Shown here: one piece after another, positions 1-59,931 of the stretch | Numbering within the stretch: position 1 is the stretch's first letter | Layout of the letters: the number at the start of each line of letters is the position of its first letter | Virus record (IMG/VR): IMGVR_UViG_3300036832_000301 | Location: 1-59,931 of that record | Reading direction: 5' to 3' (one strand) | DNA length: 59,931 nucleotides | From: a virus | Program-made: the position numbers and the translations under genes | The notes under the pieces: model-generated | Told to the model about the DNA's origin: nothing | The model's input: the letters and a program-made list of their open reading frames with translations, nothing else | Databases searched by the model: none

Positions 1-55
1 GTTACATTTTAGAAGCCGATAGTTAGAACCTTTCCGTGTTGGAGGCTTTGCGCGC

Positions 56-1360
56 ATGTCCCGAGCATGGCCTGCCGACACGGCTGAGCGCAGGTCTGTT
101 GACGCGCTTGTGCCCTACGCCAACAACGCCAGAACACACACGCCAGAGCAGGTCGAGCAGATCGCCCGGTCAATCGAGGCGTGGGGCTGGAAAAACGCCG
201 TTCTCATAGACGAGGCGGGTGGGATCATCGCCGGTCACGGGCGCGTCCTGGCCGCCAAGCACCTGGGTTATACCGACGTCCCGGTGGTGGTCGCGACGGG
301 TTGGACCGAAGCCGAGAAACGCGCCTACGTCATCGCCGACAACCAGCTTGCCCTGGCCGCCGGGTGGGACGAGGACATGCTGCGGGCCGAGCTTGGCGCG
401 CTGGCGGCGGACGGCTTCGCGCTCGACCTGATCGGCTTCGGCGACGATGAGCTCGGGCGGCTGCTGGCCCCGCCGGAAACCGAGGGGCTCACCGACCCCG
501 ACGACGCGCCGGATGTGCCGGATGTGCCGGTCACCGTCGAAGGCGACCTCTGGCTGCTCGGGCGGCACCGGCTGGTCTGCGGCGATTGCACGGTGGCCGA
601 TACGACGCTGCGGGCGATGGGCGATGTCCGCCCGCACCTGATGGTCACCGACCCGCCCTACGGCGTCGAGTACGACGCCGACTGGCGCAACCACGCGCGG
701 CGACCGGACGGGTCGCTGATCGGCGGGCGGGCTATCGGCAAGGTGACCAACGACGAGCGGGCCGACTGGCGCGACGCCTGGGCGCTGTTCCTGGGCGACG
801 TCGCCTATGTCTGGGGTGCGGGGCTGTGCTCGAAGCAGTCGGTCGAGTCGCTTGAGGCGGCGGGCTTCGTCATCCGCGCCCAGCTTATCTGGGCCAAGAA
901 CCAGTTCGTCGTCGGACGCGGCCACTACCACTTCCAGCACGAGCCCTGCTGGTACGCGGTGCGCAAGACCGGCAAGAGCCATTGGCACGGCGATCACACC
1001 CAGTCGTCGCTCTGGCAGATCGACAAGCCGCGCCGCTCGGAGACCGGGCACAGCACGCAGAAGCCGGTCGAGTGCATGAAGCGGCCCATCGAGAACAATA
1101 GCAGCCCCGGTCAGGCGGTCTATGAGCCGTTCAGCGGCTCGGGCACCACGATCATCGCCGCCGAGATCACCGCCCGGTCCTGCCACGCCATCGAGATCGA
1201 CCCCGGCTACTGCGACGTCGCGGTGCAGCGCTGGGAAGCCTTCACCGGCCAGACCGCCACGCTGGACGGCGATGGCCGAACCTTCGCCGAGATCGCCGCC
1301 GAGAGGGTGCCAGATGCAACCCGGACCACCGCCGAAGCCCACGAAGCTCAAACGGCTTGA
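56..1360 (+). CDS. ParB-like domain fused to DNA methyltransferase
   Basis: 434 aa. The N-terminal half looks like a ParB/sulfiredoxin-type domain, with a YANNARTH motif near residues 21-28 and a GHGRVLAAK motif. The C-terminal half is an amino-methyltransferase: the catalytic DPPY is near residue 199 and the SAM-binding FSGSGTT near residue 359, the beta-class motif order. It probably methylates adenine or N4-cytosine in phage DNA, perhaps for protection against restriction. A GGAGG ribosome site lies about 12 nt before the ATG. The 3' end overlaps the small terminase gene, as in many packaging modules. Target sequence unknown. Confidence 0.9.
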   Translation: MSRAWPADTAERRSVDALVPYANNARTHTPEQVEQIARSIEAWGWKNAVLIDEAGGIIAGHGRVLAAKHLGYTDVPVVVATGWTEAEKRAYVIADNQLALAAGWDEDMLRAELGALAADGFALDLIGFGDDELGRLLAPPETEGLTDPDDAPDVPDVPVTVEGDLWLLGRHRLVCGDCTVADTTLRAMGDVRPHLMVTDPPYGVEYDADWRNHARRPDGSLIGGRAIGKVTNDERADWRDAWALFLGDVAYVWGAGLCSKQSVESLEAAGFVIRAQLIWAKNQFVVGRGHYHFQHEPCWYAVRKTGKSHWHGDHTQSSLWQIDKPRRSETGHSTQKPVECMKRPIENNSSPGQAVYEPFSGSGTTIIAAEITARSCHAIEIDPGYCDVAVQRWEAFTGQTATLDGDGRTFAEIAAERVPDATRTTAEAHEAQTA

Positions 1361-1829
1361 AGGCAACCCCGGCAAGCAACGTCTGAACGATAGGGAGCCG
1401 GAACCGACCGGGCCATGCAAGCGACCCGCCTTCCTGACGGGCGCTGCGGCTGAGGAGTGGGAACGGGCGTGCGCAGCGATGCCGCCGGGCTTCTACACCG
1501 CCGCCGACATCCCGGTGCTGACCGTCTATTCGCTTTCATGGGTTCAATACCGAAACGCCCTGGCGCAGGTCGGGCGCGAGGGCATGACGCAGAAGACCGT
1601 GCTCGGCCACGACAAGACCCACCCGGCAGTGAACATCTCGCTCAAGCACGCCGAGGTGATCCTGCGCACGGCGGACCGGCTGGGCATGAGCCCGGCGGCC
1701 AGGGCGCGGCTGGAAATGCCGGAAGAAAACGCCGAGCAGGGCAAGTTCGCCGGTCTGTTCGGCGGAAAGCCGCTGCGGCTCGCAATCTCCAACGAGCCGA
1801 GCTCGTCTGCGCGTTCGTCGAAAGGCTGA
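1314..1829 (+). CDS. terS: terminase small subunit (P27 family)
   Basis: 171 aa. It starts at an internal ATG inside the methylase gene and opens with a proline/lysine-rich stretch (PPPKPTKLK..GNPGK) typical of P27-type small terminases, which recognise the packaging site and recruit the large subunit. The C-terminus contains FAGLFGGK, close to the usual family end. The large terminase frame overlaps its last part in the -1 frame. Confidence is good from the N-terminal signature, length and position. Confidence 0.85.
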   Translation: MQPGPPPKPTKLKRLEGNPGKQRLNDREPEPTGPCKRPAFLTGAAAEEWERACAAMPPGFYTAADIPVLTVYSLSWVQYRNALAQVGREGMTQKTVLGHDKTHPAVNISLKHAEVILRTADRLGMSPAARARLEMPEENAEQGKFAGLFGGKPLRLAISNEPSSSARSSKG

Positions 1830-3322
1830 CCGTCCCGTCAGGCGAAGGTGCGGGCGGCCCGATCAAGCTGCGGCCCTGGCAGCGCCGGTTCATCATCGAC
1901 GTCTATGCGCCGCAGTACGAGGACGGGCTGCGGCTGGTGCGCCGGGCGATCTTTTCGCTGGGGAGGAAGAATGGGAAGACCCTTCTGGCGGCGGCGCTGG
2001 TGCTGGTTCACCTCGTCGGCCCCGAAGCCGAGCGGAACGGTGAGATTTATTCCGCCGCCAACGACCGGGAGCAGGCTGGGCAGGTCTTCAAGATGGCCCG
2101 GCAGATGGTCGAGGCCGAGCCCGAGCTCGTGGCGCGGCTGCGGGTGGTCCCGTCGACCAAGACCATCGCCTGTTACGGCAACGGCAGTTTCTACCGGGCG
2201 CTGAGCGCCGAGAGCGGCACCAAGCACGGGCTCAACCCGACCTTCGTGATCTTCGACGAGCTCGCGCAGGCCAGGAACCGCGACCTGTACGATGTGCTCG
2301 ACACGTCGATGTCGGCGCGGGCCGAGCCGCTGTTCCTGGCGATCAGCACGCAGAGCAACGACCCGGAGCACATCCTGTCGAAGCTGATCGACGACGGGCT
2401 GAGCGGCGCGGACCCGACCACGGTCTGCCACTTGTACGCCGCGCCGGAAGACGCCGAGCTCGACGACGAGTCGGCGTGGTATGCGGCCAACCCGGCGCTC
2501 GGCGACTTCCGTTCGCTGGATGAGCTCGCGACGGCGATGGCGAAGGCGAAGCGGCTTCCGGCCGAGGAGCCGAAAGTCAGGAACCTATATCTCAACCAGC
2601 GGGTCGATCCGACATCGACGCTGATCAGCCGCACCGACTGGCTTGCCTGCAAGGGCGAGGCGAAATGGGAGCCGGGCGAGAAGGTCTATCTGGCGCTCGA
2701 CCTGTCGGCGAAGACCGACCTGACCGCATTGGTTGGGGTGAGTGTCGAGGGTGGCAGCCGGGTCGCGGCGTGGTTCTGGAAACCCGCCGACTATCTGGCC
2801 GACCATGAGCGCCGCGACCGGGTGCCTTACAGCCTGTGGGAGAAACAGGGGCACCTGATCGCCATCCCTGGCCGGTCGATCCATCCGCGAGTGATCGCGC
2901 AGAAGATCGCCGAGCTCGTCAACGAGTACGACGTCGTCGGGCTGGCTTACGACCGGTGGGGTATTCAGAACCTGTTACGCGAGTTCGACGGGGTCGACCT
3001 GCAAGCCCACGACGCCCGCGAGGAGGGCGACGGGCTGCGGCTGGTCTCCTGGGGCCAGGGCTTCAAGGATATGTCCCCGGCGGTCGACGCGCTGGAAACG
3101 GCGGTGCTGCACGAGACGCTGATCCACAACGGCAATCCGGTGCTGACGTGGAACATGGGCAACGCGGTGGTGGTCACCGACCCGGCGGGCGGGCGCAAGC
3201 TGGATAAGACCAAGGTTCGGTTCCGGATCGACGGCGCGGTCGCCCTGGCGATGGCGCTCGGACTCAAGGATCGCGAGCGCGGTCCGGAGGGCGAGAAAGA
3301 ATACCGGATGCTGTTCCTGTGA
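1538..3322 (+). CDS. terL: terminase large subunit
   Basis: DNA-packaging ATPase and nuclease. Walker A GRKNGKT is at about residues 142-148 of the frame as given, Walker B FVIFDE near 236-241, and a nuclease-type acidic motif LALDLSAKTD near 387. The start is uncertain. Family homology appears to begin only around nt 1790 (RAELVCAFVERL), yet the frame holds no ATG, GTG or TTG between 1541 and that point. The only upstream ATG is 1538, deep inside terS, and it gives a low-quality Arg/Gly/Pro-rich N-terminus. A CTG at 1826 overlaps the terS stop. Frameshifting from terS, a rare start codon or a sequence error are all possible. Confidence 0.9.
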   Translation: MGSIPKRPGAGRARGHDAEDRARPRQDPPGSEHLAQARRGDPAHGGPAGHEPGGQGAAGNAGRKRRAGQVRRSVRRKAAAARNLQRAELVCAFVERLTVPSGEGAGGPIKLRPWQRRFIIDVYAPQYEDGLRLVRRAIFSLGRKNGKTLLAAALVLVHLVGPEAERNGEIYSAANDREQAGQVFKMARQMVEAEPELVARLRVVPSTKTIACYGNGSFYRALSAESGTKHGLNPTFVIFDELAQARNRDLYDVLDTSMSARAEPLFLAISTQSNDPEHILSKLIDDGLSGADPTTVCHLYAAPEDAELDDESAWYAANPALGDFRSLDELATAMAKAKRLPAEEPKVRNLYLNQRVDPTSTLISRTDWLACKGEAKWEPGEKVYLALDLSAKTDLTALVGVSVEGGSRVAAWFWKPADYLADHERRDRVPYSLWEKQGHLIAIPGRSIHPRVIAQKIAELVNEYDVVGLAYDRWGIQNLLREFDGVDLQAHDAREEGDGLRLVSWGQGFKDMSPAVDALETAVLHETLIHNGNPVLTWNMGNAVVVTDPAGGRKLDKTKVRFRIDGAVALAMALGLKDRERGPEGEKEYRMLFL

Positions 3323-3335
3323 AGGAGCTTTCCCG

Positions 3336-3554
3336 ATGCCCGACAGGAAGCCAGCCGACGAGAGTTGCGCGGTGTGCCGTTACTACCTCGCGTATGACGC
3401 GGACAGCGGCGCATGTCGGCGCTACCCGCCGCAAGCCTCATCGGGTCACTACGCGCCGAGAGACCCGCACCCCGGCGAGGCGGTGGCGCTCATCCGCTAT
3501 CCGGTTGTCTACGCGGCAGAGTGGTGCGGCGAGTTCGTCGCCGCCGCCTTGTAG
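3336..3554 (+). CDS. small cysteine-rich protein
   Basis: 72 aa, begun 13 nt after terL with an AAGGAGC ribosome site. It has Cys in a CAVC pair near residue 11, a third in ACRRYPP and a fourth in AEWCGEF. Four spaced cysteines suggest a small metal-binding fold. No family name is recognised with confidence. Its place between terminase and the beta-helix gene suggests a structural or packaging accessory role (inference). Confidence 0.75.
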   Translation: MPDRKPADESCAVCRYYLAYDADSGACRRYPPQASSGHYAPRDPHPGEAVALIRYPVVYAAEWCGEFVAAAL

Positions 3555-3564
3555 GGATGTCCCA

Positions 3565-3735
3565 ATGTCTTTGCTCATATTCGCGGTGGTGGTGCTGATC
3601 GTGGTCGGGATCGTCTGCGCCATCGCCTATCAAATCCCCTTCCCGCCCGGCCTTCTTTGGGCGCGCTGGGCGATCCCGGTCGTCGCGCTGCTGGTCGGCC
3701 TGTTGGCGATCCTGCAACGACTGGTCGTGGTCTGA
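3565..3735 (+). CDS. small two-helix membrane protein
   Basis: 56 aa, almost entirely hydrophobic, with two predicted transmembrane helices (about residues 2-22 and 35-54) separated by a short Pro-rich turn. The start ATG is preceded by GTAGGGATG. The stop overlaps the next start as TGATG, so the two genes are probably translationally coupled. The length and topology fit a holin-like or spanin-like peptide, but nothing specific proves this. Confidence 0.65.
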   Translation: MSLLIFAVVVLIVVGIVCAIAYQIPFPPGLLWARWAIPVVALLVGLLAILQRLVVV

Positions 3736-4691
3736 TGTCCGTCACCATCACCCCGGATGGCACGCCATCGCTGGCGGATGTGCTGTGGGACCCGGCTCCG
3801 AACGAAACCTATCTGCTGGTCGGCGACTTCCCGGCGGTGAAGGGCGGGCCGCAGACGCCAGCCACCGAACCGTGGACGCTGGACGCCACCGAGGCGACGT
3901 TCAGCGGCTTGCTCTACACCTACAACCTGCATCACCTGACGTTCATCGGCGGCACGTTCGCGCCCGAAGCCGGGTTCCGGATCGACGCGATTAACGATGT
4001 GACGATCCGAGGGACCGCCTTCACCGGCAGCGGGATCGTGATCGTCAAGGGCACCGGCCTGACCGTCACCCAATGCAGCTTCGACCACTGCGGCTGCGCG
4101 GTCTCGGTGCAGGGCACGGACGGGGTGACGATCACCGACAACGTCGTCACCAACAAGGTCGGCGACAGCTTCGACGCGCCTGGGTGCTGCAACGTCACCG
4201 TCTCGCGCAACCGCGACACCGGGGCATCGGCCAACGAGGGCGCGCACCCCGACTTCCTGCAAGCCTGGACCTACGCTGGCGCGTTGCCGATGACCGGATG
4301 GCTGGTCGAGGACAACCACGTCGTCGGGCTGACGCAGGGCATCTTCGTGCCGGATGGGGTGATCGGCTTCGCCCGCCGGAATTATCTCGAAGTCGGCTTC
4401 GTCAACGGCATGGCGGTCGGCAACGGCACCAAGCTCACCGTCGAGGACAACACCTTGAAGACCTTCCCCGGCGGCTTCGGCCAGCCCGGCTTCTCGGTGT
4501 TCACCGGCGGCGAGTATTTCAACGCCGGTGGCAACACCATCGACGGCGAGCCCTACACCGGCGGGTCGCCGGTCGAGCCCAGTCCGGACGACGAGATCGC
4601 CGACCTTGAGGCGCGGCTGGAAAAGATCAGCCGACTGGCTATCGGCATCCTGGCGCTCACCACCGAGGTCATCGAGATCGCGCTCGGCTAG
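3735..4691 (+). CDS. right-handed beta-helix (pectate-lyase-like) protein
   Basis: 318 aa. Repeating short strands such as LTFIGGTF, VTIRGTAF, LTVTQCSF and VTITDNVV recur every 20-25 residues from about residue 60 to 265, the signature of a parallel beta-helix as in tailspikes and polysaccharide lyases. The C-terminal 45 residues form a short predicted helix (DEIADLEARLEKISRL), possibly a trimerisation segment. Lying next to terminase rather than the tail fibres is unusual. It may be a virion-bound glycan-binding or depolymerising protein; the active site is not identified. Confidence 0.75.
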   Translation: MSVTITPDGTPSLADVLWDPAPNETYLLVGDFPAVKGGPQTPATEPWTLDATEATFSGLLYTYNLHHLTFIGGTFAPEAGFRIDAINDVTIRGTAFTGSGIVIVKGTGLTVTQCSFDHCGCAVSVQGTDGVTITDNVVTNKVGDSFDAPGCCNVTVSRNRDTGASANEGAHPDFLQAWTYAGALPMTGWLVEDNHVVGLTQGIFVPDGVIGFARRNYLEVGFVNGMAVGNGTKLTVEDNTLKTFPGGFGQPGFSVFTGGEYFNAGGNTIDGEPYTGGSPVEPSPDDEIADLEARLEKISRLAIGILALTTEVIEIALG

Positions 4692-4855
4692 TTGCCGTGT
4701 TGCAGGGAACAGATGCGCGAGTGGCTGTCCCACTCGCCGCCCATCCCAGCGCAATCGTGGCTCGAATGCTCGTCTGAGATCAGCGTCGTGATGATGAACA
4801 TCACGGAAAACACGACGACAGCGACCGTCGCTACGGCCTTCGCCAGCCTGGACAT
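4688..4855 (-). CDS. small membrane-anchored two-cysteine peptide
   Basis: 55 aa on the minus strand. A basic N-terminus (MSRLAK) is followed by a hydrophobic segment (about residues 7-26) and a short external tail with two cysteines 14 residues apart, a pattern seen in small phage membrane or lipoprotein-like peptides. A strong GGGGGGAAG ribosome site lies just upstream. Its stop codon overlaps the stop of the beta-helix gene (convergent). It is the last gene of a three-gene minus island. Confidence 0.7.
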   Translation of the reverse strand: MSRLAKAVATVAVVVFSVMFIITTLISDEHSSHDCAGMGGEWDSHSRICSLQHGN

Positions 4856-4918
4856 TTGGACTTCCCCCCACCCGTTACGGTGAAGCTTGTCATAAGCCAG
4901 GGGGGAAGGCGACCAGCT

Positions 4919-5149
4919 TTAGTCGTGAAGGCGATAGCGCCCGAGGAAGGCGCGCGGGTTGATGAACCCCAGATTGACGAGCTCGACGATGCCGAGGCTT
5001 TCGAGGGCGGTGGCGGTGCGCCGGTCGCGCCCGAAGACCTCAACCCCGCGCTCGTCGTTCCCGGCGATCTCTCCCGCCGCGAGCCGGGTCCGCATACTGC
5101 GGTCGGCTGCGATGCAGTCACGAATGAAGGCGGCTTGCGTGGGTGTCAT
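4919..5149 (-). CDS. hypothetical protein in minus-strand island
   Basis: 76 aa, mostly helical by composition (MTPTQAAFIRDCIAADRSMRTRL), with no recognised family. It starts 9 nt after the upstream minus gene, so it is probably co-transcribed from the promoter near 5460. No membrane segment or metal motif is visible. Confidence 0.65.
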   Translation of the reverse strand: MTPTQAAFIRDCIAADRSMRTRLAAGEIAGNDERGVEVFGRDRRTATALESLGIVELVNLGFINPRAFLGRYRLHD

Positions 5150-5158
5150 GCGCCCGGC

Positions 5159-5419
5159 CTAGGCTTGGAAAATGCGGCGGGCGAAGAACATAACCTGCTC
5201 GATCTCGCCGTCGTTCATGCAGGGTTGGAAGGGTCCGCCGCCGAAGGGCATCCGCAGCGGGTCGCCCCGGAAGTCGTCGCCGGTCATCGGCACAAACCAT
5301 TGAGCCCCGGCCTCGCCGTTGTGCAGGCGGCGGACGACAAGGCCCTTCGCGGTGCGCTTGCCAATGAAGGTGACGGTCGGGTCGAGTTGCTCGGCGTAAG
5401 GGGCGGTCTGGTCGGTCAT
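5159..5419 (-). CDS. hypothetical protein, paralogue of the gene at 56092
   Basis: 86 aa, with CGGAG upstream of its ATG. It resembles the protein at 56092-56352: both have FIGKRTAKGLVV / YIGKATPKGVVI near residue 15-25 and end with QVMFFARRIF / AVLFMARRSF. The family function is unknown. It is first in the minus island that interrupts the late genes and has the shared promoter (5444-5472). Confidence 0.75.
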   Translation of the reverse strand: MTDQTAPYAEQLDPTVTFIGKRTAKGLVVRRLHNGEAGAQWFVPMTGDDFRGDPLRMPFGGGPFQPCMNDGEIEQVMFFARRIFQA

Positions 5420-5443
5420 ATCTAGCTCCGTTTGTTGAGCCGT

Positions 5444-5472
5444 GTGTACGCGACTGCGTGCAGCGATGCAAA
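5444..5472 (-). promoter_or_regulatory. promoter of the shared CTTGCA-N17 family
   Basis: On the minus strand, TTTGCA (-35) is followed by a 17-bp spacer with the TGCA core and GTACAC (-10). An AGAAT-type box lies upstream but 5 bp further away than in the best copies. It would drive the three-gene minus island 5419-4688. Confidence 0.6.
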
Positions 5473-5527
5473 CATTTTCGCACACTATCGCTGCGACATT
5501 CTGACATCACAACTAGGGAGGCTCGCG

Positions 5528-7534
5528 ATGCACCGTGCATATGCGATGCTCGAAGTGCGCGCCGTCGACGACGGCCAGGATCAGCGCACCTTCGAGGGTT
5601 GGGCGACCACGCCCACGCCGGATCGTCTCGGCGATGTCGTCGAGCCGAAGGGCGCGAAGTTCAAAAACCCGCTGCCGTTGCTGCACCAGCACAACAGCGA
5701 CGAGCCCATCGGTCAGGTGCGGCTCAAGAAGGCGACCGACGAAGGCATCGCCTTTGTCGCGACCATTCCCAGGATCGACCAGCCCGGCCCGCTCAAGGAC
5801 CGGGTCGACACCGCCTGGGGCGAGATCAAGAGCGGGCTGGTCCGCGCGGTGAGCATCGGCTTCCGGGTGCTGCAAGACGGCATGGAAAGCATCGCCGGGA
5901 GCGGCGGCATCCGGTTCACCGCGATCGAGATCATGGAGCTCTCGGCGGTCAGCATTCCGGCGAACGCCGACGCCACCATCACCAACATCAAATCCTTCGA
6001 CATCGGGCTCAAGGCCGCGTCTGGCGCACCCGTTGTGAAGCTAAACCCCCCCGGCGTCTCGGGCTCCCCACAACTCAGGACACAAAGGAGCGCGGCGATG
6101 CCCCGCACCGTCAGTCAACAAATCGAAGACTTCAACGCCACCCGCGCCGCCAAGGCTGCGCGCATGGGCGTGATCATGGGCGAGTCGAGCGAGCGCAGTG
6201 AAACGCTCGATGCCTCCGAGACCGAGGAATACGACACGCTCGACGCCGAGGTGACGTCCATCGACAACCACCTCAAGCGCCTGCATTCGCTGGAAAAGGC
6301 GCAGGCCGGGACAGCGGCTCCGGTGATCCGCGCTGGCGTGGAAGCCGGTCGGCCCGCGCTGATCATCGGCGATGGCCTGGGCGCATCTGGCGGCGGTGGT
6401 GGCAGCGCGCGGATCGAGCCGGTGGTGCGCTCGCTTGAGCGGATCGACCCGTCGCTGCACGTCGCCCGGCTTGCTAAGTGCATCGTGCTTGGCCGCATGT
6501 CGCGCGGTGAAAAGAAGGCGTCGGAGTTCGCCTCCGAAATGTATCCCAACGACGGCTTGCTTCCGGACATGATCAAGGCGGTCGTCGCGGGTGGTACGGC
6601 GACCGATCCGACCTGGGCTGGCCCGCTGGTCGGCCCCGCTGGGCTCGCCTTTGCGGCGTTCCTCGAATTCCTTCGTCCGACGACGATCATCGGGCGGTTC
6701 GGGAACAACGGTGTCCCGGCGTTGCAGGCGGTTCCGTTCCGCACGCCTCTCGGCGCGCAGACCACCGGCGGCGCGGGTTACTGGGTTGGTGAGGGCAAGG
6801 CCAAGCCGCTGACCAAGTTCGACTTCTCGCGCACGCAACTGACTGAGCTCAAGGTGGCGAACATCGCGGTCGCGACCAAGGAGCTCATTCGGGACAGCAG
6901 CCCGAGCGCCGATCAATTGATCCGCAACGGGCTGGTGGCGGCTCTGCGCGAGCGGCTCGACATCGACTTCATCACCCCGGCGAAAGCTGCGGTGGCTGGG
7001 GTCAGCCCGGCGTCGATCACCAACGGTGTCGCCGGTATCCCGTCGAGCGGCACGGATGCGGCGGCGGTGCGCGCCGACATCGCGGCGGCGTTCGCAGCTT
7101 ACCGGGCGGGCAACAACCCGCTCAGCGGCGGCGTCTGGATCATGCCGACCAACCTCGCGCTGCAACTGTCCCTGATGGTGACGATCACGGGTGCGCCGGA
7201 ATTCCCTGGCGTGACCCCGAACGGTGGCTCGTTCGCCGGGTTCCCGGTGATCGCCAGCGACTACGTCCCCGCCGGGGACGTCGTGCTGGTCAACGCGCCG
7301 CTGATCTATCTCGCCGACGAGGGCGGGTTCGGCGTCGCGATGTCGGAAGAAGCGTCGCTCGAAATGGTCGACAACCCGGTCGGCGATGCGCACGCAGGCA
7401 CCGGCCCGGCGACCGGCATGGTCTCAATGTTCCAGACCAATTCGGTCGCCATCCTGGCCGAGCGGACGATCAACTGGGTCAAGGCACGGGCGACGGCTGT
7501 GGTCCTGCTGACCGGCGTGGCGTGGGCCGTCTAA
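5528..7534 (+). CDS. fused prohead protease and HK97-type major capsid protein
   Basis: 668 aa. Residues 1-175 are an HK97-type prohead protease (U35): LHQHN near residues 52-56 gives the catalytic His, and ELSAVSIPAN near 138-147 holds the Ser region. Residues from about 191 hold a helical delta/scaffold-like part, then an HK97 capsid domain ending with GFGVAMSEEASL and an insertion-type C-terminus. An AGGGAGG site precedes the ATG. A second strong site (AAAGGAG) precedes an in-frame ATG at 6098 (Met191), so an independent capsid polypeptide could be made from the same frame. Confidence 0.9.
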   Translation: MHRAYAMLEVRAVDDGQDQRTFEGWATTPTPDRLGDVVEPKGAKFKNPLPLLHQHNSDEPIGQVRLKKATDEGIAFVATIPRIDQPGPLKDRVDTAWGEIKSGLVRAVSIGFRVLQDGMESIAGSGGIRFTAIEIMELSAVSIPANADATITNIKSFDIGLKAASGAPVVKLNPPGVSGSPQLRTQRSAAMPRTVSQQIEDFNATRAAKAARMGVIMGESSERSETLDASETEEYDTLDAEVTSIDNHLKRLHSLEKAQAGTAAPVIRAGVEAGRPALIIGDGLGASGGGGGSARIEPVVRSLERIDPSLHVARLAKCIVLGRMSRGEKKASEFASEMYPNDGLLPDMIKAVVAGGTATDPTWAGPLVGPAGLAFAAFLEFLRPTTIIGRFGNNGVPALQAVPFRTPLGAQTTGGAGYWVGEGKAKPLTKFDFSRTQLTELKVANIAVATKELIRDSSPSADQLIRNGLVAALRERLDIDFITPAKAAVAGVSPASITNGVAGIPSSGTDAAAVRADIAAAFAAYRAGNNPLSGGVWIMPTNLALQLSLMVTITGAPEFPGVTPNGGSFAGFPVIASDYVPAGDVVLVNAPLIYLADEGGFGVAMSEEASLEMVDNPVGDAHAGTGPATGMVSMFQTNSVAILAERTINWVKARATAVVLLTGVAWAV

Positions 7535-7550
7535 CAGCCCACTGATCGCG

Positions 7551-7605
7551 GCCCGGCGAGGCGTTTTGTATTCTCCTCCTTGCGTCTCGTCGGGCTCCTT
7601 TTTCC
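7551..7605 (+). terminator. stem-loop followed by T-rich tract after capsid gene
   Basis: GCCCGGCGAG (7551-7560) pairs with CTCGTCGGGC (7586-7595) with one mismatch and is followed by TCCTTTTT. It is placed right after the capsid stop, so it may act as an intrinsic terminator or mRNA 3'-end stabiliser that gives extra capsid message. Confidence 0.5.
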
Positions 7606-7620
7606 CCCAGGAGCCTTGCC

Positions 7621-7995
7621 ATGCCCCAATATACGACCCGCGCACTCAGTACGCGCGATCAAGCCTTTGTCGCCAAGCTGCGGCAATCCCAAGACCGGCG
7701 TCATCAAGCGCTCGCCAATAAGCTCGACCCACCTGCCAAGCCGCAGAAGCCGAGCGCCAAGGCGCACGCGCAATCCGAGCCAGAGCCGAAGCCGGAACAC
7801 CAGCCCGAGCCCGCACACGAGCCCGCGCCGCCGCCTGCGCATGAGCCTGCCACGCCGCCCGCACACGAGCCAGCGCCTGCTGCCGCGCAGACAGGTCACG
7901 CGGTCGGGGCGATGAGCACGGCCGACGTCAAGCCGGAACAACCCCCCAAACCCGACCCGACCGCGATCCCCAGGCCGCAGCCCAAGGGCCGCTAG
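7621..7995 (+). CDS. proline-rich repeat protein
   Basis: 124 aa. The N-terminus is basic and helical (TRDQAFVAKLRQSQDRRHQAL); residues 37-95 are Pro/Ala/Glu-rich with three copies of AHEPA-type repeats. It starts after CAGGAG and its TAG directly abuts the portal ATG. Probably unstructured; the function is unknown. Its place between capsid and portal suggests a head accessory role. Confidence 0.7.
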   Translation: MPQYTTRALSTRDQAFVAKLRQSQDRRHQALANKLDPPAKPQKPSAKAHAQSEPEPKPEHQPEPAHEPAPPPAHEPATPPAHEPAPAAAQTGHAVGAMSTADVKPEQPPKPDPTAIPRPQPKGR

Positions 7996-9429
7996 ATGCG
8001 CCTGCCGTTTATCCGCGCACGCCCGCCAGCGGTGACACCCGCGACGACTGGCGGCTTGCCGCTTGGCGTCGGTATGGAACCCGGCCTGCCGTCCCGTGGG
8101 GGCGGCGGCTGGCTGCGGGTCTTCGAGAGCTTCCCCGGCGCGTGGCAACAGAACATCGTCTTGGATCGCGAGACGATCCTCACCTATTTCGCGGTGTACG
8201 CCTGCGTCACCCTGGTCGCGTCGGACATCTCGAAGCTCGGCGTGAAGCTGGTCGCGCAGGACGCCAACGGCATCTGGAACGAGACCACCAACCCGGCCTA
8301 CTCGCCGGTGCTGCGCAAGCCGAACAGCTATCAGAACCGCATCCAGTTTTGGGAAAGCTGGATGCTGTCGAAGCTCACGCGCGGCAATGCCTACATCCTG
8401 AAAATCCGCGACAACCGCAACGTCGTGGTCGGGCTGATGGTGCTCAACCCCGACCTGACCCACCCGCTCGTGGCCTCTGATGGATCGGTGTTCTATCAAC
8501 TGTCCGGAAGCCGGTTGAACCAGATCGAGGACGCGGTCGTCGCGCCAGCCCGCGAGATCATCCACGACCGCTTCAATTGCCTCTATCACCCGCTGATCGG
8601 CACATCCCCGGTCTGGGCCGCCGCCTACTCTGCGGCGCAGGGCATGGCGATCCAGAAACAGTCGGCGAAGTTTTTCGCCAACGCCTCGCAGCCCGGCGGC
8701 GTGCTCACCGCGCCCGGCGCGATCAGCGACGCGACGGCGCTCAGGCTCAAGGACGCCTGGGAGCACAATTTCTCAGGCGAGAATTCCGGTCGTGTGGCGG
8801 TGCTCGGCGACGGGCTGAAATACGAGCGGATGTCGCTCACCGCCGTCGAAGGCCAGTTGATCGAGCAGCTGAAATGGACCGCCGATGTGATCTGCTCGGT
8901 GTTCCACGTCCCGCCCTACAAGATCGGGATCGGCGCGATGCCGACCTACAACAACATCCAGTCGCTCAATGTCGAGTACTACAGCCAGTGCCTGCAATCG
9001 CTGATCGAGGCGGCTGAGCTCTGCCTCGACGAAGGGCTGGAAATGGCGACCGGCACCGGCACGATGTTCGATGTCGATAACCTGCTGCGGATGGACACGG
9101 TCACACAGATGGTGACGCTGAAGGATGGCGTCGCGGGCGCGATCTTGGCCCCCAACGAGGCGCGTCGGAAGCTCGACCTGCCGCCGGTCAAGGGTGGCGA
9201 CAGTCCGCTGGCGCAGCAGCAGAATTACAGCCTCGAAGCGCTGGCGGCGCGCGACGCCGCAGGGCCGCCGCCAGGGATCACAGGCTCGGCCACGACCCCG
9301 TCGCCAACCCCAACTGCCGCCGATGGCGAAGACCCCGCAGCCGAAGACCCCGTCGCCGACCCAGCCGCCGCCAAGCGGCTCGGCGACATCTTCGAGGCGG
9401 GCTTCATGGAGGCGTTCAATGCAGCGTGA
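7996..9429 (+). CDS. phage portal protein (HK97 family)
   Basis: 477 aa. The vertex ring through which DNA enters and leaves the head. Typical HK97-portal features are YACVTLVASDISKL near residue 70, NSYQNRIQFWESWMLSKLTRGNAYI near 110-135, HDRFNCLYHPLIGTSPVWAA near 190-210, and VFHVPPYKIG followed by YNNIQSLNVEYYSQCL near 300-330. The last 60 residues are Ala/Pro/Asp-rich. Portal lies downstream of capsid here, the reverse of the usual HK97 order. Confidence 0.92.
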   Translation: MRLPFIRARPPAVTPATTGGLPLGVGMEPGLPSRGGGGWLRVFESFPGAWQQNIVLDRETILTYFAVYACVTLVASDISKLGVKLVAQDANGIWNETTNPAYSPVLRKPNSYQNRIQFWESWMLSKLTRGNAYILKIRDNRNVVVGLMVLNPDLTHPLVASDGSVFYQLSGSRLNQIEDAVVAPAREIIHDRFNCLYHPLIGTSPVWAAAYSAAQGMAIQKQSAKFFANASQPGGVLTAPGAISDATALRLKDAWEHNFSGENSGRVAVLGDGLKYERMSLTAVEGQLIEQLKWTADVICSVFHVPPYKIGIGAMPTYNNIQSLNVEYYSQCLQSLIEAAELCLDEGLEMATGTGTMFDVDNLLRMDTVTQMVTLKDGVAGAILAPNEARRKLDLPPVKGGDSPLAQQQNYSLEALAARDAAGPPPGITGSATTPSPTPTAADGEDPAAEDPVADPAAAKRLGDIFEAGFMEAFNAA

Positions 9430-10525
9430 CCTCGACGCGCTCGTCGATCAGATGAGCAAGCGGCTCGGCGCGATGGTGCAGCCGATGTTTACCCGGCTCG
9501 AAGCCGACCTGACCGCGAAGCTGATAGCGGGCACGGTGCGCGAGGCGCTGATCGACCGCGACGGCGGACTGGTGCTGACCTTCGGCGACGGCTCGATGCG
9601 CAATCTCGGGCCGGTGATGGGTGCGACCGGCGCGCAGGGCGACGTCGGACCTGCCGGGGCCGATGGTGAACGCGGACCCGCTGGTGCGGATGGTGAGATC
9701 GGACCTGCCGGTGCCGATGGCGTCAACGGCAAGGACGGCCAGGACGCCGACCCGACCGCCATGGCGCTGTTGGAAGGCCGGGTCGACGAGCTCGATGGCC
9801 GCGCCCTGGTCGACGCGGTGCTGGCGGACGGCGTGCTGGTGATCGCGCTGGGCGACGGCACCACCCGCGAACTCGGCCCCATAGTCGGCCCACAAGGGCC
9901 TGCTGGCCCTGCCGGGGCCGAGGGTAGCGCGGCGAACGCCGAAGCCGCCCTTGTGGCGCTGGACGCCCGGCTGGGGGCCATTGAAGGACGCACCCTCGTT
10001 GAAACCCTGATCGACCGGCAAGGCTCGCTGATGCTGACCTTCGCGGATGGCTCAAGCCAGCGGGTCGGCGAGGTGGTCGGGCGCGACGGGATCGACGGCA
10101 AGGACGGCGTTGATGGCAAGGATGGGATCGACGGCAAGGATGGCGTCGGCAAGGACGGTGTCGACGGTGCGCCTGGGCGTGATGGCGTCGACGGCAAGGA
10201 TGGTGCGCCGGGACCGGCTGGCCTGGGCTTCGATGATCTTGACGTCGAACTCGGAGAGGATGGGCGGGCGCTGCGGCTGAAGTTCGTGCGCGACGGGCAA
10301 GCCGAGGTCTTCGAGCTCGACGTGCCGGTGATGATCTATCGCGGGGTCTATAAACCCGACACCGACTATGTGCGCGGCGACGCGGTGACCTTCGGCGGGT
10401 CGGTGTTCGTCTGCGATGAGCCTACGCAGGCCCGACCGGAAACCAGCGGTGCGCCGTGGACCCTGGCGGTCAAGCACGGGCGCGACGGCAAGGACTTCCT
10501 GGGGCCGCGAGGGGGTGACAAGTGA
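9419..10525 (+). CDS. collagen-like repeat protein with carbohydrate-binding-like C-terminus
   Basis: 368 aa, starting inside the end of the portal gene. A helical N-terminus (about 1-60) is followed by two Gly-X-Y blocks (GPAGADGERGPAGADGE near 75-110; DGKDG repeats near 222-262) separated by repeats of a short beta unit (VLTFGDGS, VIALGDGT, MLTFADGS). The C-terminal segment YRGVYKPDTDYVRGDAVTF resembles a CBM5/12 chitin-binding-like fold. Probably a trimeric head or neck fibre that binds cell-surface glycans. The position is unusual for such a protein. Confidence 0.8.
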   Translation: MQRDLDALVDQMSKRLGAMVQPMFTRLEADLTAKLIAGTVREALIDRDGGLVLTFGDGSMRNLGPVMGATGAQGDVGPAGADGERGPAGADGEIGPAGADGVNGKDGQDADPTAMALLEGRVDELDGRALVDAVLADGVLVIALGDGTTRELGPIVGPQGPAGPAGAEGSAANAEAALVALDARLGAIEGRTLVETLIDRQGSLMLTFADGSSQRVGEVVGRDGIDGKDGVDGKDGIDGKDGVGKDGVDGAPGRDGVDGKDGAPGPAGLGFDDLDVELGEDGRALRLKFVRDGQAEVFELDVPVMIYRGVYKPDTDYVRGDAVTFGGSVFVCDEPTQARPETSGAPWTLAVKHGRDGKDFLGPRGGDK

Positions 10526-10977
10526 CCCTGCTGGTCAGTCAGGACGAGGCGATCCGGCAACTGCGCCTGTCGGCGGCGGCGATCTCACCGGAGGAGCTCG
10601 CCGACGTGCTGTTCAAAGCCGAGCAGGCGAGCGACATCGTCGTCGATTATCTCAAGGCCCCCGGCGCGGCCAACTACATCACCGACAACCCGATGGTGAA
10701 CCCGCTCGCCGGGGCGCGCGATGGCGGTGGCGGCGATTGGTGGGGCGGCGGCTGGTATGGACCCGGATGGGGCGGCTACGGTCCGCCGCAAGGTCCCCCG
10801 CCGCCGCTGCGGGTGCCGCAATCGCCGTGGGATGAAACCAGCGCGCCGGTGATGATCAAGGGCATCGTGCTGATGCTGCTGACCGCGCTCTACGACGGGC
10901 GCACGCCCGGCGACGCGCTGCTGTCGGATCAGATGTGCGCCGTGCTCGCCCGCTACCGCGACCCGGCGCTCGCGTAA
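10522..10977 (+). CDS. head-tail connector (gp6-like)
   Basis: 151 aa, GTG start overlapping the previous stop. The N-terminus ISPEELADVLFKAEQASDIVVDYL and the C-terminal helix LMLLTALYDGRTPGDALLSD match the helical head-tail connector family that extends the portal ring. A Gly/Trp/Pro-rich insert (about residues 67-95, GGGDWWGGGWYGPGW) is not usual and is probably a flexible loop. Confidence 0.75.
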   Translation: MTLLVSQDEAIRQLRLSAAAISPEELADVLFKAEQASDIVVDYLKAPGAANYITDNPMVNPLAGARDGGGGDWWGGGWYGPGWGGYGPPQGPPPPLRVPQSPWDETSAPVMIKGIVLMLLTALYDGRTPGDALLSDQMCAVLARYRDPALA

Positions 10978-11008
10978 CTTTTCACCGTCTCATTTGAGGG
11001 GCTTGACC

Positions 11009-11185
11009 ATGCGCATCCGCGTCCTGCGGGACCGGCGGCTGGTGCCGCCGGATACCCGGAACATCGCCGTGCAGTTCACCAAGGGCGGCGAGCACACCGT
11101 CAAGCGCGAGTGGGGCGACATCCTCATCGCGGACGGCGACGCCGAGGAGCTCGACGCGCCGCATCGGAAACCTGCTGAGGACTAA
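11009..11185 (+). CDS. small hypothetical head-neck protein
   Basis: 58 aa, ATG preceded by GAGGGG. Beta-rich (MRIRVLRDRRLVPPDTRNIAVQ..). Very small proteins of this kind often sit between connector and adaptor genes in GTA-like phages. No named family is recognised. Confidence 0.65.
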   Translation: MRIRVLRDRRLVPPDTRNIAVQFTKGGEHTVKREWGDILIADGDAEELDAPHRKPAED

Positions 11186-11188
11186 GCC

Positions 11189-11560
11189 GTGTTGCAGAAG
11201 CGCGAGCCCGCGCTCGCCGGAACGCTACGGCAGACCGTCACACTGCAAAGCCGAACGCTCGACATCAACGGCGACCCGCTCGGCCCCTGGCAGGACATGT
11301 TCACCACCGCCGCCAGGGTGATCGCCCAGCCGATCAAGCGGGCGCAGCAGGGCGAGGTGGTGAGCAACGAGCGGCGGGTCGGGGTGCAGCCGATTGAGGT
11401 GACTATGCGGCTCGATCTCAACACCGCGCAGATCGACAGCGATTGGCGGGTGGTCTGGCTGGGCTGGGCGTTCGACATCACGGTGATGGCGGTCGACGAG
11501 ATGCTGTCGGTGGTCACCGTGTTCGGTATCCGCAGCCGCGCCGGGGACACCCCGCCATGA
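11189..11560 (+). CDS. head-tail adaptor (head closure) protein
   Basis: 123 aa from GTG. The start GTLRQTVTLQSRT and the middle VSNERRVGVQPIEVTMR..DW are typical of the SPP1 gp16 / HK97 adaptor (beta-barrel stopper) family that closes the connector. Overlaps the next gene by 4 bp. Confidence 0.8.
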   Translation: MLQKREPALAGTLRQTVTLQSRTLDINGDPLGPWQDMFTTAARVIAQPIKRAQQGEVVSNERRVGVQPIEVTMRLDLNTAQIDSDWRVVWLGWAFDITVMAVDEMLSVVTVFGIRSRAGDTPP

Positions 11561-11988
11561 CCAGCAGCAACATCAGCGCCAAGGTGCAGGGGCTCGCTAA
11601 CTTGGAAGCGAAACTTTTGCGGCTCGGAGGGCCTGAGTTCGAGAAGAAGATCAAGGACGCGAACAGCAAGAACGCCGATGAATTCCTCGCCCTGGTGCGC
11701 AGCATCATCCCGCGCGGCACCGAAGACAGCCACCTCGCCAACACGCTGCAACGGTTCGACCAAGGACCAACCGGGGCGGGCGTGTCGATTGGCGACGCCG
11801 AGCACAAATATCCGCTGCACCTTGAAGCCGGGCACCGCAACAAAGGCGGCCAGCACGTCCCCGGCAAGGCATACTGGTTCCCGGCGAAACGATTACAGTC
11901 GAAGCGCTGGCGGGCTCGGACGCGCCGCGCAGCGAACGCGATGATCAAGGCTATCGCGGCGACCGGCATCACCAGCGTCGGGGATTGA
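11557..11988 (+). CDS. HK97 gp10-like tail component
   Basis: 143 aa. Contains ISAKVQGLANLEAKLLRL at the N-terminus and PLHLEAGHRNKGGQHVPGK in the middle, the signature of HK97 gp10-family neck/tail terminator proteins (usually Y..E.GT...PA.PF). Overlaps the upstream gene by 4 bp (ATGA). Confidence 0.8.
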   Translation: MTSSNISAKVQGLANLEAKLLRLGGPEFEKKIKDANSKNADEFLALVRSIIPRGTEDSHLANTLQRFDQGPTGAGVSIGDAEHKYPLHLEAGHRNKGGQHVPGKAYWFPAKRLQSKRWRARTRRAANAMIKAIAATGITSVGD

Positions 11989-11991
11989 CCG

Positions 11992-12411
11992 ATGCCAGAC
12001 CCCGCCGCCGCTTTCCACACGGCGCAGGACGCCGCGCTCCGGTCGTCGGTCGAGCTCGGCAATCTGTTCCCCGACTTGCGCGCCAGGATTTACGGGACCG
12101 TGCCGCAGAACGCGCCGCTGCCGTTCATCCGGATCGGCGACGATCAGATCATTCAGGACGACACCGACTGCGCTTCCGGCTCGGAGCTCTACGCCGTCGT
12201 CCACATCTGGACCCGGCCCGACCCGCCGAGCGTGCAACTCGCCCGACAGATGGCCGGGGTGATCCGCGACGTGCTGAGCGACGACGACTTCGCAATCGCT
12301 GACTTCGACGTGATCTTCGCCCTGCTCGTCGACACCCGGCACCTCACCGATCCTGACGGGTCGACCCATGCGGTGATGACCTTCCACTACGCGCTGACCG
12401 CCACCGCATAG
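11992..12411 (+). CDS. DUF3168 tail-completion protein
   Basis: 139 aa. Pattern ALRSSVELGNLF..RIYGTVPQNAPLPFIRIGDDQ, a central ELYAVVHIWT strand and a C-terminal THAVMTFHYALT strand match DUF3168, which caps the tail tube at the head-tail joint. It sits just before the tail tube gene, as expected. Confidence 0.85.
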   Translation: MPDPAAAFHTAQDAALRSSVELGNLFPDLRARIYGTVPQNAPLPFIRIGDDQIIQDDTDCASGSELYAVVHIWTRPDPPSVQLARQMAGVIRDVLSDDDFAIADFDVIFALLVDTRHLTDPDGSTHAVMTFHYALTATA

Positions 12412-12462
12412 CCCGGTCGCCGCGCCGCTTCTCGACAACCTACAACCCCCGGAGGCTTCGCT

Positions 12463-12924
12463 ATGGCGACCCCTAACCCTGTGAAATATGCGCGTGGCGT
12501 GAAGCTGCTGATCGCCATCGGCGACGGTGGATCGCCGGAGGTGTTCACGGCGTATTGCACCGTGAACGCCGCCCGCTCGATCAAGGGCGACGCGGCGACC
12601 AACGACTTCAACATCCCCGATTGCGACGATCCGGACATGGTCGGTTGGCTGGCGCGCGAGAAGGTGTCGCTGAGCTACACGCTGGCGGGCGCGGGCATCC
12701 TCAACACCCCCGATGTGCAGGTCTTCGCCGACTATCTGGCCGACCCGCTGTCGCGCAATTGCCAGATCACCGTCGATGTCCCCGCGACCGATGGCGGCGT
12801 GGTCTTCGCCGGTCCGTTCCACCTCACCTCGTTCGAAATCACCGGCGACCGGGGCGCGAAGATGGAGGCGACACTGGCGATGGTCTCTGACGGCGAGGTC
12901 ACCGTCACGGCGGTCGGCCCGTGA
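12463..12924 (+). CDS. major tail tube protein
   Basis: 153 aa. Beta-rich, with FTAYCTVNAARSIKGDAATNDFNIPDCDDPD, characteristic of alphaproteobacterial phage/GTA major tail proteins that polymerise into the tube. The C-terminus ends in an ATLAMVSDGEVTVTAV strand. Preceded by a CGGAGG site. The next gene begins inside its 3' end. Confidence 0.85.
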   Translation: MATPNPVKYARGVKLLIAIGDGGSPEVFTAYCTVNAARSIKGDAATNDFNIPDCDDPDMVGWLAREKVSLSYTLAGAGILNTPDVQVFADYLADPLSRNCQITVDVPATDGGVVFAGPFHLTSFEITGDRGAKMEATLAMVSDGEVTVTAVGP

Positions 12925-13403
12925 GCCGCAGCGCGACACTGGTCAGGCAGTGGGGCAGTGAGGAACGGACCTTCCGCCTGGGGATCGGCGAGTGGCGGAA
13001 AATCCAAGAGACCTGCGACGCCGGTCCCGGTGAGATCGCGCAGCGGATCGCAGCCTGGGCGGCGGTTCGCCGGGCCATGCCGAAAGCCGGTTTTATCGAC
13101 TTGCTGGCGGCGGGCGGTGCCGGTCGGTGGCGGGTAGACGATGTGCGCGAGGTGCTGTTCCGTGGTCTGACCGGCGGCGGGCTCGACCCGACCACAGCCG
13201 GGCGGATCGTGCGCGAGCTTCATGATGAGCGCCCGCTCTTGGAGAACCTTCCGCTGGCGCTTGAAATCGTGCTCGTGTCGCTCACCGGGCCAGAGGACGA
13301 GCCGGTGGGGGAGCACGCGGGGGAGCCGCAAACGACAACGAGCGCGGCGGCCTCCCCCGAGCCAAGCTCCGGTTCGCCTATTACTACGGTGCAGGCGGCG
13401 TGA
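12921..13403 (+). CDS. tail assembly chaperone (GTA_gp10-like)
   Basis: 160 aa, GTG start. An early FRLGIGEWRKIQETCDAGPGEIAQRI, then DVREVLFRGLTGGGLDP..A, fit the GTA_gp10 family, the equivalent of lambda gpG. The last 15 residues after a CCCCC run (13354-13358) look non-conserved, while the -1 frame from that run continues with an AYYYGAGG segment directly into the next gene, suggesting a gpG/gpGT-type programmed frameshift. Confidence 0.8.
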   Translation: MSRSATLVRQWGSEERTFRLGIGEWRKIQETCDAGPGEIAQRIAAWAAVRRAMPKAGFIDLLAAGGAGRWRVDDVREVLFRGLTGGGLDPTTAGRIVRELHDERPLLENLPLALEIVLVSLTGPEDEPVGEHAGEPQTTTSAAASPEPSSGSPITTVQAA

Positions 13404-13555
13404 TGGGGTTCACGCCCCGACAGATCGACGAATTGTCCTTCTGGGAATTCCTGGCCGTCCGCGACGGCTGGATCGCCGCCAACAGCACGTCTGACGGGGT
13501 CGGTGCGCCGACGCCAGAGGAGCACGAGGCCATGCTTGAGAAGTACGCCCGATGA
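13403..13555 (+). CDS. second tail assembly chaperone segment
   Basis: 50 aa (TPRQIDELSFWEFLAVRDGW), the short T-like domain typically found after GTA_gp10 and before the tape measure. It begins at TGATG overlapping the previous stop. It is open upstream in this frame back to at least 13355, so it may be made mainly as the tail of a frameshifted fusion. Confidence 0.75.
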   Translation: MGFTPRQIDELSFWEFLAVRDGWIAANSTSDGVGAPTPEEHEAMLEKYAR

Positions 13556-15936
13556 GCACGGAAGTTGATCGGCTGGAAGTGGTCTTCACCGCCAACATCA
13601 AGGCGATGGAAGAAAGGCTGCTCAAAGCCGTCGCCGCCAACAAGAAGGCCGCGAAGGACATCGAGAACGCCTGGACAGGCAAGGGTATTTTCGCGGCGGC
13701 TGAGAAGGGCATCGACAGCTTTGCCGAGCACGTCGGCGAGGCCGCACGCTCGATCCCCGGCTTCGGTGCCGCGCTCGGCGCGCTTGGCCCGGTCGGGCTC
13801 ACGGCGGCGGCTGGGATCGGCGCGTTCGCACTGGCGATGGAGAAGACCGAGAAGGCCGTCGACTATGCGGCTGGGATCGGCAAGCTCGCCGAGACGGTGG
13901 GCGTGTCGACCGACTTCATCCAGAAGTTCAACTTCGCCGCTCGCCAGAGCGAGGTTGATGTCGGGGCCGCCGACGCGGCGCTGAAAGAGCTCAACGCCTC
14001 AGTCGGTGCGGTACAGGGCAACCTGCCGCGCGCGAAGCAATTGGCGGTGGTCTTCGCTGACGCACTCAAGATCACGCCCGAACAGCTTCGCAGTTATCAC
14101 GATCTTGAAAGCCTATTCCCGCTGATCGCGCAGCGGATTTCCGAGGCTGGAAGCGCCGCCGAGAAAGCGGCTATCGCCAAGAAGCTCGGGATCGTCGATC
14201 TCCTGCCGATGCTCGACAAGGGCGCGGCTGGCTTCCAAAAAATGTCCGATGAGGCGGAAAGCCTCGGGATCATAATTCAAGCAGCGGTGATCGAGAAAGC
14301 GCAGGGCGCAGAAGCCAAACTCAAGGCGCTCGACGACGTCATGAAAGCGCAGAGCGCATCGACCTTCGTCGAGTACGCCGACACGCTCGTTTCGATCAAA
14401 ACGAAGTTCAACGAAGCTGCGGAGGCGGCGCTTCATTTCCTCGCCGCGATCACCGGCACGCGCTCAGCGACCCAGGAGCTCAAAGACGTCGACGAGACCA
14501 TCAAGAATTTGCAGCACCCGCGAGATATATATACCGCCATCATCGCGGGTCTTTCGCCGAGTGCGCTTAAGGAAGCCCAAGCGCGGCGCGCGCAGTTGGG
14601 CGGCCAAATTCTAACCGACGCCGCCGCGGAGGACGCCAAGGCGCGCGCGAAAGCTGGCGAAGGAAAGCCGGTCTCTATCGTCCCACCGAAGCCGCCGAAG
14701 GCCGGGCCGAAGGATGAGACCGTCGATCTCACAAAGGCGGCGATGGATGTTTTCGCCACCAGCATGAAGGGCCTGGAAACCGCACAGGCCGCGCTCACCG
14801 ACAGTCTCACCGAGCGCAATGTCCTTGAAAAACTGGCTATCGACAGCGAGCTCGCGAAGCAGAACGTCGACATCGACGCGCAGATCGCCAAGGCGAAGGA
14901 AGCTCAGAAAAAGGGGCTCGACAAAGAGGCCGACAATCAGGTGATGCAGTTGGAGGTCGCGAGGCTCAACGACGAGCAGATCGCCATCGACAAGAAACTG
15001 CTGCTCGACAAGCAACTGCAAGAGCAACACCTACAGGTCCAACTTGCGCACGAGCAGGCCGTCGCCGACTTGCAGGCGTCGGCGATAACCGCCCAGGCCA
15101 ATCACCTAACCGCACTGGCCGGGCTCACCACCCACACACAAGAGCGCATTGCCTTGGAGCGGCAGGCGATGCTCGCTCAGCAAGCCGCCGACCGCCTGCT
15201 CGCCGACACGAAGATCAAACAGGCTGAGCAATTGCTCGCCGACATGAAGACCAAGACAGCGGACCCCGACACGCTGAAACCGTTCATTGACGCGCTGATC
15301 GCGGCGCAGGCGGCGCGCACCAAGCTCGACATATCGCAACCCGATACAGTGAACGCCTTCAACTTCGCCAATGCCGACCCTCTGGCGAAGTATGCCGAGG
15401 GCATCAAGACCGTTGACGAGCAGATGTCGGATTGGGCGGTCGGCGGGCTCAACGATCTCGCGCAGGGCTTCGCCCAGGCTGTCGTCGAAGGCGGCAAGCT
15501 GACCGACGTCGCCAAGTCGATCTTCCAGAAGATCGCCGAGGACATGATCCAGTCGTTCGTCGAGCAGAACGTCACCAAGCCCGCCGCATCATTCCTGTCG
15601 GCGCTGTTCACCCCGCACGCAGCGGGCGATCTCACCGGCGCAGCGGGCGGGCTCGCCCTGGTCGGTGAGAAAGGTCCAGAGCTCGTCAACCTTCCCGGCG
15701 GGTCGCGGGTGTTCTCGAATAGCCAGTTACGCCAAGTCGGGATCGGTGGTGGTGGCGCGGCGCAGCAAACTATCCTGTTCGACAATCGCGGCGCGGTGAT
15801 CTGGGAGCAGGCCGCGCGAGCCATGATGGCTTACGCCGACCGCAGCGCCGCGACCGCCGGGATCGGCGCGGTGCAGGCGACCCGGCAAGTAATCCCCGCC
15901 GAGATCGCCAGGGCGAGCGCTCGGAGCCTGCGATGA
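13552..15936 (+). CDS. tail tape measure protein
   Basis: 794 aa, the third-longest tail gene. A hydrophobic segment (SIPGFGAALGALGPVGLTAAAGIGAFAL broken near residues 70-95) is followed by long coiled coil (about 270-590) and a C-terminal Gly-rich region with LVGEKGPELVNLPGGSRVFS, a motif commonly seen in tape-measure C-termini. It fixes tail length and is ejected with DNA. Codon usage is a little more AT-rich around 14220-14600 than in neighbours. Confidence 0.88.
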   Translation: MSTEVDRLEVVFTANIKAMEERLLKAVAANKKAAKDIENAWTGKGIFAAAEKGIDSFAEHVGEAARSIPGFGAALGALGPVGLTAAAGIGAFALAMEKTEKAVDYAAGIGKLAETVGVSTDFIQKFNFAARQSEVDVGAADAALKELNASVGAVQGNLPRAKQLAVVFADALKITPEQLRSYHDLESLFPLIAQRISEAGSAAEKAAIAKKLGIVDLLPMLDKGAAGFQKMSDEAESLGIIIQAAVIEKAQGAEAKLKALDDVMKAQSASTFVEYADTLVSIKTKFNEAAEAALHFLAAITGTRSATQELKDVDETIKNLQHPRDIYTAIIAGLSPSALKEAQARRAQLGGQILTDAAAEDAKARAKAGEGKPVSIVPPKPPKAGPKDETVDLTKAAMDVFATSMKGLETAQAALTDSLTERNVLEKLAIDSELAKQNVDIDAQIAKAKEAQKKGLDKEADNQVMQLEVARLNDEQIAIDKKLLLDKQLQEQHLQVQLAHEQAVADLQASAITAQANHLTALAGLTTHTQERIALERQAMLAQQAADRLLADTKIKQAEQLLADMKTKTADPDTLKPFIDALIAAQAARTKLDISQPDTVNAFNFANADPLAKYAEGIKTVDEQMSDWAVGGLNDLAQGFAQAVVEGGKLTDVAKSIFQKIAEDMIQSFVEQNVTKPAASFLSALFTPHAAGDLTGAAGGLALVGEKGPELVNLPGGSRVFSNSQLRQVGIGGGGAAQQTILFDNRGAVIWEQAARAMMAYADRSAATAGIGAVQATRQVIPAEIARASARSLR

Positions 15937-16490
15937 TGATGTTCCCGAACCTTCCGCGCGGCGCGGCGGTGAAACCGAAGCTGGTGCGCTTCGGCGGCGA
16001 CCTGACGTCGGCGCTCGGCGGACCGACCCAGCGGATCACCCGACCCGGCACCCGCTACGCCGTCGACATCACCCTGCCGACGCTCGACGCCGACTGCGCG
16101 GCGCGCTGGCTCTCGGCCTCGCTGCAGGCCGATACGGTCGGCGATACGGTCGGGCTGGTGATGCCGCAGACCATCGTCGACGCCCGCACCCTGACCGGCG
16201 TTGCGGGCACCGGCACGGCGGGCACCGCATCCGTCACGGTGACAGGTTCGGTGCCGCAGGTCGGCGCGTGGTTTTCATTCCAGGCAGGCGGGCGGCACTA
16301 CCTGCATCTGGTGACCGCCGCCGCCGGGAATGTGCTGACCGTCAGCCCGCTGCTGCGCGCCGCCTTGAGCGGGACGCCCCTGGAATTCGTCGCCCCGGTG
16401 CTCGAAGGCTTCACCGACGAAGCCCCCGCCTGGGACGTCGAGTTTTCGAGGTTCACCAGCCACGCCTTCACCCTCACCGAGAGCGCCTGA
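15933..16490 (+). CDS. distal tail / minor tail protein
   Basis: 185 aa with three Met codons at the start. Contains QRITRPGTRYAVDITLPTLDADCAARW and GWF-type Ala/Gly beta repeats. The position right after the tape measure is that of distal tail proteins (equivalent to GTA gp12). The family assignment is by position and fold-type only. Confidence 0.65.
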   Translation: MMMFPNLPRGAAVKPKLVRFGGDLTSALGGPTQRITRPGTRYAVDITLPTLDADCAARWLSASLQADTVGDTVGLVMPQTIVDARTLTGVAGTGTAGTASVTVTGSVPQVGAWFSFQAGGRHYLHLVTAAAGNVLTVSPLLRAALSGTPLEFVAPVLEGFTDEAPAWDVEFSRFTSHAFTLTESA

Positions 16491-16493
16491 GTC

Positions 16494-17117
16494 ATGGCCG
16501 ACGACGCGGTCTTCCGAGCTCAGTTCGATGGGCCGAACCTGCTGCTGTTCGCGGGCGTCGAAGTACAACTGGCGTCGGGTTGGCTGCGCCTGCTGGCAGG
16601 CTCGGGCTCTGTGGTGATCAACGGCGACACCTTCGTCGGCGACAATCCGACCTACGGCGTGCTCGCCGGGCTCGATGCGGTGAGCGATGGGATGGGCAGC
16701 AACGCGCCGACGTTGACGGTCACGATCAACCCGAAGACCGCCGACGCCGGGGCTGAGCTCGCCGGTCAGGCGATGCAGGGTAACGCAGTGTTTCTCTGGA
16801 TTGCGGCGCTGGATCGCACGACCGGCGGCGGGCTCGACACGCCGGTCTTGGTGTTCTCAGGGGAAGTCGATCAAGGCGTGCTGACGGTCGGCCAGGGGAC
16901 GCGCGCGCTGGCCCTGCAATGCGTGTCGGTGTGGGAACGCCTGTTCGACAACGACGACGGGGTGCGGCTGACCAACGCCTACCATCAGGCGGCGTGGCCC
17001 GGCGAGACCGGCTTCGAGTTCGTCACCGACATCAATCGCGCCCTGCCCTTCGGCCAGGACTTGCCGGTGCCTGCGGTGGTGAAGGATGTTCTGTATGTTC
17101 GCCCTCCCGGCACTTGA
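16494..17117 (+). CDS. minor tail protein
   Basis: 207 aa. Pattern LLLFAGVEVQLASGWLRLLAGSGSVVINGDTFVGD.. then PTLTVTINPKTAD and CVSVWERLFDNDDGVRLTNAYHQ, as in conserved tail-tip proteins located before NlpC/P60-like genes in alphaproteobacterial siphophages (the place of GTA gp13). No enzymatic motif seen. The 3' end overlaps the next gene. Confidence 0.7.
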   Translation: MADDAVFRAQFDGPNLLLFAGVEVQLASGWLRLLAGSGSVVINGDTFVGDNPTYGVLAGLDAVSDGMGSNAPTLTVTINPKTADAGAELAGQAMQGNAVFLWIAALDRTTGGGLDTPVLVFSGEVDQGVLTVGQGTRALALQCVSVWERLFDNDDGVRLTNAYHQAAWPGETGFEFVTDINRALPFGQDLPVPAVVKDVLYVRPPGT

Positions 17118-17583
17118 ACCCCCACCCGGCCCGCTGCCGATCATGGTGCGGCGGGTGGCTATCGCTCAGGCCGCGCTCAAGAAGTTCCACGGTGTCGCGT
17201 TCAAGTGGGGCGATGCCGACTGCGCCAAGCTGGCGAGCTTCGTGGTCAAGGAAGCCGGTCACAAAGTCAGCCTCGCCCGGTTCGGCAACTACGCCAGCGA
17301 GCGCACCGCCCGCCGCGCCCTAGAGGCTCAGGGGTTCGGTTCGATGGTCGAGGCGGTCGATGGCTTCGACGTGCTCAAGCGGATCGCCCCGCTCGCGGCG
17401 CTGCCCGGCGACCTGATCGCTTTCCCTGGTGCTGAAGGCGGCTGGGATGGGATCACCGTCGCGCTCGGCAATGGCCGGGTGCTCGGCTTCACCGAGCTCG
17501 CCGACCGGGGCGCGTGCTCGATCATTCAAGCCAGGGTGTCGCTCGCAATCGCGGCATGGAACGTGATCCCGTGGCGAAGGTAG
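17095..17583 (+). CDS. tail-tip cysteine peptidase-like protein (DUF6950 / NlpC-P60-like)
   Basis: 162 aa from ATG 17095 (AAGGA 9 nt upstream; an ATG at 17086 is too close). FKWGDADCAKLASFVVKEAG carries the putative catalytic Cys near residue 45, as in DUF6950/NlpC-P60-like tail proteins that trim peptidoglycan during entry; the GGWDGITVALGNGRVLGF segment could supply the partner residues, although no His aligns convincingly. It may be structural only. Confidence 0.75.
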   Translation: MFALPALEPPPGPLPIMVRRVAIAQAALKKFHGVAFKWGDADCAKLASFVVKEAGHKVSLARFGNYASERTARRALEAQGFGSMVEAVDGFDVLKRIAPLAALPGDLIAFPGAEGGWDGITVALGNGRVLGFTELADRGACSIIQARVSLAIAAWNVIPWRR

Positions 17584-20528
17584 CGGCGGCGGTCGGCTTC
17601 ATCGCGCTTGCCATCGTCGCCGCGCCGGTCGCCGGGGCATTGCTGGCGGGCGCGAGTCTGGGGACGGCGGCGATAGTCGGCGCGGGTGCGATCACCGGCT
17701 TCGGCGCGACGTTGGTCGGCGGGGCCGGGATCGCGGCGGCAATTTCAGCATGGGGGACCATCGCCGTTGGCGCGTCCATTGCCCTGTCGCCCTCGGCCAA
17801 GAAGGTCGGCCAGGGCGCAGCCGGGACGCAGGTCAATTTCCAGGCCGATCCAAATTCGGGCATCCCGTTCTCGCTCGGGCGCACCGGCACGGCGGGCAAG
17901 ATCATCCACGCCAACACGACCGGCCAAGCCGACAAGAACAGCCACCTTTATTATCTGATCGCGCTCTCTGGCGGGGTGATCTCTGGCGTCGAAAGCTTGT
18001 CCTGCAGCGGGCAGCTTTGCACGATGGACGGCGACGGCAACGCCAGCGGCGGCAACATCACCGGACCGTCCCCTTATGGCGGGGCGATGGACATCCGCTG
18101 GACCTACGGCTTCAAGCCCGAGCCCGCCTATATGCAGCCGCCGGGCTTCGATCCGGCGCTCGCGCCCGAGTGGACATCCGATCACCTGACCTCGGGCGTG
18201 GCCTGCGCGTGGTGGTCGCTGATCTATTCGTCGAGCGCCTTCCCGTCAGGCATCCCGTCGCCGATGTTCGTGGTGCGCGGCCCGCCGGTTTACGACCCGC
18301 GCCAGGACAGCACGGTCGGCGGCGGCTCGGGTCCGCAGCGGTGGGACGACGAGTCGACGTGGTCCTATGCCGGGTATGACAACCCGTTCCTGCAAGGGCT
18401 GACCTACTGCATCGGTCGGCGCGACAACGGCAAGCTCACCTTCGGGATCGGCGCACCGATCCAGGCGCTCGATCTCGAAGCCTTCGCCGAAGGTGCCGGG
18501 GTTTGCGAAAGCAACGCCTGGACGGTCGGCGGCGAGGTGCTGTCGACCGATACGAAGTGGGATGCGCTGGCCTCGATCCTGCAAGCGGGCGGCGGCGAAC
18601 CGATCCGGCTCGGCGGGATGATCTCTTGCGTCGTGCGCACCCCGCGCGTGGTGGTCGCCAGCCTGACCGGCCAGGACATCGTCGGCGACGCGGCGATCAC
18701 CGGCAGCAAGGGCCGCAAGGATCGCTTCAATCAGATCATCCCCAGCTATCGCAGCGAGGCGAACGGCTGGCAGATGGTGCCCGGCGGCGCGGTGACAGTC
18801 GACGAGTACGTCACGGCGGACGGCGAACTGCGCAGCAAGGGCGGCAGCTATGCGCTGGTGCAGGACGCCAAGCAGGCCGCCCAGCTTGCGGCGTATGACA
18901 TCGTCGACGCGCGTGAATTCGAGCCGGTGACCCTGCCGGTCGGCCCCAGGTTCGGCGCGCTGGTGCCTGGGGATGTGATCTCGATCACCGAACCTGAATT
19001 CGGCATGAGCGGCCAGGAGCTCATGATCGAGACCCGGCAGATCGACCCGACGACCGGGATGGTTACGCTCACCTGTCGATCCGAGACGCCGTCGAAACAC
19101 GCCTACGCGCTCGGGCAGACGCCGAACCCGCCGCCGATCCCCGGCTTGCAGCCGGTCGACCCGACCAAGGTGTTCGATCCGGACGCAGGCTCATGGACCG
19201 CCTGGGGCGGCATTCTCTCGGGCAGCGACGGGAGCCAAATCCCGGCCATCGTGGTCACCGGCCACGTCAACGATCCGAACGTCTCGAATGTGCTGGTCGA
19301 CATCCGGCTTGAGCTCGACGCCACGCCGACCTTCGGCGACTGGATGACCACCACGGCCCCGGCGAACGCCACGCGGATCGAGATCAGGGCGGTGATCCCC
19401 GGCGCGACCTACAACGTGCGGGTCCGCTACAAGACGGTGCGGCAAGTCGAGGGGATCACCGGGCTCGATCTCGGGCTGGTGACGGTGGGGACGCTGATCT
19501 CAGGCGGCGTCACCACCATCGGCGGGCAGACCCCCGAGGAACTGGTTCAGCAGCTTAACGACACCACCGCGCTCGGGCAGCAGACGTCGGATCAGGCGAA
19601 CCAGACCGCGCAAGACCTGCTGCCGGTGTCGGACAGCGCCAACTATTCGAAGACCCGGATCGACCTGATCGGCTCGCTCCTGCCGAACGGCTCGACGTTC
19701 CAGATGTCCGACACGACGTTGTTCGCCGACGCGTCGACGACCTGGGGCACCTACCGGACCAGCCTGCAAAGCCATGTCGACAACAACACCTCGGCGATCA
19801 CCACCGAGCAGACGGCGCGGGTCAACGGCGACCAAGCCAACGCGACGTCGATCACCAACCTGTCGACAACCGTCAACGGCAACACCGCCTCGATTACAAC
19901 CCTGCAAACATCGGTGAACGGGCTCAACGCGCAGTACGTGCTTTCGGTGAACGCGGGCGGTCAGGTCGCCGGAATGAAGCTGGCGGCGGGCGGCTCTGGC
20001 GGATCGAGCATGGCGTTTATCGCCAGTCAAATCGGGTTCTCGGACGGCACCTCGAATGTGTTCCCGCTGGCGGTGGTCGGCGGCAAGGTGATCGCCACCA
20101 ACTTCCAGGCCGACGACATCAAAGCCAACACGATCACCGCGAACATGATCATCGGCGGGGCGGTGACGGCGACTGGGATTACCAGCGCAGGGGCGCAATC
20201 CAATCCGGTCGGGTCGGAAGTCACCGACATGACGTTCAATTACAACAGCTATGGCGGCGACCACCTGTTCGACATCTACGGCGAGCTCGGCACGTCGACG
20301 AGCTCCGCAGCCGGGACGGTTTTCACCCTCTATTGCGACGGCGGGGCGATCACCTCGGGGGCTGTCTATTGCCCTCCCAACTGGGGCGCGAACGGCGTCA
20401 GCTTCCCATTCGCCCACCGGCCCGGCGCGGGCGGGCACTCCTATCGGCTCGCCCATACCGGCACCACCGGCAGCGGCCCATCGCAGGTCAACCGCACGAC
20501 CGTCGTGCTGACCGAGCTCAAGAAATAA
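17556..20528 (+). CDS. tail tip / host-specificity protein (J-like)
   Basis: 990 aa from ATG 17556 (GTG 17571 is also possible). A hydrophobic N-terminal 80 residues (VGFIALAIVAAPVAGALLAG) precede NSGIPFSLGRTGTAGKIIH, and the central part is like lambda gpJ / GTA gp15 central hubs. Fibronectin-like and coiled segments follow (about 590-800), and a C-terminal beta domain. It determines host binding and forms the tail tip. The start overlaps the peptidase gene. Confidence 0.8.
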   Translation: MERDPVAKVAAAVGFIALAIVAAPVAGALLAGASLGTAAIVGAGAITGFGATLVGGAGIAAAISAWGTIAVGASIALSPSAKKVGQGAAGTQVNFQADPNSGIPFSLGRTGTAGKIIHANTTGQADKNSHLYYLIALSGGVISGVESLSCSGQLCTMDGDGNASGGNITGPSPYGGAMDIRWTYGFKPEPAYMQPPGFDPALAPEWTSDHLTSGVACAWWSLIYSSSAFPSGIPSPMFVVRGPPVYDPRQDSTVGGGSGPQRWDDESTWSYAGYDNPFLQGLTYCIGRRDNGKLTFGIGAPIQALDLEAFAEGAGVCESNAWTVGGEVLSTDTKWDALASILQAGGGEPIRLGGMISCVVRTPRVVVASLTGQDIVGDAAITGSKGRKDRFNQIIPSYRSEANGWQMVPGGAVTVDEYVTADGELRSKGGSYALVQDAKQAAQLAAYDIVDAREFEPVTLPVGPRFGALVPGDVISITEPEFGMSGQELMIETRQIDPTTGMVTLTCRSETPSKHAYALGQTPNPPPIPGLQPVDPTKVFDPDAGSWTAWGGILSGSDGSQIPAIVVTGHVNDPNVSNVLVDIRLELDATPTFGDWMTTTAPANATRIEIRAVIPGATYNVRVRYKTVRQVEGITGLDLGLVTVGTLISGGVTTIGGQTPEELVQQLNDTTALGQQTSDQANQTAQDLLPVSDSANYSKTRIDLIGSLLPNGSTFQMSDTTLFADASTTWGTYRTSLQSHVDNNTSAITTEQTARVNGDQANATSITNLSTTVNGNTASITTLQTSVNGLNAQYVLSVNAGGQVAGMKLAAGGSGGSSMAFIASQIGFSDGTSNVFPLAVVGGKVIATNFQADDIKANTITANMIIGGAVTATGITSAGAQSNPVGSEVTDMTFNYNSYGGDHLFDIYGELGTSTSSAAGTVFTLYCDGGAITSGAVYCPPNWGANGVSFPFAHRPGAGGHSYRLAHTGTTGSGPSQVNRTTVVLTELKK

Positions 20529-20568
20529 GCCGAGCGCTTCAACCCGTTTAAACATCCGGAGGCCGCGC

Positions 20569-20973
20569 ATGATGCCCGGCACGTTCCCCCTCGCGATCTA
20601 TCGCGGGGACACTTCCGCATGGACGTTCGTCCTGTGGGGCGACGAGGCGAAAACCGAGCCGGTCGACCTGTCGCTCTATGCAGTGAAGGCCGAGATACGC
20701 GACCGGCCCGGCGGCTCGACCGTCGTCCCGCTCGCGCTCATCGTCACCCTGCCGAACGAGATCGACGCGAGCCTGTCGCCCGCTGCGTCTCGCGTGCTTC
20801 CGGCCAGCGGTCGGTGGGACCTGCAACTCACCGACCAGACCGGCCGGATCATGACCATTCTCGCCGGTCCCGTGAAGGTGACTGGCGACATCACCGACAG
20901 CACCGGAAGCCCGCTGGCGTCGAGCACCAGCCGCGATCAGCCGGTCGGCTTTGAGCGTGGGGTCCAGCCATGA
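20569..20973 (+). CDS. tail fibre / baseplate-associated protein
   Basis: 134 aa, CGGAGG site before a double ATG. An N-terminal [25 protein letters not shown] strand pattern and [19 protein letters not shown] resemble the small Ig-like N-terminal domains of baseplate upper proteins and fibre chaperones. Overlaps the following fibre gene by 4 bp. Role inferred from context. Confidence 0.6.
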
Positions 20974-22406
20974 GCGACACCGAAGTCCTCGACATCACCG
21001 TCGCGCCTGTCGTGCTGGTCGATGTCTTCGCCACGACTGGCTTGCCCGGCCCCGCTGGGGCCACCGGGACCGCCGGAATGCAAGGCCCGCAGGGTGTGCA
21101 GGGTCTTCAGGGCGTCCCCGGCCCTCAGGGCGATCCTGGGGTCGATGGTGCGCCCGGCGGTCCGCCCGGCCCTCAGGGCGATCCCGGCCCGGTGGGGCCT
21201 GCTGGCGCGGACGGCTCAGACGGCGCGACAGGTCCGCAGGGACCACAAGGCGCGCAGGGTCCGCAGGGACCGCAAGGCGCTCCCGGCGTGGATGGAACCC
21301 CAGGCGGTCCGCCCGGCCCGACTGGCGCAACAGGTCCGCAGGGTCCAGCCGGTCCCGCCGGTCCGAATGGCGCTCAGGGTGTGCAAGGCATCCAAGGGCC
21401 GAAGGGCGATCCTGGCGCGGATGGCGCGCAGGGTCCGCAGGGTCCGCAGGGCATCCAAGGCCCGGCAGGCGTGCCGGGATCGGGGACCGGCGACATGCTC
21501 GCCGCGAACAACCTTTCGGAGCTCACCAACAAGACGACGGCGCGGGCCAACCTCGTGCTCGGCAACGTCGACAACACCAGCGACGTGAACAAGCCGGTGA
21601 GCACGGCGCAGCAGAGCGCGCTCGATGCAAAGCTCGCGAAGGTCGCGGCGGACCTGACCGGCTGGTGGGCGATTTCGAGCGTCCTCACACCGGCAGCCAT
21701 CGCCGCGAACATGAACGACTACGCGCCCGCCGGTATCCAGACCTGCAACGTCTTGCGGATCAATTCCTCTGTGGCGGTCACTGTCACCGGCCTGATCGCG
21801 CCAAGCCCGTCGAATGGCCGGGTGCTGGTGATCCAGAACGCTCAACAATATCCAATCACGCTGACGCACAACGACGCAGCCTCGGCGGCGGCGAACCGCT
21901 TCTATTTCCCAGACTTACAGCCGCACACGCTCCTGCCTGCCGACAACGCACTGTTTTTCTACGACATCGGAAGCGGCGGCTTTTGGCGGCCCCTGGTGCA
22001 GTTCCCAAGCCGCGCAGCGAGCGCCGCGACGATCATGCTTGCGACCGACGCTCAGCAACATGTCACCCCGCAAGGGCTCTGGGCGATCTCGGCGGTGGTG
22101 GCGGTGGCGTTCGCCGCGAACCAAGTGCTCGACTTCAACGCCGGGCTGAATTTCGACATCGCAGCGGCGACCGCCAACTTCACCCTGGCGATCCCGAACA
22201 ACGTCAAGGTCGGCCAGTCGGGACGCATCCGCATCCCGCAGGACGCGACCGGCGGGCGGATCATCACCTATGCGGCGGGCTGGAAAGGTCCCGGCGGCGC
22301 AGCGGCGAACGCGCTCAGCACCGCCGCGAACGCGGTCGATATCCTCTACTACTACGTGCGCGGCCTGACCGAGGTTGAATACTCGCTCGCCAAGGCGTTC
22401 GCATGA
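20970..22406 (+). CDS. collagen-like tail fibre
   Basis: 478 aa. Residues 25-170 are an almost uninterrupted Gly-X-Y run ([16 protein letters not shown] type) that should form a trimeric collagen-like shaft. It is followed by a common fibre motif [23 protein letters not shown], and a C-terminal 250-residue beta domain, probably the receptor-binding knob or attachment point. The next fibre gene overlaps by 4 bp. Confidence 0.85.
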
Positions 22407-25400
22407 CATTCCCCTTCGTCATGCCGCCGATGGGGCGGGGCGGCGGGCCGCTGCCGGTGGCGTTTCAATATCTAGTTGTCGCTGCTGGCGGCAACGGCGG
22501 CGGCGCTGAAGGCGGCGGCGGTGGTGGCGGCGGCGTGCTCACCGGCGTTGATCCTTTCGCCGGTGGATCGTGGCCGGTCGTTGTCGGAGCCGCGCCTGCT
22601 GCGCCAGGAACCGACTTCGGGGCAAGCGGCGGCAATAGCTCCTTCAATGGTCACGTCGCCATCGGTGGCGGGGGCGGTGGCGCAAGCACCGGAATGACCC
22701 AAGCCACCGGCAATAACGGCGGCTCGGGCGGTGGGGCGGGGTATCAAACCAACAACACCAGGGCTGGCGGTTCCGGTGTCGCAGGACAAGGCTTTGGCGG
22801 CGGCGGCACAGCATCAAGTCCCTCCGCACCCGTTGGTGGTGGTGGCGGCGGCGGCGCGACCGCCGTGGGCGCGGGCGGTATTATTGGCGCGGCGGGTGCT
22901 GGCGGCGCAGGGCTCACAAGCTCGATCAGCGGCGCAGCGCTTGTCTATGGTTCTGGCGGCGGCGGCGGCGGTGCCAGTGGAAGTAGCTCCGCGACAGCCG
23001 CATCAGGCGGGCCAGGGGCCGGTGCCGGGAGCGCGACCGCAGGCGGTGGTGCCGCTGTAGCTAATCGTGGCGGCGGTGGCGGCGGCGGCGCGCTCACAAG
23101 CGGCGGCGGAAGCCAACTCGGGGGCCAGGGCGCTGGCGGCGTCGTGGTCATCAGCTACCCAGGACCAGCCATCGCCACGGGCGGCACGATCACTTCGGCT
23201 GGCGGAAACACGATCCACACCTTCACGGCCAACGGGACGTTCACCACGTCTGGCGTCAATTGGCTGATCGTCGGCGGCGGCGCGGGCGGTGGCTCATCCG
23301 GCGGGGCGGCCTGTTCTGGCGGCGGCGGCGGCGGCGGCGGTGTTATCCAAGGCAACAGCGCGACCGCTCTGCCAGATGGAAACTACCCCATAACAATAGG
23401 CGCAGGCGGGCCGGTCCCGGCTGACTTCGCGTCCGGAACACAGGGCGGCGATACGACATTCGGCAGCCTCGGCACCGCGAAGGGCGGCGGCTCGGGCGGC
23501 AGCGGCAGCGGTGGGCTTCCGGTTGCAGCAGGAGTGGGCGGCTCTGGCGGCGGCGGTTGGAGCGGCGGCAGCGCCTTTCCTCCCGCTGGCGGCGGCGGTG
23601 CTGCGACATCGGGCCAAGGCAATCCAGGCGGTGCCGGGTCGGCGGCGTCGGCGGCGGTCGCAGGCGGCGGCGGCGGTCAGGCATCTGCGGGTGTCGCTGC
23701 GGCAGGTTCGGCGGCGGGTGCTGGCGGCGCTGGGCTGGACAGCAGCATCAGCGGTGCGACCGTCAACTATGCAGCGGGCGGCGGTGGTTCGGCGCAGAGC
23801 GGCTCTACGGCTGGTGCGGCGGGTGGGGCAAGCGCCGGGGCCGGTGGAGGTAACGCGGCGGGTGCGAACGCTCCCGTCAACCAAGGTGGGGGCGGCGGGG
23901 GCGGTAGCGGCAACGGCTCAAGCACAAACCGCAAGGGCGGCTCGGGCGGATCAGGTGTCGTGGTCATCAGCTATCCGACCGGCTTTATGGTGGCGACCGG
24001 CGGAACGATCACCACCTCCGGTGGGAACACGATCCACACTTTCACGGCCAACGGGACGTTCGCGGTCGGGGTGAGTTACCTGATCGTCGCGGGTGGCGGC
24101 GGCGGCGGCAGCACGTCAGCCGCCGGTGGCGGTGGTGGTGGTGGTGTGCTCACCGGCGCGTCGCTCGCGCCAGGAACCTATCCAGTCGTCGTGGGTGCTG
24201 GCGGCAACGCGTCGGTAAACAATCCAGGGGGCAACGGCGGCAACAGCACTTTCAACAACCTCACCGCCATCGGCGGCGGGGGTGGCGATGGCAGTCCATC
24301 CACCCCAACCACCCCAGGCAAAAACGGCGGCTCGGGCGGCGGTGGCGGCGCATCCGGTACGGTTACAAGTGCGGGCGGACACGGCACATCTGGTCAGGGC
24401 TATGACGGCGCAGCGGGCACGCCTAGCGCGGCGGGTGGCGGCGGTGGTGGCGCTGGTAGCGCGGGCGCTTCGTCTAACGGCGGCGCAGGGCTCACAAGCT
24501 CGATCAGCGGCGCAGCGCTTGTCTATGGCGCTGGTGGCGCTGGTGGTGTCATCGCCGGAAATGCTCAGACTGGTGTTCGTGGCGGCGGCGGCTCTGGCGG
24601 CTATGGAGATGGCGGCGGCTCGGGCGGCGGTGGTGTCGTCATCATCGCCTACAAGACCGGCTCGATAGTCGCCTCTGGCGGGACCGTCACCACCAGCGGC
24701 GGGAGCACGATCCACACCTTCACGGCGAACGGCGTCTTCACGATCAACCCGAATATTCTGGTTGTCGGTGGCGGCGGCGCTGGCGGGTCGATGAAGTACG
24801 GCGCGAGCGGCGGCGGTGGCGCTGGTGGCGTCATAACCGGCGCGACCCCGATCCCCATCGGCAGTTACGCGGTCACGATTGGCGCGGGCGGTGTGGGTGT
24901 GAACAGCGCCACAGGCCCGAACGGCGGCGACACGTCGCTCGGCAGCCTTGCGGTCGCCAAGGGTGGTGCCGGGTCGATAGGCTCAGCATCCACCAGTTTC
25001 TCTGGTAGCGACGGCGGCGCTGCCGCTCAGGGGACCTCAGGCCAGGGGTTCGCTGGCGGGACAGGGTTCTCGACGGGCTACTGCGGCGGCGGCGGGGGTG
25101 GTGGCGCGGGCGCAGCCGGGCAAAACGCCGTCAGCCCGGCGGGCGGCGCTGGCGGTCTCGGGCTCGACAGCGCGATCAGCGGTGCGTCTGTCAACTACGC
25201 GGCTGGCGGCGGCGGCGCTGTCGGAAATACCGGGACAGTCGGGGCGGCTGGTGGATCGAGCGCGACGGCTGGGGGTAACGGGCCAGGAGCCCCGGCTGCA
25301 AACGCACCAGCCAACCGAGGCGGCGGTGGTGGCGGCTCCGGTAGTAACGGAGGAACCGACCAGAAGGGCGGCAACGGCGGCTCGGGGGTGGTGATCATCA

Positions 25401-25507
25401 CCTATGCGGCGGGCTCGATGACCTGCACCGGCGGCACGATCACCACGGTCAACGGCCAGACGATCCACACCTTCACCGCCAACGGCACATTCCAGCGAAC
25501 CGCGTAG
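22403..25507 (+). CDS. glycine-rich repetitive tail fibre / receptor-binding protein
   Basis: 1034 aa, made of four similar Gly-rich modules. Each module starts with a LIVGGGG-type strand, runs through polyglycine tracts and [11 protein letters not shown] / [10 protein letters not shown] motifs, and ends with [22 protein letters not shown]. The TIHTFTANG motif is encoded near 23209, 24028, 24707 and 25460. Such Gly-rich sandwiches are known from receptor-binding tips of other phages. The DNA repeats are long and near identical, so module gain/loss is likely. Confidence 0.8.
22901..22950 (+). repeat. long direct repeat within fibre gene, copy 1
   Basis: This stretch, encoding [17 protein letters not shown], is nearly identical in DNA to 24480-24528. 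It lies within the Gly-rich fibre gene and could allow recombination that deletes or duplicates a module. Confidence 0.75.
24480..24528 (+). repeat. long direct repeat within fibre gene, copy 2
   Basis: Partner of the repeat at 22901-22950, 1.58 kb downstream in the same reading frame. Confidence 0.75.
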
Positions 25508-25547
25508 GAGCCCCGCTCGCGGCCCTCACGGCGTCTCGGCTATCACC

Positions 25548-26027
25548 CTAGCTGGGCACTGGCCCAAGGGGCGTGGGCGGGCACGCCTGCGCCTCGTTTT
25601 CGCGCGCCCGTCGCTCTTGCACCTTGCGGCCCTGATCGACGACGTCCTGCGAGATCAAACCCTCGCGCAGCATCCGCTTTCGATCTCGGCGGGGCATCGA
25701 CGCGTAGGACAGCCCGCAATCGAACCGGCGGCAGATCGCCGGTCGGTGGCTGTAGATGGTGCAGCGCCCGACGCCGTCGACCTCGCCGAGATAGATGCAA
25801 TCGCCGTTCGGTTTGTGCGCCAGCATGTAGCCGGGCGCTCCGGTGATCGGGTGCTCGACTGCGACGACCTGATAGGCGAATGGCGGATCGCCCATTTCAG
25901 GGTGCAGCATGATCGTGTCGCCCTTGCAGCAATGCGCGGGGCAGGACGCGCACTCCGGAAGCGTCGCGGCGGCGTGGCTCGGGTGCGCCAGGGCCGCGCT
26001 CGCGGTCCGGTCGATGATGGTTGTCAT
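25548..26027 (-). CDS. YkgJ-family cysteine cluster protein
   Basis: 159 aa. CASCPAHCCKGD near residue 26-37, DCIYLGEVDGVGRCTIYSHRPAICRRFDCG near 74-104: the Cys spacing of YkgJ-type zinc/iron-chelating proteins. Function in phages is unknown. It is the most distal gene of the minus-strand accessory region and converges on the fibre gene. Confidence 0.85.
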   Translation of the reverse strand: MTTIIDRTASAALAHPSHAAATLPECASCPAHCCKGDTIMLHPEMGDPPFAYQVVAVEHPITGAPGYMLAHKPNGDCIYLGEVDGVGRCTIYSHRPAICRRFDCGLSYASMPRRDRKRMLREGLISQDVVDQGRKVQERRARENEAQACPPTPLGPVPS

Positions 26028-26036
26028 GCGATCACC

Positions 26037-26654
26037 CTACGGCGGCGCGATCCCCCAGGAAAATACCGTCTCGCGCATCTGTTCGGCGAGCGGTCGCCGG
26101 TCGGGTCCGAACGTGAAGTCGGGTGCGCCGATGGTTCCGTCGTCGCCCATCAGCTTCGGGTTCTCGGCGATAGAGAAGCGCGCCCCGTTCGGCGTGAAGA
26201 CATGCGTGGTGATCGGGTTCTGGCCGATGGCGACAAGGCAATTCCAGCGCTCGGCGAGCGTCGTGAACACCGTCTGAGCCCACGGGTTGAGCCACGCCTG
26301 CGGGCGAGCCGGATCGACATGGACGGTGATCACGCCGGGCCACGCCTTCATGTTGTTCGTGGCGAGCATGAACCCGCAGTCGGCAGGGCGCAGCCAGTCG
26401 GGCAGGATCGCATCGGACATCCGCCACAGACACCAAAATTCCCGGCAGTCGCGCGGGCGGTCCGGATAGATCGAGCACGACCGGCCCGGCTCTCCGCACA
26501 GGTTGGCGCAGGGCACACCGGGTGGCTTGTCGAGCGCCTTGATCCCCGGCGCGGTGCAGCAGAGATCGCAGCCGTCGCAGCTTCGGGTGGTCGGCAACCG
26601 GCCTTCGAGCCGCGCCGCGCGCTTGGCTTTCATGCGGGCGAGCGGATCAGCCAC
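26037..26654 (-). CDS. second YkgJ-like cysteine cluster protein
   Basis: 205 aa from GTG 26654, which overlaps the upstream stop; ATG 26633 is an alternative. CDGCDLCCTAPG near residue 27, PCANLC..CSIYPDRPRDCREFWC near 48-75 give a full YkgJ-type cluster. The remainder (MLATNNMKAWPGVITVHVDP) is a conserved C-terminal domain of longer family members. Next to another YkgJ gene with which it shares only the Cys pattern. Confidence 0.82.
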   Translation of the reverse strand: MADPLARMKAKRAARLEGRLPTTRSCDGCDLCCTAPGIKALDKPPGVPCANLCGEPGRSCSIYPDRPRDCREFWCLWRMSDAILPDWLRPADCGFMLATNNMKAWPGVITVHVDPARPQAWLNPWAQTVFTTLAERWNCLVAIGQNPITTHVFTPNGARFSIAENPKLMGDDGTIGAPDFTFGPDRRPLAEQMRETVFSWGIAPP

Positions 26655-26871
26655 CCGTCGCGACCGTCTTGATGGCGACTTGCGAAACCTGCGCGTTGAG
26701 CGCCGCCGAGCGCTCAGCCCACGCCTCCTCGATCTCGGCGTCAAACCAATAGTCGGCCACGCGCACGCCGCCGACTGTCCAAAGCCAGTTGACCAGCGCA
26801 CCGCGACGCGTCTCGGAGACCGTGTTCGGCAACGGTTCGCCGTCCTGCACGACGGCCCAAGCGCGCGCCAT
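26647..26871 (-). CDS. hypothetical protein
   Basis: 74 aa (MARAWAVVQDGEPLPNTVSE). Short beta N-terminus then helices; no family recognised. Its start is coupled to the upstream stop (TGATG) and lies next to the 17-bp direct repeat at 26875-26891. Confidence 0.65.
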   Translation of the reverse strand: MARAWAVVQDGEPLPNTVSETRRGALVNWLWTVGGVRVADYWFDAEIEEAWAERSAALNAQVSQVAIKTVATGG

Positions 26872-27224
26872 CAGTTGATCGTCCGCTCAGGTGGCGCGTC
26901 GACAGAGCCGACGCCGTAGGTCTCGGCGAGCTCCTCGGTCACGGCGCGGAAGGCGGCAATCGCGGCGGTGAGCTCGGCGGCATATGCCTGTGTCAGCTTG
27001 GCGTCCTGGCGGATCGACCACGAGACCAGTTGCAGGTTCGCGACGCTGAGCGGCATCCACGCCACCGACAGGAACAGCGCGCCGCCCAGGCTCAGGTGAT
27101 GATTGGCCCAGACGTGCAGGCTGGTGAGCCACCACGCCGCGAGCCAGATGATCGTCGCGGTGACGTTGAAAGCGGCGAACCCTTTGACGATCCGCAGCCG
27201 CGTCTCGGGCGACAGCTTGCTCAA
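26871..27224 (-). CDS. two-helix membrane protein
   Basis: 117 aa from a TTG that overlaps the upstream stop. Two hydrophobic helices (about residues 15-36 and 44-66), then a charged helical tail (RQDAKLTQAYAAELTAAIAAFRAVTEELAETYG). Inner-membrane protein with a cytoplasmic coiled coil; function unknown. Ends with PERTIN exactly like the upstream gene. Confidence 0.7.
   Translation of the reverse strand: MSKLSPETRLRIVKGFAAFNVTATIIWLAAWWLTSLHVWANHHLSLGGALFLSVAWMPLSVANLQLVSWSIRQDAKLTQAYAAELTAAIAAFRAVTEELAETYGVGSVDAPPERTIN
26875..26891 (+). repeat. 17-bp direct repeat, copy 1
   Basis: TTGATCGTCCGCTCAGG here and at 27225-27241, 350 bp apart. Both copies encode the same C-terminal residues (ERTIN) on the minus strand and both hold the overlap with the next start codon. 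Confidence 0.75.
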
Positions 27225-27742
27225 TTGATCGTCCGCTCAGGCATAAGATCAGCGAGCGCGCCGCCCATGGTGGTGATGTCGTCGCCGCCGGTGATGAGCT
27301 CAAGTTTACGCACGCCGCCATTGCGGCCACGGATGATGCGTTGCAGGCGCGTGATCATCCGACCCTTTCCCTCAACGACCAGGGTGAATACCGCCTCGAC
27401 CCGGTTCGGGTCGGCGGTGATGTCGCCGTGGACATAGGCGTCGACATGCTCTGCTGCGGCTTGCTCCACTGTCATACCCTCTGGGACCGGCTTGTTGGCC
27501 GTCCACACTTCGCTCCAGATTGCGTAACGCACGGCCTTGTGGCGGATCATCGCCAAGCGCAGCGCTCCGAGTGTGAATTCGCGCTCGGTGCTCGATCCCC
27601 AGCCGCATTCAATGGCGACGGCCTCGCCGGTCTCACATTCGATCAGGCAGGTCTGTTCGACCTGACCTTTCGGGTGCCGCCGGAAGTAGGCGACATGCGT
27701 CTCGGTGATCGCGTCGGCAAGCTCGTCGGATGTTTGGCTCAT
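27221..27742 (-). CDS. hypothetical protein
   Basis: 173 aa from ATG 27742, which overlaps the upstream stop (ATGA). Mixed alpha/beta (ETGEAVAIECGWGSSTEREFTLGALRLAM), ending PERTIN. No known family recognised. Probably translated as part of the chain 28334 to 26037, all of whose genes touch or overlap. Confidence 0.7.
   Translation of the reverse strand: MSQTSDELADAITETHVAYFRRHPKGQVEQTCLIECETGEAVAIECGWGSSTEREFTLGALRLAMIRHKAVRYAIWSEVWTANKPVPEGMTVEQAAAEHVDAYVHGDITADPNRVEAVFTLVVEGKGRMITRLQRIIRGRNGGVRKLELITGGDDITTMGGALADLMPERTIN
27225..27241 (+). repeat. 17-bp direct repeat, copy 2
   Basis: Identical to 26875-26891; see that entry. Confidence 0.75.
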
Positions 27743-27963
27743 CCGGCATCCGGCAGGGGTTGCTCGCCGTACTCTTGCAGCGCGAGGCTCCAAGCGAAGA
27801 CGCCGAGTTGCTGGATCGTCAGGCCCTCGCGCTCGGCCAGCGCCTTGACCCGCTCGCGGTTGGCGTCGGTGACGCGGGTGACAATCTGCACCCCGAGCGA
27901 CGTGGGTTTAGCGGCTGGCGTCGGCCTCTTGACGGTCTTCGCGGCGGTAGCGGCAGCACTCAT
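27739..27963 (-). CDS. ribbon-helix-helix-like small protein
   Basis: 74 aa. A basic, Ala/Pro/Lys-rich N-terminus precedes VQIVTRVTDANRERVKALAEREGLTIQQL split as a beta strand and two helices, like CopG/Arc-type DNA-binding proteins. ATGA overlap with the upstream gene. May regulate this accessory operon (inference). Confidence 0.6.
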   Translation of the reverse strand: MSAAATAAKTVKRPTPAAKPTSLGVQIVTRVTDANRERVKALAEREGLTIQQLGVFAWSLALQEYGEQPLPDAG

Positions 27964-28334
27964 ATCTCTGTGTTCCTATGGCTGTTGACAAGCGTGTAAC
28001 TAAGGCCGCAAGCGTCCTTTTGCAAGGGCTCGTTGCGTGGCGTTAAAGCACGGGCGACTCGCCCATATGTGCGCGCCTCCCGTACAAGGCTGGCGAGCCG
28101 CTGCGGCTCCCAGGCGAAAGCCTGACCGGCTTCGATCCGGTCGTGCAGCGCGCGGGCTTCGTCGAGCCTGCGCCACATGATCCGCCGGGCGTGCTCGGCG
28201 CGGTTCTCATCAGCGGTCAGCGACCGTGGTTCGGGCTTCGCCGCATAGGGCTCGATCAAACCCTTGAGCCGGGCGGTCGCCCTGCGCTCACGAGCTTCCC
28301 AAGCGTCGGCGGCTCTGGCCCGACCGGCTGGCAT
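27960..28334 (-). CDS. hypothetical charged helical protein
   Basis: 124 aa, ATG coupled to the upstream immunity-like gene (TGATG). Arg/Ala-rich helices (WRRLDEARALHDRIEAGQAFAWEPQRLASLVREART). No family recognised. The 3' part runs over a weak CTTGCG-type promoter-like sequence. Confidence 0.6.
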   Translation of the reverse strand: MPAGRARAADAWEARERRATARLKGLIEPYAAKPEPRSLTADENRAEHARRIMWRRLDEARALHDRIEAGQAFAWEPQRLASLVREARTYGRVARALTPRNEPLQKDACGLSYTLVNSHRNTEI

Positions 28335-28540
28335 CAGGCGTGCTCGTCCTGATAGGCGGCGACCAGCGTGACGTTCGCTGTGGATGACCACATCAGCGCC
28401 GCGACCCAGCCGACGAAGGTCCAGCCGAGTAGCGCGTTGAGCAGGAAAATCAGGGACGTCTGGCGATGGCCGGTGGCGATGGCGAAGATGGCGGGCGTCA
28501 TATAGATGACGGCGGCGAGGATGATCAGGGCGGTGGTCAT
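28334..28540 (-). CDS. superinfection immunity family membrane protein (Imm-like)
   Basis: 68 aa, two transmembrane helices. IIFLLNALLGWTFVGWVAALMW-like core with the LNxLLGWTxxGW motif typical of the superinfection immunity (T4 Imm-like) family, which blocks DNA entry of related phages at the inner membrane. Tandem partner of the gene at 28562. Confidence 0.82.
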   Translation of the reverse strand: MTTALIILAAVIYMTPAIFAIATGHRQTSLIFLLNALLGWTFVGWVAALMWSSTANVTLVAAYQDEHA

Positions 28541-28561
28541 GATGGTCTTTCCTTTGGTGGG

Positions 28562-28798
28562 TTAGCTGTTCGGGGTTGGCGCGACCGGCGCGGCGTTGCT
28601 GTTGGTGATGATCACTTGCTGCGGCGTGGCCGGGTTGGTCGCCGACCAGACCAGCGCGACGACCCAGCCGACCAGCGTCCAGCCGAGAAGTAGGTTGAGC
28701 AGCAGGATCGCGGCGGTCTGGTTGTGGCTGCGACACGCCGCGATGATGAACGGCAGCATATAGAAGGCGACGGCGAGCAGGACGAAGATGGCGGTCAT
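28562..28798 (-). CDS. superinfection immunity family membrane protein (second copy)
   Basis: 78 aa. Same fold as its neighbour: two hydrophobic helices and LLLNLLLGWTLVGWVVALVW. It adds a 20-residue Pro/Asn-rich C-terminal tail. CCCCGGAAA-type weak ribosome signal. Tandem duplication suggests different exclusion targets or dosage. Confidence 0.82.
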   Translation of the reverse strand: MTAIFVLLAVAFYMLPFIIAACRSHNQTAAILLLNLLLGWTLVGWVVALVWSATNPATPQQVIITNSNAAPVAPTPNS

Positions 28799-28839
28799 TT
28801 GGGTCTTTCGGTTTCAGGGGTTGCGGTTGGTGTGTGGCG

Positions 28840-29130
28840 TCAGATCGCCTGGGTCACTTCGATGACCGTCGACCAGGGGTCGCCGTCCGCGTCGACGCCG
28901 TGGAATTCCAGGCGCTCGTCCTCGCGGTGACCGAAGTCGTCGGTGTAAGCGGTGGCGTGCAGCACCAGAATGTCGGCGTGGTTGTCGGCGATCAAGGTGC
29001 CGTCAGGGGCACCCGCGAAGGCGAAGTAATCTTCCCGCTTCATCGGGCGGAAGGCGGCCGATCCGGCGACCTTGATTAGGTCGAGCGTCGAGGGGCGCAG
29101 GGGGGTGACGTGGGCCGACATCTTAAGCAC
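28840..29130 (-). CDS. hypothetical protein
   Basis: 96 aa from GTG 29130 (GAGGAG 7 nt upstream) or ATG 29121. Beta-rich middle (GTLIADNHADILVLHATAYTDD) and a C-terminal PWSTVIEVTQAI. Overlaps the upstream gene by 8 bp. No family recognised. Confidence 0.65.
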   Translation of the reverse strand: MLKMSAHVTPLRPSTLDLIKVAGSAAFRPMKREDYFAFAGAPDGTLIADNHADILVLHATAYTDDFGHREDERLEFHGVDADGDPWSTVIEVTQAI

Positions 29131-29344
29131 CGATGAGCTCCTCGCGTCGCCGGGCAGCGGCGGCCAGGGTTTCGAGCGACCCGTACCGGGCAATGAAGTC
29201 GCCCCGGCGGCTCCAAAGCACAAACGGCAGCCGCGCGGTGCGGGTCTTCCGAGTCAGGTTGTCCACGCTCGCGCAGGAGTGCGCGAGCGTGGCGTTGAGC
29301 TCGGCCAGGGGTTGCCGGGTGCGCTCGTAAATGTTGCGGGTCAT
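29123..29344 (-). CDS. hypothetical small basic protein
   Basis: 73 aa, rich in Arg and Thr with two helices (LAELNATLAHSCASVDNLTRK; LETLAAAARRREELIG). CGGAGACACCG leader before ATG, shared with other genes that carry the common promoter. Function unknown. Confidence 0.68.
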   Translation of the reverse strand: MTRNIYERTRQPLAELNATLAHSCASVDNLTRKTRTARLPFVLWSRRGDFIARYGSLETLAAAARRREELIGA

Positions 29345-29369
29345 CGGTGTCTCCGTTGTGTGTGATGCG

Positions 29370-29398
29370 GTTTTAGCACCAGCACACACCGCTGCAAG
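29370..29398 (-). promoter_or_regulatory. promoter of the CTTGCA-N17 family
   Basis: CTTGCA, 17-bp spacer GCGGTGTGTGCTGGTGC, TAAAAC on the minus strand. Two GTCGCA boxes lie upstream at 29418 and 29429 rather than at the standard distance. Would drive genes 29344-25548. Confidence 0.65.
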
Positions 29399-29443
29399 CA
29401 CTATTGCACGCAGCGGTGTCGCAGGGGTGTCGCACCTCGCCGG

Positions 29444-30010
29444 TCAGGCGGCGGGCGGGGCGATCCGGTAAACCAGCCCGGCGTCGGTCTTCTCGGTAGC
29501 GACGGTCAGGCCGAGTTTGACCTTGATCGCGCCAGCGATAGCCCCGCGAACCGTGTGCGGTTGCCAGCCGGTCGCCTTCTGCATCTGCTCGTTGGTCGCG
29601 CCTTCGGGCCGCTGCATCATGCCGATCACCAGACCCAGCTTGCCTTTCGGCAGACCATCGCCGTTGTCGGCCAGCTTGCGCTCGCCCTTCGGCTTCGCGG
29701 CCTTGGCCTTCTTGGCGGCCTTCGGCTTCGCGGCCTTCACCGCCGGGGCGGCGTCGGCCTGGGGCGCTTCGGCTTGCGGCTCATCGACCGGCTCGACCGG
29801 CGGGGCGTCCGTCGCCGGGGCTTCCGGCGTCGGGGCTTCCGGCGGGGCGGCATCGTTCTCGGACATCGCTTCCCAGGCGAACCCGCCTTCGGCTTCGATC
29901 ACCCGGAAGTGGACGCCGCTGATCTTGTCCTTGCCGAGCGCGGCGCGGGCGGCGCGGGCGGCGTTGCTGCGGTCGGTGTAGGTCTTCGTGGCTTCAAGAA
30001 CTTCGCTCAT
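29444..30010 (-). CDS. DUF3489 family protein
   Basis: 188 aa. N-terminal helical part, a long Ala/Pro/Lys-rich linker (about residues 50-120), then the DUF3489 domain: RPEGATNEQMQKATGWQPHTVRGAIAG..KLGLTVATEK..GLVYRI. DUF3489 is a winged-helix-like domain found in alphaproteobacterial phages and chromosomes, so DNA binding is likely. Confidence 0.85.
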   Translation of the reverse strand: MSEVLEATKTYTDRSNAARAARAALGKDKISGVHFRVIEAEGGFAWEAMSENDAAPPEAPTPEAPATDAPPVEPVDEPQAEAPQADAAPAVKAAKPKAAKKAKAAKPKGERKLADNGDGLPKGKLGLVIGMMQRPEGATNEQMQKATGWQPHTVRGAIAGAIKVKLGLTVATEKTDAGLVYRIAPPAA

Positions 30011-30054
30011 GGTCTCTCTTTCGTTGGGGGTGGGAAAAACGGCTGGTCTTAGTC

Positions 30055-30201
30055 TTAGTGCTCGACGCGTTGGACGACGATCCAGCCCTGGCGCTCGTAG
30101 TGCTCGCGGACCAGGGCGGCGATGTCGGCGTCGTCCGTGCGGGTCTCGCTCGCGATCAGGCGGGCGCGGGTGTTCTCGTGGGCGGTCAGGTGGAAGGTCA
30201 T
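30055..30201 (-). CDS. small hypothetical protein
   Basis: 48 aa (MTFHLTAHENTRARLIASE..), preceded by GAGAGACACCG. Ends in VREHYERQGWIVVQRVEH. Too short for family assignment; real by its promoter, ribosome-site leader and codon use. Confidence 0.6.
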   Translation of the reverse strand: MTFHLTAHENTRARLIASETRTDDADIAALVREHYERQGWIVVQRVEH

Positions 30202-30227
30202 CGGTGTCTCTCGCTGTTGGTGATGCT

Positions 30228-30287
30228 GTTTTAAACATAGCACGCACCGTTGCAAGCGCGCATGTGCGCGGATGCTGTTCTGTCGCA
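30228..30287 (-). promoter_or_regulatory. promoter with upstream TGCGAC box
   Basis: CTTGCA (30251-30256) and TAAAAC (30228-30233) with a 17-bp spacer. TGCGACAGAAC box (30277-30287) starts 25 bp upstream of the -35. Drives 30055-30201 and perhaps 29444-30010. Confidence 0.7.
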
Positions 30288-30289
30288 GG

Positions 30290-30811
30290 TCAGTCGCGCG
30301 GCGGGAGCACGCTCCCGACCTCGTTGATCTCGTGCGGCACGCCCGCCGCGCGCAGCAGGATGTCGCCGACCGTCCGTCCGCCGATCAGCGGCGAGCCGGT
30401 TCGGAAGTAGGCCGAGATGCCGGTGCCCGCCGCTGCCTTGAGCAGGTCGCTGTAGCCGAGCCGGTAGATGTCGTGCGCGCCGTTGGCGCGGTAGTACGCC
30501 TCGCGGCCGATGGGGGTCAGGACGTTGCCCATCCGCTCGATCAGGGTTGCCGCCCACACCTCGCCAGCGCGCTCGACCCAGCAGTGGATGAACGGCACCA
30601 TCGAGGCGGCGGCCATCGTCTTGAGCTCGGCGGGGCTGGCGGCGCGGAACGTGCCCATGACCACCTCCCCGGCGCGGAGGTCGAGGACCAGGGCGGCGGA
30701 CCGATGGAAGCACAGGCCCTTGCCGGGGTGGGTCGGGCCGAAGTGCGTCATGCACCCGGTCAGATGTGGGTACTTCGACCGGCGGGCCTGCGGGCTGGTG
30801 TCGTCGAACAT
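30290..30811 (-). CDS. hypothetical protein
   Basis: 173 aa. One Cys/His-containing N-terminal segment (LTGCMTHFGPTHPGKGLCFHRSAA), beta strands, then AYYRANGAHDIYRLGYSDLLKAAAGTG. No recognised family. Its start overlaps the upstream stop by one base. Confidence 0.7.
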   Translation of the reverse strand: MFDDTSPQARRSKYPHLTGCMTHFGPTHPGKGLCFHRSAALVLDLRAGEVVMGTFRAASPAELKTMAAASMVPFIHCWVERAGEVWAATLIERMGNVLTPIGREAYYRANGAHDIYRLGYSDLLKAAAGTGISAYFRTGSPLIGGRTVGDILLRAAGVPHEINEVGSVLPPRD

Positions 30812-31110
30812 CAGTAGTTGACCTCATAGAGGCGGTTGCCGTTTGCGGTGCTGGAGCGCAGCACCTTGGCGCGGGTCAGGCGGGTCAGCGCGGCCTTGAT
30901 CTTGTCGGCGTCGAGCGACCCGGCGGCGTAGCCGTTCAGGCCCTCGGCGATCTGCGCGATCCGGTCGACCGGCAGGGATGAGTGCCACATCGCGCGGAAG
31001 ACGTTGGCGATGCCGAGCTCGTAGGTGTCGAAGTCGGTGGCGGCGGCGCGGTCGGCGAACAGCCGGTAGGTGTCGGCCTCGTAGGCGGCGCGGGTGCTGT
31101 GGTCGGTCAT
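30811..31110 (-). CDS. hypothetical protein with winged-helix-like C-terminus
   Basis: 99 aa, leader GAGAGACACCG. Residues 45-95 (IAQIAEGLNGYAAGSLDADKIKAALTRLTRAKVLRSS..NRLYEVNY shortened) have a helix-helix-wing pattern, suggesting a small regulator. First gene behind the promoter at 31137. Confidence 0.68.
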   Translation of the reverse strand: MTDHSTRAAYEADTYRLFADRAAATDFDTYELGIANVFRAMWHSSLPVDRIAQIAEGLNGYAAGSLDADKIKAALTRLTRAKVLRSSTANGNRLYEVNY

Positions 31111-31136
31111 CGGTGTCTCTCGCTGTCGTTGGTGCA

Positions 31137-31196
31137 GTCATAATGACTGCACGCAACACTGCAAGCACCATCGTATGCAGATGCTATTCGGTCGCA
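31137..31196 (-). promoter_or_regulatory. promoter with upstream TGCGAC box
   Basis: CTTGCA (31160-31165), 17-bp spacer, TATGAC (31137-31142); TGCGAC box at 31191-31196, exactly 25 bp from the -35. Drives the 31110 gene. Confidence 0.7.
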
Positions 31197-31864
31197 CTCA
31201 CCGCGACCGGCCAGTGGATCAGGTCGGCGGGCGACCACGTCCACTTCTCCGACGCGACGAGCCGCTCGCGCGCCTCGGCTTCGCTGATCTCGACGCCGTG
31301 GTTCCAGAACTCGACGGCCAGCCAGGGGCGCTCTGGAATAAAGCGCTGGTTCCCCTGCTCCTGCGTCTCGAAGGCGACCCGCCGGGTGCGCGCCAGGACG
31401 AAGAACGGCGGCTGCTCGGGGATCATGCTTTCCTCGGTGAGCATCCGCAGGCCGGGCGGCCACTTGCCGTGCTTGGCGAGCGCCGTGTCGACCCGCTTCG
31501 TGTAGCGCCCGGCGATGTACGGGCAGACCCGCAGTGCGTAGGTCGCGCACGCCTTGTGCATCGGCCCGTCGATGAATGCGCCGTGCTCGTGGAACGCGCC
31601 GCCGGGGCCGCCGACCAGCCAGATGTCGCGGTCGAGTTTCTGGGCGCAGATCGAGCAGAGCTTCTGCCGGGCGGTCTTGGCGACCCGCTCGACGTCGTTG
31701 ATCACGAAGAACGCCCGGCCGGTCAGGTCCCGGCGGACGATGAATGGGATCGGGTATCCCCGCCGGTCGCGCGGCAGCAGCCGCATCTTCGGGGGGATTG
31801 GGACGGTCTCGACCGGCTTCACGACCGGCCCTCGCGGCGAAGGGGCGGGCTGGGCTTGGTTCAT
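31184..31864 (-). CDS. hypothetical cysteine-motif protein, paralogue of 51066
   Basis: 226 aa from ATG 31864 (a GTG at 31876 is possible). RRGYPIPFIVRRDLTG near residues 32-48, then LCSICAQKLDRDIWLVGGPG, HKACATYALRVCPY. The same order (RRGYPVPAF, LCWICGLRN, GPMCCINR, RFAAQSCPF) appears at 51066-51704. The CxxC / C / C set suggests a zinc-binding fold. The 3' end reaches into the promoter of the next gene. Confidence 0.75.
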   Translation of the reverse strand: MNQAQPAPSPRGPVVKPVETVPIPPKMRLLPRDRRGYPIPFIVRRDLTGRAFFVINDVERVAKTARQKLCSICAQKLDRDIWLVGGPGGAFHEHGAFIDGPMHKACATYALRVCPYIAGRYTKRVDTALAKHGKWPPGLRMLTEESMIPEQPPFFVLARTRRVAFETQEQGNQRFIPERPWLAVEFWNHGVEISEAEARERLVASEKWTWSPADLIHWPVAVSATE

Positions 31865-31878
31865 CGTTGGTTTCACTT

Positions 31879-32115
31879 CTAGGCGTTGAGGTAGGCGTCA
31901 AGGGCGGCTTCGCGCTTGGGGCTATCGAAGCTGATCATCGAGCTCGCGGTGCCCTGGTGCGTCGAGCGCCGGGAAAAGAACCGGATGCCGCCGCCGTATT
32001 GCTCAGGCATCCGCAGCCAACCGAAGGTGCGGCCATCAGAGAAGGTCGCGTCGCCAGAGCCGGGGCGGCGATTTGCGCCGGTCGTGCTGATGGTGCGATT
32101 TGCGGTGACTTTCAT
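31879..32115 (-). CDS. hypothetical protein
   Basis: 78 aa (MKVTANRTISTTGANRRPGSGDATF..). Beta-rich, ending with a helix SPKREAALDAYLNA. Leader GAGAGACCCC. No recognised family. First gene behind the promoter at 32155. Confidence 0.65.
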   Translation of the reverse strand: MKVTANRTISTTGANRRPGSGDATFSDGRTFGWLRMPEQYGGGIRFFSRRSTHQGTASSMISFDSPKREAALDAYLNA

Positions 32116-32154
32116 TGGGGTCTCTCGTCGGTGGTGCGCTGTTGTTGAGAGCAT

Positions 32155-32214
32155 GTGTAACCAACTGCACGCAACGCTGCAAGCGCCGATGTGAGCAGAT
32201 GCTATTTGGTCGCA
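32155..32214 (-). promoter_or_regulatory. promoter with upstream TGCGAC box
   Basis: CTTGCA (32178-32183), 17-bp spacer, TTACAC (32155-32160); TGCGAC box 32209-32214, 25 bp upstream. Confidence 0.7.
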
Positions 32215-32370
32215 TGGTGAGAACCGCCGAGCCGTAGCCCGGCGGCGCTCGGCTACTTCACGGCGACGGCTTCCTCGCCACACGCCTGATCAGCCTTGCT
32301 GGCTCGCAGCCGAAAGGCCCGCCACCACTGCGGCGCGGGCCAAGCGGATGCGTCGATGTTTTCTGGTCGA

Positions 32371-32691
32371 TCAGGCGTGCGACAGGCTCGACCAGCCGCG
32401 CGGGCTCATGAGCGCGAAGGCGACCCCGGCCCACTTCGAGCGCTCGGCGGGGGTGTCGCAGAATTCGGCATTATCCTCGGCGTCGGCGCGGATGCAGGCC
32501 CGCTCATAGGGTGTCAGGTTGAAGGCGCGACCCGCCTCGAAGACCCGCAGGAGGCTCTCACGGCTGGCGATGGACTTGCGCAGGCGGGCGGCTTGCAGGC
32601 GGTAGCCGGTCGCCTCGTCGCCGTACTCGACCTCGGCGAAATACTCGACATCGGCGAGGCGCTCTTTCAGGTCGCGGATTGGCTTGGTCAT
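32371..32691 (-). CDS. hypothetical helical protein
   Basis: 106 aa. IRDLKERLADVEYFAEVEYGDEATGYRLQAARLRKSIASRESLL is predicted coiled coil; then NLTPYERACIRADAEDNAEF. Conserved-looking but no known domain. The stretch 32215-32370 downstream has an open minus frame without a normal start codon and was not called. Confidence 0.65.
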   Translation of the reverse strand: MTKPIRDLKERLADVEYFAEVEYGDEATGYRLQAARLRKSIASRESLLRVFEAGRAFNLTPYERACIRADAEDNAEFCDTPAERSKWAGVAFALMSPRGWSSLSHA

Positions 32692-32717
32692 GGTCTCGGG
32701 TCCTGGCGGGCCGGTGC

Positions 32718-32930
32718 CTAGCGGCGACCGGCGTGGATGGTGACAACCGCGCCCCGGCGGGCGTGGTGCATGATCGAGGCGGACGCCGAACCGGCCCAGT
32801 AGGCGGCGAAGCTGTCGCCCTCGGCTTCGGCCTTCGCCATCGCGGCGACTTGGTCGGCCTTGGCGGCGGCGGCGAGCGCCAGGATTTCGGCGGCTTCGGC
32901 GGCGTCGGTGAAGATCGGGCGGCGGGTCAT
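32718..32930 (-). CDS. hypothetical Ala-rich protein
   Basis: 70 aa, two helices (AEAAEILALAAAAKADQVAAMAKAEAEG). CGGAGACACACAC leader before the ATG. Function unknown. Confidence 0.6.
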   Translation of the reverse strand: MTRRPIFTDAAEAAEILALAAAAKADQVAAMAKAEAEGDSFAAYWAGSASASIMHHARRGAVVTIHAGRR

Positions 32931-32955
32931 GTGTGTGTCTCCGTTGTTGACTGAT

Positions 32956-33015
32956 GTGTATGTCGCCGCTCACGCTGATGCAAGCGTCTATGTTAGCACC
33001 TGCTATTCTGTCGCA
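32956..33015 (-). promoter_or_regulatory. promoter with upstream TGCGAC box
   Basis: CTTGCA (32979-32984), 17-bp spacer, ATACAC (32956-32961); TGCGAC box at 33010-33015, 25 bp upstream of the -35. Confidence 0.7.
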
Positions 33016-33743
33016 CCCCTTGGCGTGATACCGCGCACGGTCAGGTCGGCGACATAGGCGTCGATGCAGTCCTTCACCTCGATCCAGTCGGTGCAGAAGT
33101 GGGAGCCCTGGCAGGGGTCGTCTTCGCCGTCTTCGGCGTAAATCCCGTCGGGTCCATAAACCCACCAGACATAGCCACGCCCCTCGCGCTCGGGCTCGAC
33201 CCTGAGGTCCCACGCCAGGGCCAATTTCTGCGCCGTGGAGCGGGCTGACGCCTTGGCGCGCGTGAATGTATCCGGCGGCGGCTTGCGGGCCTCCTGCGGG
33301 ATCGTGACGCCATTCGGCGCGCGCAGTTCCCAGACCACATCGACCCGCGCCCGGCGCTTGACGCTCGGATGGTCGAGCTCGACGACATCGTTGGTCCGCC
33401 CGCAGGCGTAGCGGTTGCCGCTGACCACCTGAAAGTGGTTCCCGGCGACGATCAGGAAGAAGCGCCCGCCGCGCTGCCCGTGGGTCAGCTTGAGCCAGCC
33501 CGCCAGGGTTTGCTTCGGCTCGACCTGCGCGCGGCTGTAGCGCACGCCGCAGCGGTCCAGCGCGCGGATCACCGACGCGGTCGACGCGCCCTTGATCGCC
33601 GTACGTCGGCTCACTGCGCGCAACAGCCGGGCGGCCTCGCCGGTCCCCATTCCGGTCAGGATCGAGATCGCGGACGGGCCGCAGTAGCGATTGCGGTCGC
33701 CCGTGGGGTGCAGGGGCTTCCGCAGTTTGAGCGCGGCGGCCAT
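33003..33743 (-). CDS. papain/C39-like cysteine peptidase-fold protein
   Basis: 246 aa. NRYCGPSAISILTGMGTGEAARLL near residues 18-41 and GRFFLIVAGNHFQVVSGN near 93-110 show the Cys, His and Asn of a papain-like/C39-type fold (YCGP.A, H..VV..N). Whether it is an active protease, a transglutaminase or a structural relative cannot be told. The 3' end runs into the next promoter box. Confidence 0.65.
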   Translation of the reverse strand: MAAALKLRKPLHPTGDRNRYCGPSAISILTGMGTGEAARLLRAVSRRTAIKGASTASVIRALDRCGVRYSRAQVEPKQTLAGWLKLTHGQRGGRFFLIVAGNHFQVVSGNRYACGRTNDVVELDHPSVKRRARVDVVWELRAPNGVTIPQEARKPPPDTFTRAKASARSTAQKLALAWDLRVEPEREGRGYVWWVYGPDGIYAEDGEDDPCQGSHFCTDWIEVKDCIDAYVADLTVRGITPRGATE

Positions 33744-34006
33744 CAGCGGATGTACCCATTGCGCGCGAGGTAGTCGACGAGCTCGAAGTACGACCGGCTC
33801 TCCTTGATCTTGCCGGTCATCCGCCCGGCCCGGTCGCGGAGGTTGATGTAATACCGGAGCCCGGTCTCACCTTGGAGCTCGCCGATCAGTGGCGCGGCTT
33901 CGCGCTCCTGGCGCTCAAGGCGGGCCACGGTCCGGTTCTCGTTGGCGATGCGGCGAGCCTCGCGGATGTCGCTCTGCCGGTCGTCTTCGTAGGGGTGGCG
34001 GGTCAT
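33743..34006 (-). CDS. hypothetical protein
   Basis: 87 aa, highly charged N-terminal helix (YEDDRQSDIREARRIANENRTVARLERQ) and a beta-alpha C-terminus YYINLRDRAGRMTGKIKESRSYFELVDYL. Starts and ends touch both neighbours by one base. No family recognised. Confidence 0.68.
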   Translation of the reverse strand: MTRHPYEDDRQSDIREARRIANENRTVARLERQEREAAPLIGELQGETGLRYYINLRDRAGRMTGKIKESRSYFELVDYLARNGYIR

Positions 34007-34242
34007 CAGAGCACGATCCCGAAGTCGGCCACGCTCAAGCAGCCATTTTGGAAGCGGTTGCAGAGGCGACGAAGCTCGGCGGTCATGATCCGGTGCGCGT
34101 CGCTGTAGGCGATGGCCTCGCCTTCGCGGTATGCCGCCAGCGCCTTCGCGGTTGGGGTCTCGGCGGTGGCTCGGCGCTCGCGGGCGGCGTTCCCGGCGTC
34201 GGCGCTGCGGTTGCTCAGGGTCTCAAGGGCGGGGTTGGTCAT
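34006..34242 (-). CDS. hypothetical helical protein
   Basis: 78 aa. Charged helices (NAARERRATAETPTAKALAAYREGEAIAYSDAHRIMTAELRRL) and a short C-terminus. Function unknown; first gene behind the promoter at 34270. Confidence 0.65.
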   Translation of the reverse strand: MTNPALETLSNRSADAGNAARERRATAETPTAKALAAYREGEAIAYSDAHRIMTAELRRLCNRFQNGCLSVADFGIVL

Positions 34243-34269
34243 GTGTCTCTCGCTGTGGTTCGTTGCGTT

Positions 34270-34329
34270 TTTTACGTCGTTGCACACAACCTTGCAAACA
34301 CAAACGCACACACCATCCATTTTGTCGCA
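34270..34329 (-). promoter_or_regulatory. promoter with upstream TGCGAC box
   Basis: TTTGCA (34293-34298), 17-bp spacer, GTAAAA (34270-34275); TGCGAC box 34324-34329, 25 bp upstream of the -35. Confidence 0.7.
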
Positions 34330-34353
34330 GGTCCCACCGCCTCGACCCGGCGA

Positions 34354-35007
34354 TCACTTGGCCTCCTCGACGATGGTGCCTTCGCGAACCAGCTTGTCGT
34401 AGGCGGCGGCGATGATGTTGAAGGCGACCTTGTTGCCGCTCAGAAACCAGTCCATCCGAACCCAGCGCGTCCCGGCGTAGTTGCCGCAGAACACCCGATG
34501 GACGTTGACCGGCAAGCCCTTGAAGCGGCGACCCAGGTCGAGCGCGTCCTGATAGTCGCCGAGGCGCTTAGCCTGGATCGCTTCGATGTCGGCGCGGGCG
34601 GCCCGCAGCAGCGGGTGATCCTCGCGGGGTGGCCTCGGCTCGACCGGCGCGGCCTTGATCTCGGCGCGCAGGGCGGCGAGCGCTTGCACCTCGGCGATGA
34701 AGGCCGGACGGCTGGCGAGCGCCTCGGTGGCCTTGGCGCGAAATTGGTGCAGGTCGAAGGGTATCGCGTCGAGCAAGGTCATCACCGTCTCGTCGCGCTC
34801 GGTGCCCTCGGCGTTCCAAAGGCCCGGCAGCAGCTTGTCGCGCTCGATGTCGCGCAGGGCTTCGTAGGCGCGGTTGAGGTCGGCCAAGGCTTGCTTCCGA
34901 CCGGCTTCCGAGGCGAACCCGGCTTCGAGCGCGGCGGCGGCTTGCGTGGGCAGCTTGGCGGCTTTGGCGGCGAGATAGGCGGGGCGGTCAAAGGCGGGCT
35001 TGGTCAT
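34354..35007 (-). CDS. hypothetical helical protein
   Basis: 217 aa, mostly long helices. N-terminal FDRPAYLAAKAAKLPTQAAAALEAG; C-terminal RVFCGNYAGTRWVRMDWFLSGNKVAFNIIAAAYDKL looks globular. No recognised family. GGAGACACCG leader before the ATG. Confidence 0.68.
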   Translation of the reverse strand: MTKPAFDRPAYLAAKAAKLPTQAAAALEAGFASEAGRKQALADLNRAYEALRDIERDKLLPGLWNAEGTERDETVMTLLDAIPFDLHQFRAKATEALASRPAFIAEVQALAALRAEIKAAPVEPRPPREDHPLLRAARADIEAIQAKRLGDYQDALDLGRRFKGLPVNVHRVFCGNYAGTRWVRMDWFLSGNKVAFNIIAAAYDKLVREGTIVEEAK

Positions 35008-35033
35008 CGGTGTCTCCGTTGCGTTGAGACAGT

Positions 35034-35093
35034 GTATAATCGGCTGCACACACGCTTGCAATCGCCGCGTGCGTGCAATGCCGTTTTGTCGCA
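35034..35093 (-). promoter_or_regulatory. promoter with upstream TGCGAC box
   Basis: ATTGCA (35057-35062), 17-bp spacer, TTATAC (35034-35039), the closest match to a consensus -10; TGCGAC box 35088-35093, 25 bp upstream. Confidence 0.72.
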
Positions 35094-35097
35094 CTCG

Positions 35098-35325
35098 CTA
35101 GTGGCTGCCGGTCGCGCGCAGGATCGCGACGACGGCCCCGCCGAGCGCGGTCGCGAAGGTCGCGCCTGCGCCGAACAGCGCCGCCCCGGCGACGAGGCTG
35201 CGGGCGGTTGCGCCCCTCGGCACGTCGAGCGTCTGCACGCGCTTGTGCTCGGCGTCGGCGAGTTCGCGACCGATCCTGGCGATTTGCTCTTGCAGGGTCA
35301 GGGCGTCTTTCAGGTCTTCGGGCAT
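35098..35325 (-). CDS. small coiled-coil membrane protein
   Basis: 75 aa. LQEQIARIGRELADAEHKRVQ coiled coil (residues 11-31), then a C-terminal hydrophobic helix (SLVAGAALFGAGATFATALGG). Same architecture as 53738-53941 (LREKIARIDRDLADHDRKRQ) and 36017-36214. Probably anchored in the inner membrane by its C-terminus. Confidence 0.7.
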   Translation of the reverse strand: MPEDLKDALTLQEQIARIGRELADAEHKRVQTLDVPRGATARSLVAGAALFGAGATFATALGGAVVAILRATGSH

Positions 35326-35352
35326 TCAGGTCTCCGTTGTTGCCTGCCGTCT

Positions 35353-35412
35353 GTTTATAGCTGTGTTTGCATCTTTGCAAGCGCCTCTGTGAGCGACTGC
35401 CATTCTGTCGCA
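35353..35412 (-). promoter_or_regulatory. promoter with upstream TGCGAC box
   Basis: CTTGCA (35376-35381), 17-bp spacer, ATAAAC (35353-35358); TGCGAC box 35407-35412, 25 bp upstream of the -35. Confidence 0.7.
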
Positions 35413-35417
35413 CCCGG

Positions 35418-35735
35418 TCAGTCGGGGCACGCCTTGCCGACCGTGATCATCATCGGGCCGACGATGTGGTCGTCGAGATCGATGGCGTTGAGCGCGCGGC
35501 AGATCACGGTGGCGACCGGGTTGTAAGGTGCCCCGTTGAGCTTGCCTTCCTCATTGACCCAGCCGAACGCGGTGTCGTCGATCCGGATCAGTTCGATGTA
35601 GCCGCCCACCGCCTTCTGCATATCAGCCAGGGTCGGCGGCTTGCCGGTGGCGACCCACGAGCTCGCATCGAGCCCGGTGTGCTCTGGCTGGATCAGCCAA
35701 TACCCGTCAGGGCCGAAGGTGCGCAGGGCGCTCAT
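35418..35735 (-). CDS. DUF3846 protein
   Basis: 105 aa. PTLADMQKAVGGYIELIRI..NEEGKLNGAPYNPVATVI..DDHIVGPMMI matches the DUF3846 pattern found in phages and plasmids, sometimes near anti-restriction proteins. Role unknown. Overlaps the upstream gene by 4 bp. Confidence 0.8.
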   Translation of the reverse strand: MSALRTFGPDGYWLIQPEHTGLDASSWVATGKPPTLADMQKAVGGYIELIRIDDTAFGWVNEEGKLNGAPYNPVATVICRALNAIDLDDHIVGPMMITVGKACPD

Positions 35736-36007
35736 GCGGCGGCGATCTCGGCGGCATACTGCGTGGCGACCCGCAGGCTGAAATGGCGGTTCTGCACCGC
35801 GACCTCGTGGCCATCGCTCCGGATCACCGCGAGGCTGCCGTCGCGGAAGCGCCAGGGGAAGCCCTCGCCCTCGCCGCCCCAGGCTTCGCAGGGCCGGTCG
35901 GAAAGCTGGGCGGCCCCAAGCCGGGTGGCGAACTCGATGGCGGTGGCTCCGCGCTCCCAGGCGTGGTCGGCGACCCGCTGGCGGAAGTTGTCGGCGTTGG
36001 TGGTCAT
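35732..36007 (-). CDS. hypothetical protein
   Basis: 91 aa. DHAWERGATAIEFATRLGAAQLSD, then a beta segment GFPWRFRDGSLAVIRSDGHEVAVQ. No known family. ATGA overlap with the DUF3846 gene. Confidence 0.68.
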   Translation of the reverse strand: MTTNADNFRQRVADHAWERGATAIEFATRLGAAQLSDRPCEAWGGEGEGFPWRFRDGSLAVIRSDGHEVAVQNRHFSLRVATQYAAEIAAA

Positions 36008-36016
36008 GACCGGCCC

Positions 36017-36214
36017 CTAGTGGAAGTGTTGGCCGAGGGCGAACAGGGCAGCGCCCGCCGCCCCGAAGACGCCGCAGGCGCTGACGCAGGCGGCGATGGC
36101 CTTCCAGGGCTCCCACTTGGTCTGCGCCAGCTTCAAGGCGACGTCGGCGTGCATCGCGTCCATCTGGGCGCGCAGTTGCTGTTCGGCGAAGGTTGGTTCG
36201 GTGGTCATCGTCAA
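36017..36214 (-). CDS. small coiled-coil membrane protein
   Basis: 65 aa from TTG 36214 (GGAG 8 nt upstream) or ATG 36208. AEQQLRAQMDAMHADVALKLAQTKWE helix and a C-terminal hydrophobic helix (AIAACVSACGVFGAAGAALFAL). MTMTTE start shared with the paralogue at 53738-53941. Confidence 0.7.
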   Translation of the reverse strand: MTMTTEPTFAEQQLRAQMDAMHADVALKLAQTKWEPWKAIAACVSACGVFGAAGAALFALGQHFH

Positions 36215-36243
36215 GGTGGTGTCTCCGGTGGTTGTATTGCGCT

Positions 36244-36303
36244 ATGTAAGGCTATGCTCACACCATTGCAAGCACCGTTGTTAGCGTCACCACTTTTGTC
36301 GCG
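36244..36303 (-). promoter_or_regulatory. promoter with upstream GCGAC box
   Basis: CTTGCA (36267-36272), 17-bp spacer, TTACAT (36244-36249); a CGCGAC box at 36298-36303 lies 25 bp upstream. First promoter of the minus accessory region. Confidence 0.7.
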
Positions 36304-36340
36304 GGACGGCGAGTCGGGTGTTCGTGCCGCCAACGGCGGT

Positions 36341-36390
36341 GTCCCATAGCGTGCCATAGTGTCGCACCACGTCCCACTGGGTTCCATTTA
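36341..36390 (+). repeat. tandem decamer cluster A (5 units)
   Basis: Five consecutive 10-bp units related to GTCCCATAGT: GTCCCATAGC, GTGCCATAGT, GTCGCACCAC, GTCCCACTGG, GTTCCATTTA. Ten-bp phasing puts each unit on the same DNA face, as for cooperative protein binding. The 425-bp gene-free stretch 36215-36639 holds clusters A-C and the direct repeats below. Confidence 0.8.
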
Positions 36391-36416
36391 TTTTGTACGC
36401 ATTAGATGTTACCTAC
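36391..36416 (+). repeat. TTTTGTACGC-N10-ACCTAC direct repeat, copy 1
   Basis: TTTTGTACGC, ten variable bases, ACCTAC. Repeated at 36601-36626. Candidate integrase arm site or att-related sequence, given the position upstream of the integrase (inference). Confidence 0.65.
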
Positions 36417-36498
36417 GGTTTTTTAAGGCCACGTTTATATCGCGTTTTCAATGCCTTAGTCGTTGGGATAATGGGTTGGACGACGACTTACAACTGTT

Positions 36499-36528
36499 GT
36501 CCCATAGAGTCCCACCACGTCCCAAATA
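36499..36528 (+). repeat. tandem decamer cluster B (3 units)
   Basis: GTCCCATAGA, GTCCCACCAC, GTCCCAAATA in a row; same family as cluster A. Confidence 0.8.
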
Positions 36529-36561
36529 GCCTTTGTTTTCAACTTCATACTTGGCCCTCGC

Positions 36562-36600
36562 GTCCCATAGTGTCTAACTAAGTCCCACCACGTCGCAGCG
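36562..36600 (+). repeat. tandem decamer cluster C (4 units)
   Basis: GTCCCATAGT, GTCTAACTAA, GTCCCACCAC, GTCGCAGCG; the last unit abuts the second TTTTGTACGC repeat. Confidence 0.78.
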
Positions 36601-36626
36601 TTTTGTACGCGCAATTTTGTACCTAC
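36601..36626 (+). repeat. TTTTGTACGC-N10-ACCTAC direct repeat, copy 2
   Basis: Same composite as 36391-36416, exactly 210 bp further on and just before the integrase ribosome site (CAAGGGA). Confidence 0.65.
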
Positions 36627-36639
36627 AAGGGATTTGGCT

Positions 36640-38037
36640 ATGGCTCGAAAGACCAAGAAACTACTCGATATGAACCTCCGCGCAGCCGTCGAGCGCGCCA
36701 TCGACACCGGCGAACAGGGCCGATGGAATGATGGCGGCGGGCTGGTGTTCATCGTCACCGCCGCAGGCAAGGCGCGCGCCCTGCACCGCTACGAGTGGCA
36801 GGGCATCTGGAAGTCGCGCTGGTATCCCGGCGAGTACCCCCGGCAACTGTCGCTGGCGAACGCGCGGGCGATCCACGCCAACGACATCGACCTGCTCGAA
36901 AACAACATCGACCCGTCCGAAGATGTCGCGGCGCAGGAGTTGACGCCGACCCTGGAAGCCTACGCCCGCAAACATTTCCGGCTGCTGGCCTGCGCCTTCG
37001 AGCGCGACTTCGATCCCATCGAGCGGTCGCAATGGTTCACCGACGTCACCGTCCGGATGGGGCGGGTCGCGAAAATGGACATCGACAAGATCAGGCTCAC
37101 CGACGTCGAGGGCGCGCTCAAGCACTACTGGGTCGACCACGTTCCGCGCCCGACCGCCGCGCGCATCGCCTCGCGGGTCGCGGCGGTGCTGCGCCACCGG
37201 CACGCCAGGACCCGGCCCGACGAGCAATGGATGAACCCTGCCGACTGGAAGACGCTCAAGGATCGGCTGGGCAACCATCGGCACTTCGCCGAGCACCACG
37301 CCTCGCTGGAATTCGAGCAGGTTCCGGCGCTGATCAAGCTGCTGCGCACCGACAAGGCGATGTCCGCCCGCTGCCTGGAATGGGTGATCCTGACCGGCTG
37401 TCGCGCCGCCGAAGCGACCGGCGCGAAGTGGGGCGAGATCGACCTCGGCACGCGGACGTGGACGATCCCGACCAGCCGCCTCAAGACCGAGCGCAGCAAA
37501 GGGCCGCGCGGCAAAGCCTTCGTGGTGCCGTTGTCGCTGGCGATGGTCGAAGTCTTGCAGCGGGTGCGCGAGAACCGGGGCGACCTTGCCACCGACGACC
37601 TGATCTTCCCCGGTCGCGAAGTCACCATCCGCGACGGGCGGCGATACAAGACCCAGTCGCTCAGGCGCACGCTCGCCCGCCACTGGCCCGACATCAGCAC
37701 GCACGGCTTCCGCTCCACCCTGGTCGCCTGGGGCGTGGCGATCCCGCACCGCAAGCGCCAGCCATTCGAGTTGGTGGTGATGGACCGGGTGATCGGCCAC
37801 AACATCACCCCGAAAAGCGGCCAGGACGAAGCCGGGTCGAAAATCTCGCAGGCGATGGGCGCTTATGCGCACAAGGCCGGGCGCGACCTCTACCTCGCCC
37901 GGCGCAAGGTGGTGATGCGGGAATGGTCGGCGTTCATCCGCAACGGGCTCGCGCCGGAACTGCCGCCGGTGGTCGCCGCGACCCCCGAGAACGACAACGT
38001 GGTGCATCTGCACCAGCAGGCCAAGGTCGCCGCCTAG
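36640..38037 (+). CDS. int: tyrosine recombinase / phage integrase
   Basis: 465 aa from ATG 36640 (AAGGGA upstream). N-terminal arm-binding domain (WNDGGGLVFIVTAAGKA..), core-binding domain about 95-210, catalytic domain 220-430: Arg255 (TGCRAAEATG), His355 and Arg358 (HGFR), His387 (IGHN) and probable nucleophile Tyr409 (GAYAHK), arranged as in P4-type integrases. It integrates and, with an Xis, excises the prophage. No tRNA or att core was identified in the window. Confidence 0.93.
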   Translation: MARKTKKLLDMNLRAAVERAIDTGEQGRWNDGGGLVFIVTAAGKARALHRYEWQGIWKSRWYPGEYPRQLSLANARAIHANDIDLLENNIDPSEDVAAQELTPTLEAYARKHFRLLACAFERDFDPIERSQWFTDVTVRMGRVAKMDIDKIRLTDVEGALKHYWVDHVPRPTAARIASRVAAVLRHRHARTRPDEQWMNPADWKTLKDRLGNHRHFAEHHASLEFEQVPALIKLLRTDKAMSARCLEWVILTGCRAAEATGAKWGEIDLGTRTWTIPTSRLKTERSKGPRGKAFVVPLSLAMVEVLQRVRENRGDLATDDLIFPGREVTIRDGRRYKTQSLRRTLARHWPDISTHGFRSTLVAWGVAIPHRKRQPFELVVMDRVIGHNITPKSGQDEAGSKISQAMGAYAHKAGRDLYLARRKVVMREWSAFIRNGLAPELPPVVAATPENDNVVHLHQQAKVAA

Positions 38038-38267
38038 GCCGCCGGGTCGCCGATCATCGCTTCAAGGTCGGGTCGCCGGATCACCGTCCGGTGGCCCACC
38101 TTGGACAGCTTGAGCCGCCCGCTCTTGGCCGCCCGGTAGATGGTCGACCGGCCCACCTTGAGCGCCCTGGCGGCCTCGGGGATCGTATAGAGCGGCTGAT
38201 CCAGAAGCGGCATCTTCGGGGCTTCGTCTGTTGTTGTTGGCACCCTCGTTTGCATAACTGCACACAT
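38034..38267 (-). CDS. excisionase-like helix-turn-helix protein
   Basis: 77 aa (alternative starts at 38255 and near 38213). LYTIPEAARALKVGRSTIYRAAKSGRLKLSKVGHRTVIRR is a MerR/excisionase-type (HTH_17) domain. It converges with and overlaps the integrase 3' end by 4 bp. Probably Xis or a regulator; AT-poor like its neighbours. Confidence 0.8.
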   Translation of the reverse strand: MCAVMQTRVPTTTDEAPKMPLLDQPLYTIPEAARALKVGRSTIYRAAKSGRLKLSKVGHRTVIRRPDLEAMIGDPAA

Positions 38268-38276
38268 TCAGTCTGA

Positions 38277-38663
38277 CTAAGCCGTCCGCAGCACGACCCC
38301 CCGGTCGGCGGCGAACCTGTGAATGTCGTCGATGAGCTCCGCAAACTCCCGAACCCGGAGAGCACTCGACGACACATTCAAGTTCACAAAGCCGCGCCCG
38401 TCGAGCGCGGGAACCATACGCAACCCCCGTCCCATGTTCGCCAGAAAGAGCAGCTTCCAGTCGTCGGCGGGAAGCCGCTGGCCGTACCATTCGACCTGCT
38501 CGGCGATCTCGGTCAGCATCGCCCACATCGCGGCGTTCTGCGCCAGGGTCCGCTTGTCGGGCGTGGCGAACGTCGCCAGCGTGCCGGGGTCGGCGTTCCA
38601 GCACCACGTCGCCGCCTTCTCGCGGGTCTCGGGACTTGCCAGTCGGATCGCGGCCTGGGGCAT
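38277..38663 (-). CDS. ninB: NinB-like recombination protein
   Basis: 128 aa. RTLAQNAAMWAMLTEIAEQVEWYGQRLPADDWKLLFLANMGRGL is the NinB (lambda Orf-like) signature: a recombination mediator that helps load annealing proteins on ssDNA. C-terminal ALRVREFAELIDDIHRFAADRGV also fits. Placed with exonuclease and ERF genes. Confidence 0.9.
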   Translation of the reverse strand: MPQAAIRLASPETREKAATWCWNADPGTLATFATPDKRTLAQNAAMWAMLTEIAEQVEWYGQRLPADDWKLLFLANMGRGLRMVPALDGRGFVNLNVSSSALRVREFAELIDDIHRFAADRGVVLRTA

Positions 38664-38963
38664 TCACCATCCTTGCGCCTGACTGCGTTCCCCGGCGATC
38701 TCGGTGAAAGCCCGCTCGGGCACTTCGTAGCCCAGCCGCCGCAACAGCAGCAGCCGGGCTTCCAGATCGTCGAGGCTGTCGTCGTGGAATTCCTTGCCCG
38801 CGAACGGCAGGTCGATCTCCTCATATGTCGCGTTGACCAGCATCCGCGCATCGGCGTCGCGCGGCACGTTGATCGGCCTGCGCGCGGCGACGCAGGTCAG
38901 ATAGCCGCCCGCCGTGCTGGCGAAGGCGTAGACGTCGCCCTCTGACCATCGGCAATAAGCCAT
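38664..38963 (-). CDS. hypothetical protein in recombination operon
   Basis: 99 aa from ATG 38963, overlapping the exonuclease stop. AYCRWSEGDVYAFASTAGGYLTCVA N-terminus is common in small phage proteins near recombination genes. No enzymatic motif. Coupled translation with neighbours. Confidence 0.7.
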   Translation of the reverse strand: MAYCRWSEGDVYAFASTAGGYLTCVAARRPINVPRDADARMLVNATYEEIDLPFAGKEFHDDSLDDLEARLLLLRRLGYEVPERAFTEIAGERSQAQGW

Positions 38964-39598
38964 CACGCGGCGACCTCCTCGATTGGCCCATACTGCGCCG
39001 ACAGCCGCTCAACCCGCTCGGCGACGTCGGCCAGGAAGGCGCGGACCTCGCCCTCAAGCTCTAGGATACGCGACAGGTCGCGAGGGACGCGCTGCACGGC
39101 CAGTTGCATCCGGGTCGGCAGGCGCGGATCGAAGCTGACGAAGTCGCACCACAGCCGCCCGGTGCAGGCCATCTGCCATTGCATTTGGGTTAGATAGTTC
39201 GCCGCGATCTTGCCGCCGAGCAGGCTGTCGATATGGGTGGCGGTGTTCGGGCATTTGATCTCGACCAGCCCATCGGTCTCGACGTAGGCGTCGGGGCTCG
39301 CCCCGGCCCACATGATCTCCGGGTGGTCGATGAATTCGGCGTCTATTACAAGCAGGCCGCAGCGGTCGGCGTAGGCGAGTTTCGCCGCCGCCTCGTTGTC
39401 GATCCCCCACTGCATCGGACCGCTCACATAGTTCGGGGTCAGACTGCCGGTCAGCCGCTCGGCGATGAGTTCGGCGGCGTAGTTGATCCGCTGCGCGGAT
39501 ACGCCTGTCTTGGTGGCGGCGATGATGTCGGCGATCCGACTGGCGGTCGCCTTGCCGAGCCGTTGTGCATACCACTCGGGGCTGCGCTGCTGGATCAT
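38963..39598 (-). CDS. YqaJ-like phage exonuclease
   Basis: 211 aa. RSPEWYAQRLGKATASRIADIIAAT near residue 5, NEAAAKLAYADRCGLLVID near 78, GASPDAYVETDGLVEIKCPNTATH near 105-122 with the Asp and E-K of the PD-(D/E)XK fold, YLTQMQWQMACTGRLWCDF near 140: the YqaJ/lambda-exo family, a 5'-3' dsDNA exonuclease that works with an annealing protein (ERF here). Confidence 0.92.
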   Translation of the reverse strand: MIQQRSPEWYAQRLGKATASRIADIIAATKTGVSAQRINYAAELIAERLTGSLTPNYVSGPMQWGIDNEAAAKLAYADRCGLLVIDAEFIDHPEIMWAGASPDAYVETDGLVEIKCPNTATHIDSLLGGKIAANYLTQMQWQMACTGRLWCDFVSFDPRLPTRMQLAVQRVPRDLSRILELEGEVRAFLADVAERVERLSAQYGPIEEVAA

Positions 39599-40140
39599 GG
39601 CTGCATCCCGCTGAATAGATCGCCAGCGTCACGTCGCCGGTTTTGTCGCGGCGGAAGCGGTTGACTGCTCCCGATCAGGAGTGGCGGATGGTCTGGGAAT
39701 GTCCGCAGGTCGCAGTGCATAAAACAACTGCCATCACCGTTCCTCTTTTCGCCCATCTTGAAGCCTGGGGGGCGGCGGATTAGGGCCGCGCGGATGGCCT
39801 TCATATTGATCAACCACCACGCCGCAAAGCCGGTCTCAGCATCATCGCTGTGGCCGTAAAAGAACCAATCAGCGAAGCCATCGACGATCTTCTGGAGCTC
39901 GGTTCTTGCGCCGCTCTCGCATCGCGACCGCAGGGTCACGTCATAGAGGTATCGCCCTATGTAACCTGGGGTGCGCACGCGCGCCGCGATCATGCAGCCG
40001 TGCGCCGTGAAGATCATTAGGTCGGCGGCTTGCGTGCAGTCGATCTCCTCTGGTGTGGTGGTGAGAAGGTATGGCCCGACGATTTGTTTGATCGTCGGAG
40101 TGAAGCGGTCGGACCACGCGCGGCGTTCTGCGTATGACAT
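39595..40140 (-). CDS. hypothetical protein in recombination operon
   Basis: 181 aa from ATG 40140 (GGAGG 8 nt upstream). DRFTPTIKQIVGPYLLTTTPEEIDCTQAADLMIFTAHGCMIAARVRTPGYIGRYLYDVTLR looks like a small nuclease-like alpha/beta fold with an acidic strand, but no catalytic set is certain. The C-terminus is Pro/Arg-rich and ends inside the exonuclease start. Confidence 0.65.
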   Translation of the reverse strand: MSYAERRAWSDRFTPTIKQIVGPYLLTTTPEEIDCTQAADLMIFTAHGCMIAARVRTPGYIGRYLYDVTLRSRCESGARTELQKIVDGFADWFFYGHSDDAETGFAAWWLINMKAIRAALIRRPPGFKMGEKRNGDGSCFMHCDLRTFPDHPPLLIGSSQPLPPRQNRRRDAGDLFSGMQP

Positions 40141-41324
40141 CAACCGGCCCTCCCGAATTTGCCGAGCTCGTTGCCGTACTGGTCGAAGCCGTCGCGCGCC
40201 TCACGGGAGAACACGTCGATGCGGCGACCGGCGGTCACGCGCTGGATCAGGTCATAAAAATAATCTGGCTTGCGGCTGTGCTCGCGGCGCGGAGCCTCGA
40301 AGCAAACCGGGAACGCTTTCGTGTCGATGAAGGCCGGGGAGCCCTTGCGGGCATAGACGGCGAACTCGCAATTATATTGCGGCAGGCCGACCGGCTGGAA
40401 GCCGCCCGGCTTGTGCCAGACCATCGTCAGGACATAGCGCAGGCCCCATCCATCGAGCAGTCGCAACGCGACCGGCAAGAACCTCTGCGTCGTCCAGATA
40501 AAGGCGTGGCAATCGTCGGCCATCATCGCGCGCAAGGGATCGCCAAGGTCCGCGATCTCCTCCTCGCTCATGGTCGGGTAATCGAACCCCACCTGATTAG
40601 GGAACAGGTCGCGCTCGATCCTTTCCATCGGCCAGGGTGGGTCGACGACCAGCACGTCATAGACCCCGGCGGCGGCTTTCACCTCGACGGCGGCGACACC
40701 TTCCAGCGCCTCGATTAGCGCGTCGCGTTTCATTTTGCGGGTCGCGGCGGTGGGCTTGAGTTTCCCGGCACGGACCTTCTCGGCTAGATCGGGCCGCTTC
40801 GCATCAAGCTGGATCGCCTGCTCGATTGCGCCCCGGTTGGTGCCCGACGCCTCGGCCAAGGCTTCGGCCCCGGCCTTGCTGTGCGAGGTCGCCCCACTGG
40901 TTGTGGGGTCACCTGATGACGCGAGCCGGGTGCCGTCCTCGGTGCGCGGCTGCGCCTTCGCCGCCTCGCTGCGCTTCCGGTTGGCCTCGGCGGCGATCTC
41001 GTCGACCCGGCGCTGTAGTTCGCCGGATTGGCGGATGGCGTTCAGAAAGATCGCTGCGCGCTGCCCGGCGGATAGGTCCCGGCGCTCGGCATTGGCCGTC
41101 CAGGTGTAAGCGACTGGGTCGCCGATATAGTCCATGAAGCGCGGCACGACTCCCGCCTCCTCGCAGGCTTTGAAGCGGTTGCGTCCGTCGAGGATCGCGC
41201 CGCTATGCAGCACGATGGGATGCAGTAGCCCGTCGTTCCGGATGCTCTCGACCAGCGACGCGAACCGCTCGGCGTCCATCATCGGGAACAGTGCGGCTGC
41301 GGGGTGCTCGGCGCGCTCGGTCAT
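40140..41324 (-). CDS. ParB-domain / MT-A70 adenine methyltransferase fusion
   Basis: 394 aa, GGAGGG site before the ATG. N-terminal ParB-like (SIRNDGLLHPIVLHSGAILDGRNRFKACEEAG), a central HTH/ParB-spacer region to about residue 200, then an MT-A70 domain with DPPW near 227, WTTQRFLPVALRLLDGWG and PRREHSRKPDYFYDLIQRVT. Modifies N6-adenine. It is the second ParB/methylase fusion in this window but a different methylase class from that at 56-1360. Confidence 0.9.
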   Translation of the reverse strand: MTERAEHPAAALFPMMDAERFASLVESIRNDGLLHPIVLHSGAILDGRNRFKACEEAGVVPRFMDYIGDPVAYTWTANAERRDLSAGQRAAIFLNAIRQSGELQRRVDEIAAEANRKRSEAAKAQPRTEDGTRLASSGDPTTSGATSHSKAGAEALAEASGTNRGAIEQAIQLDAKRPDLAEKVRAGKLKPTAATRKMKRDALIEALEGVAAVEVKAAAGVYDVLVVDPPWPMERIERDLFPNQVGFDYPTMSEEEIADLGDPLRAMMADDCHAFIWTTQRFLPVALRLLDGWGLRYVLTMVWHKPGGFQPVGLPQYNCEFAVYARKGSPAFIDTKAFPVCFEAPRREHSRKPDYFYDLIQRVTAGRRIDVFSREARDGFDQYGNELGKFGRAG

Positions 41325-41542
41325 TATCCCTCCGGAAGTTCGACGGTGACGGACGCGCTCGGCGTGAGAAGCCGGTCGGGCGGAACGTCGAGCACCACGT
41401 CGACGACCGGGGCTTGAAAGCACTGGTCGGGGATGCTCACCGCCAGCCGCACCGCGATCTCGCCGCGCCCCAGGATCGGCGTGCGCTTCGTCGCGCGCAC
41501 ATGGCCGAACTGGTCGAGGATCAGGAACGCCTTCGTCCTCAT
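41324..41542 (-). CDS. hypothetical beta-rich protein
   Basis: 72 aa (LILDQFGHVRATKRTPILGRGEIAVRLAVSIPDQCF), a small beta barrel-like sequence seen in many alphaproteobacterial phages. Overlaps both neighbours. Function unknown. Confidence 0.65.
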   Translation of the reverse strand: MRTKAFLILDQFGHVRATKRTPILGRGEIAVRLAVSIPDQCFQAPVVDVVLDVPPDRLLTPSASVTVELPEG

Positions 41543-41730
41543 CCCGCGCCCTCCCGGTGCTGCTCGGCGATGTCGTTGAGCCACGCGCTCTGCCCGTTGG
41601 TCAGCGACCCGCGCCAGCCGGTCAGGCGTTGCAGGAACGCCCACTCGCGCGGCTGGAACGCCGCCTCGCCGAGCGCCAGCATCGCCGCCAGCAGCGGCGC
41701 GTGACGGGGATAAGGTTGCGGCGTCGGCAT
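41539..41730 (-). CDS. hypothetical protein
   Basis: 63 aa (HAPLLAAMLALGEAAFQPREWAFLQRLTGWRG..LTNGQSAWLNDIAEQH), helical, with a pattern common to small proteins near replication genes. No name. Confidence 0.65.
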   Translation of the reverse strand: MPTPQPYPRHAPLLAAMLALGEAAFQPREWAFLQRLTGWRGSLTNGQSAWLNDIAEQHREGAG

Positions 41731-41930
41731 CAGTCGCGAGCTCCGATCCGCACCGCGTCGATCTTGGTCCGCAGCCGATCAAGCGCCGAGCGGACGTCCG
41801 CCAGGACCGCCGTGTCGGCTTGGCTCTTGGTGTGGGCTTCGGCGATCACCAGCCCGGCGTCGATCAAGTCGCTCACCGCCAGGATGATCCCGACCCGCAC
41901 CGCGCGGGCGAATTGGCTTTCGGTCAGCAT
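41730..41930 (-). CDS. hypothetical helical protein
   Basis: 66 aa, two amphipathic helices (FARAVRVGIILAVSDLIDAGLV; LADVRSALDRLRTKIDAV). One-base overlaps on both sides indicate coupling with the ERF gene. Confidence 0.62.
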   Translation of the reverse strand: MLTESQFARAVRVGIILAVSDLIDAGLVIAEAHTKSQADTAVLADVRSALDRLRTKIDAVRIGARD

Positions 41931-42616
41931 CAGCCTGCGCCCCCGAGCAGTTCGGTGTGGCGGCGCTCATGCAGCGCGTCGATCTTGGCGGCGGCGGCGG
42001 CGTCGGTCCCGGCGAGCTCGGCGCGCAGGTCTTTCGACAGGTCCCAGGCGCGGGCGAGATCGCGCAGGATGGTGACGTCGGTCAGGGTCTTCTCAAGGTG
42101 CGCCACGCGCTTCGCCAGGGTCGGACGCTCGGGCTCCTTCGGCGGGGCCAGGGGCGGCTTCGCGCCACTGCCAGAGCCGCGTCCTACCGCGCCCTCGCCG
42201 TCATCGTCCTCGCCTGCCGGGGCGACGGTGAGCAGCGATTGCAACGCCTGTCGCCGGGCATAGGTGAGCGCCGAGCCGTAGCCCTGCGCATCGCGCTTGC
42301 TGACCGGGATAGTATGCGTCGAGCGCAGCCATTGGCCGCTCTCGTGCAACAGGATCGTGGTCACCCGCACGCCGAGATCATCCGACGCGACCGGCTGCAG
42401 GACCGTGATCCCGGCCCCGTTCATCGCCGGAAGCACCGCCTCGGCGATCTCGCTCAGGCTCGCATACTTGGCGTTGAAGTGCGGGTTGGCGGCGTCCTTG
42501 GTGACCTTGGTGATCGCCGCCTGCGCCTTCGGCAGCGCCTTGGCGAGCTCGACGATCTCGGGGCTGGTGGTGATCGGGTCGGACCCGATGTTCATGTTCA
42601 CGACGGCGTCGCTCAT
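41930..42616 (-). CDS. erf: ERF-family ssDNA annealing protein
   Basis: 228 aa. ALPKAQAAITKVTKDAANPHFNAKYASLSEIAEAVLPAMNGAGITVLQPV is the ERF signature, followed by GYGSALTYARRQALQSLLTVAPAGEDDDGE. The C-terminal 80 residues are linker plus a helical tail. Anneals complementary ssDNA produced by the YqaJ-like exonuclease for circularisation or recombination. Confidence 0.93.
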   Translation of the reverse strand: MSDAVVNMNIGSDPITTSPEIVELAKALPKAQAAITKVTKDAANPHFNAKYASLSEIAEAVLPAMNGAGITVLQPVASDDLGVRVTTILLHESGQWLRSTHTIPVSKRDAQGYGSALTYARRQALQSLLTVAPAGEDDDGEGAVGRGSGSGAKPPLAPPKEPERPTLAKRVAHLEKTLTDVTILRDLARAWDLSKDLRAELAGTDAAAAAKIDALHERRHTELLGGAG

Positions 42617-42906
42617 GGCTTCCAGTCCGGTCGGGTTAGAACCATCGTGGCGATGCGGTTGGCGTGCTTGGCGAGCTCGCGCAGTTCGGCCACCGTGAGG
42701 ATGAGATCGCGCTCGATCCCGGCGCTGTCTTTCAGCGTCACCATGCCGCCGTGCTGGGTCTCGGTGATCGAGATCGTCCCCGGCGATTTCCCCGTGACGG
42801 GCACGATCAGGATCAGGCCCATGCGCGTCTTCGGTATGCGGCTGTGCGGATCATCTTTCACCGCCGCGACCGGCGCGGGCACGCTAGGCGTCGACGCGAT
42901 GGGCAT
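42613..42906 (-). CDS. hypothetical protein
   Basis: 97 aa from ATG 42906. Beta-strand core (RMGLILIVPVTGKSPGTISITETQHGGMVTLKDSAGIERDLILTVAELREL), ATGA-coupled to erf. May be a small DNA-binding partner; unknown. Confidence 0.65.
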   Translation of the reverse strand: MPIASTPSVPAPVAAVKDDPHSRIPKTRMGLILIVPVTGKSPGTISITETQHGGMVTLKDSAGIERDLILTVAELRELAKHANRIATMVLTRPDWKP

Positions 42907-43285
42907 GGCGTTCGCCTCGCGGTGACTTCCGCCGCGCACGGAAGATCACAGACAATTGAGCGGCCAGCGAACCGGGTTTTGCCCGGCCAGTCGTCAATCC
43001 AAGGAGCGCTGCGTCGATGCAGCGCTTGCACGCCGTCAGCCCGGCGAGCGCCTCGACCCTGGACGTCAGCGCGGCCTCTGGGGCGGCTTCGCCGCAGATC
43101 GAACACACTGTCCCATGTTGGCCCATAACGTCCCGTGGCGTCCCATAGTGTCCCATGTCTTCATCGGCATCTAGGGCGGAACCCTTAGATTTCAGCACTG
43201 CGTTGCATAGCGCCATGAAGTCATCATCTGGCATGTGCCGCACCATCATAAGCCGGGTGACGTCGCGAATAGGGTCGTCGGCCAC
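42884..43285 (-). CDS. CxxC-containing protein spanning a decamer array
   Basis: 133 aa from GTG 43285 (GGAG 8 nt upstream). N-terminal helical part (DDPIRDVTRLMMVRHMPDDDFMALC), a segment MGHYGTPRDVMGQHGT encoded by the tandem decamers, then CSICG and ACKRCID, which should bind one zinc ion. Divergent from the HTH gene at 43398. Perhaps an early regulator that acts on its own decamer sites (inference). Confidence 0.7.
   Translation of the reverse strand: MADDPIRDVTRLMMVRHMPDDDFMALCNAVLKSKGSALDADEDMGHYGTPRDVMGQHGTVCSICGEAAPEAALTSRVEALAGLTACKRCIDAALLGLTTGRAKPGSLAAQLSVIFRARRKSPRGERHAHRVDA
43110..43159 (+). repeat. tandem decamer cluster D (5 units)
   Basis: GTCCCATGTT, GGCCCATAAC, GTCCCGTGGC, GTCCCATAGT, GTCCCATGTC in unbroken 10-bp phase. 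Same family as clusters A-C before the integrase, although it lies inside a coding gene. Confidence 0.82.
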
Positions 43286-43308
43286 TTGGTTTTCTCCCGC
43301 TTGCTTGT

Positions 43309-43324
43309 GGCCGAAACTTCGGCC
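43309..43324. promoter_or_regulatory. 16-bp palindrome, putative operator 1
   Basis: GGCCGAAACTTCGGCC, in the 112-bp divergent region between 43285 and 43398. Nearly identical to the palindrome at 47469-47484, which also precedes an HTH-type gene. Confidence 0.7.
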
Positions 43325-43397
43325 CTGTATCCGGCGAATGTCAATGCGGCCATTCTCAGTTTCCAAACCCGCCAGTCGGGGCGTAATCCTAGCCGCC

Positions 43398-43616
43398 ATG
43401 CAAACCATCAGCGACCGTATGGCTAAGGTTGAAAGAGTCGCCACGCGGGTTGGCGTGCGAAAGCTTGCGCGCGAAGCGGGACTGTCGCGGACGACTGTCC
43501 AGTCATTCATGATGCGCGGCTGGCGACTTAAAAACCTATCGACTTGCGACAAGCTGATCGCGGCGGCTGATCGGCTAGAGCGACAAGCCCACCGCACATC
43601 ATCCGGCGCAGCGTGA
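43398..43616 (+). CDS. small HTH regulator (Cro/CI-like)
   Basis: 72 aa. VRKLAREAGLSRTTVQSFMMRG is a clear helix-turn-helix (residues 19-40). Divergently oriented to the CxxC protein, with an operator-like palindrome between them; a likely lysogeny or early-gene switch. Followed by the RuvC gene after 4 bases. Confidence 0.78.
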   Translation: MQTISDRMAKVERVATRVGVRKLAREAGLSRTTVQSFMMRGWRLKNLSTCDKLIAAADRLERQAHRTSSGAA

Positions 43617-43620
43617 GACC

Positions 43621-44133
43621 GTGCGGGTCATCGGCATTGATCCAGGGAACTCAGGCGCGCTGGCTTTTTTGACTCTGGCCGATGGCCGACCGACCCACCT
43701 CGAAGTGATCGACATGCCGGTCGGGCGGGTCGGCGGGCGTGGCCGGGTCGACGAGTACGCGCTGGCCCGCGAGATCGACGCGCGGCTCAAGCCCGGCGAC
43801 GAGCCGTTCACCGCCGCGATCATCGAGCAGGGCGGCGTGCGCCCGCAGAACGGACGGGTCGGCGCGGCGACGTTCTGGGTCGGCGTCGGCGTGCTGCACG
43901 GTGTCCTGGCGGCGCACTTCATTCCGATTGAGCTCACCACGCCCGCGCACTGGAAGCGGTCGCTGCGGGTGACCGGCGACAAGGATGCCTCGCGGCTGCG
44001 GGCTTCGGCGATCTTCCCGCTGTGGTCGGCGCTGTGGTCGCGGGCGAAGGATCACGGTCGCGCCGAGGCGGCGCTGATCGCCCTGCACGGGGTTAATCAG
44101 CTTCCGGTCCGACAGGCGCGCACCAGCGCTTAA
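43621..44133 (+). CDS. RuvC-like Holliday-junction/DNA nuclease
   Basis: 170 aa, GTG start. RVIGIDPGNSGALAFL gives the first catalytic Asp (Asp7); AAIIEQGG near residue 65 gives the Glu; DHGRAEAALIALHG near 147 gives the last acidic residues. Typical RuvC-like fold of phages; resolves recombination intermediates or branched DNA before packaging. Confidence 0.87.
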   Translation: MRVIGIDPGNSGALAFLTLADGRPTHLEVIDMPVGRVGGRGRVDEYALAREIDARLKPGDEPFTAAIIEQGGVRPQNGRVGAATFWVGVGVLHGVLAAHFIPIELTTPAHWKRSLRVTGDKDASRLRASAIFPLWSALWSRAKDHGRAEAALIALHGVNQLPVRQARTSA

Positions 44134-44150
44134 AAGAGGGTGTTGGGCCG

Positions 44151-45989
44151 ATGGCCGACGAGGACGGATATGTTGCTGGTCGTTCGTCGCTCGCCGATTG
44201 GGCAAGCAAACTTCATGGTCGGATAGACACCGACGAGGACGGCCAGGACTGCATTCGCTGCCCTGGCCCCGGCCACAGTCTCGCCGACGACAGTATGCTG
44301 GTGCGCTTCGACGAGGAGGCCAGCGGCGGCTTCCGGGTGCAGTCGTTCTGCATCGCCGACGACGACCCGAAGATGCTGCGCGACTTCGTCCGGTCGATGG
44401 TCGGGCTGCCAAACTGGAAGCCGAACGGCAAGAGCAACGGTCACGCCAAGCCCAAGGCCAAGGGTGTGATCACTGATAAATATCCCTACCACGACGCCGA
44501 GGGTCAGCCGGTGCTGCTGGTCAATCGGCTGGTGCCGAAAAACTTCCTGCAACAGCGACCGGACGGCGCTGGCGGCTGGGATTGGGGCGGGATCGACGAA
44601 CTCGCCAAGGTGCCATTCCGGTTGCCTGAACTGATCGAGGCGGGCGGCAAGGGCCAGACCATCATCGTCAACGAAGGCGAGAAGGGCGCGCTGGCGTGTT
44701 GGGCCAACGGGCTCGCCGGAACCTGCTCGCCCGGCGGCGCTGGCAAGTGGCCGAAACACTTCGCGCAATGGTTCGCCGGGCTCGACGTGATCGTCTTGGC
44801 CGACAACGATGCGCCAGGGCGCAAGCACGCCGATCAGGTCGAGGCGAACCTGCGCGATGTCGCCGCGTCGGTGAAGATCATCAACCTGCCAGGGCTCCCG
44901 CCGGGCGGCGACATCTGCGACTGGCTCGCGGCTGGCGGCGACCCGGCGACCATCGTGAACCTGCGCGCCGGGCCGCCCGCGCGCGGGCTCACCGCCGTCG
45001 ATCTTTGGTCGATGATCTTCCCGCCGATCAAGTTCGCGGTGCCCGACATCATCGCCGAGGGGTTGACCCTGATCGCCGGGGCACCGAAGCGCGGCAAGTC
45101 CTGGCTGGCGCTCGATCTCTGCACCACCGTCGCGTTCGGCGGCATGACGCTCGGCGACCGCAAATGCATCGCGGGCGACGTGCTCTACTGCGCGCTCGAA
45201 GACAGCCCCCGCCGGATGAAAGAGCGCCTGCACCGGGTCTGCCAGTTACGCACCGGCCCGCCCGGTCGCCTGACGGTGTGGTTCGGCCCCGACCTGCCCC
45301 GGCTCGGCCAGGGCTGCGAGGAGGCGCTGCGGGAATGGCTGGTCGAGCACCCTGAGCGCCGCCTCGTGGTGATCGACACGCTCAACTACATCCGCCCCGA
45401 ACGGACGCGCGACGAGGACCCGTACAGCTACGACTACCGCTCGGCGACGCTCTTGCAGCGCATGGCGTCGGAATTCGGCGTCGCCATCGTGCTCGTCCAC
45501 CACACCAGAAAAACCGTCGCCGAGGACTATCTCGAAAGCATCAGCGGCACCAACGGGCTGACCGGCGGGTCGGACGCGGTGATCGTCTTGGAGCGCCAGG
45601 GTGACGGCTCGACGGTGCTGAAAGGCCGGGGCCGGGACATCGAGGAATTCGAACTCGCGATCAAGTTCGACAAGGACGAGTGCCGCTGGCGGGTGACCGG
45701 CGATGTCGAGGAGGCGCGGGACAACGGCGTCAAAGCGAAAATCCTGGCGCACTTGCGCGACGCGCCATGGCCGTTGACGGCGGTTGAGATCGCCGCCCAG
45801 GCCGGGCTCAGGCGCAACACGGTCGAGGTCAACCTATTCCGGATGGCGAACGCCGGTCAGGTGAGCCGGATCGGGCGCGGCAAATATGCGCTGCCCAGCG
45901 TCGGCGGTGACGCCGACCACACCATCGTCAGTTTCGGCCCGACCCGGTCGCGGCAAGAGCCGCCAGACGACGAGGACGACGGCGACTGA
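44151..45989 (+). CDS. primase/helicase-like replication protein (TOPRIM + RepA-type ATPase + wHTH)
   Basis: 612 aa. N-terminal zinc-like CIRCPGPGH (residues 34-42), a TOPRIM-like part with VNEGEKGAL near 174 and VLADND near 215, an AAA_25/RepA-like helicase domain with Walker A GAPKRGKS (310-317) and Walker B LVVIDT near 406, VLVHHTRK near 445, and a C-terminal winged HTH (LTAVEIAAQAGLRRNTVEV near 545). Probably the replication initiator/helicase; the iteron cluster follows directly. Confidence 0.88.
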   Translation: MADEDGYVAGRSSLADWASKLHGRIDTDEDGQDCIRCPGPGHSLADDSMLVRFDEEASGGFRVQSFCIADDDPKMLRDFVRSMVGLPNWKPNGKSNGHAKPKAKGVITDKYPYHDAEGQPVLLVNRLVPKNFLQQRPDGAGGWDWGGIDELAKVPFRLPELIEAGGKGQTIIVNEGEKGALACWANGLAGTCSPGGAGKWPKHFAQWFAGLDVIVLADNDAPGRKHADQVEANLRDVAASVKIINLPGLPPGGDICDWLAAGGDPATIVNLRAGPPARGLTAVDLWSMIFPPIKFAVPDIIAEGLTLIAGAPKRGKSWLALDLCTTVAFGGMTLGDRKCIAGDVLYCALEDSPRRMKERLHRVCQLRTGPPGRLTVWFGPDLPRLGQGCEEALREWLVEHPERRLVVIDTLNYIRPERTRDEDPYSYDYRSATLLQRMASEFGVAIVLVHHTRKTVAEDYLESISGTNGLTGGSDAVIVLERQGDGSTVLKGRGRDIEEFELAIKFDKDECRWRVTGDVEEARDNGVKAKILAHLRDAPWPLTAVEIAAQAGLRRNTVEVNLFRMANAGQVSRIGRGKYALPSVGGDADHTIVSFGPTRSRQEPPDDEDDGD

Positions 45990-46004
45990 TGGCGACGAAG
46001 ATCA

Positions 46005-46157
46005 AAACTTACACACTCCCCGAAAAGGCCCTGTTTTTAGGGCGTGTAAGTTTCAGTGTAAGTTTCTAATTCGGCATATAATTCAATGAGATAACGATAG
46101 GTTATCAGTGAAAACTTACAAACTTACACCCCTATATAGAGGGGGCTTTGTAAGTTT
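46005..46157. other. candidate replication origin with six iterons
   Basis: AAACTTACA(C/A) occurs on the plus strand at 46005, 46112 and 46120 and on the minus strand at 46044, 46056 and 46148. Between them is the AT-rich stretch 46065-46110 with an inverted repeat GATAAC/GTTATC (46090-46106) and a small CCCCT/AGGGG stem (46128-46143). Repeats plus AT-rich DNA next to the replication gene are typical of an iteron-type phage origin. Not proven. Confidence 0.65.
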
Positions 46158-46190
46158 CGCGGAACGGGCCGAGAACATCGGAGGCAGATC

Positions 46191-46430
46191 ATGGTGGCAA
46201 AGCGCGAGCGTAACATGACCTTGAAGCGCCTGCGGGCTGGGGCCGTCGTGCTCAAGACCGCCAGCGCCGAGGCACGCCACGGGGCCTTCTGGACCTATCC
46301 GGACACCGGCAAGGGCGCACCGTCCCAGGTCTGCGCGCATTTGGAAAAGATCGGGCTGCTGGTCACCGCCGACAGCCTGTTCCATGGCGAGAGCGGGCAG
46401 ACCTACCGCTATGCGCCGCCGCCTCGATGA
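46191..46430 (+). CDS. small protein with winged-helix-like layout
   Basis: 79 aa, GGAGG site upstream. LKRLRAGAVVLKT..APSQVCAHLEKIGLLVTADSLF..TYRYAP: helix, helix and wing pattern. Located downstream of the iteron cluster, so an accessory replication or regulatory role is plausible. Confidence 0.65.
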   Translation: MVAKRERNMTLKRLRAGAVVLKTASAEARHGAFWTYPDTGKGAPSQVCAHLEKIGLLVTADSLFHGESGQTYRYAPPPR

Positions 46431-46495
46431 GGCACTTGATCCTGTCGCTGATCGCGCTCGGGGCGATTGTCGCGGCGTACCTGATCACCCGCTGA
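46427..46495 (+). CDS. 22-residue membrane peptide
   Basis: MRHLILSLIALGAIVAAYLITR, a single hydrophobic helix with a basic start and end, translationally coupled by an ATGA overlap to the gene before it. Similar peptides occur at 51718 and 59757. Function unknown. Confidence 0.5.
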   Translation: MRHLILSLIALGAIVAAYLITR

Positions 46496-46631
46496 TCGGG
46501 GATGGGTTCCGGCCCCGCTGTGGTCTTGGGCTGCGTCGGAGAGAGGGGGATTACCTGCCGCTGTAGGATCGCAGCGAAGCCGGAATGGTCGCGCGGTGTT
46601 GTCGGCCTAGCAACCGGCGCGGACTGTGCGC

Positions 46632-46997
46632 CTAACCCGCCGACCGGGCAAGCACCGCGCGAAACTCGGGCGGCAGGAACACGTTCGGCCCGACGACCCG
46701 GAACATCGGCGCGATCTGGTGGGGCTGAAAGCCAGCCAGCCCGCAGCCGATAGGCGTGACATCGAAGCTGAGCTCGGGGCGGGCGTCGGCGAACATGATG
46801 AACCGATGCACCGCAAGGTTAATCTCGGTCAGCGATAAGGTCCGAAGGTCTGCGTCCTTCGTCGGGATCGCATAGCTCTCGCCCTGCAAGCCTTCGCCCT
46901 GTCCATAAATCGCGCCGCGATGCTGGCGAGCCCAGAGCGCCGCACCCTTGCCGTGGCGACCGGCGAGATTGGAGCCGAAGACGAAGATCAGCGTCAC
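46632..46997 (-). CDS. A1S_2505-family (macro-domain-like) phage protein
   Basis: 121 aa. LIFVFGSNLAGRHGKGAALWARQHRGAIYGQGEGLQGESYAIPTKD and VTPIGCGLAGF match the A1S_2505 family of phage non-structural proteins, which look like macro domains and may bind ADP-ribose-like nucleotides. Overlaps the GcrA-tail gene by 4 bp. Confidence 0.82.
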   Translation of the reverse strand: MTLIFVFGSNLAGRHGKGAALWARQHRGAIYGQGEGLQGESYAIPTKDADLRTLSLTEINLAVHRFIMFADARPELSFDVTPIGCGLAGFQPHQIAPMFRVVGPNVFLPPEFRAVLARSAG

Positions 46998-47206
46998 GCG
47001 CTAATCCGCCCGCCGGTGCCGCCAAAAGCGCGCTGCGAATGCTCGTCACAGTATGGCCGCCGCCCGGCTCGACCGCAGACCACCATGGTCGCCCCAGACC
47101 CGCCGAGCGGCCACTGACAGACGCAACGACCGGCGGCTTCGATAAACGGCACCCCGGCGACAGCCGAAGGTTCCGACAGGGCTGGGGCCGGATGCAGCGG
47201 TTTCAT
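46994..47206 (-). CDS. GcrA C-terminal-like protein
   Basis: 70 aa. RCVCQWPLGGSGATMVVCGRAGRRPYCDEHSQRAF carries the Cys/His pattern (C-WP-G...CG....PYC..H) of the C-terminus of GcrA, the alphaproteobacterial cell-cycle transcription factor, without its N-terminal DNA-binding domain. Could interact with RNA polymerase or compete with host GcrA (inference). Confidence 0.7.
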   Translation of the reverse strand: MKPLHPAPALSEPSAVAGVPFIEAAGRCVCQWPLGGSGATMVVCGRAGRRPYCDEHSQRAFGGTGGRISA

Positions 47207-47457
47207 CGTCTAGCTCCCCTTGCGCAGTCCATCAGCCAATCCCGAAGTTCGGTAAGGCCGGTCGATGTGGCTGACCGGCGTCCGATCAGCGAAGTGGTCT
47301 CGGCCCGATAGACGCCACCGCCGATTGACCATGCCCGGCCAAGCAACTCGCCGGTGTCGGCGCGAAGGTCCCAGGCCCCGCTCTCTCGGCTCCATTCAAA
47401 GATCACGGCGCATTGCAGTCTGCTATACAGGGTTGCAAACAGGCCAGTTTTAAGCAT
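47203..47457 (-). CDS. hypothetical protein, start uncertain
   Basis: Up to 84 aa. The part from about residue 18 (VIFEWSRESGAWDLRADTGELLGRAWSIGGGVYRA shortened) looks like a small beta-alpha protein; the first 17 residues run through a promoter-like region and may not be translated. A GTG near 47406 is an alternative start. No family recognised. Confidence 0.6.
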   Translation of the reverse strand: MLKTGLFATLYSRLQCAVIFEWSRESGAWDLRADTGELLGRAWSIGGGVYRAETTSLIGRRSATSTGLTELRDWLMDCARGARR

Positions 47458-47468
47458 TCATCGCAAGC

Positions 47469-47484
47469 GGCCGAAATTTCGGCC
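47469..47484. promoter_or_regulatory. 16-bp palindrome, putative operator 2
   Basis: GGCCGAAATTTCGGCC, one base different from the palindrome at 43309-43324 and lying in the divergent region between 47457 and 47510. Confidence 0.72.
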
Positions 47485-47509
47485 TAGCCTGATCACGGAG
47501 GCTTCAGAC

Positions 47510-47905
47510 TTGTCGGACAGGAAACCCTACACAGGACGGGCTCAGCAGGCTGCGCCGAGGCGTCCGAATTTCATCCCGTCAACGCCCAATTACTTGAAAT
47601 ATAACTGGCTGGATAAAGACCCCGACATGGACCTGATCGTCGCGCTGATCGGCGAAGCTGGTTTCAGTCCGGAAGACGTCGAGCACGAGACTGAGAAGCT
47701 CGGCCACAAGGTCTCGCGCTACACGGTGATGAACTGGCTCTATGGCGGTGTCCGCCGCCCGCAAAACTACACCATGACCATCGTCGCGCTGGCCTGCGGC
47801 TACACGAAGACCTGGGCTCCGATGAGCGCCGCGAAGCCGGTGACCGCCGAGACCCAAAACCCAACATCGAGACCACCGGAGACCCGCACGCATGTCAGGC
47901 ATTGA
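47510..47905 (+). CDS. HTH-like regulator
   Basis: 131 aa from TTG 47510 (GGAGG 8 nt upstream); ATG 47628 would give a shorter form. DPDMDLIVALIGEAGFSPEDVEHETEKLGHKVSRYTVMNWLYGGVRRPQNYTM contains a probable HTH (VSRYTVMNWLYGG). Basic N-terminus, disordered C-terminus. The operator-like palindrome lies 26 bp before the start. Confidence 0.7.
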   Translation: MSDRKPYTGRAQQAAPRRPNFIPSTPNYLKYNWLDKDPDMDLIVALIGEAGFSPEDVEHETEKLGHKVSRYTVMNWLYGGVRRPQNYTMTIVALACGYTKTWAPMSAAKPVTAETQNPTSRPPETRTHVRH

Positions 47906-49022
47906 TCCGCTTCGACTGGCGCAGTTCATGGTGCTGCCCGGCGCGGCTGAGCTCGTCGAGTCCTTCTCGGCGATCCCGCCGGGACCGCTGCGCGACAGCA
48001 TCGTGCATCACGCCAGGATGATCGCCGACAGCTACAGTCGCACGGATGCGCGCAGCATCCAGCCACAGCCCGCGCCGCGACTGGCGAGCCCCTTCGCCGA
48101 AGGGTTGAGCTCGACCAGCGCCGAAGGCCAGATCGTCGAGCGCGCGCTGCGTGGCGAAGCCCCGCACGTCATCGCCGCCGATCTTGGGCTCAAGCTGGGA
48201 CTGGTCGTGTCGCTGATGCGCAAGGCTCGCCAGGAAGGCGGCGTCACGTTCCCCGGCGACAATGATGGCGGGAAGTCGAAAGCTCGAAAGCCCAGCAACG
48301 CCAAAGGCAAGAAACTCAACCTTGAGCGCTTCCCGGTCCCCGACCCGCCGTACTGGTGGGAAGACCCGGCGTCGCCGATCTGGGACAATCCGGCGATCCT
48401 TCCGACGATAATCGAAGACCCGAAGGGCTCGATGGCCGGGCTCGGGCCGCTCGACCGGCGGGCGTATTCGTCGATGGCCCTGGCGGCGGCGCGGCAGGGT
48501 ATCACCATGCGAGACCTGATCGCGCAGCGTTACGAAATGCTACGGCGGATTGACGCTGGCGAGTTGCCGAGCGCAATCGCGGTGGCGCTGCGGACCACGC
48601 CTGACAAGGTCTATGGGTTGCTGGCGCGGGTCGGACGCTCGCGGATGCAAGAGATGAACGCCCGGCCCCTGGTAGGGAAGCCGCAGGAAGCCCCACCAGC
48701 CGCCGCCGCGCCTACCCTACCCGACGACTCGCCAGCGCCGCCCACGCCCGCTCTTGCGCCCGGCGACGCCGCGCCTAGTTCCGACCCGCACGGGTCGTTG
48801 CGGCTCGCGGCGCAAAAATGGGGCTTCACCACCGTCACTCGCTACGAGGACATGCGCAGGCGAGTCCACGACCTGCGGATGGCCGGATGGCACCGGATAC
48901 AGATCAGCCGGGAAACCGGGATGTCGGTGGACTTCGTGAAGATCGCGATCCAGCACTGGCGGCGCAATGGCGTGGTCTTCCCCGAAGCCCGGTTCAAGCT
49001 GGCGAACAAGGCTGTCGCATGA
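47892..49022 (+). CDS. multi-HTH protein
   Basis: 376 aa. Three predicted HTH-like segments: VERALRGEAPHVIAADLGLKLGLVVSLMRKAR (about 78-110), GELPSAIAVALRTTPDKVYGLLARVGRS (218-245) and HDLRMAGWHRIQISRETGMSVDFVKIAIQHW (about 325-358), separated by Pro-rich linkers. A transcription or replication regulator is likely; no named family. Confidence 0.72.
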   Translation: MSGIDPLRLAQFMVLPGAAELVESFSAIPPGPLRDSIVHHARMIADSYSRTDARSIQPQPAPRLASPFAEGLSSTSAEGQIVERALRGEAPHVIAADLGLKLGLVVSLMRKARQEGGVTFPGDNDGGKSKARKPSNAKGKKLNLERFPVPDPPYWWEDPASPIWDNPAILPTIIEDPKGSMAGLGPLDRRAYSSMALAAARQGITMRDLIAQRYEMLRRIDAGELPSAIAVALRTTPDKVYGLLARVGRSRMQEMNARPLVGKPQEAPPAAAAPTLPDDSPAPPTPALAPGDAAPSSDPHGSLRLAAQKWGFTTVTRYEDMRRRVHDLRMAGWHRIQISRETGMSVDFVKIAIQHWRRNGVVFPEARFKLANKAVA

Positions 49023-49273
49023 TGGGTTTGGAATTAGAGGCTGTCGAGGCGCTTGATCGCGGGATCAAGGCGCTTGGGGCGTCGATCCGCTGGCAGACTG
49101 CCGCCGCTGCCGTGGTGATGGGCGGGCCGACAGCCATGCACCGCCGATTGATCGAGCTTGCGGTCGAGAGCGACGAGATCGCCCGCGTCGAGCTCAACAA
49201 GGTGCGCGAGTTACTCGGCGGCGTAACCGAGCCAGACCCCGCCGAACCACCACCGCCACGACCGGACGACTGA
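49019..49273 (+). CDS. hypothetical helical protein
   Basis: 84 aa. Long helices (LEAVEALDRGIKALGASIRWQTAAAAVVMGG; IELAVESDEIARVELNKVRELLGG) and a Pro/Glu tail. ATGA overlap with the previous gene. Confidence 0.62.
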   Translation: MMGLELEAVEALDRGIKALGASIRWQTAAAAVVMGGPTAMHRRLIELAVESDEIARVELNKVRELLGGVTEPDPAEPPPPRPDD

Positions 49274-49289
49274 TCCCGGAGAACGCCCA

Positions 49290-49574
49290 ATGGTCGACAA
49301 GATCACCAGCCCGTTCACCCCGCCGCAGGTCGAGGCGCTCAACCGCTGGCAGCGAACCGACTGGGTCCACGCCTTCACCTGTGCAGACCGCAACACCCCG
49401 GCGCATCACGCCTACGCAAAGGCCCACGGCCAGGGCGACCACGGCATTCTCACCGCGACCCGCGACGGCTGGGTCTGCCCGGTCTGCGGCTACCGCCAGA
49501 ACTGGGCGCACGGCTTCATGCTGGACCCGCCGCGCCGCCCACCGTGGCACACAGACGAAGGGCCGGTGCCGTGA
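49290..49574 (+). CDS. zinc-ribbon protein
   Basis: 94 aa. HAFTCADRNT and VCPVCGYRQNWAHGF indicate a single zinc ribbon (C..C). Similar small proteins are common in alphaproteobacterial phages. Function unknown. Confidence 0.7.
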   Translation: MVDKITSPFTPPQVEALNRWQRTDWVHAFTCADRNTPAHHAYAKAHGQGDHGILTATRDGWVCPVCGYRQNWAHGFMLDPPRRPPWHTDEGPVP

Positions 49575-49798
49575 GCGTCGAACCCATCGACCGGATCGAA
49601 GACGAGCTCTGGGCCTGGGTCACCGACGCGCCGGATGGCCCTTCGGTTGTCGGGGTGCTGACCGACTATGGGCACACACCGCTGGTGTTCACCCGCAAGG
49701 CCGTCGCGCTGCGGGTCGAATATCTGGCGCGCGGGCATGGCCGGTCGCTTAACCAGCCGGTGCGGCTCGTGCATTTCCGCGAGGTGCCCGAGCCATGA
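49571..49798 (+). CDS. hypothetical protein
   Basis: 75 aa from GTG 49571 overlapping the previous stop. IDRIEDELWAWVTDAPDGPSVVGVLTDYGHTPLVFTRKAVALRVEYL: an alpha/beta layout. No family recognised. Confidence 0.65.
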   Translation: MSVEPIDRIEDELWAWVTDAPDGPSVVGVLTDYGHTPLVFTRKAVALRVEYLARGHGRSLNQPVRLVHFREVPEP

Positions 49799-50100
49799 TG
49801 CGGCTGCGCAACCGGCTACAGAGCGTGCGGACCCAGAACGGCCACTCGATCCGCGAAGCCGCCCGCGCGACTGGCGTCGACGCTATGGCGCTCAGCGAGA
49901 TCGAGCGCGGCCTGCGCTCGCTGTCGGCGCGCATGGCGGTGCGGCTCGCGTCCTATCTCAAAACCTCGCCAATGAAGCTGCTGCACGAAGACGCCGCCGA
50001 CCGGCTCGACCGCTATCTCGACAGCACCAAGGACATCATCGGGTCCATCGACACCGAGACCGACGACGATGGCGTGCCGATTGGGCGGTCGATCCGATGA
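49795..50100 (+). CDS. XRE-family HTH regulator
   Basis: 101 aa. LRNRLQSVRTQNGHSIREAARATGVDAMALSEIERGLRSLSARMAVRLASYL is a canonical XRE/Cro-type HTH (residues 3-55), followed by an acidic tail. One of several small regulators in this region. Confidence 0.85.
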   Translation: MMRLRNRLQSVRTQNGHSIREAARATGVDAMALSEIERGLRSLSARMAVRLASYLKTSPMKLLHEDAADRLDRYLDSTKDIIGSIDTETDDDGVPIGRSIR

Positions 50101-50363
50101 GCGACCCGCTGGCAAAAGACCTGATGCTGGCGGTGGCGCGGGTCTCGGCGCAGATGCTGGTTCACGGCGAGCTCGCGCGCCAAGCGTTTGAGATCACCAG
50201 TCGGTCGCCTGCGTTGATCGCCAAGCTCGACGCCGAGGGCGCGACGCTCGACATCGAGCTTAACCGGCTCGCTGATCTTGCCGAAGACGCCGGGCAGATC
50301 GAGATCGCCGCTGGTATCCGGCGGACCATAGAGCGCCGCCCGAGGCTGGGGGTCACGCAATGA
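50097..50363 (+). CDS. hypothetical helical protein
   Basis: 88 aa, mainly helical (DPLAKDLMLAVARVSAQMLVHGELARQAFEITSR) and acidic. ATGA overlaps with both neighbours; operon member. Confidence 0.62.
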   Translation: MSDPLAKDLMLAVARVSAQMLVHGELARQAFEITSRSPALIAKLDAEGATLDIELNRLADLAEDAGQIEIAAGIRRTIERRPRLGVTQ

Positions 50364-50584
50364 CCAGCGATCTCAACCCAGACGCCGCGAGCGTGGTGAC
50401 GTCGGAATACTACGAAGTCACCATCGAGAGCGCCGATGGAACCGAGTTCCAGCAATTCGCCGCCGAGCCTGTCGCGCGCCGCACCTTCGCCAACGAGCGA
50501 GCCCGCCTGCTCGATGGGCAACGCCTGACGCTGACTAAGGTGATCCTGCTCGACGCCGCCGAAGGGGACGGAACGAATGTCTGA
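50360..50584 (+). CDS. hypothetical protein
   Basis: 74 aa, beta strands (EYYEVTIESADGTEFQQFAAEPVARRTFANERARLLDGQRLTLTKVILLD). The fold is unknown. Overlaps both neighbours. Confidence 0.62.
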   Translation: MTSDLNPDAASVVTSEYYEVTIESADGTEFQQFAAEPVARRTFANERARLLDGQRLTLTKVILLDAAEGDGTNV

Positions 50585-50789
50585 GACCAGCCTGCGCGAC
50601 AACTTCGAGCATTTCCGGCGCATCCGCCGCGAGATCATTGCCGACGCCACGGCGCACCAGCAGAAGGAAGCCGTCGCCCTGGCGATTGGCATTCTGATGG
50701 GCGGCGGGTTCCCCGGCTGCGCGGCGACCGTCGCGGTGCTCGCCGAGCGCGCATTCCCCGGCACCGTTTGGGCGTGGGTCGATGAGTGA
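50577..50789 (+). CDS. hypothetical protein
   Basis: 70 aa; helical N-terminus (LRDNFEHFRRIRREIIADATAHQQKEAVALAIGILMGGG) and a moderately hydrophobic C-terminus with one Cys. Function unknown. Confidence 0.6.
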   Translation: MSETSLRDNFEHFRRIRREIIADATAHQQKEAVALAIGILMGGGFPGCAATVAVLAERAFPGTVWAWVDE

Positions 50790-51069
50790 AGCTGTCGCGG
50801 GCGCGCTCAACATCGCCGACACCCGGTTTTATCTTTCGACGCTCCGCGCCCGCTTGCCGATGTTCACGATCACCGATCACCCGAGCGACTGGCCCGACTT
50901 CTATGTCGCCCGACTGCACCTGAGCCTGCCAGAGCCCAGCGCCATGCCGATGGCGATCATGGACCCCGATCTCGACCGGCTGCGCGAAACCATGATCGCG
51001 CTCAGCGGGGCGTGCCTGTCGCGCGATCCCACCGATGACCCGGTGATCGTTGAAAGCTGGATCATGTGA
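50782..51069 (+). CDS. hypothetical protein
   Basis: 95 aa. TRFYLSTLRARLPMFTITDHPSDWPDFYVARLHLSLPEPSAMPMAIMDPDLDRLRETM: alpha/beta, no motif. ATGs overlap on both sides. Confidence 0.62.
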   Translation: MSEAVAGALNIADTRFYLSTLRARLPMFTITDHPSDWPDFYVARLHLSLPEPSAMPMAIMDPDLDRLRETMIALSGACLSRDPTDDPVIVESWIM

Positions 51070-51704
51070 TGGTCGCCAGCCGCTTTCCCGACGCGCCAGC
51101 CGCGATCAAGACCCTGCGGGTCGACCGGCGCGGCTACCCGGTCCCGGCCTTCGTGCCTTGGTTCGACGGCGAGCCCGAGTTCCGCGCCGTCGAGGCGAGC
51201 ACCATCGAGCGGGTCCACCGCGAGCGGCTGTGCTGGATTTGCGGGCTCAGGAACAGCGGCGCGAAAGCCTTCGTGATCGGCCCGATGTGCTGCATCAACC
51301 GTCTCGCACCGGAACCGCCGAGCCACCTGCTCTGCGCCCGGTTCGCGGCGCAGTCCTGCCCGTTCCTGTCGCAGCCGATGGCGAAGCGCAACCTGCACAA
51401 CATGCCCGAGCACCAGCCGCCCGCCGGGATCATGATCCCGCGCAATCCCGGCGTCACCGCGATCTGGGTCGCCTCGACCTATCGGGCCGAGAAGCAACCG
51501 GAAGGCGGGCTGCTGTTCCGGATCGGCGCACCGGCCAAGGTCGAGTGGTGGTGCGAAGGCCGCAAGGCGACCCGCGACGAGGTTGTCGAAAGCGTGCGCT
51601 CTGGCCTTCCGGCCTTGCAGGACTTGGCGAAGCTGGACGGCCCCGAAGGGATGATGGCGCTGCTCGATCAGACCAAGCGGTTCATGAAGCTGGTGCCTGC
51701 ATGA
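51066..51704 (+). CDS. hypothetical cysteine-motif protein, paralogue of 31184
   Basis: 212 aa. VDRRGYPVPAFVPWFDG near residue 18, CWICGLRN near 57, GPMCCINR near 73, CARFAAQSCPFL near 90, then a C-terminal alpha/beta region. Same motif order as the protein at 31184-31864 on the other strand; the C..C...C...C set probably binds zinc. Confidence 0.75.
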   Translation: MMVASRFPDAPAAIKTLRVDRRGYPVPAFVPWFDGEPEFRAVEASTIERVHRERLCWICGLRNSGAKAFVIGPMCCINRLAPEPPSHLLCARFAAQSCPFLSQPMAKRNLHNMPEHQPPAGIMIPRNPGVTAIWVASTYRAEKQPEGGLLFRIGAPAKVEWWCEGRKATRDEVVESVRSGLPALQDLAKLDGPEGMMALLDQTKRFMKLVPA

Positions 51705-51717
51705 GAGAGGACGCCCA

Positions 51718-51897
51718 ATGAACGCGCCAGCCCCATCGCGCCCGCCACAACCCCCGCTGCCGGGCTTCGCGCTCGCCGCCGTCGCGGTGCCGATCAAGGT
51801 CGCGGTCTGGATCACCGTCGCGCTGCTGGCGCTGGCGGCGAGCGACCTGTGCCTGAGCGTCGCGCTGATGATCCACGTCACCGGGGCGTGCCGATGA
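51718..51897 (+). CDS. small membrane protein
   Basis: 59 aa, GAGAGG site upstream. A Pro-rich N-terminus (PAPSRPPQPPLPG) then a hydrophobic stretch (VAVWITVALLALAASDLCLSVAL). Single or double membrane helix; possibly a holin-like protein but with no specific evidence. Confidence 0.6.
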   Translation: MNAPAPSRPPQPPLPGFALAAVAVPIKVAVWITVALLALAASDLCLSVALMIHVTGACR

Positions 51898-52067
51898 CCA
51901 CCGGCTTCCTGATCGCGCACCTGATCTCGCCCGCGCTGGTCGGCGCAGGCGTCGGGCTCAAGGCCCCGCGACACTGGGGCCGCTGGTCGGTCGCGACGGC
52001 TGGCGCGATAGGTGGTGTCGCCATTGGGGCTATATATGACGCACTCGCTACCTTAGCGGGCGCTTGA
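51894..52067 (+). CDS. small membrane protein
   Basis: 57 aa, ATG inside the previous gene's end. Hydrophobic helices (FLIAHLISPALVGAGVGL; VATAGAIGGVAIGAIYDALATL) joined by a basic loop. Two neighbouring small membrane proteins could be a lysis pair or an exclusion pair; undecided. Confidence 0.6.
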   Translation: MTTGFLIAHLISPALVGAGVGLKAPRHWGRWSVATAGAIGGVAIGAIYDALATLAGA

Positions 52068-52079
52068 GAGGGGTGGGGA

Positions 52080-52508
52080 ATGCCGAGAGCCAGGGAAGAT
52101 ATTCACCAAGTCGACGCGCATGTCGGAATGAAGGTGCGGCTGGTGCGCCGCCAGCGCGGGCTGAGTCAGGCCGCGCTCGCCGAAGGGATCGGACTGACCT
52201 TCCAGCAAATCCAGAAGTACGAGCGCGGGGCGAACCGGATCAGTTGCTCGAAGCTGGTCGAGATCGCCACGCTGCTCGGCGTGCGACCGGGTTATCTGCT
52301 CGACGACGCCCCTGGCGCGCTCGGAGCCGAGCCGAGAGATCGGGTGTGGGAGGAGGTGATGGAGCTCGTCGCCGGAACGCCAGGGATGGTCGAGGCGGTC
52401 CGCGCGCTCGCCGAGCTCGATTATGATGTCCGCGCGTCGTTTGAGATCGTGCTGAGCGCCGCTGTCGGCCATGGGCGACGCTCGCCACGCCACCCCGTCG
52501 CCGCATGA
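52080..52508 (+). CDS. XRE-family repressor-like protein
   Basis: 142 aa. HVGMKVRLVRRQRGLSQAALAEGIGLTFQQIQKYERGANRISCSKLVEIATLLGV is a textbook XRE HTH of the alphaproteobacterial type, with a C-terminal helical oligomerisation region. Possible CI-like repressor, although it lies away from the integrase. Confidence 0.85.
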   Translation: MPRAREDIHQVDAHVGMKVRLVRRQRGLSQAALAEGIGLTFQQIQKYERGANRISCSKLVEIATLLGVRPGYLLDDAPGALGAEPRDRVWEEVMELVAGTPGMVEAVRALAELDYDVRASFEIVLSAAVGHGRRSPRHPVAA

Positions 52509-52834
52509 CCCTTCGGCTCGGCCATTACACCCTGCGCGGCCACCAGCCGGTCGAGTGCGATGACCTGTTCAAATGGGCGAGGTGGTTTGAGACCGCCAAC
52601 CGCTGCGTCGCGTTCGATGAGCTCGGGCCGGGCCTGACTGTCTCGACGGTGTTCATGGGGCTCGATCACCAGTTCGGCGAAGGGCCGCCGATCCTGTTCG
52701 AGACGCTGGTGTTCGACGACTACGCGCAAGGCGACGGTGCCCGTTATGCGACCTGGGACGAAGCCGAGCGCGGCCATCGGGAATTCGTCGCGACCATCCG
52801 AGCGCGGCTCGACCCGGTTAAGGCATCCACATGA
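52505..52834 (+). CDS. hypothetical protein
   Basis: 109 aa. TLRLGHYTLRGHQPVECDDLFKWARWFETANRCVAFDELGPGLTVSTVFMGLDHQFGEGPPILFETLVFDD, a widespread phage protein pattern seen near other small genes; function unknown. Overlaps both neighbours. Confidence 0.7.
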   Translation: MTLRLGHYTLRGHQPVECDDLFKWARWFETANRCVAFDELGPGLTVSTVFMGLDHQFGEGPPILFETLVFDDYAQGDGARYATWDEAERGHREFVATIRARLDPVKAST

Positions 52835-53367
52835 CCACCGACAGCGACAAGGCATTCGATCAGCCGCACCACGGGCACAGCGACGGCTTCCGCGCATTGC
52901 TGGTCGATCCCGCCGACCGGACGGTCACCGAAGTCGAGATGCGCTCAGGCGAGCCGCCAAGCTGGCGCGGACTGATGGGGCTCGATCCTGGCGAGAGCCT
53001 CGATCATGCGATCATCTGGGGTGGTCCGAACGACCCGGTGCGGCTGTGCATCTTCGTCGACGGCGCTGGCTACTACCGCCAGCCGCCGCCTGCGTGGTGG
53101 CGCTTCGATGACTACCCCAACCCGCTGCCGGGGCGGACCCTGGTCTATGGCTGCGACGAAGCTGGCGAGACGGTTGATGTGCCAGACGATCTCGAAGCCT
53201 TTTATCAGCGCGTGGAATGGCTCGGCTCCGAGCGCCCGACCCTGCCGAAGTCGCAAGTGATCAGTGGCGGCAAGGTGGTCGTCGAGGTCGACCACAACGC
53301 GCCCGACCGGCCTCAATCGCCTGCCGAATACTTCGACCGGATGTTTCCGAAGGAACCTAAGCCGTGA
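52831..53367 (+). CDS. hypothetical protein
   Basis: 178 aa. Beta-rich (GFRALLVDPADRTVTEVEM..; NDPVRLCIFVDGAGYYRQPPPAWWRFDDYPNPLPGRTLVYGCDEAGE), resembling small DUF-type phage proteins. Ends overlap the SLOG-like gene. Confidence 0.68.
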   Translation: MTTDSDKAFDQPHHGHSDGFRALLVDPADRTVTEVEMRSGEPPSWRGLMGLDPGESLDHAIIWGGPNDPVRLCIFVDGAGYYRQPPPAWWRFDDYPNPLPGRTLVYGCDEAGETVDVPDDLEAFYQRVEWLGSERPTLPKSQVISGGKVVVEVDHNAPDRPQSPAEYFDRMFPKEPKP

Positions 53368-53741
53368 GATTGCTGGTCTGTGGCGGGCGGCATTATCGCA
53401 ACGCGGAAGCGGTGCGGATGGTGCTCGACGCTGCGCTGCGCAGCGGGCCGGTCACGATCATCCAGGGCGGCGCGCGCGGGGCTGACAAGCTAGCGCGGGA
53501 ATGGGCGGATGATCGCGCGGTCGAGTGCATCACATTCGCCGCCGAATGGGATCGGGACGGGACCATGGCCGGGCCGATCCGCAATCAGCGGATGCTCGTC
53601 GAAGGCAAACCCGACATGGTCCTCGCCTTCCCCGGCGGGAACGGGACCGCGAACATGATCCGGAAAGCTCAGGCGGCGCGGGTGCTGGTGGTCAGGTTTC
53701 CGCCGACCGGCGACAACCGGATGCCCTTCGGTCTCGACTAA
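53364..53741 (+). CDS. DUF2493 / SLOG-superfamily protein
   Basis: 125 aa from GTG. RLLVCGGRHYRNAEAVRMVLDAAL, TIIQGGARGADKLAREWADDR and PDMVLAFPGGNGTANMIRKA: the GGRxY and GGARGAD motifs and the FPGGxGT of the DUF2493/YspA SLOG family, proposed to bind nucleotides. Converges with the following minus gene by 4 bp. Confidence 0.87.
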   Translation: MRLLVCGGRHYRNAEAVRMVLDAALRSGPVTIIQGGARGADKLAREWADDRAVECITFAAEWDRDGTMAGPIRNQRMLVEGKPDMVLAFPGGNGTANMIRKAQAARVLVVRFPPTGDNRMPFGLD

Positions 53742-53941
53742 TGGATCACCCCGAACGCCTTGAGCGCGGCCAGCAGGCCGCCGAAGAACGCGCCGCCAGA
53801 GCCGAAGGCGACCCCGATCAGCACCGCCGGATACCAGCGTATTTCCTGGCGCTTGCGGTCGTGGTCGGCGAGGTCCCGGTCGATGCGCGCGATCTTTTCG
53901 CGCAGGTCGAGTTCGGGTGTGGCTTCAGTCGTCATGGTCAC
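53738..53941 (-). CDS. small coiled-coil membrane protein
   Basis: 67 aa from GTG 53941 or ATG 53935. LREKIARIDRDLADHDRKRQE coiled coil, then a hydrophobic helix (YPAVLIGVAFGSGGAFFGGLLAAL). Paralogue of 35098-35325 and 36017-36214. Confidence 0.7.
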   Translation of the reverse strand: MTMTTEATPELDLREKIARIDRDLADHDRKRQEIRWYPAVLIGVAFGSGGAFFGGLLAALKAFGVIH

Positions 53942-54002
53942 AGGGTAACGGCTCCGCTTGAAAATACCAGGGCAGCGGGTGCCGCCCTTGTGTAAGGAAT
54001 GT

Positions 54003-54031
54003 GTTTAAACATGCGCGTGCGACGGTGCAAG
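54003..54031 (-). promoter_or_regulatory. promoter of the CTTGCA-N17 family
   Basis: CTTGCA (54026-54031), 17-bp spacer, TTAAAC (54003-54008). No clear TGCGAC box upstream. Drives the 53738-53941 gene. Confidence 0.58.
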
Positions 54032-54065
54032 CACTACCGCTCACAACGCCGCGAAACCTGCCGCC

Positions 54066-54227
54066 CTAGCCCTCGTTCCATTCGTCGGCGATAGCCTGGG
54101 CGTCGGCCTGGGTCGCGAACGGGGCCGAGGCGGCGTCGAACGTGCCGTCCTCCTGGGCGTATCCCACGATCCAGCCGTGGAACATCGGGTCGTGGCTGGG
54201 GTCGGTGTTGTGGAAGACGGTGAGCAT
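54066..54227 (-). CDS. small hypothetical protein
   Basis: 53 aa (MLTVFHNTDPSHDPMFHGWIVGYAQEDGTF), ribosome site GGAG 9 nt upstream. A short alpha/beta protein of unknown function. Confidence 0.65.
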   Translation of the reverse strand: MLTVFHNTDPSHDPMFHGWIVGYAQEDGTFDAASAPFATQADAQAIADEWNEG

Positions 54228-54252
54228 CGGGTAACTCCGTGTTGGTGAGAGT

Positions 54253-54281
54253 GTGTACGATGCTGCACACACGCTTGCAAG
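54253..54281 (-). promoter_or_regulatory. promoter of the CTTGCA-N17 family
   Basis: CTTGCA (54276-54281), 17-bp spacer, GTACAC (54253-54258). A degenerate TGCGGC box lies upstream. Drives 54066-54227. Confidence 0.58.
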
Positions 54282-54426
54282 CTATAAGGGTGCGGTCGGG
54301 TGCCGCACCCCCAGCCGCGCCCTACCAGCCGAACTTGGTCCCTTTTTGCAGAACCGTCATCGCGCAGCCTGGAGACGGGTGCTATCTTGCCGTGTACCTG
54401 TTCAACCTTGGCTAGTGGGGCTCTCC

Positions 54427-54951
54427 GTGCTGCACCTTGCAAAGTCGCTCGCCGTCACGGCGGCGGTCGCTGTCCTGGCTTTCGCCGTTCCCACCGCTGC
54501 CGCGACATTCCTCGATGAAGCTGGCCCGGCTTCGGACGGCTCGCTGTCGTGGGACCTGGGGAACGACGGCGGTATCCCGCTCGGCGCATTCACCGACGAC
54601 TTCATGCTGACGTTGCCCGCGACCGGCTTCACCGCCGCCGGGGTCGAGGCGACCTTCACGTCGAGCACCAACGATCTCACCTTCTCGCTGGTCACGCTGG
54701 GCGGCCTAAAATTCAAGCTGTTCGATGAGCCGAGCGAGCACCTCGGCACGTTCCCCGCGCATATCTTCGCTGGCGGCCCGATCCTGCTCGAAGTGAAAGG
54801 CACCAGCCCCGGCCCGGCGGCCAGCTACGACGGGCATGTGACGTTCTCGCCGGTCGCGGTTCCTGAGCCGGTCACTTGGGCGCTGATGGTCTTCGGTTTC
54901 GGCGCGGCTGGCGCGATGCTTCGGCGTCGGCGCTCGACCGTCTCGGCCTAG
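54427..54951 (+). CDS. secreted protein with PEPxxWA-type C-terminal sorting signal
   Basis: 174 aa from GTG 54427 (a GTG at 54415 is possible). A signal peptide (LAKSLAVTAAVAVLAFAVPTAAA) is followed by a beta-rich passenger and a C-terminal tripartite sorting signal: VPEPVTWALMVFGFG, a hydrophobic helix and RRRR. This is the PEP-CTERM/exosortase signal typical of sphingomonad and Bradyrhizobium-type secreted proteins, in place of a phage function. It would be processed by a host exosortase. Probably a moron that alters the host surface. Confidence 0.85.
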   Translation: MLHLAKSLAVTAAVAVLAFAVPTAAATFLDEAGPASDGSLSWDLGNDGGIPLGAFTDDFMLTLPATGFTAAGVEATFTSSTNDLTFSLVTLGGLKFKLFDEPSEHLGTFPAHIFAGGPILLEVKGTSPGPAASYDGHVTFSPVAVPEPVTWALMVFGFGAAGAMLRRRRSTVSA

Positions 54952-55400
54952 GCGTCGGCACCCGCCATAGCGACGCGGATGCGGTGAAGGACGAACCAAG
55001 CCGACTTCTGAGTGATGCCGGTCGCGCGGGCCAGCTCGTAGCTCGAAATGCCGTTCTTGCAGTTGGCAACGCTCCAGATCGCGACGAACCACACGTCCAG
55101 CGGAAGCGCGCTGTCCTCGAAGATGGAGCCGGTCTTGACCGTGAACTGGCGCTTGCAGACCTTGCCCTCGGCGTCCTTGGCCTTGCACTCGAAAAGGCGG
55201 CGCGGGGTTTCAACGCCGGTCTTGCGGTTCTTGCTGGTCGCCACGAAATAGCGAACCTCGCCGCAGACGCCGCAGGCCGGGCAATGAACGCCATCTGGCC
55301 AACGCAGCTTTACAGCCAGGTCGTGGGTGCGCTCCGCGTCGGCGAAATACCGCACCGCTTCCATCAGCGTCTTGGGTTGGGCGGGGGCTGCGGTTTCCAT
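54948..55400 (-). pseudogene. truncated IS1595-type transposase (zinc ribbon and HTH only)
   Basis: 150 aa. VHCPACGVCGEVRYF..FECKAKD..CKRQFTVKTGSIFEDSALPLDVWFVAIWSVANCKNGISSYELARATGITQKSAWFVLHRIRVAM is the N-terminal part of an IS1595/ISXO2-type transposase. The DDE catalytic domain that should follow is absent and the protein stops right after it. It may have been kept as a DNA-binding regulator. Converges with the PEP-CTERM gene, sharing 4 bp. Confidence 0.8.
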
Positions 55401-55468
55401 GCGCCCAAGGTAGGCGCGGGAGCTTACTGCGTCAAGTCAATTATTACCCCAGGATGTCGGGAACGCGC

Positions 55469-55645
55469 TCACGCGGGCACCGCCGCCATCCCGGCGCGCA
55501 TTCGCTCGACGAAGTAGGCGCGGAGCGGCGCGTTGAGCAGGAGCTCCTCGCGCATCGCGGCCTTGGTCATCTCGACCTTCCTGGCGAACACTTCGAGGGT
55601 GACATCGCCAGGGACGGTGGCGAGGAGGGCGAGGAAGTCTTGCAT
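55469..55645 (-). CDS. small helical protein
   Basis: 58 aa (FLALLATVPGDVTLEVFARKVEMTKAAMREELLLNAPLRAYF..), AAAGG site upstream. Function unknown; driven by the promoter at 55713-55741. Confidence 0.62.
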   Translation of the reverse strand: MQDFLALLATVPGDVTLEVFARKVEMTKAAMREELLLNAPLRAYFVERMRAGMAAVPA

Positions 55646-55712
55646 CGAAGGTAGCCTTTCGGGCTTTGCGCGCTGGCTGGATTGCCGCGCTGCTGTTTGC
55701 GTTATGGGGACT

Positions 55713-55741
55713 GTATGCACCACTGCACGCAGCGCTGCAAG
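55713..55741 (-). promoter_or_regulatory. minus half of a bidirectional promoter pair
   Basis: CTTGCA (55736-55741), 17-bp spacer, GCATAC (55713-55718). The box at 55767-55772 (ACAGAC on the minus strand) is 25 bp upstream of the -35. Shares its upstream region with the plus promoter at 55788. Confidence 0.65.
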
Positions 55742-55787
55742 CGCATGTTGGCATATGCGACATTCTGTCTGTGTGTGTACGATTGTG

Positions 55788-55816
55788 CTTGCGTCCTTGT
55801 GTGCATTCGCTAAAAC
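55788..55816 (+). promoter_or_regulatory. plus half of a bidirectional promoter pair
   Basis: CTTGCG (55788-55793), 17-bp spacer TCCTTGTGTGCATTCGC, TAAAAC (55811-55816) on the plus strand; TGCGACATTCT box at 55756-55766, 26 bp before the -35. Drives genes 55850 and 56092. The only plus-strand member of the family. Confidence 0.68.
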
Positions 55817-55849
55817 CGCATCAACAACAACCGAACAGCGACGAGACAC

Positions 55850-56092
55850 ATGGCCCTCATCACCCTCAACCGCCGCAGCTACTTTATCGACTGCGACACC
55901 ATCGAGATCACCCCGGTCAGTAATGGCCGCTGGTCGGTCACCTACGACCGCAGCACATTCCTCGTCGTTGGCGGGGTCAAATCCGGCGGCGCAGCGCACG
56001 AGTGGTTCTGCCACCACCCGCTGTTCTACGGCGACGCCTGGGTGCCCTGCGGCAGTATGGTGCAGGCGATCAAGCTCGGGGTGCAATACTGA
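55850..56092 (+). CDS. hypothetical protein
   Basis: 80 aa. ALITLNRRSYFIDCDTIEITPVSNGRWSVTYDRSTFLVVGGVKSGG: beta-rich with two Cys and several His/Tyr. Its stop overlaps the next start (TGATG). Confidence 0.68.
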   Translation: MALITLNRRSYFIDCDTIEITPVSNGRWSVTYDRSTFLVVGGVKSGGAAHEWFCHHPLFYGDAWVPCGSMVQAIKLGVQY

Positions 56093-56352
56093 TGAGCCAG
56101 CACCCGCACCCCGGCGACACGCGCTACATCGGCAAGGCGACGCCGAAGGGCGTGGTGATCAAGGCGCTCAGCCGGGGCGAATGCCTCGGCACCTACTTCG
56201 TGGCGATCAGCCAAGGCGGCGACAAGATCGGCGAGCCGAAGCGCCTGCCGGGCTTCGAGCCGGTCATCGGCGAGGAAGCCGAGGCGGTGCTGTTTATGGC
56301 CCGCCGGTCGTTCAACAGGCTCAACGCAGGCGACATCGCCCAATGGGATTGA
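56092..56352 (+). CDS. hypothetical protein, paralogue of the gene at 5159
   Basis: 86 aa. YIGKATPKGVVIKALSRGECLGTYFVAISQGG and EAEAVLFMARRSF correspond to the protein encoded at 5159-5419 in the late-gene island. Both have the shared promoter family, one on each strand. Confidence 0.72.
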   Translation: MSQHPHPGDTRYIGKATPKGVVIKALSRGECLGTYFVAISQGGDKIGEPKRLPGFEPVIGEEAEAVLFMARRSFNRLNAGDIAQWD

Positions 56353-56365
56353 AACCTGCTAAACT

Positions 56366-56416
56366 CCCCGCCGTCGTTGAACACCTTGACCCTGCTTCGG
56401 CGGGGTCTCTTTTTGC
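56366..56416 (+). terminator. intrinsic terminator
   Basis: CCCCGCCG (56366-56373) and CGGCGGGG (56398-56405) form a perfect 8-bp stem separated by a 24-nt loop, followed by TCTCTTTTT. Placed after the stop of the gene ending at 56352. Confidence 0.75.
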
Positions 56417-56429
56417 GCTATAGAGCGGA

Positions 56430-56978
56430 ATGGCCCGCCGCAAACACAAGCCAGCCGACCCGCAGGACATCGCCCGTCGACGCGCCGAGCGGGATGCCAA
56501 CGAGATCGAGATCAGACGCTTGCGCGATCACGGCGCGGTGGTCAGCCTGGATCGGGCGCGCAGGATCACCACGGCCTATCGCGCCAGCCCGTTCCGCAAG
56601 CTGCTCGACACCAAGACCATCACCACCACCCAGAGCGCCGCCGCCGAACGCCTCTGCCAGGACTGGGCCGAGTGGAAGGGTCTGGACGGCAAGCCACCGC
56701 CGACCGGCATCCCGAACCCGCATCCGTCGCAGAGCACCGCCTTGGTGACGGATCGGATGTTGCGCGGCGGTCAGCGCATCGCTCAGGCGCTCGGCGCGGT
56801 CGGTCCGGTCGACCGCGAGCTCTTAGGCGCAATGGCCGCCGCTGCGGTTGAGGAAGATTGCCCGATCCCCTGGCGCGACATCGTACGCCGGATCACGGGT
56901 GTCACGCAGACCGTCAGGCAGTCGCAAACCGTCGCGAATGCGCTCGCGAATTTGGTGGGCGCTTATCACTTGAGGTAG
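56430..56978 (+). CDS. DUF6456-like protein
   Basis: 182 aa. SPFRKLLDTKTITTTQSAAAERLCQDWAEW, then RGGQRIAQALGAVGPVDRELLGAMAAAAVEEDCPIPWRDIVRRITGVTQTVRQSQTVANALANLVGAYHL resembles the layout of the alphaproteobacterial DUF6456 C-terminal domain, often linked to HTH regulators. Highly basic N-terminus. Last plus-strand gene before the pentanucleotide array. Confidence 0.6.
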   Translation: MARRKHKPADPQDIARRRAERDANEIEIRRLRDHGAVVSLDRARRITTAYRASPFRKLLDTKTITTTQSAAAERLCQDWAEWKGLDGKPPPTGIPNPHPSQSTALVTDRMLRGGQRIAQALGAVGPVDRELLGAMAAAAVEEDCPIPWRDIVRRITGVTQTVRQSQTVANALANLVGAYHLR

Positions 56979-57040
56979 GCGACGGGCCGCCAGCGAAGCC
57001 CACTGACGGCCCCTTGGCGACCTCGGCGCTACTACCCTAG

Positions 57041-58118
57041 CCGAACCGGCCCAGCCTCACCCAACCACGACGAGCCACACCGTGCCCTGCCACGCCGAAC
57101 CCGGCCATGCCAGCCGCACCGCGCCGGGCCTAACCGTGCAACACCGCGCAACGCCTTGCCTGCCCAACCGAGCCTGACCGCGCCGGGCCATTCCAAGCCT
57201 TGCCTTGCCTGCCGCGCCGCGCCTGACCCGGAGCAACCCCGCCTGACCACGACGGGCCGCGCCACGCCAGCCAGACCTTGCCAAGCCGCACCCGGCTCGA
57301 CCTGACCTTGCCTCGCCTGCCTACCTCGCCAGGACACACCTAGCTCAGCCTCGCCAGCCCTGCCGCGCCCCACCTAACCTAGCCCTGCCAGCCAAGCCGT
57401 GCCACGCCATGACCTGCGTCGCCCTGCCTGCCATGCCGGGCCAAAACAGACCTGACCCCGCCTAGCTGAACCTCGCCATGCCTGCCACACCTTGCCATTC
57501 CAAACCGCGCCTGACCGCACCTTGCCGCGCCGCGCAATGCCTCGCCTGCCAAACCCCGCCTCGCCATGCCCAGCAGCACCGAGCCCCGCTGGGCCTAGCC
57601 TGCCGTGCCCTGCGTTGCCGTGCCTACCATGCCAGACCCCTGCCACGCCTGCCGCGCCGAGCCATGCCCAGCCCCACCGGACCGCGCGATGACACACCGG
57701 GCCTGCCATACCGCACCTTGCGACACCGAACCCCGACCCGCCTAAACAAGCCGTGCCTGCCGCGCCCTGCCCACGCTCGACCTTGCCACACCGCGCTCAG
57801 CCATGCCTGCCGCACCGGGCCGCGCCTCGCCAGACATCGCCATGCCGTGACCCGCCCTGCCAGCCATGCCCTGACCTGCCCCACGTCACCACGTCTGCCA
57901 TGCCGGGCCTGACTCTGCCTGACCCAGCCTCGCCCCACCATGCCTGCCGGGCCGGGCCAAGCCTTGCCTAGCCCTTCCGCGCCGAGCCATGCCAGCCAGA
58001 CCCTACCTGACCTCACATCGCCATGCCCTGCCACACCAAGCCCATCCCCGCCTCGCCTGCCTCACCTTGCTCTGCCTGACCCTGACACGCCTCGCCAAAC
58101 CCAATCTCGCCTCGGCTA
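57041..58118. repeat. degenerate pentanucleotide-periodic array (CCNNG-type)
   Basis: About 1.1 kb in which the dinucleotide CC recurs every 5 nt, most units fitting CCNNG (CCTTG, CCATG, CCGCG, CCACG, CCTCG), broken by 4-nt units CC(T/A)G. Such 4-nt slips occur at 57110, 57159, 57208, 57267, 57316, then for example 57545, 57599, 57648, 57702 and 57756, mostly 49 or 54 nt apart, giving a second-order period. The top strand is C-rich and G-poor. A 10-bp inverted repeat CCGAACCGGC (57041) / GCCGGTTCGG (58120) flanks it. Open frames inside it are by-products of the period; no gene is called. It separates convergent genes 56978 and 58116. Confidence 0.9.
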
Positions 58119-58640
58119 AGCCGGTTCGGGTTTAAGCTCGGTTTCGAGCCGCGCGAGTTCCAAGGCCGCGACGGTTTCGTCAATCGCGCCATTGACCCGT
58201 GCGAGCTCGATAAGGTCGCTATATCGCCGTCGCCAGGAATTGAGCTCGCCGAGCGCCCGGCTGAGCAGCCCATGCACGACCTGCGCGTCGCTCGCCGCCC
58301 ATTGCACCCCGGCGTAACCCTGCTCGCCGCCCACGGTGACGATGTTGACGAAGGCGCGCACCCCGTCCCTGATCTCGCCGTCCTTGGTGATGATCTCGAC
58401 TTCAAGCTGCTGCACCACCGCGCGCGCCTGCTCGACCCGATAGGCCGCGCCAGCTACCGCGTCATCCCATTCGAACAACGGATGCAGCGGTGAGCTCGCG
58501 GGCTTCGCCGCCTCGACGATTTCCGGCGGATGCAGCAGCCCGTTCCCGGCCAGGGCTTCGAGCGCTTCGCCGATGGTCTGCGGATCGGTCCCATAACGAT
58601 GGGCTCCGGGTCGCCAGAAATAGGTTGTGCGGCTGGTCAT
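58116..58640 (-). CDS. conserved phage protein paired with 58637
   Basis: 174 aa from ATG 58640. RTTYFWRPGAHRYGTDPQTIGEALEALAGNGLLHPPEIVEAAKPASSPLHPLFEWDDAVAGAAYRVEQARAVVQQL is a recurring phage pattern, generally found next to a protein of the kind encoded upstream here. C-terminal helical region to the end, which reaches the inverted repeat of the array. Function unknown. Confidence 0.8.
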   Translation of the reverse strand: MTSRTTYFWRPGAHRYGTDPQTIGEALEALAGNGLLHPPEIVEAAKPASSPLHPLFEWDDAVAGAAYRVEQARAVVQQLEVEIITKDGEIRDGVRAFVNIVTVGGEQGYAGVQWAASDAQVVHGLLSRALGELNSWRRRYSDLIELARVNGAIDETVAALELARLETELKPEPA

Positions 58641-59278
58641 CGGCTCGGCACCTTCTCGTTGGACTTGGCGACATGGAAGCGACCGAAAGGCCCGTTGCGC
58701 TGCGGACGCCAATCGCCGATCCCTACCGCGAAACCGGCCAGATCGAACAGGCTGATGACCTGCTCAGGCGAGATCGCCGAGGTGTTGACCTTGACCGTCA
58801 GGATCGCGCCCCAAGGGTTGAATTCAGGGCGATAGCGCAGATCGGCGACCCCCATTCCGACCCGCGCGATGTCTTCGCGCATCGACGGTGGCGGACCGCT
58901 GATCTCGACGAATTCGCCGACGATGTGGAACGCCTGCCGCGCCGCCACCTTGGTCATCCCGGCCACCGACGTCACCGCGTCGACCGCCGCGCTCTTGAAG
59001 CCCACCGCCGGGAAGCCGAACAGCGCCGCCTCGATATCCGCCTCGCTCGGCTTCTTGGGTTTCTCGGTGAGCCAGTAGAGCGCATCGCAGAAGTCGTCCC
59101 ACGGCACCTTGGCGTCGCGGCCTTTCGCGCCCTTGCGCTGCTGCTTGGCCGCCATCTGCTCCTTGGCCTTCTGCGACCACGCATGCACGATCAGCGGGCT
59201 GTCGCCGATGATCGGCACCTCGATGGTCTCCACCTGTAGGCGCGGAAGCTCTAAGACGTTGGTGGTGCTCGCAGCCAT
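58637..59278 (-). CDS. conserved phage protein
   Basis: 213 aa. VETIEVPIIGDSPLIVHAWSQKAKEQMAAKQQ, GFPAVGFKSAAVDAVTSVAGMTK, ISGPPPSMREDIARVGMGVADLRYRPEF and VGIGDWRPQRNGPFGRF are conserved phage-family motifs. The final Gly-rich loop is reminiscent of RAMP-type RNA-binding folds, but this is speculative. It probably forms a functional pair with the downstream gene. Confidence 0.8.
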   Translation of the reverse strand: MAASTTNVLELPRLQVETIEVPIIGDSPLIVHAWSQKAKEQMAAKQQRKGAKGRDAKVPWDDFCDALYWLTEKPKKPSEADIEAALFGFPAVGFKSAAVDAVTSVAGMTKVAARQAFHIVGEFVEISGPPPSMREDIARVGMGVADLRYRPEFNPWGAILTVKVNTSAISPEQVISLFDLAGFAVGIGDWRPQRNGPFGRFHVAKSNEKVPSR

Positions 59279-59305
59279 GTGCCTTCTCCTGTTGCTCTAT
59301 ACAGC

Positions 59306-59391
59306 CCTACCCCCTAGGCAATTAGCCGACTCACTCACATATCTGTCAACGCCGCTGTATGGTGGCCTGTGTGCAGGGTGGACGCTACGGG
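59306..59391 (-). promoter_or_regulatory. promoter with consensus TTGACA
   Basis: On the minus strand, TTGACA is followed after 17-18 bp by GCTAAT/CTAATT, unlike the CTTGCA family. It would drive the 59278-58116 operon. The rest of the interval to 59442 carries no second clear motif. Confidence 0.5.
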
Positions 59392-59442
59392 TGGTGTTGC
59401 AAGACCCTTGCACCCCTATAGGTATAGGCGGATAACTTGGTT

Positions 59443-59760
59443 ATGGGGCAGCGACCGCGCCCATCCGACCGGACGCCAGAGGTCGCGGCCTATCAGCGAT
59501 GGTACTGGACGCCGCGCTGGCGTCGTAAGTCGCACGATCAACTGATTGCGCATCCGTTCTGCGCCTACTGCCTGCGCGACGAAGGTGTGTTCACCGCCGC
59601 GACGATCTCCGATCACGTCATCCCGCATCGAGGTAACGCACATCTGTTCTGGCACGGCGAATTGCAGAGCTTGTGCAAGCCGCACCACGACGGCGATAAG
59701 CGGCGCGAGGAACAGATGATGCAGCCCGAGCGCTGCGATGCGGATGGATGGCCGGTGTGA
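59443..59760 (+). CDS. HNH endonuclease
   Basis: 105 aa from ATG 59443. HPFCAYCLRDEG, ATISDHVIPHRGNAHLFWHGELQSLCKPHHDGDK: paired Cys plus the D-H..N..H HNH core. HNH proteins next to terminase are part of packaging in many siphophages; the terminase module begins at the left edge of the window. Confidence 0.92.
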   Translation: MGQRPRPSDRTPEVAAYQRWYWTPRWRRKSHDQLIAHPFCAYCLRDEGVFTAATISDHVIPHRGNAHLFWHGELQSLCKPHHDGDKRREEQMMQPERCDADGWPV

Positions 59761-59855
59761 GCGGATACGAGCTTCGGCGCGCGCTGATCCTGCTCAGCTA
59801 CTACGTCGCCGCCCTGGTGATCGGCTTCCTGATCGGACGTTACGCGCCGTTCTGA
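59757..59855 (+). CDS. 32-residue membrane peptide
   Basis: GTG 59757 overlaps the HNH stop (GTGA). YELRRALILLSYYVAALVIGFLIGRYAPF is a single hydrophobic helix with a basic lead. The last 76 bases of the window hold a CCGCC/GGCGG stem and no further gene. Confidence 0.55.
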   Translation: MSGYELRRALILLSYYVAALVIGFLIGRYAPF

Positions 59856-59931
59856 TCCGCCAGCCTCGGCCTCGACCGGCGGGCTGCATGGCGGGGGGAT
59901 ACCTCAGTCTGCGCGTCGCGTTTCAAATCAA

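Follow-up and report, generated by a model that had tools for sequence, protein, structure and literature searches.

A temperate phage genome, recovered as an IMG/VR virus record (IMGVR_UViG_3300036832_000301; the whole stretch of 59,931 nucleotides is referred to here as the window), carries a PEP-CTERM gene, and the novelty lies in finding such a gene phage-borne and recurring in related phages at varied positions. We consider it fairly probable that this is an accessory (moron) gene of the phage, and that its product is a secreted FxDxF PEP-CTERM protein sorted by a host exosortase to the surface. The gene (54427..54951, plus strand), assigned from profile matches and homologues, encodes 174 AA and reads from a GTG at 54427 to a stop at 54951, with an in-frame GTG at 54415 as an alternative start.

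Analysis of the protein with hmmscan gave 72.9 bits (3.4e-20, residues 9–168) for the FxDxF family PEP-CTERM profile NF038126, for which the curated cut-off is 50 bits, and positions 4–165 of the 165 in the model were covered, i.e. a full-length family match. The profiles NF035944 (PEPxxWA-CTERM; 41.3 bits, cut-off 35) and PF07589 (PEP-CTERM; 26.2 bits, cut-off 20.7) were likewise exceeded, and they mark a sorting signal at residues 146–169 (54862..54933, plus strand) consisting of a PEPVTWA motif, a hydrophobic helix and RRRR. The motif lies 29 residues before the stop and the end is arginine-rich, which is the C-terminal placement expected of exosortase substrates. Residues 1–25 (54427..54501, plus strand) resemble a signal peptide as judged from hydropathy and composition only, with hydropathy above 1.8 in 19-residue windows, a lysine at position 6 and VPTAAA at the end, and the segment is kept in kind in two phage homologues described below (in contigs G001 and L055). 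Between the two signals, residues 26–143 (54502..54855, plus strand) are predicted to form a beta-sandwich passenger; the AlphaFold2 model, built on an input alignment of 23 sequences, has 11 strands over residues 26–140 and a helix at 148–173 (mean pLDDT 76.8). Structure searches with the predicted fold returned generic beta-sandwiches only (Z <8), indicating no specific function, and the PADLOC defence-system models gave no match to the protein. The first-pass annotation had described a complete exosortase substrate, and we confirm a PEP-CTERM protein with a complete sorting signal, a signal-like N-terminus and a predicted beta-sandwich. The full-length family match, together with a 75%-identical phage homologue and a dN/dS of 0.27, places this call far beyond chance.

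The same annotation had the gene encoded by a phage rather than by contaminating host DNA, and this is firmly supported. The window carries terminase, portal, tape measure, tail fibre, RecE, Erf, RuvC, primase/helicase and repressor-like genes, and among its landmarks, all on the plus strand, are the terminase large subunit (1457..3322; phrog_9, with a core identity of 85% in G001 and 83% in L055), a fused head protease/major head protein (5432..7534; phrog_617) and an integrase that marks a temperate phage (36634..38037; phrog_1). Further phage families follow to the right of the PEP-CTERM gene, including an HNH endonuclease at the right end (59437..59760, plus strand; phrog_2323), the counterpart of which in G001 and L055 adjoins the methyltransferase gene that stands at the left end of the window. 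The related phage contig G001 (IMGVR_UViG_3300036793_000011, 38.6 kb) is collinear with the window in inverted orientation, running from tail genes through terminase and across the join of the window's end and start to the replication and recombination genes, and this collinearity extends to both sides of the PEP-CTERM gene. Since G001 is collinear across the join and L055 has the same HNH–methyltransferase–terminase order, the window is a phage genome with arbitrarily placed ends, in the interior of which the PEP-CTERM gene lies. A tRNA-Cys prediction at 19106–19186 (minus strand) lies within the tail-fibre ORF and is possibly a false positive.

Full homologues of the protein occur in two related phages, G001 (75% identity) and L055 (52%), at sites other than that in the window. 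In G001 the gene stands between homologues of the window ORFs at 47039 and 46632 and runs against the replication genes, and in L055 it lies between terminase and head gene; the window and G001 copies both lie in the non-structural half. A third relative, G037, retains only the C-terminal end of a homologue (62%), directly ahead of the counterpart of window ORF 56430, close to the position of the window gene. In a fourth, G043, head and portal genes enclose a divergent PEP-CTERM ORF, which scores just below the cut-off for FxDxF (44.9 bits) and above it for PEPxxWA (36.2 bits). The remaining relatives, which include five contigs of 30–48 kb and are otherwise mostly short fragments, yielded no PEPxxWA signal. 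With this patchy presence among close relatives, many of whose contigs are fragments, and these differing positions, the gene behaves as a moron. Its dN/dS between window and G001, 0.27, compared with 0.21 for terminase and 0.27 for tail fibre, points to purifying selection. In a tree of moderate support, with the deep forks unresolved, the window and G001 proteins form a pair (90/76) and 20 chromosomal FxDxF proteins group together (92/99); the best chromosomal relative is the genomic L070 match.

The first-pass annotation had placed the gene beside shared-promoter genes, which our searches do not bear out: neither a consensus sigma-70 promoter nor a direct repeat resembling the shared promoter was found at the gene. 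A tentative leader or promoter stretch, GCTATCTTG followed by CTGTTCAACC, lies at 54381..54407 (plus strand), of which CTGTTCAACC is identical at the G001 copy in an alignment of these two sequences only. Downstream, a convergent ORF (54948..55400, minus strand) encodes an IS1595-type zinc-ribbon protein of 150 AA (PF12760, partial NF033547, phrog_25593) without most of the transposase domain. The end of this ORF overlaps the PEP-CTERM stop and might mark how the PEP-CTERM gene was inserted; nothing matching this ORF was seen next to the other PEP-CTERM copies. Further to the right, at 57080–58096, about 1 kb of degenerate GCC-rich repeats shows no convincing coding and comprises 13 irregularly spaced copies of a 56-nt unit with 61–73% identity to the reference.

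Neither the window nor G001 was found to encode an exosortase, and the protein would therefore have to rely on that of the host, as had been suggested. Such enzymes are present in 12 of 13 alphaproteobacterial genomes carrying related proteins (Caulobacterales, Sphingomonadales and others), and we infer a cognate exosortase in the host of the window phage. Most likely this host is an alphaproteobacterium. Terminase searches covering 385 alphaproteobacterial genomes, together with 40 relatives of the Phenylobacterium genome G019, turned up a single match, at 43%, and none that was close. In a shallow test, the patterns used retrieved no IMG/VR relative of two host exosortases. A plasmid record of Sphingomonas paeninsulae with a 42% identical FxDxF protein was considered and set aside as not being phage evidence.

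How might such a protein act? We propose that the host Sec machinery would export it, that the C-terminal helix would retain it in the inner membrane, and that the host exosortase would cut near the PEP and hand the passenger to the outer envelope or to exopolysaccharide, where it may coat or bind surface material of the cell. That it may change the surface of the lysogen, as the first-pass annotation proposed, is plausible. The likeliest benefit would be that additional phages are kept from adsorbing to the cell, whether infected or lysogenic, or that the matrix or adhesion of the cell is altered; receptor blocking specifically is only a proposal.

As to when the protein would be made, the gene sits inside the late head block in L055 and G043, so that it may just as well be expressed in the lytic phase as in lysogens. 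Receptor masking during lysis is accordingly a serious alternative, even if we regard it as rather unlikely: the product would be an envelope protein of the lytic phase, expressed along with the late genes and sorted by the host exosortase, that covers receptors on dying cells and on their debris and so spares progeny, with no conversion of the lysogen. The L055 copy, with terminase upstream, a ribosome-binding-site-like AGGAG before it and a hairpin after it, fits this, as do the G043 copy between head and portal genes and the L003 family of PEP-CTERM genes, found just after a major head gene in another phage. The window and G001 copies, however, reside in the non-structural half, and that of G001 is oriented against the replication genes.

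Alternatively, a host PEP-CTERM gene may have been captured by chance and be carried as a neutral passenger with no gain for the phage. Random capture would also be expected to produce patchy presence and variable position, and chromosomal FxDxF proteins are common in the likely hosts; yet dN/dS is 0.27 at a protein divergence of 25%, each full-length phage copy has kept both of its sorting signals, and the gene recurs in several related phages, all of which makes this improbable. Very improbable, in our judgement, is that the product is a decoy that saturates the host exosortase and lowers the display of host PEP-CTERM proteins, such as a receptor or matrix barrier. A complete sorting signal without a phage exosortase would suit this idea, as would the little passenger domain in some other viral PEP-CTERM ORFs, but a decoy would not need a folded passenger, and the predicted one is conserved between window and G001 (80% identity, against 68% for the sorting signal). 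Finally, host chromosomal contamination or mis-assembly of the viral contig hardly deserves credence: the FxDxF family is bacterial and missing from GenBank phages, but the phage genes on both flanks, the collinearity of G001 and the homologues within phage gene blocks of other contigs reject it as far as assembled contigs allow.

The first-pass annotation knew of no established phage example and suggested searching phage genomes for PEP-CTERM signals. Among 50,697 GenBank phages there was no match to the window protein, to a generic PEPxxWA tail (a short query, weak on its own) or to the small L004 protein described below, and searches of the open-licence literature brought up no account of a PEP-CTERM protein in a phage. 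IMG/VR, by comparison, yielded several in phage context. A strict PEPxxWA pattern retrieved 67 stretches, and in nearly all the motif lies 24–45 residues before the stop, a placement as expected of a real sorting signal; a PEPxxLALL-type pattern retrieved 32 more, most of which place the motif in the same way at the C-terminus and begin with a signal-like segment. Not all of these are phage genes, as such contigs can include host flanks. In phage context, the PEP-CTERM gene comes just after a major head gene (L003), follows RecE by 6 bases within a methyltransferase–Erf–RecE run (L021), adjoins an endolysin gene (L009 and L046) or lies near terminase (L024). It is possible, though we hold it only tentatively, that phages generally exploit host exosortases, several unrelated lineages having PEP-CTERM cargo with which the infected cell's envelope is decorated or changed; with similar caution, this cargo might comprise beta-sandwich passengers of the classical kind as well as small proteins of phage type encoded next to lysis genes.

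The viral contigs held other PEP-CTERM ORFs as well. Small PEPxxWA-CTERM proteins (~140 AA) in L004 (11186–11602), L009 (2548–2973), L046 (1380–1796) and L051 (12367–12675) have an N-terminal hydrophobic segment and a K/P/G-rich linker, and both of the two checked adjoin an endolysin gene. A family of ~170 AA with a PEPMSLALF-type C-terminus occurs in L189, where it is upstream of the terminase small subunit, and in L198, L207 and L208; the L208 copy had no NCBIfam match. On a 417 kb viral contig with a terminase match (L052), a PEPxxWA-CTERM ORF at 2376–2996 contains a His/Lys-rich region.

Compared with known systems, the window protein resembles the FxDxF proteins (NF038126) of Sphingomonas, Phenylobacterium and relatives in its full-length match, size, domain order and PEPxxWA signal. 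The bacterial members are chromosomal whereas the window gene is phage-borne, and the window protein is ~27–39% identical to the aligned chromosomal members and groups apart from them in the tree. With respect to function, superinfection exclusion by Ltp of Streptococcus phage TP-J34 is the best precedent. Ltp lipoproteins are prophage-encoded, surface-exposed and act in superinfection exclusion, and the likeness lies in a temperate-phage accessory gene with a product exported to the host surface (PMC3952083). Ltp, however, is anchored as a lipoprotein in a Gram-positive host and its exclusion is proven (PMC3952083), whereas exclusion by the window protein is proposed only, and no sequence relation is claimed. 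Floc-associated PEP-CTERM proteins, among them PepA (NF033554) and those of Zoogloea and Aquincola (PMC9850573), share the sorting-signal class of the window protein, but they are encoded by host genes with a role in floc formation. The PepA profile matches the C-terminal half of the window protein weakly, with 27.8 bits against a cut-off of 80.

Phage proteins known to remodel the host surface do so mostly via lipoprotein, membrane-protein or glycan-modifying routes, and the functions of PEP-CTERM proteins are largely unknown. Should our reading hold, exosortase sorting of a phage protein would constitute a new route of host-surface remodelling. It could also make PEP-CTERM proteins accessible through selectable phenotypes, and would tie prophages to the matrix of flocs and biofilms.

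Follow-up and report, generated by a model that had tools for sequence, protein, structure and literature searches.

The window analysed here is a whole stretch of 59,931 nucleotides, an IMG/VR virus record (IMGVR_UViG_3300036832_000301) with terminase, capsid and tape measure genes. It contains 1.1 kb of DNA in which CC recurs every five bases, and the question is what kind of element such a regular, yet non-repetitive, region represents. Our results indicated, with a probability of about 0.93, that the locus is a phage-borne VIPR (Viral Interference Programmable Repeat) system consisting of a vipr gene, a vap-like gene and a long guide-RNA array, all in the minus strand. The features recognized were:

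57041 to 58129, minus strand: putative vrRNA (guide RNA) array of about 220 YNNGG units, terminal inverted repeats included (HMM, column counts, z 14.5)
57110 to 58059, minus strand: tetramer slip units (CAGG or CTGG in RNA sense), putative cassette borders between which relatives gain or lose whole cassettes
57041 to 57056, no strand: arm of the terminal inverted repeat on the RNA 3' side of the array, with 88% complementarity to 58114-58129 over 16 nt
58114 to 58129, no strand: the other arm, on the RNA 5' side of the array, 16 nt, 88% complementarity, partly within the final codons of the accessory gene
58116 to 58640, minus strand: accessory (vap-like) gene, 174 aa, phrog_15946 (E 5e-19), start overlapping the vipr stop (ATGA)
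58637 to 59278, minus strand: vipr, 213 aa, RAMP (Cas7/Csm3-like) protein, phrog_4652 (E 6e-27), related to PDB 36pp, model pLDDT 94.1
56430 to 56978, plus strand: convergent ORF, 182 aa, at the opposite end of the array and outside the proposed system, no significant family match

Organization of the five-base array

Between 57041 and 58129 there were 143 pairs of CC at lag 5, against a mean of 52.0 (s.d. 6.3, maximum 73) in 500 dinucleotide shuffles (z 14.5), and the highest count in any array-free 1089-nt window was 24. Lags 49 and 54 were also in excess over dinucleotide shuffles (121 pairs, z 12.1, and 135 pairs, z 14.2, respectively), and lag 50 was at chance level (z 0.4). An earlier, sequence-only reading of this DNA had described the five-base step of CC and proposed autocorrelation at these lags as the check; all three signals were strong. 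Its second-order period of about 50 nt agrees with the 49 and 54 peaks, without there being a strict 50-nt period. A hidden Markov model (HMM) built as a five-base cycle plus a four-base slip called a single array at 57036-58114 (score 480; 220 units, including 23 tetramers) and none in shuffled sequence. The units read CCNNR in the plus strand and YNNGG in the minus strand, with random NN: in RNA sense, the first column was Y in 191 of 195 units, the next two were free, and the last two were G in 175 and 182 of 195.

Neighbouring units had the same middle dinucleotide in 7% of cases, and chance alone predicts about 1/16; the array is thus no tandem repeat altered by mutation, and Tandem Repeats Finder reported nothing at this place. 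This is what the sequence-only reading had held, together with the idea, which also stands, that selection keeps the spacing while two positions are free. The period of five and the ORFs of 111-144 aa readable through portions of the array might suggest a coding sequence with repeats or the remains of a pentanucleotide microsatellite. However, neighbouring dinucleotides are alike only at chance (0.07) while CC/GG is kept, unlike the true microsatellites that match the same pattern in bacterial genomes, and the slips would shift the frame of a coding repeat again and again; we consider this origin very improbable. Rfam gave no match to the window array.

The array lies between convergent genes, as had been noted, but it starts only 1 nt past the stop codon of the two-gene minus-strand operon. 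The inverted repeat said to flank it as an exact 10-nt pair is real, although longer and inexact (16 nt, see above). Scans for promoter and terminator consensus sequences called none. Note that a GC-rich hairpin-like stretch is visible by eye at 56984-57012, between the RNA 3' end of the array and the convergent ORF; the terminator scan did not call it.

Genes next to the array

The product of vipr belongs to phrog_4652, a family without annotated function that also matches the array-side genes of phages DRBy19, Cy-LDV1, LittleE, ODay and UmaThurman. An alignment of 86 members served for the profile and the structural model. The family profile matched PDB 36pp, the "SUSP1 Vipr protein", with E 5.5e-38, and the window protein alone did so with E 5e-5. 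The AlphaFold2 model of the window protein (mean pLDDT 94.1) had its best solved-structure matches in Csm3 and other Cas7-type backbone subunits (Foldseek E 1e-5), and this predicted model superposed on Csm3 over about 150 residues (VIA Z ~11, rmsd ~3.5). The window Vipr is thus predicted to have the Csm3/Cas7 RAMP fold; Pfam and NCBIfam gave it no consistent match.

Relatives of the accessory gene were present at 47 of 112 vipr loci. In the model of its product, a long helix at the C-terminus accompanies a part that weakly resembles a winged helix, and a fold search with this model returned nothing above Z ~5. The predicted fold is compatible with the DNA-binding vap proteins described in PMC13142463, without being proof of such a function.

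Distribution in phages and strand of the transcript

The pattern (CCNNG)7CC occurred in at least 120 IMG/VR stretches, and most of those listed were degenerate arrays like that of the window; most matches of a longer version of the pattern in bacterial genomes were ordinary repeats. Alignments by blastn with array sequence led to annotated phages: mycobacteriophages (Cheoctovirus), Gordonia phages, cyanophage Cy-LDV1, Felixounavirus ECML-1 and Omegavirus LittleE. A third array used as blastn query had no match, and a search of plasmids gave four short matches. In the annotated phages, an uncharacterised gene of about 200 aa adjoins the array or sits one gene off. Short "hypothetical protein" calls overlie the arrays in database records of mycobacteriophages and Gordonia phages (DRBy19 gp51, L124 5981-6236; UmaThurman gp40, L125 4958-5281; also L247, L248, L250 and L252); these calls are probably misannotated guide arrays.

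The family phrog_4652 was found in 20 of 20 array contigs searched whole and, at 71 of 85 array loci, within the stretch fetched. Among 40 control phage contigs, made up of terminase relatives of the window phage and of phages met in guide searches, only two had it, both with YNNGG arrays beside the gene. There were also 11 array contigs, many of them fragments, in which phrog_4652 was undetected even when they were searched whole; these may have a diverged Vipr or be stray arrays. The distance between gene and array was mostly 0-80 bp or about 450-550 bp.

In 84 of 86 array-gene pairs, CC and the RAMP gene were on different strands, and the transcript is therefore likely the operon-sense (YNNGG)n rather than a C-rich RNA. 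This bears on the explanation favoured by the sequence-only reading, a giant rut-type zone where Rho would terminate a plus-strand transcript. The composition of the plus strand (526 C and 250 G in 1089 nt) and the convergent flanking genes would suit such a zone. The C-rich RNA it presupposes is nevertheless the antisense of the G-rich operon-sense strand, rut sites need neither strict 5-nt spacing nor CAGG slips, the element follows the RAMP gene, strand included, through unrelated phages, and the exchange of cassettes (see below) would be left unexplained. We give Rho termination hardly any weight. A packaging or partition element, also proposed, found no support in our results; a structured RNA had been listed as well, and an RNA element is the option that agrees with them.

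Tetramer slips and cassettes

The slips were found at plus-strand positions 57110, 57159, 57208, 57267, 57316, 57354, 57388, 57427, 57481, 57545, 57599, 57648, 57702, 57756, 57806, 57860, 57943, 57992 and 58056, with a few atypical ones; the first five were placed correctly from the outset. They are mostly CAGG or CTGG in the window and split the array into about 20 cassettes. Spacings were 49 (six times), 54 (five times), 34, 39, 59 and 64, along with a few others; almost all fit 5k+4 and so correspond to k pentamers plus one tetramer instead of a strict 50-nt period. The commonest cassettes have 9, 10 or 12 units and a few have 6-7; imperfect units break some of them. Family-wide, the slip tetramer was CAGG at 230 of 335 sites and the next first N was purine-rich.

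Comparison of close relatives showed that whole slip-to-slip stretches are absent or swapped: L263 is without some cassettes of its close relative L262, and mycobacteriophage arrays have some cassettes in common and others different. For this reason the slips seem to border modules and the 49/54-nt order seems to reflect guide length, which is our own inference. It is possible, though we put it forward tentatively and would not bet on it, that the slip-delimited array is a heritable, editable record, that is, a VIPR variant storing about 20 directly abutting guide cassettes, which could be gained, lost or exchanged as modules at their tetramer borders; phages would then have a memory of many targets with no need of Cas1-like machinery.

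Other arrays are organized differently. In L503 (3534 bases), from a terminase relative of the window phage, the VIPR locus at 346-3376 has a constant element, CAGGGATACTTTGTGGATTTCCGAATGCGG, between guides, unlike the tail-less window array. In the 1.6-kb array of L067 (1959-3539), from a viral contig of 158,651 bases, a constant stretch of some 35 nt (RNA sense, ACGGGAGCAGCAGCATCCGGCGTAAAAGGGATGGA) breaks the run of units at about five places and may be a tail or a processing element. The array of L009 (6298-7012) has 143 units with zero slips and no visible guide borders. Arrays of at least 30 units without slips numbered 33.

Possible guide information in the free positions

Statistics of the NN dinucleotides were obtained from about 6,000 units of 113 loci. 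The N1N2 log-odds tracked those of contiguous dinucleotides in genomic DNA (r 0.85, z 9.1; chi-squared 111 versus a null mean of 8), and the step from N2 to the next N1 tracked genomic lag 2 (r 0.55, z 3.2; r 0.63 under another expectation), not lags 1, 3 or 4. N1-N1 and N2-N2 comparisons had no lag-3 signal, contrary to a naive one-base skip, which could be explained by targets kept in one codon phase. The statistics are consistent with copying from natural DNA, although a shared mutational bias could add to the N1N2 signal, and they moderately favour a one-base skip, independently of target searches.

Searches for targets were of limited scope. When 481 guides were compared with 3.1 Mb of local DNA at skips of 0-3, no excess over reversed guides was found; an apparent excess at skip 1 in a preceding comparison arose from microsatellites that had been included among the arrays. 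For guides g5, g23 and g14 of the window there were only chance-level extensions in IMG/VR (best, 19 of 20 bases, g5 in L346), and one mycobacteriophage guide had no exact match there. In 299 Mycobacteriales genomes, with up to two mismatches, the latter had eight matches versus one for the reversed pattern, an excess that may be explained by coding-like composition; its best match had no phage context among the ORFs within 3 kb. A second mycobacteriophage guide matched mostly within one host gene, which we take to resemble those of PafC-type regulators. Thus, no natural target was found for the window guides or the two mycobacteriophage guides in IMG/VR and these 299 genomes, but with a few exact single-pattern scans the missing targets say little.

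The array could be bound by Vipr and yet guide nothing, acting as a scaffold, a sponge, a storage RNA or a DNA site while its NN drift freely. The lack of a natural target for the window guides would agree with this, as would the borderless array of L009 and the 33 slip-free arrays mentioned above. Drift alone, however, fails to predict the natural-DNA dinucleotide signature (z 9.1) unless mutation bias does, and guide function has been shown for SUSP1 and P. fulva, according to PMC13142463. We regard a non-guiding array as improbable, if less so than the microsatellite or the Rho zone.

Comparison with VIPR and CRISPR-Cas

VIPR was described in phage SUSP1 and a Pseudomonas fulva prophage (PMC13142463, bioRxiv 2026.04.26.720920), and the statement that no named element has this design was fair for descriptions before April 2026. 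According to the preprint, a VIPR system combines a phage-encoded ancestral RAMP protein, an accessory gene (vap) and vrRNAs in which YNNGG is repeated 9-16 times. The guide information resides in the free positions: each NN dinucleotide pairs with double-stranded DNA, one target base being skipped per repeat, and the complex represses transcription, apparently in the service of phage-phage conflict. Seven types are distinguished there, with varied arrays including "staggered" ones (PMC13142463).

The window shares with VIPR, as there described, the Vipr protein, the YNNGG repeat, the guide length and the phage setting. Like SUSP1, it has a small phage RAMP protein of the same family, an adjoining accessory gene and an array beside these genes; its repeat is that of the published vrRNAs (YNNGG, fixed GGY, hypervariable NN), and its cassettes, commonly of 9-12 units, fit the 9-16 repeats per guide. 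The phrog_15946 gene coupled to vipr is a candidate for one of the vap genes (vap1-6). Homology of Vipr, the accessory gene and the YNNGG array together make the locus match VIPR. The arrangement of guides is different. In SUSP1 the four vrRNAs are separate, measure about 100 nt and have an invariant structured 3' tail, the feature of type II (SUSP1-like) systems, whereas the window has about 20 cassettes that abut directly through tetramers, and no recurring 3' tail was seen at its cassette-to-cassette junctions. It may correspond to the "staggered arrays" of the preprint (PMC13142463). Read as VIPR, the window adds a locus to this group, one in which the guides far outnumber those of SUSP1.

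The predicted RAMP fold and a glycine-rich loop relate the window Vipr to the class 1 CRISPR-Cas backbone proteins Csm3 and Cas7. The window differs from CRISPR in having no identical repeats with spacers, a periodicity of 5 instead of 6 nt and interrupted guide bases. A CRISPR array was rejected, since no identical tandem or interspersed repeat is present in the array and the flanking genes checked had no cas family match, the RAMP relative being alone nearby.

Proposed function

By analogy with the published systems, we infer expression, processing, targets and repression in the window phage as follows. Transcription of the array would run in the direction of the operon, and the RNA would be resolved into guides that each comprise about 9-12 YNNGG units, with the tetramer slips as the putative cassette borders. 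Vipr monomers would coat the RNA, one per unit, gripping GGY, and the NN dinucleotides would base-pair with double-stranded DNA in the pattern NNxNNx, in which one target base per unit is skipped. Target binding would lead to repression, presumably in competing phages or prophages.

With the VIPR reading, the five-base pattern becomes a readable guide bank, and the NN statistics back this without target matches. VIPR is months old and mainly two clades have been characterised; the window and about 100 further loci, some of them from phages able to grow on M. smegmatis, provide long-array systems that are tractable. If turnover involves entire cassettes, what phages have is a CRISPR-like store for many targets, and one open to study.

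Two other features of the window were observed. A plus-strand gene at 56-1360, beside the terminase gene, has both a ParB-like nuclease part and a DNA methyltransferase part. At 19106-19186 in the minus strand there is a single tRNA-Cys gene with anticodon GCA, antisense to a long plus-strand ORF (17514-20528).
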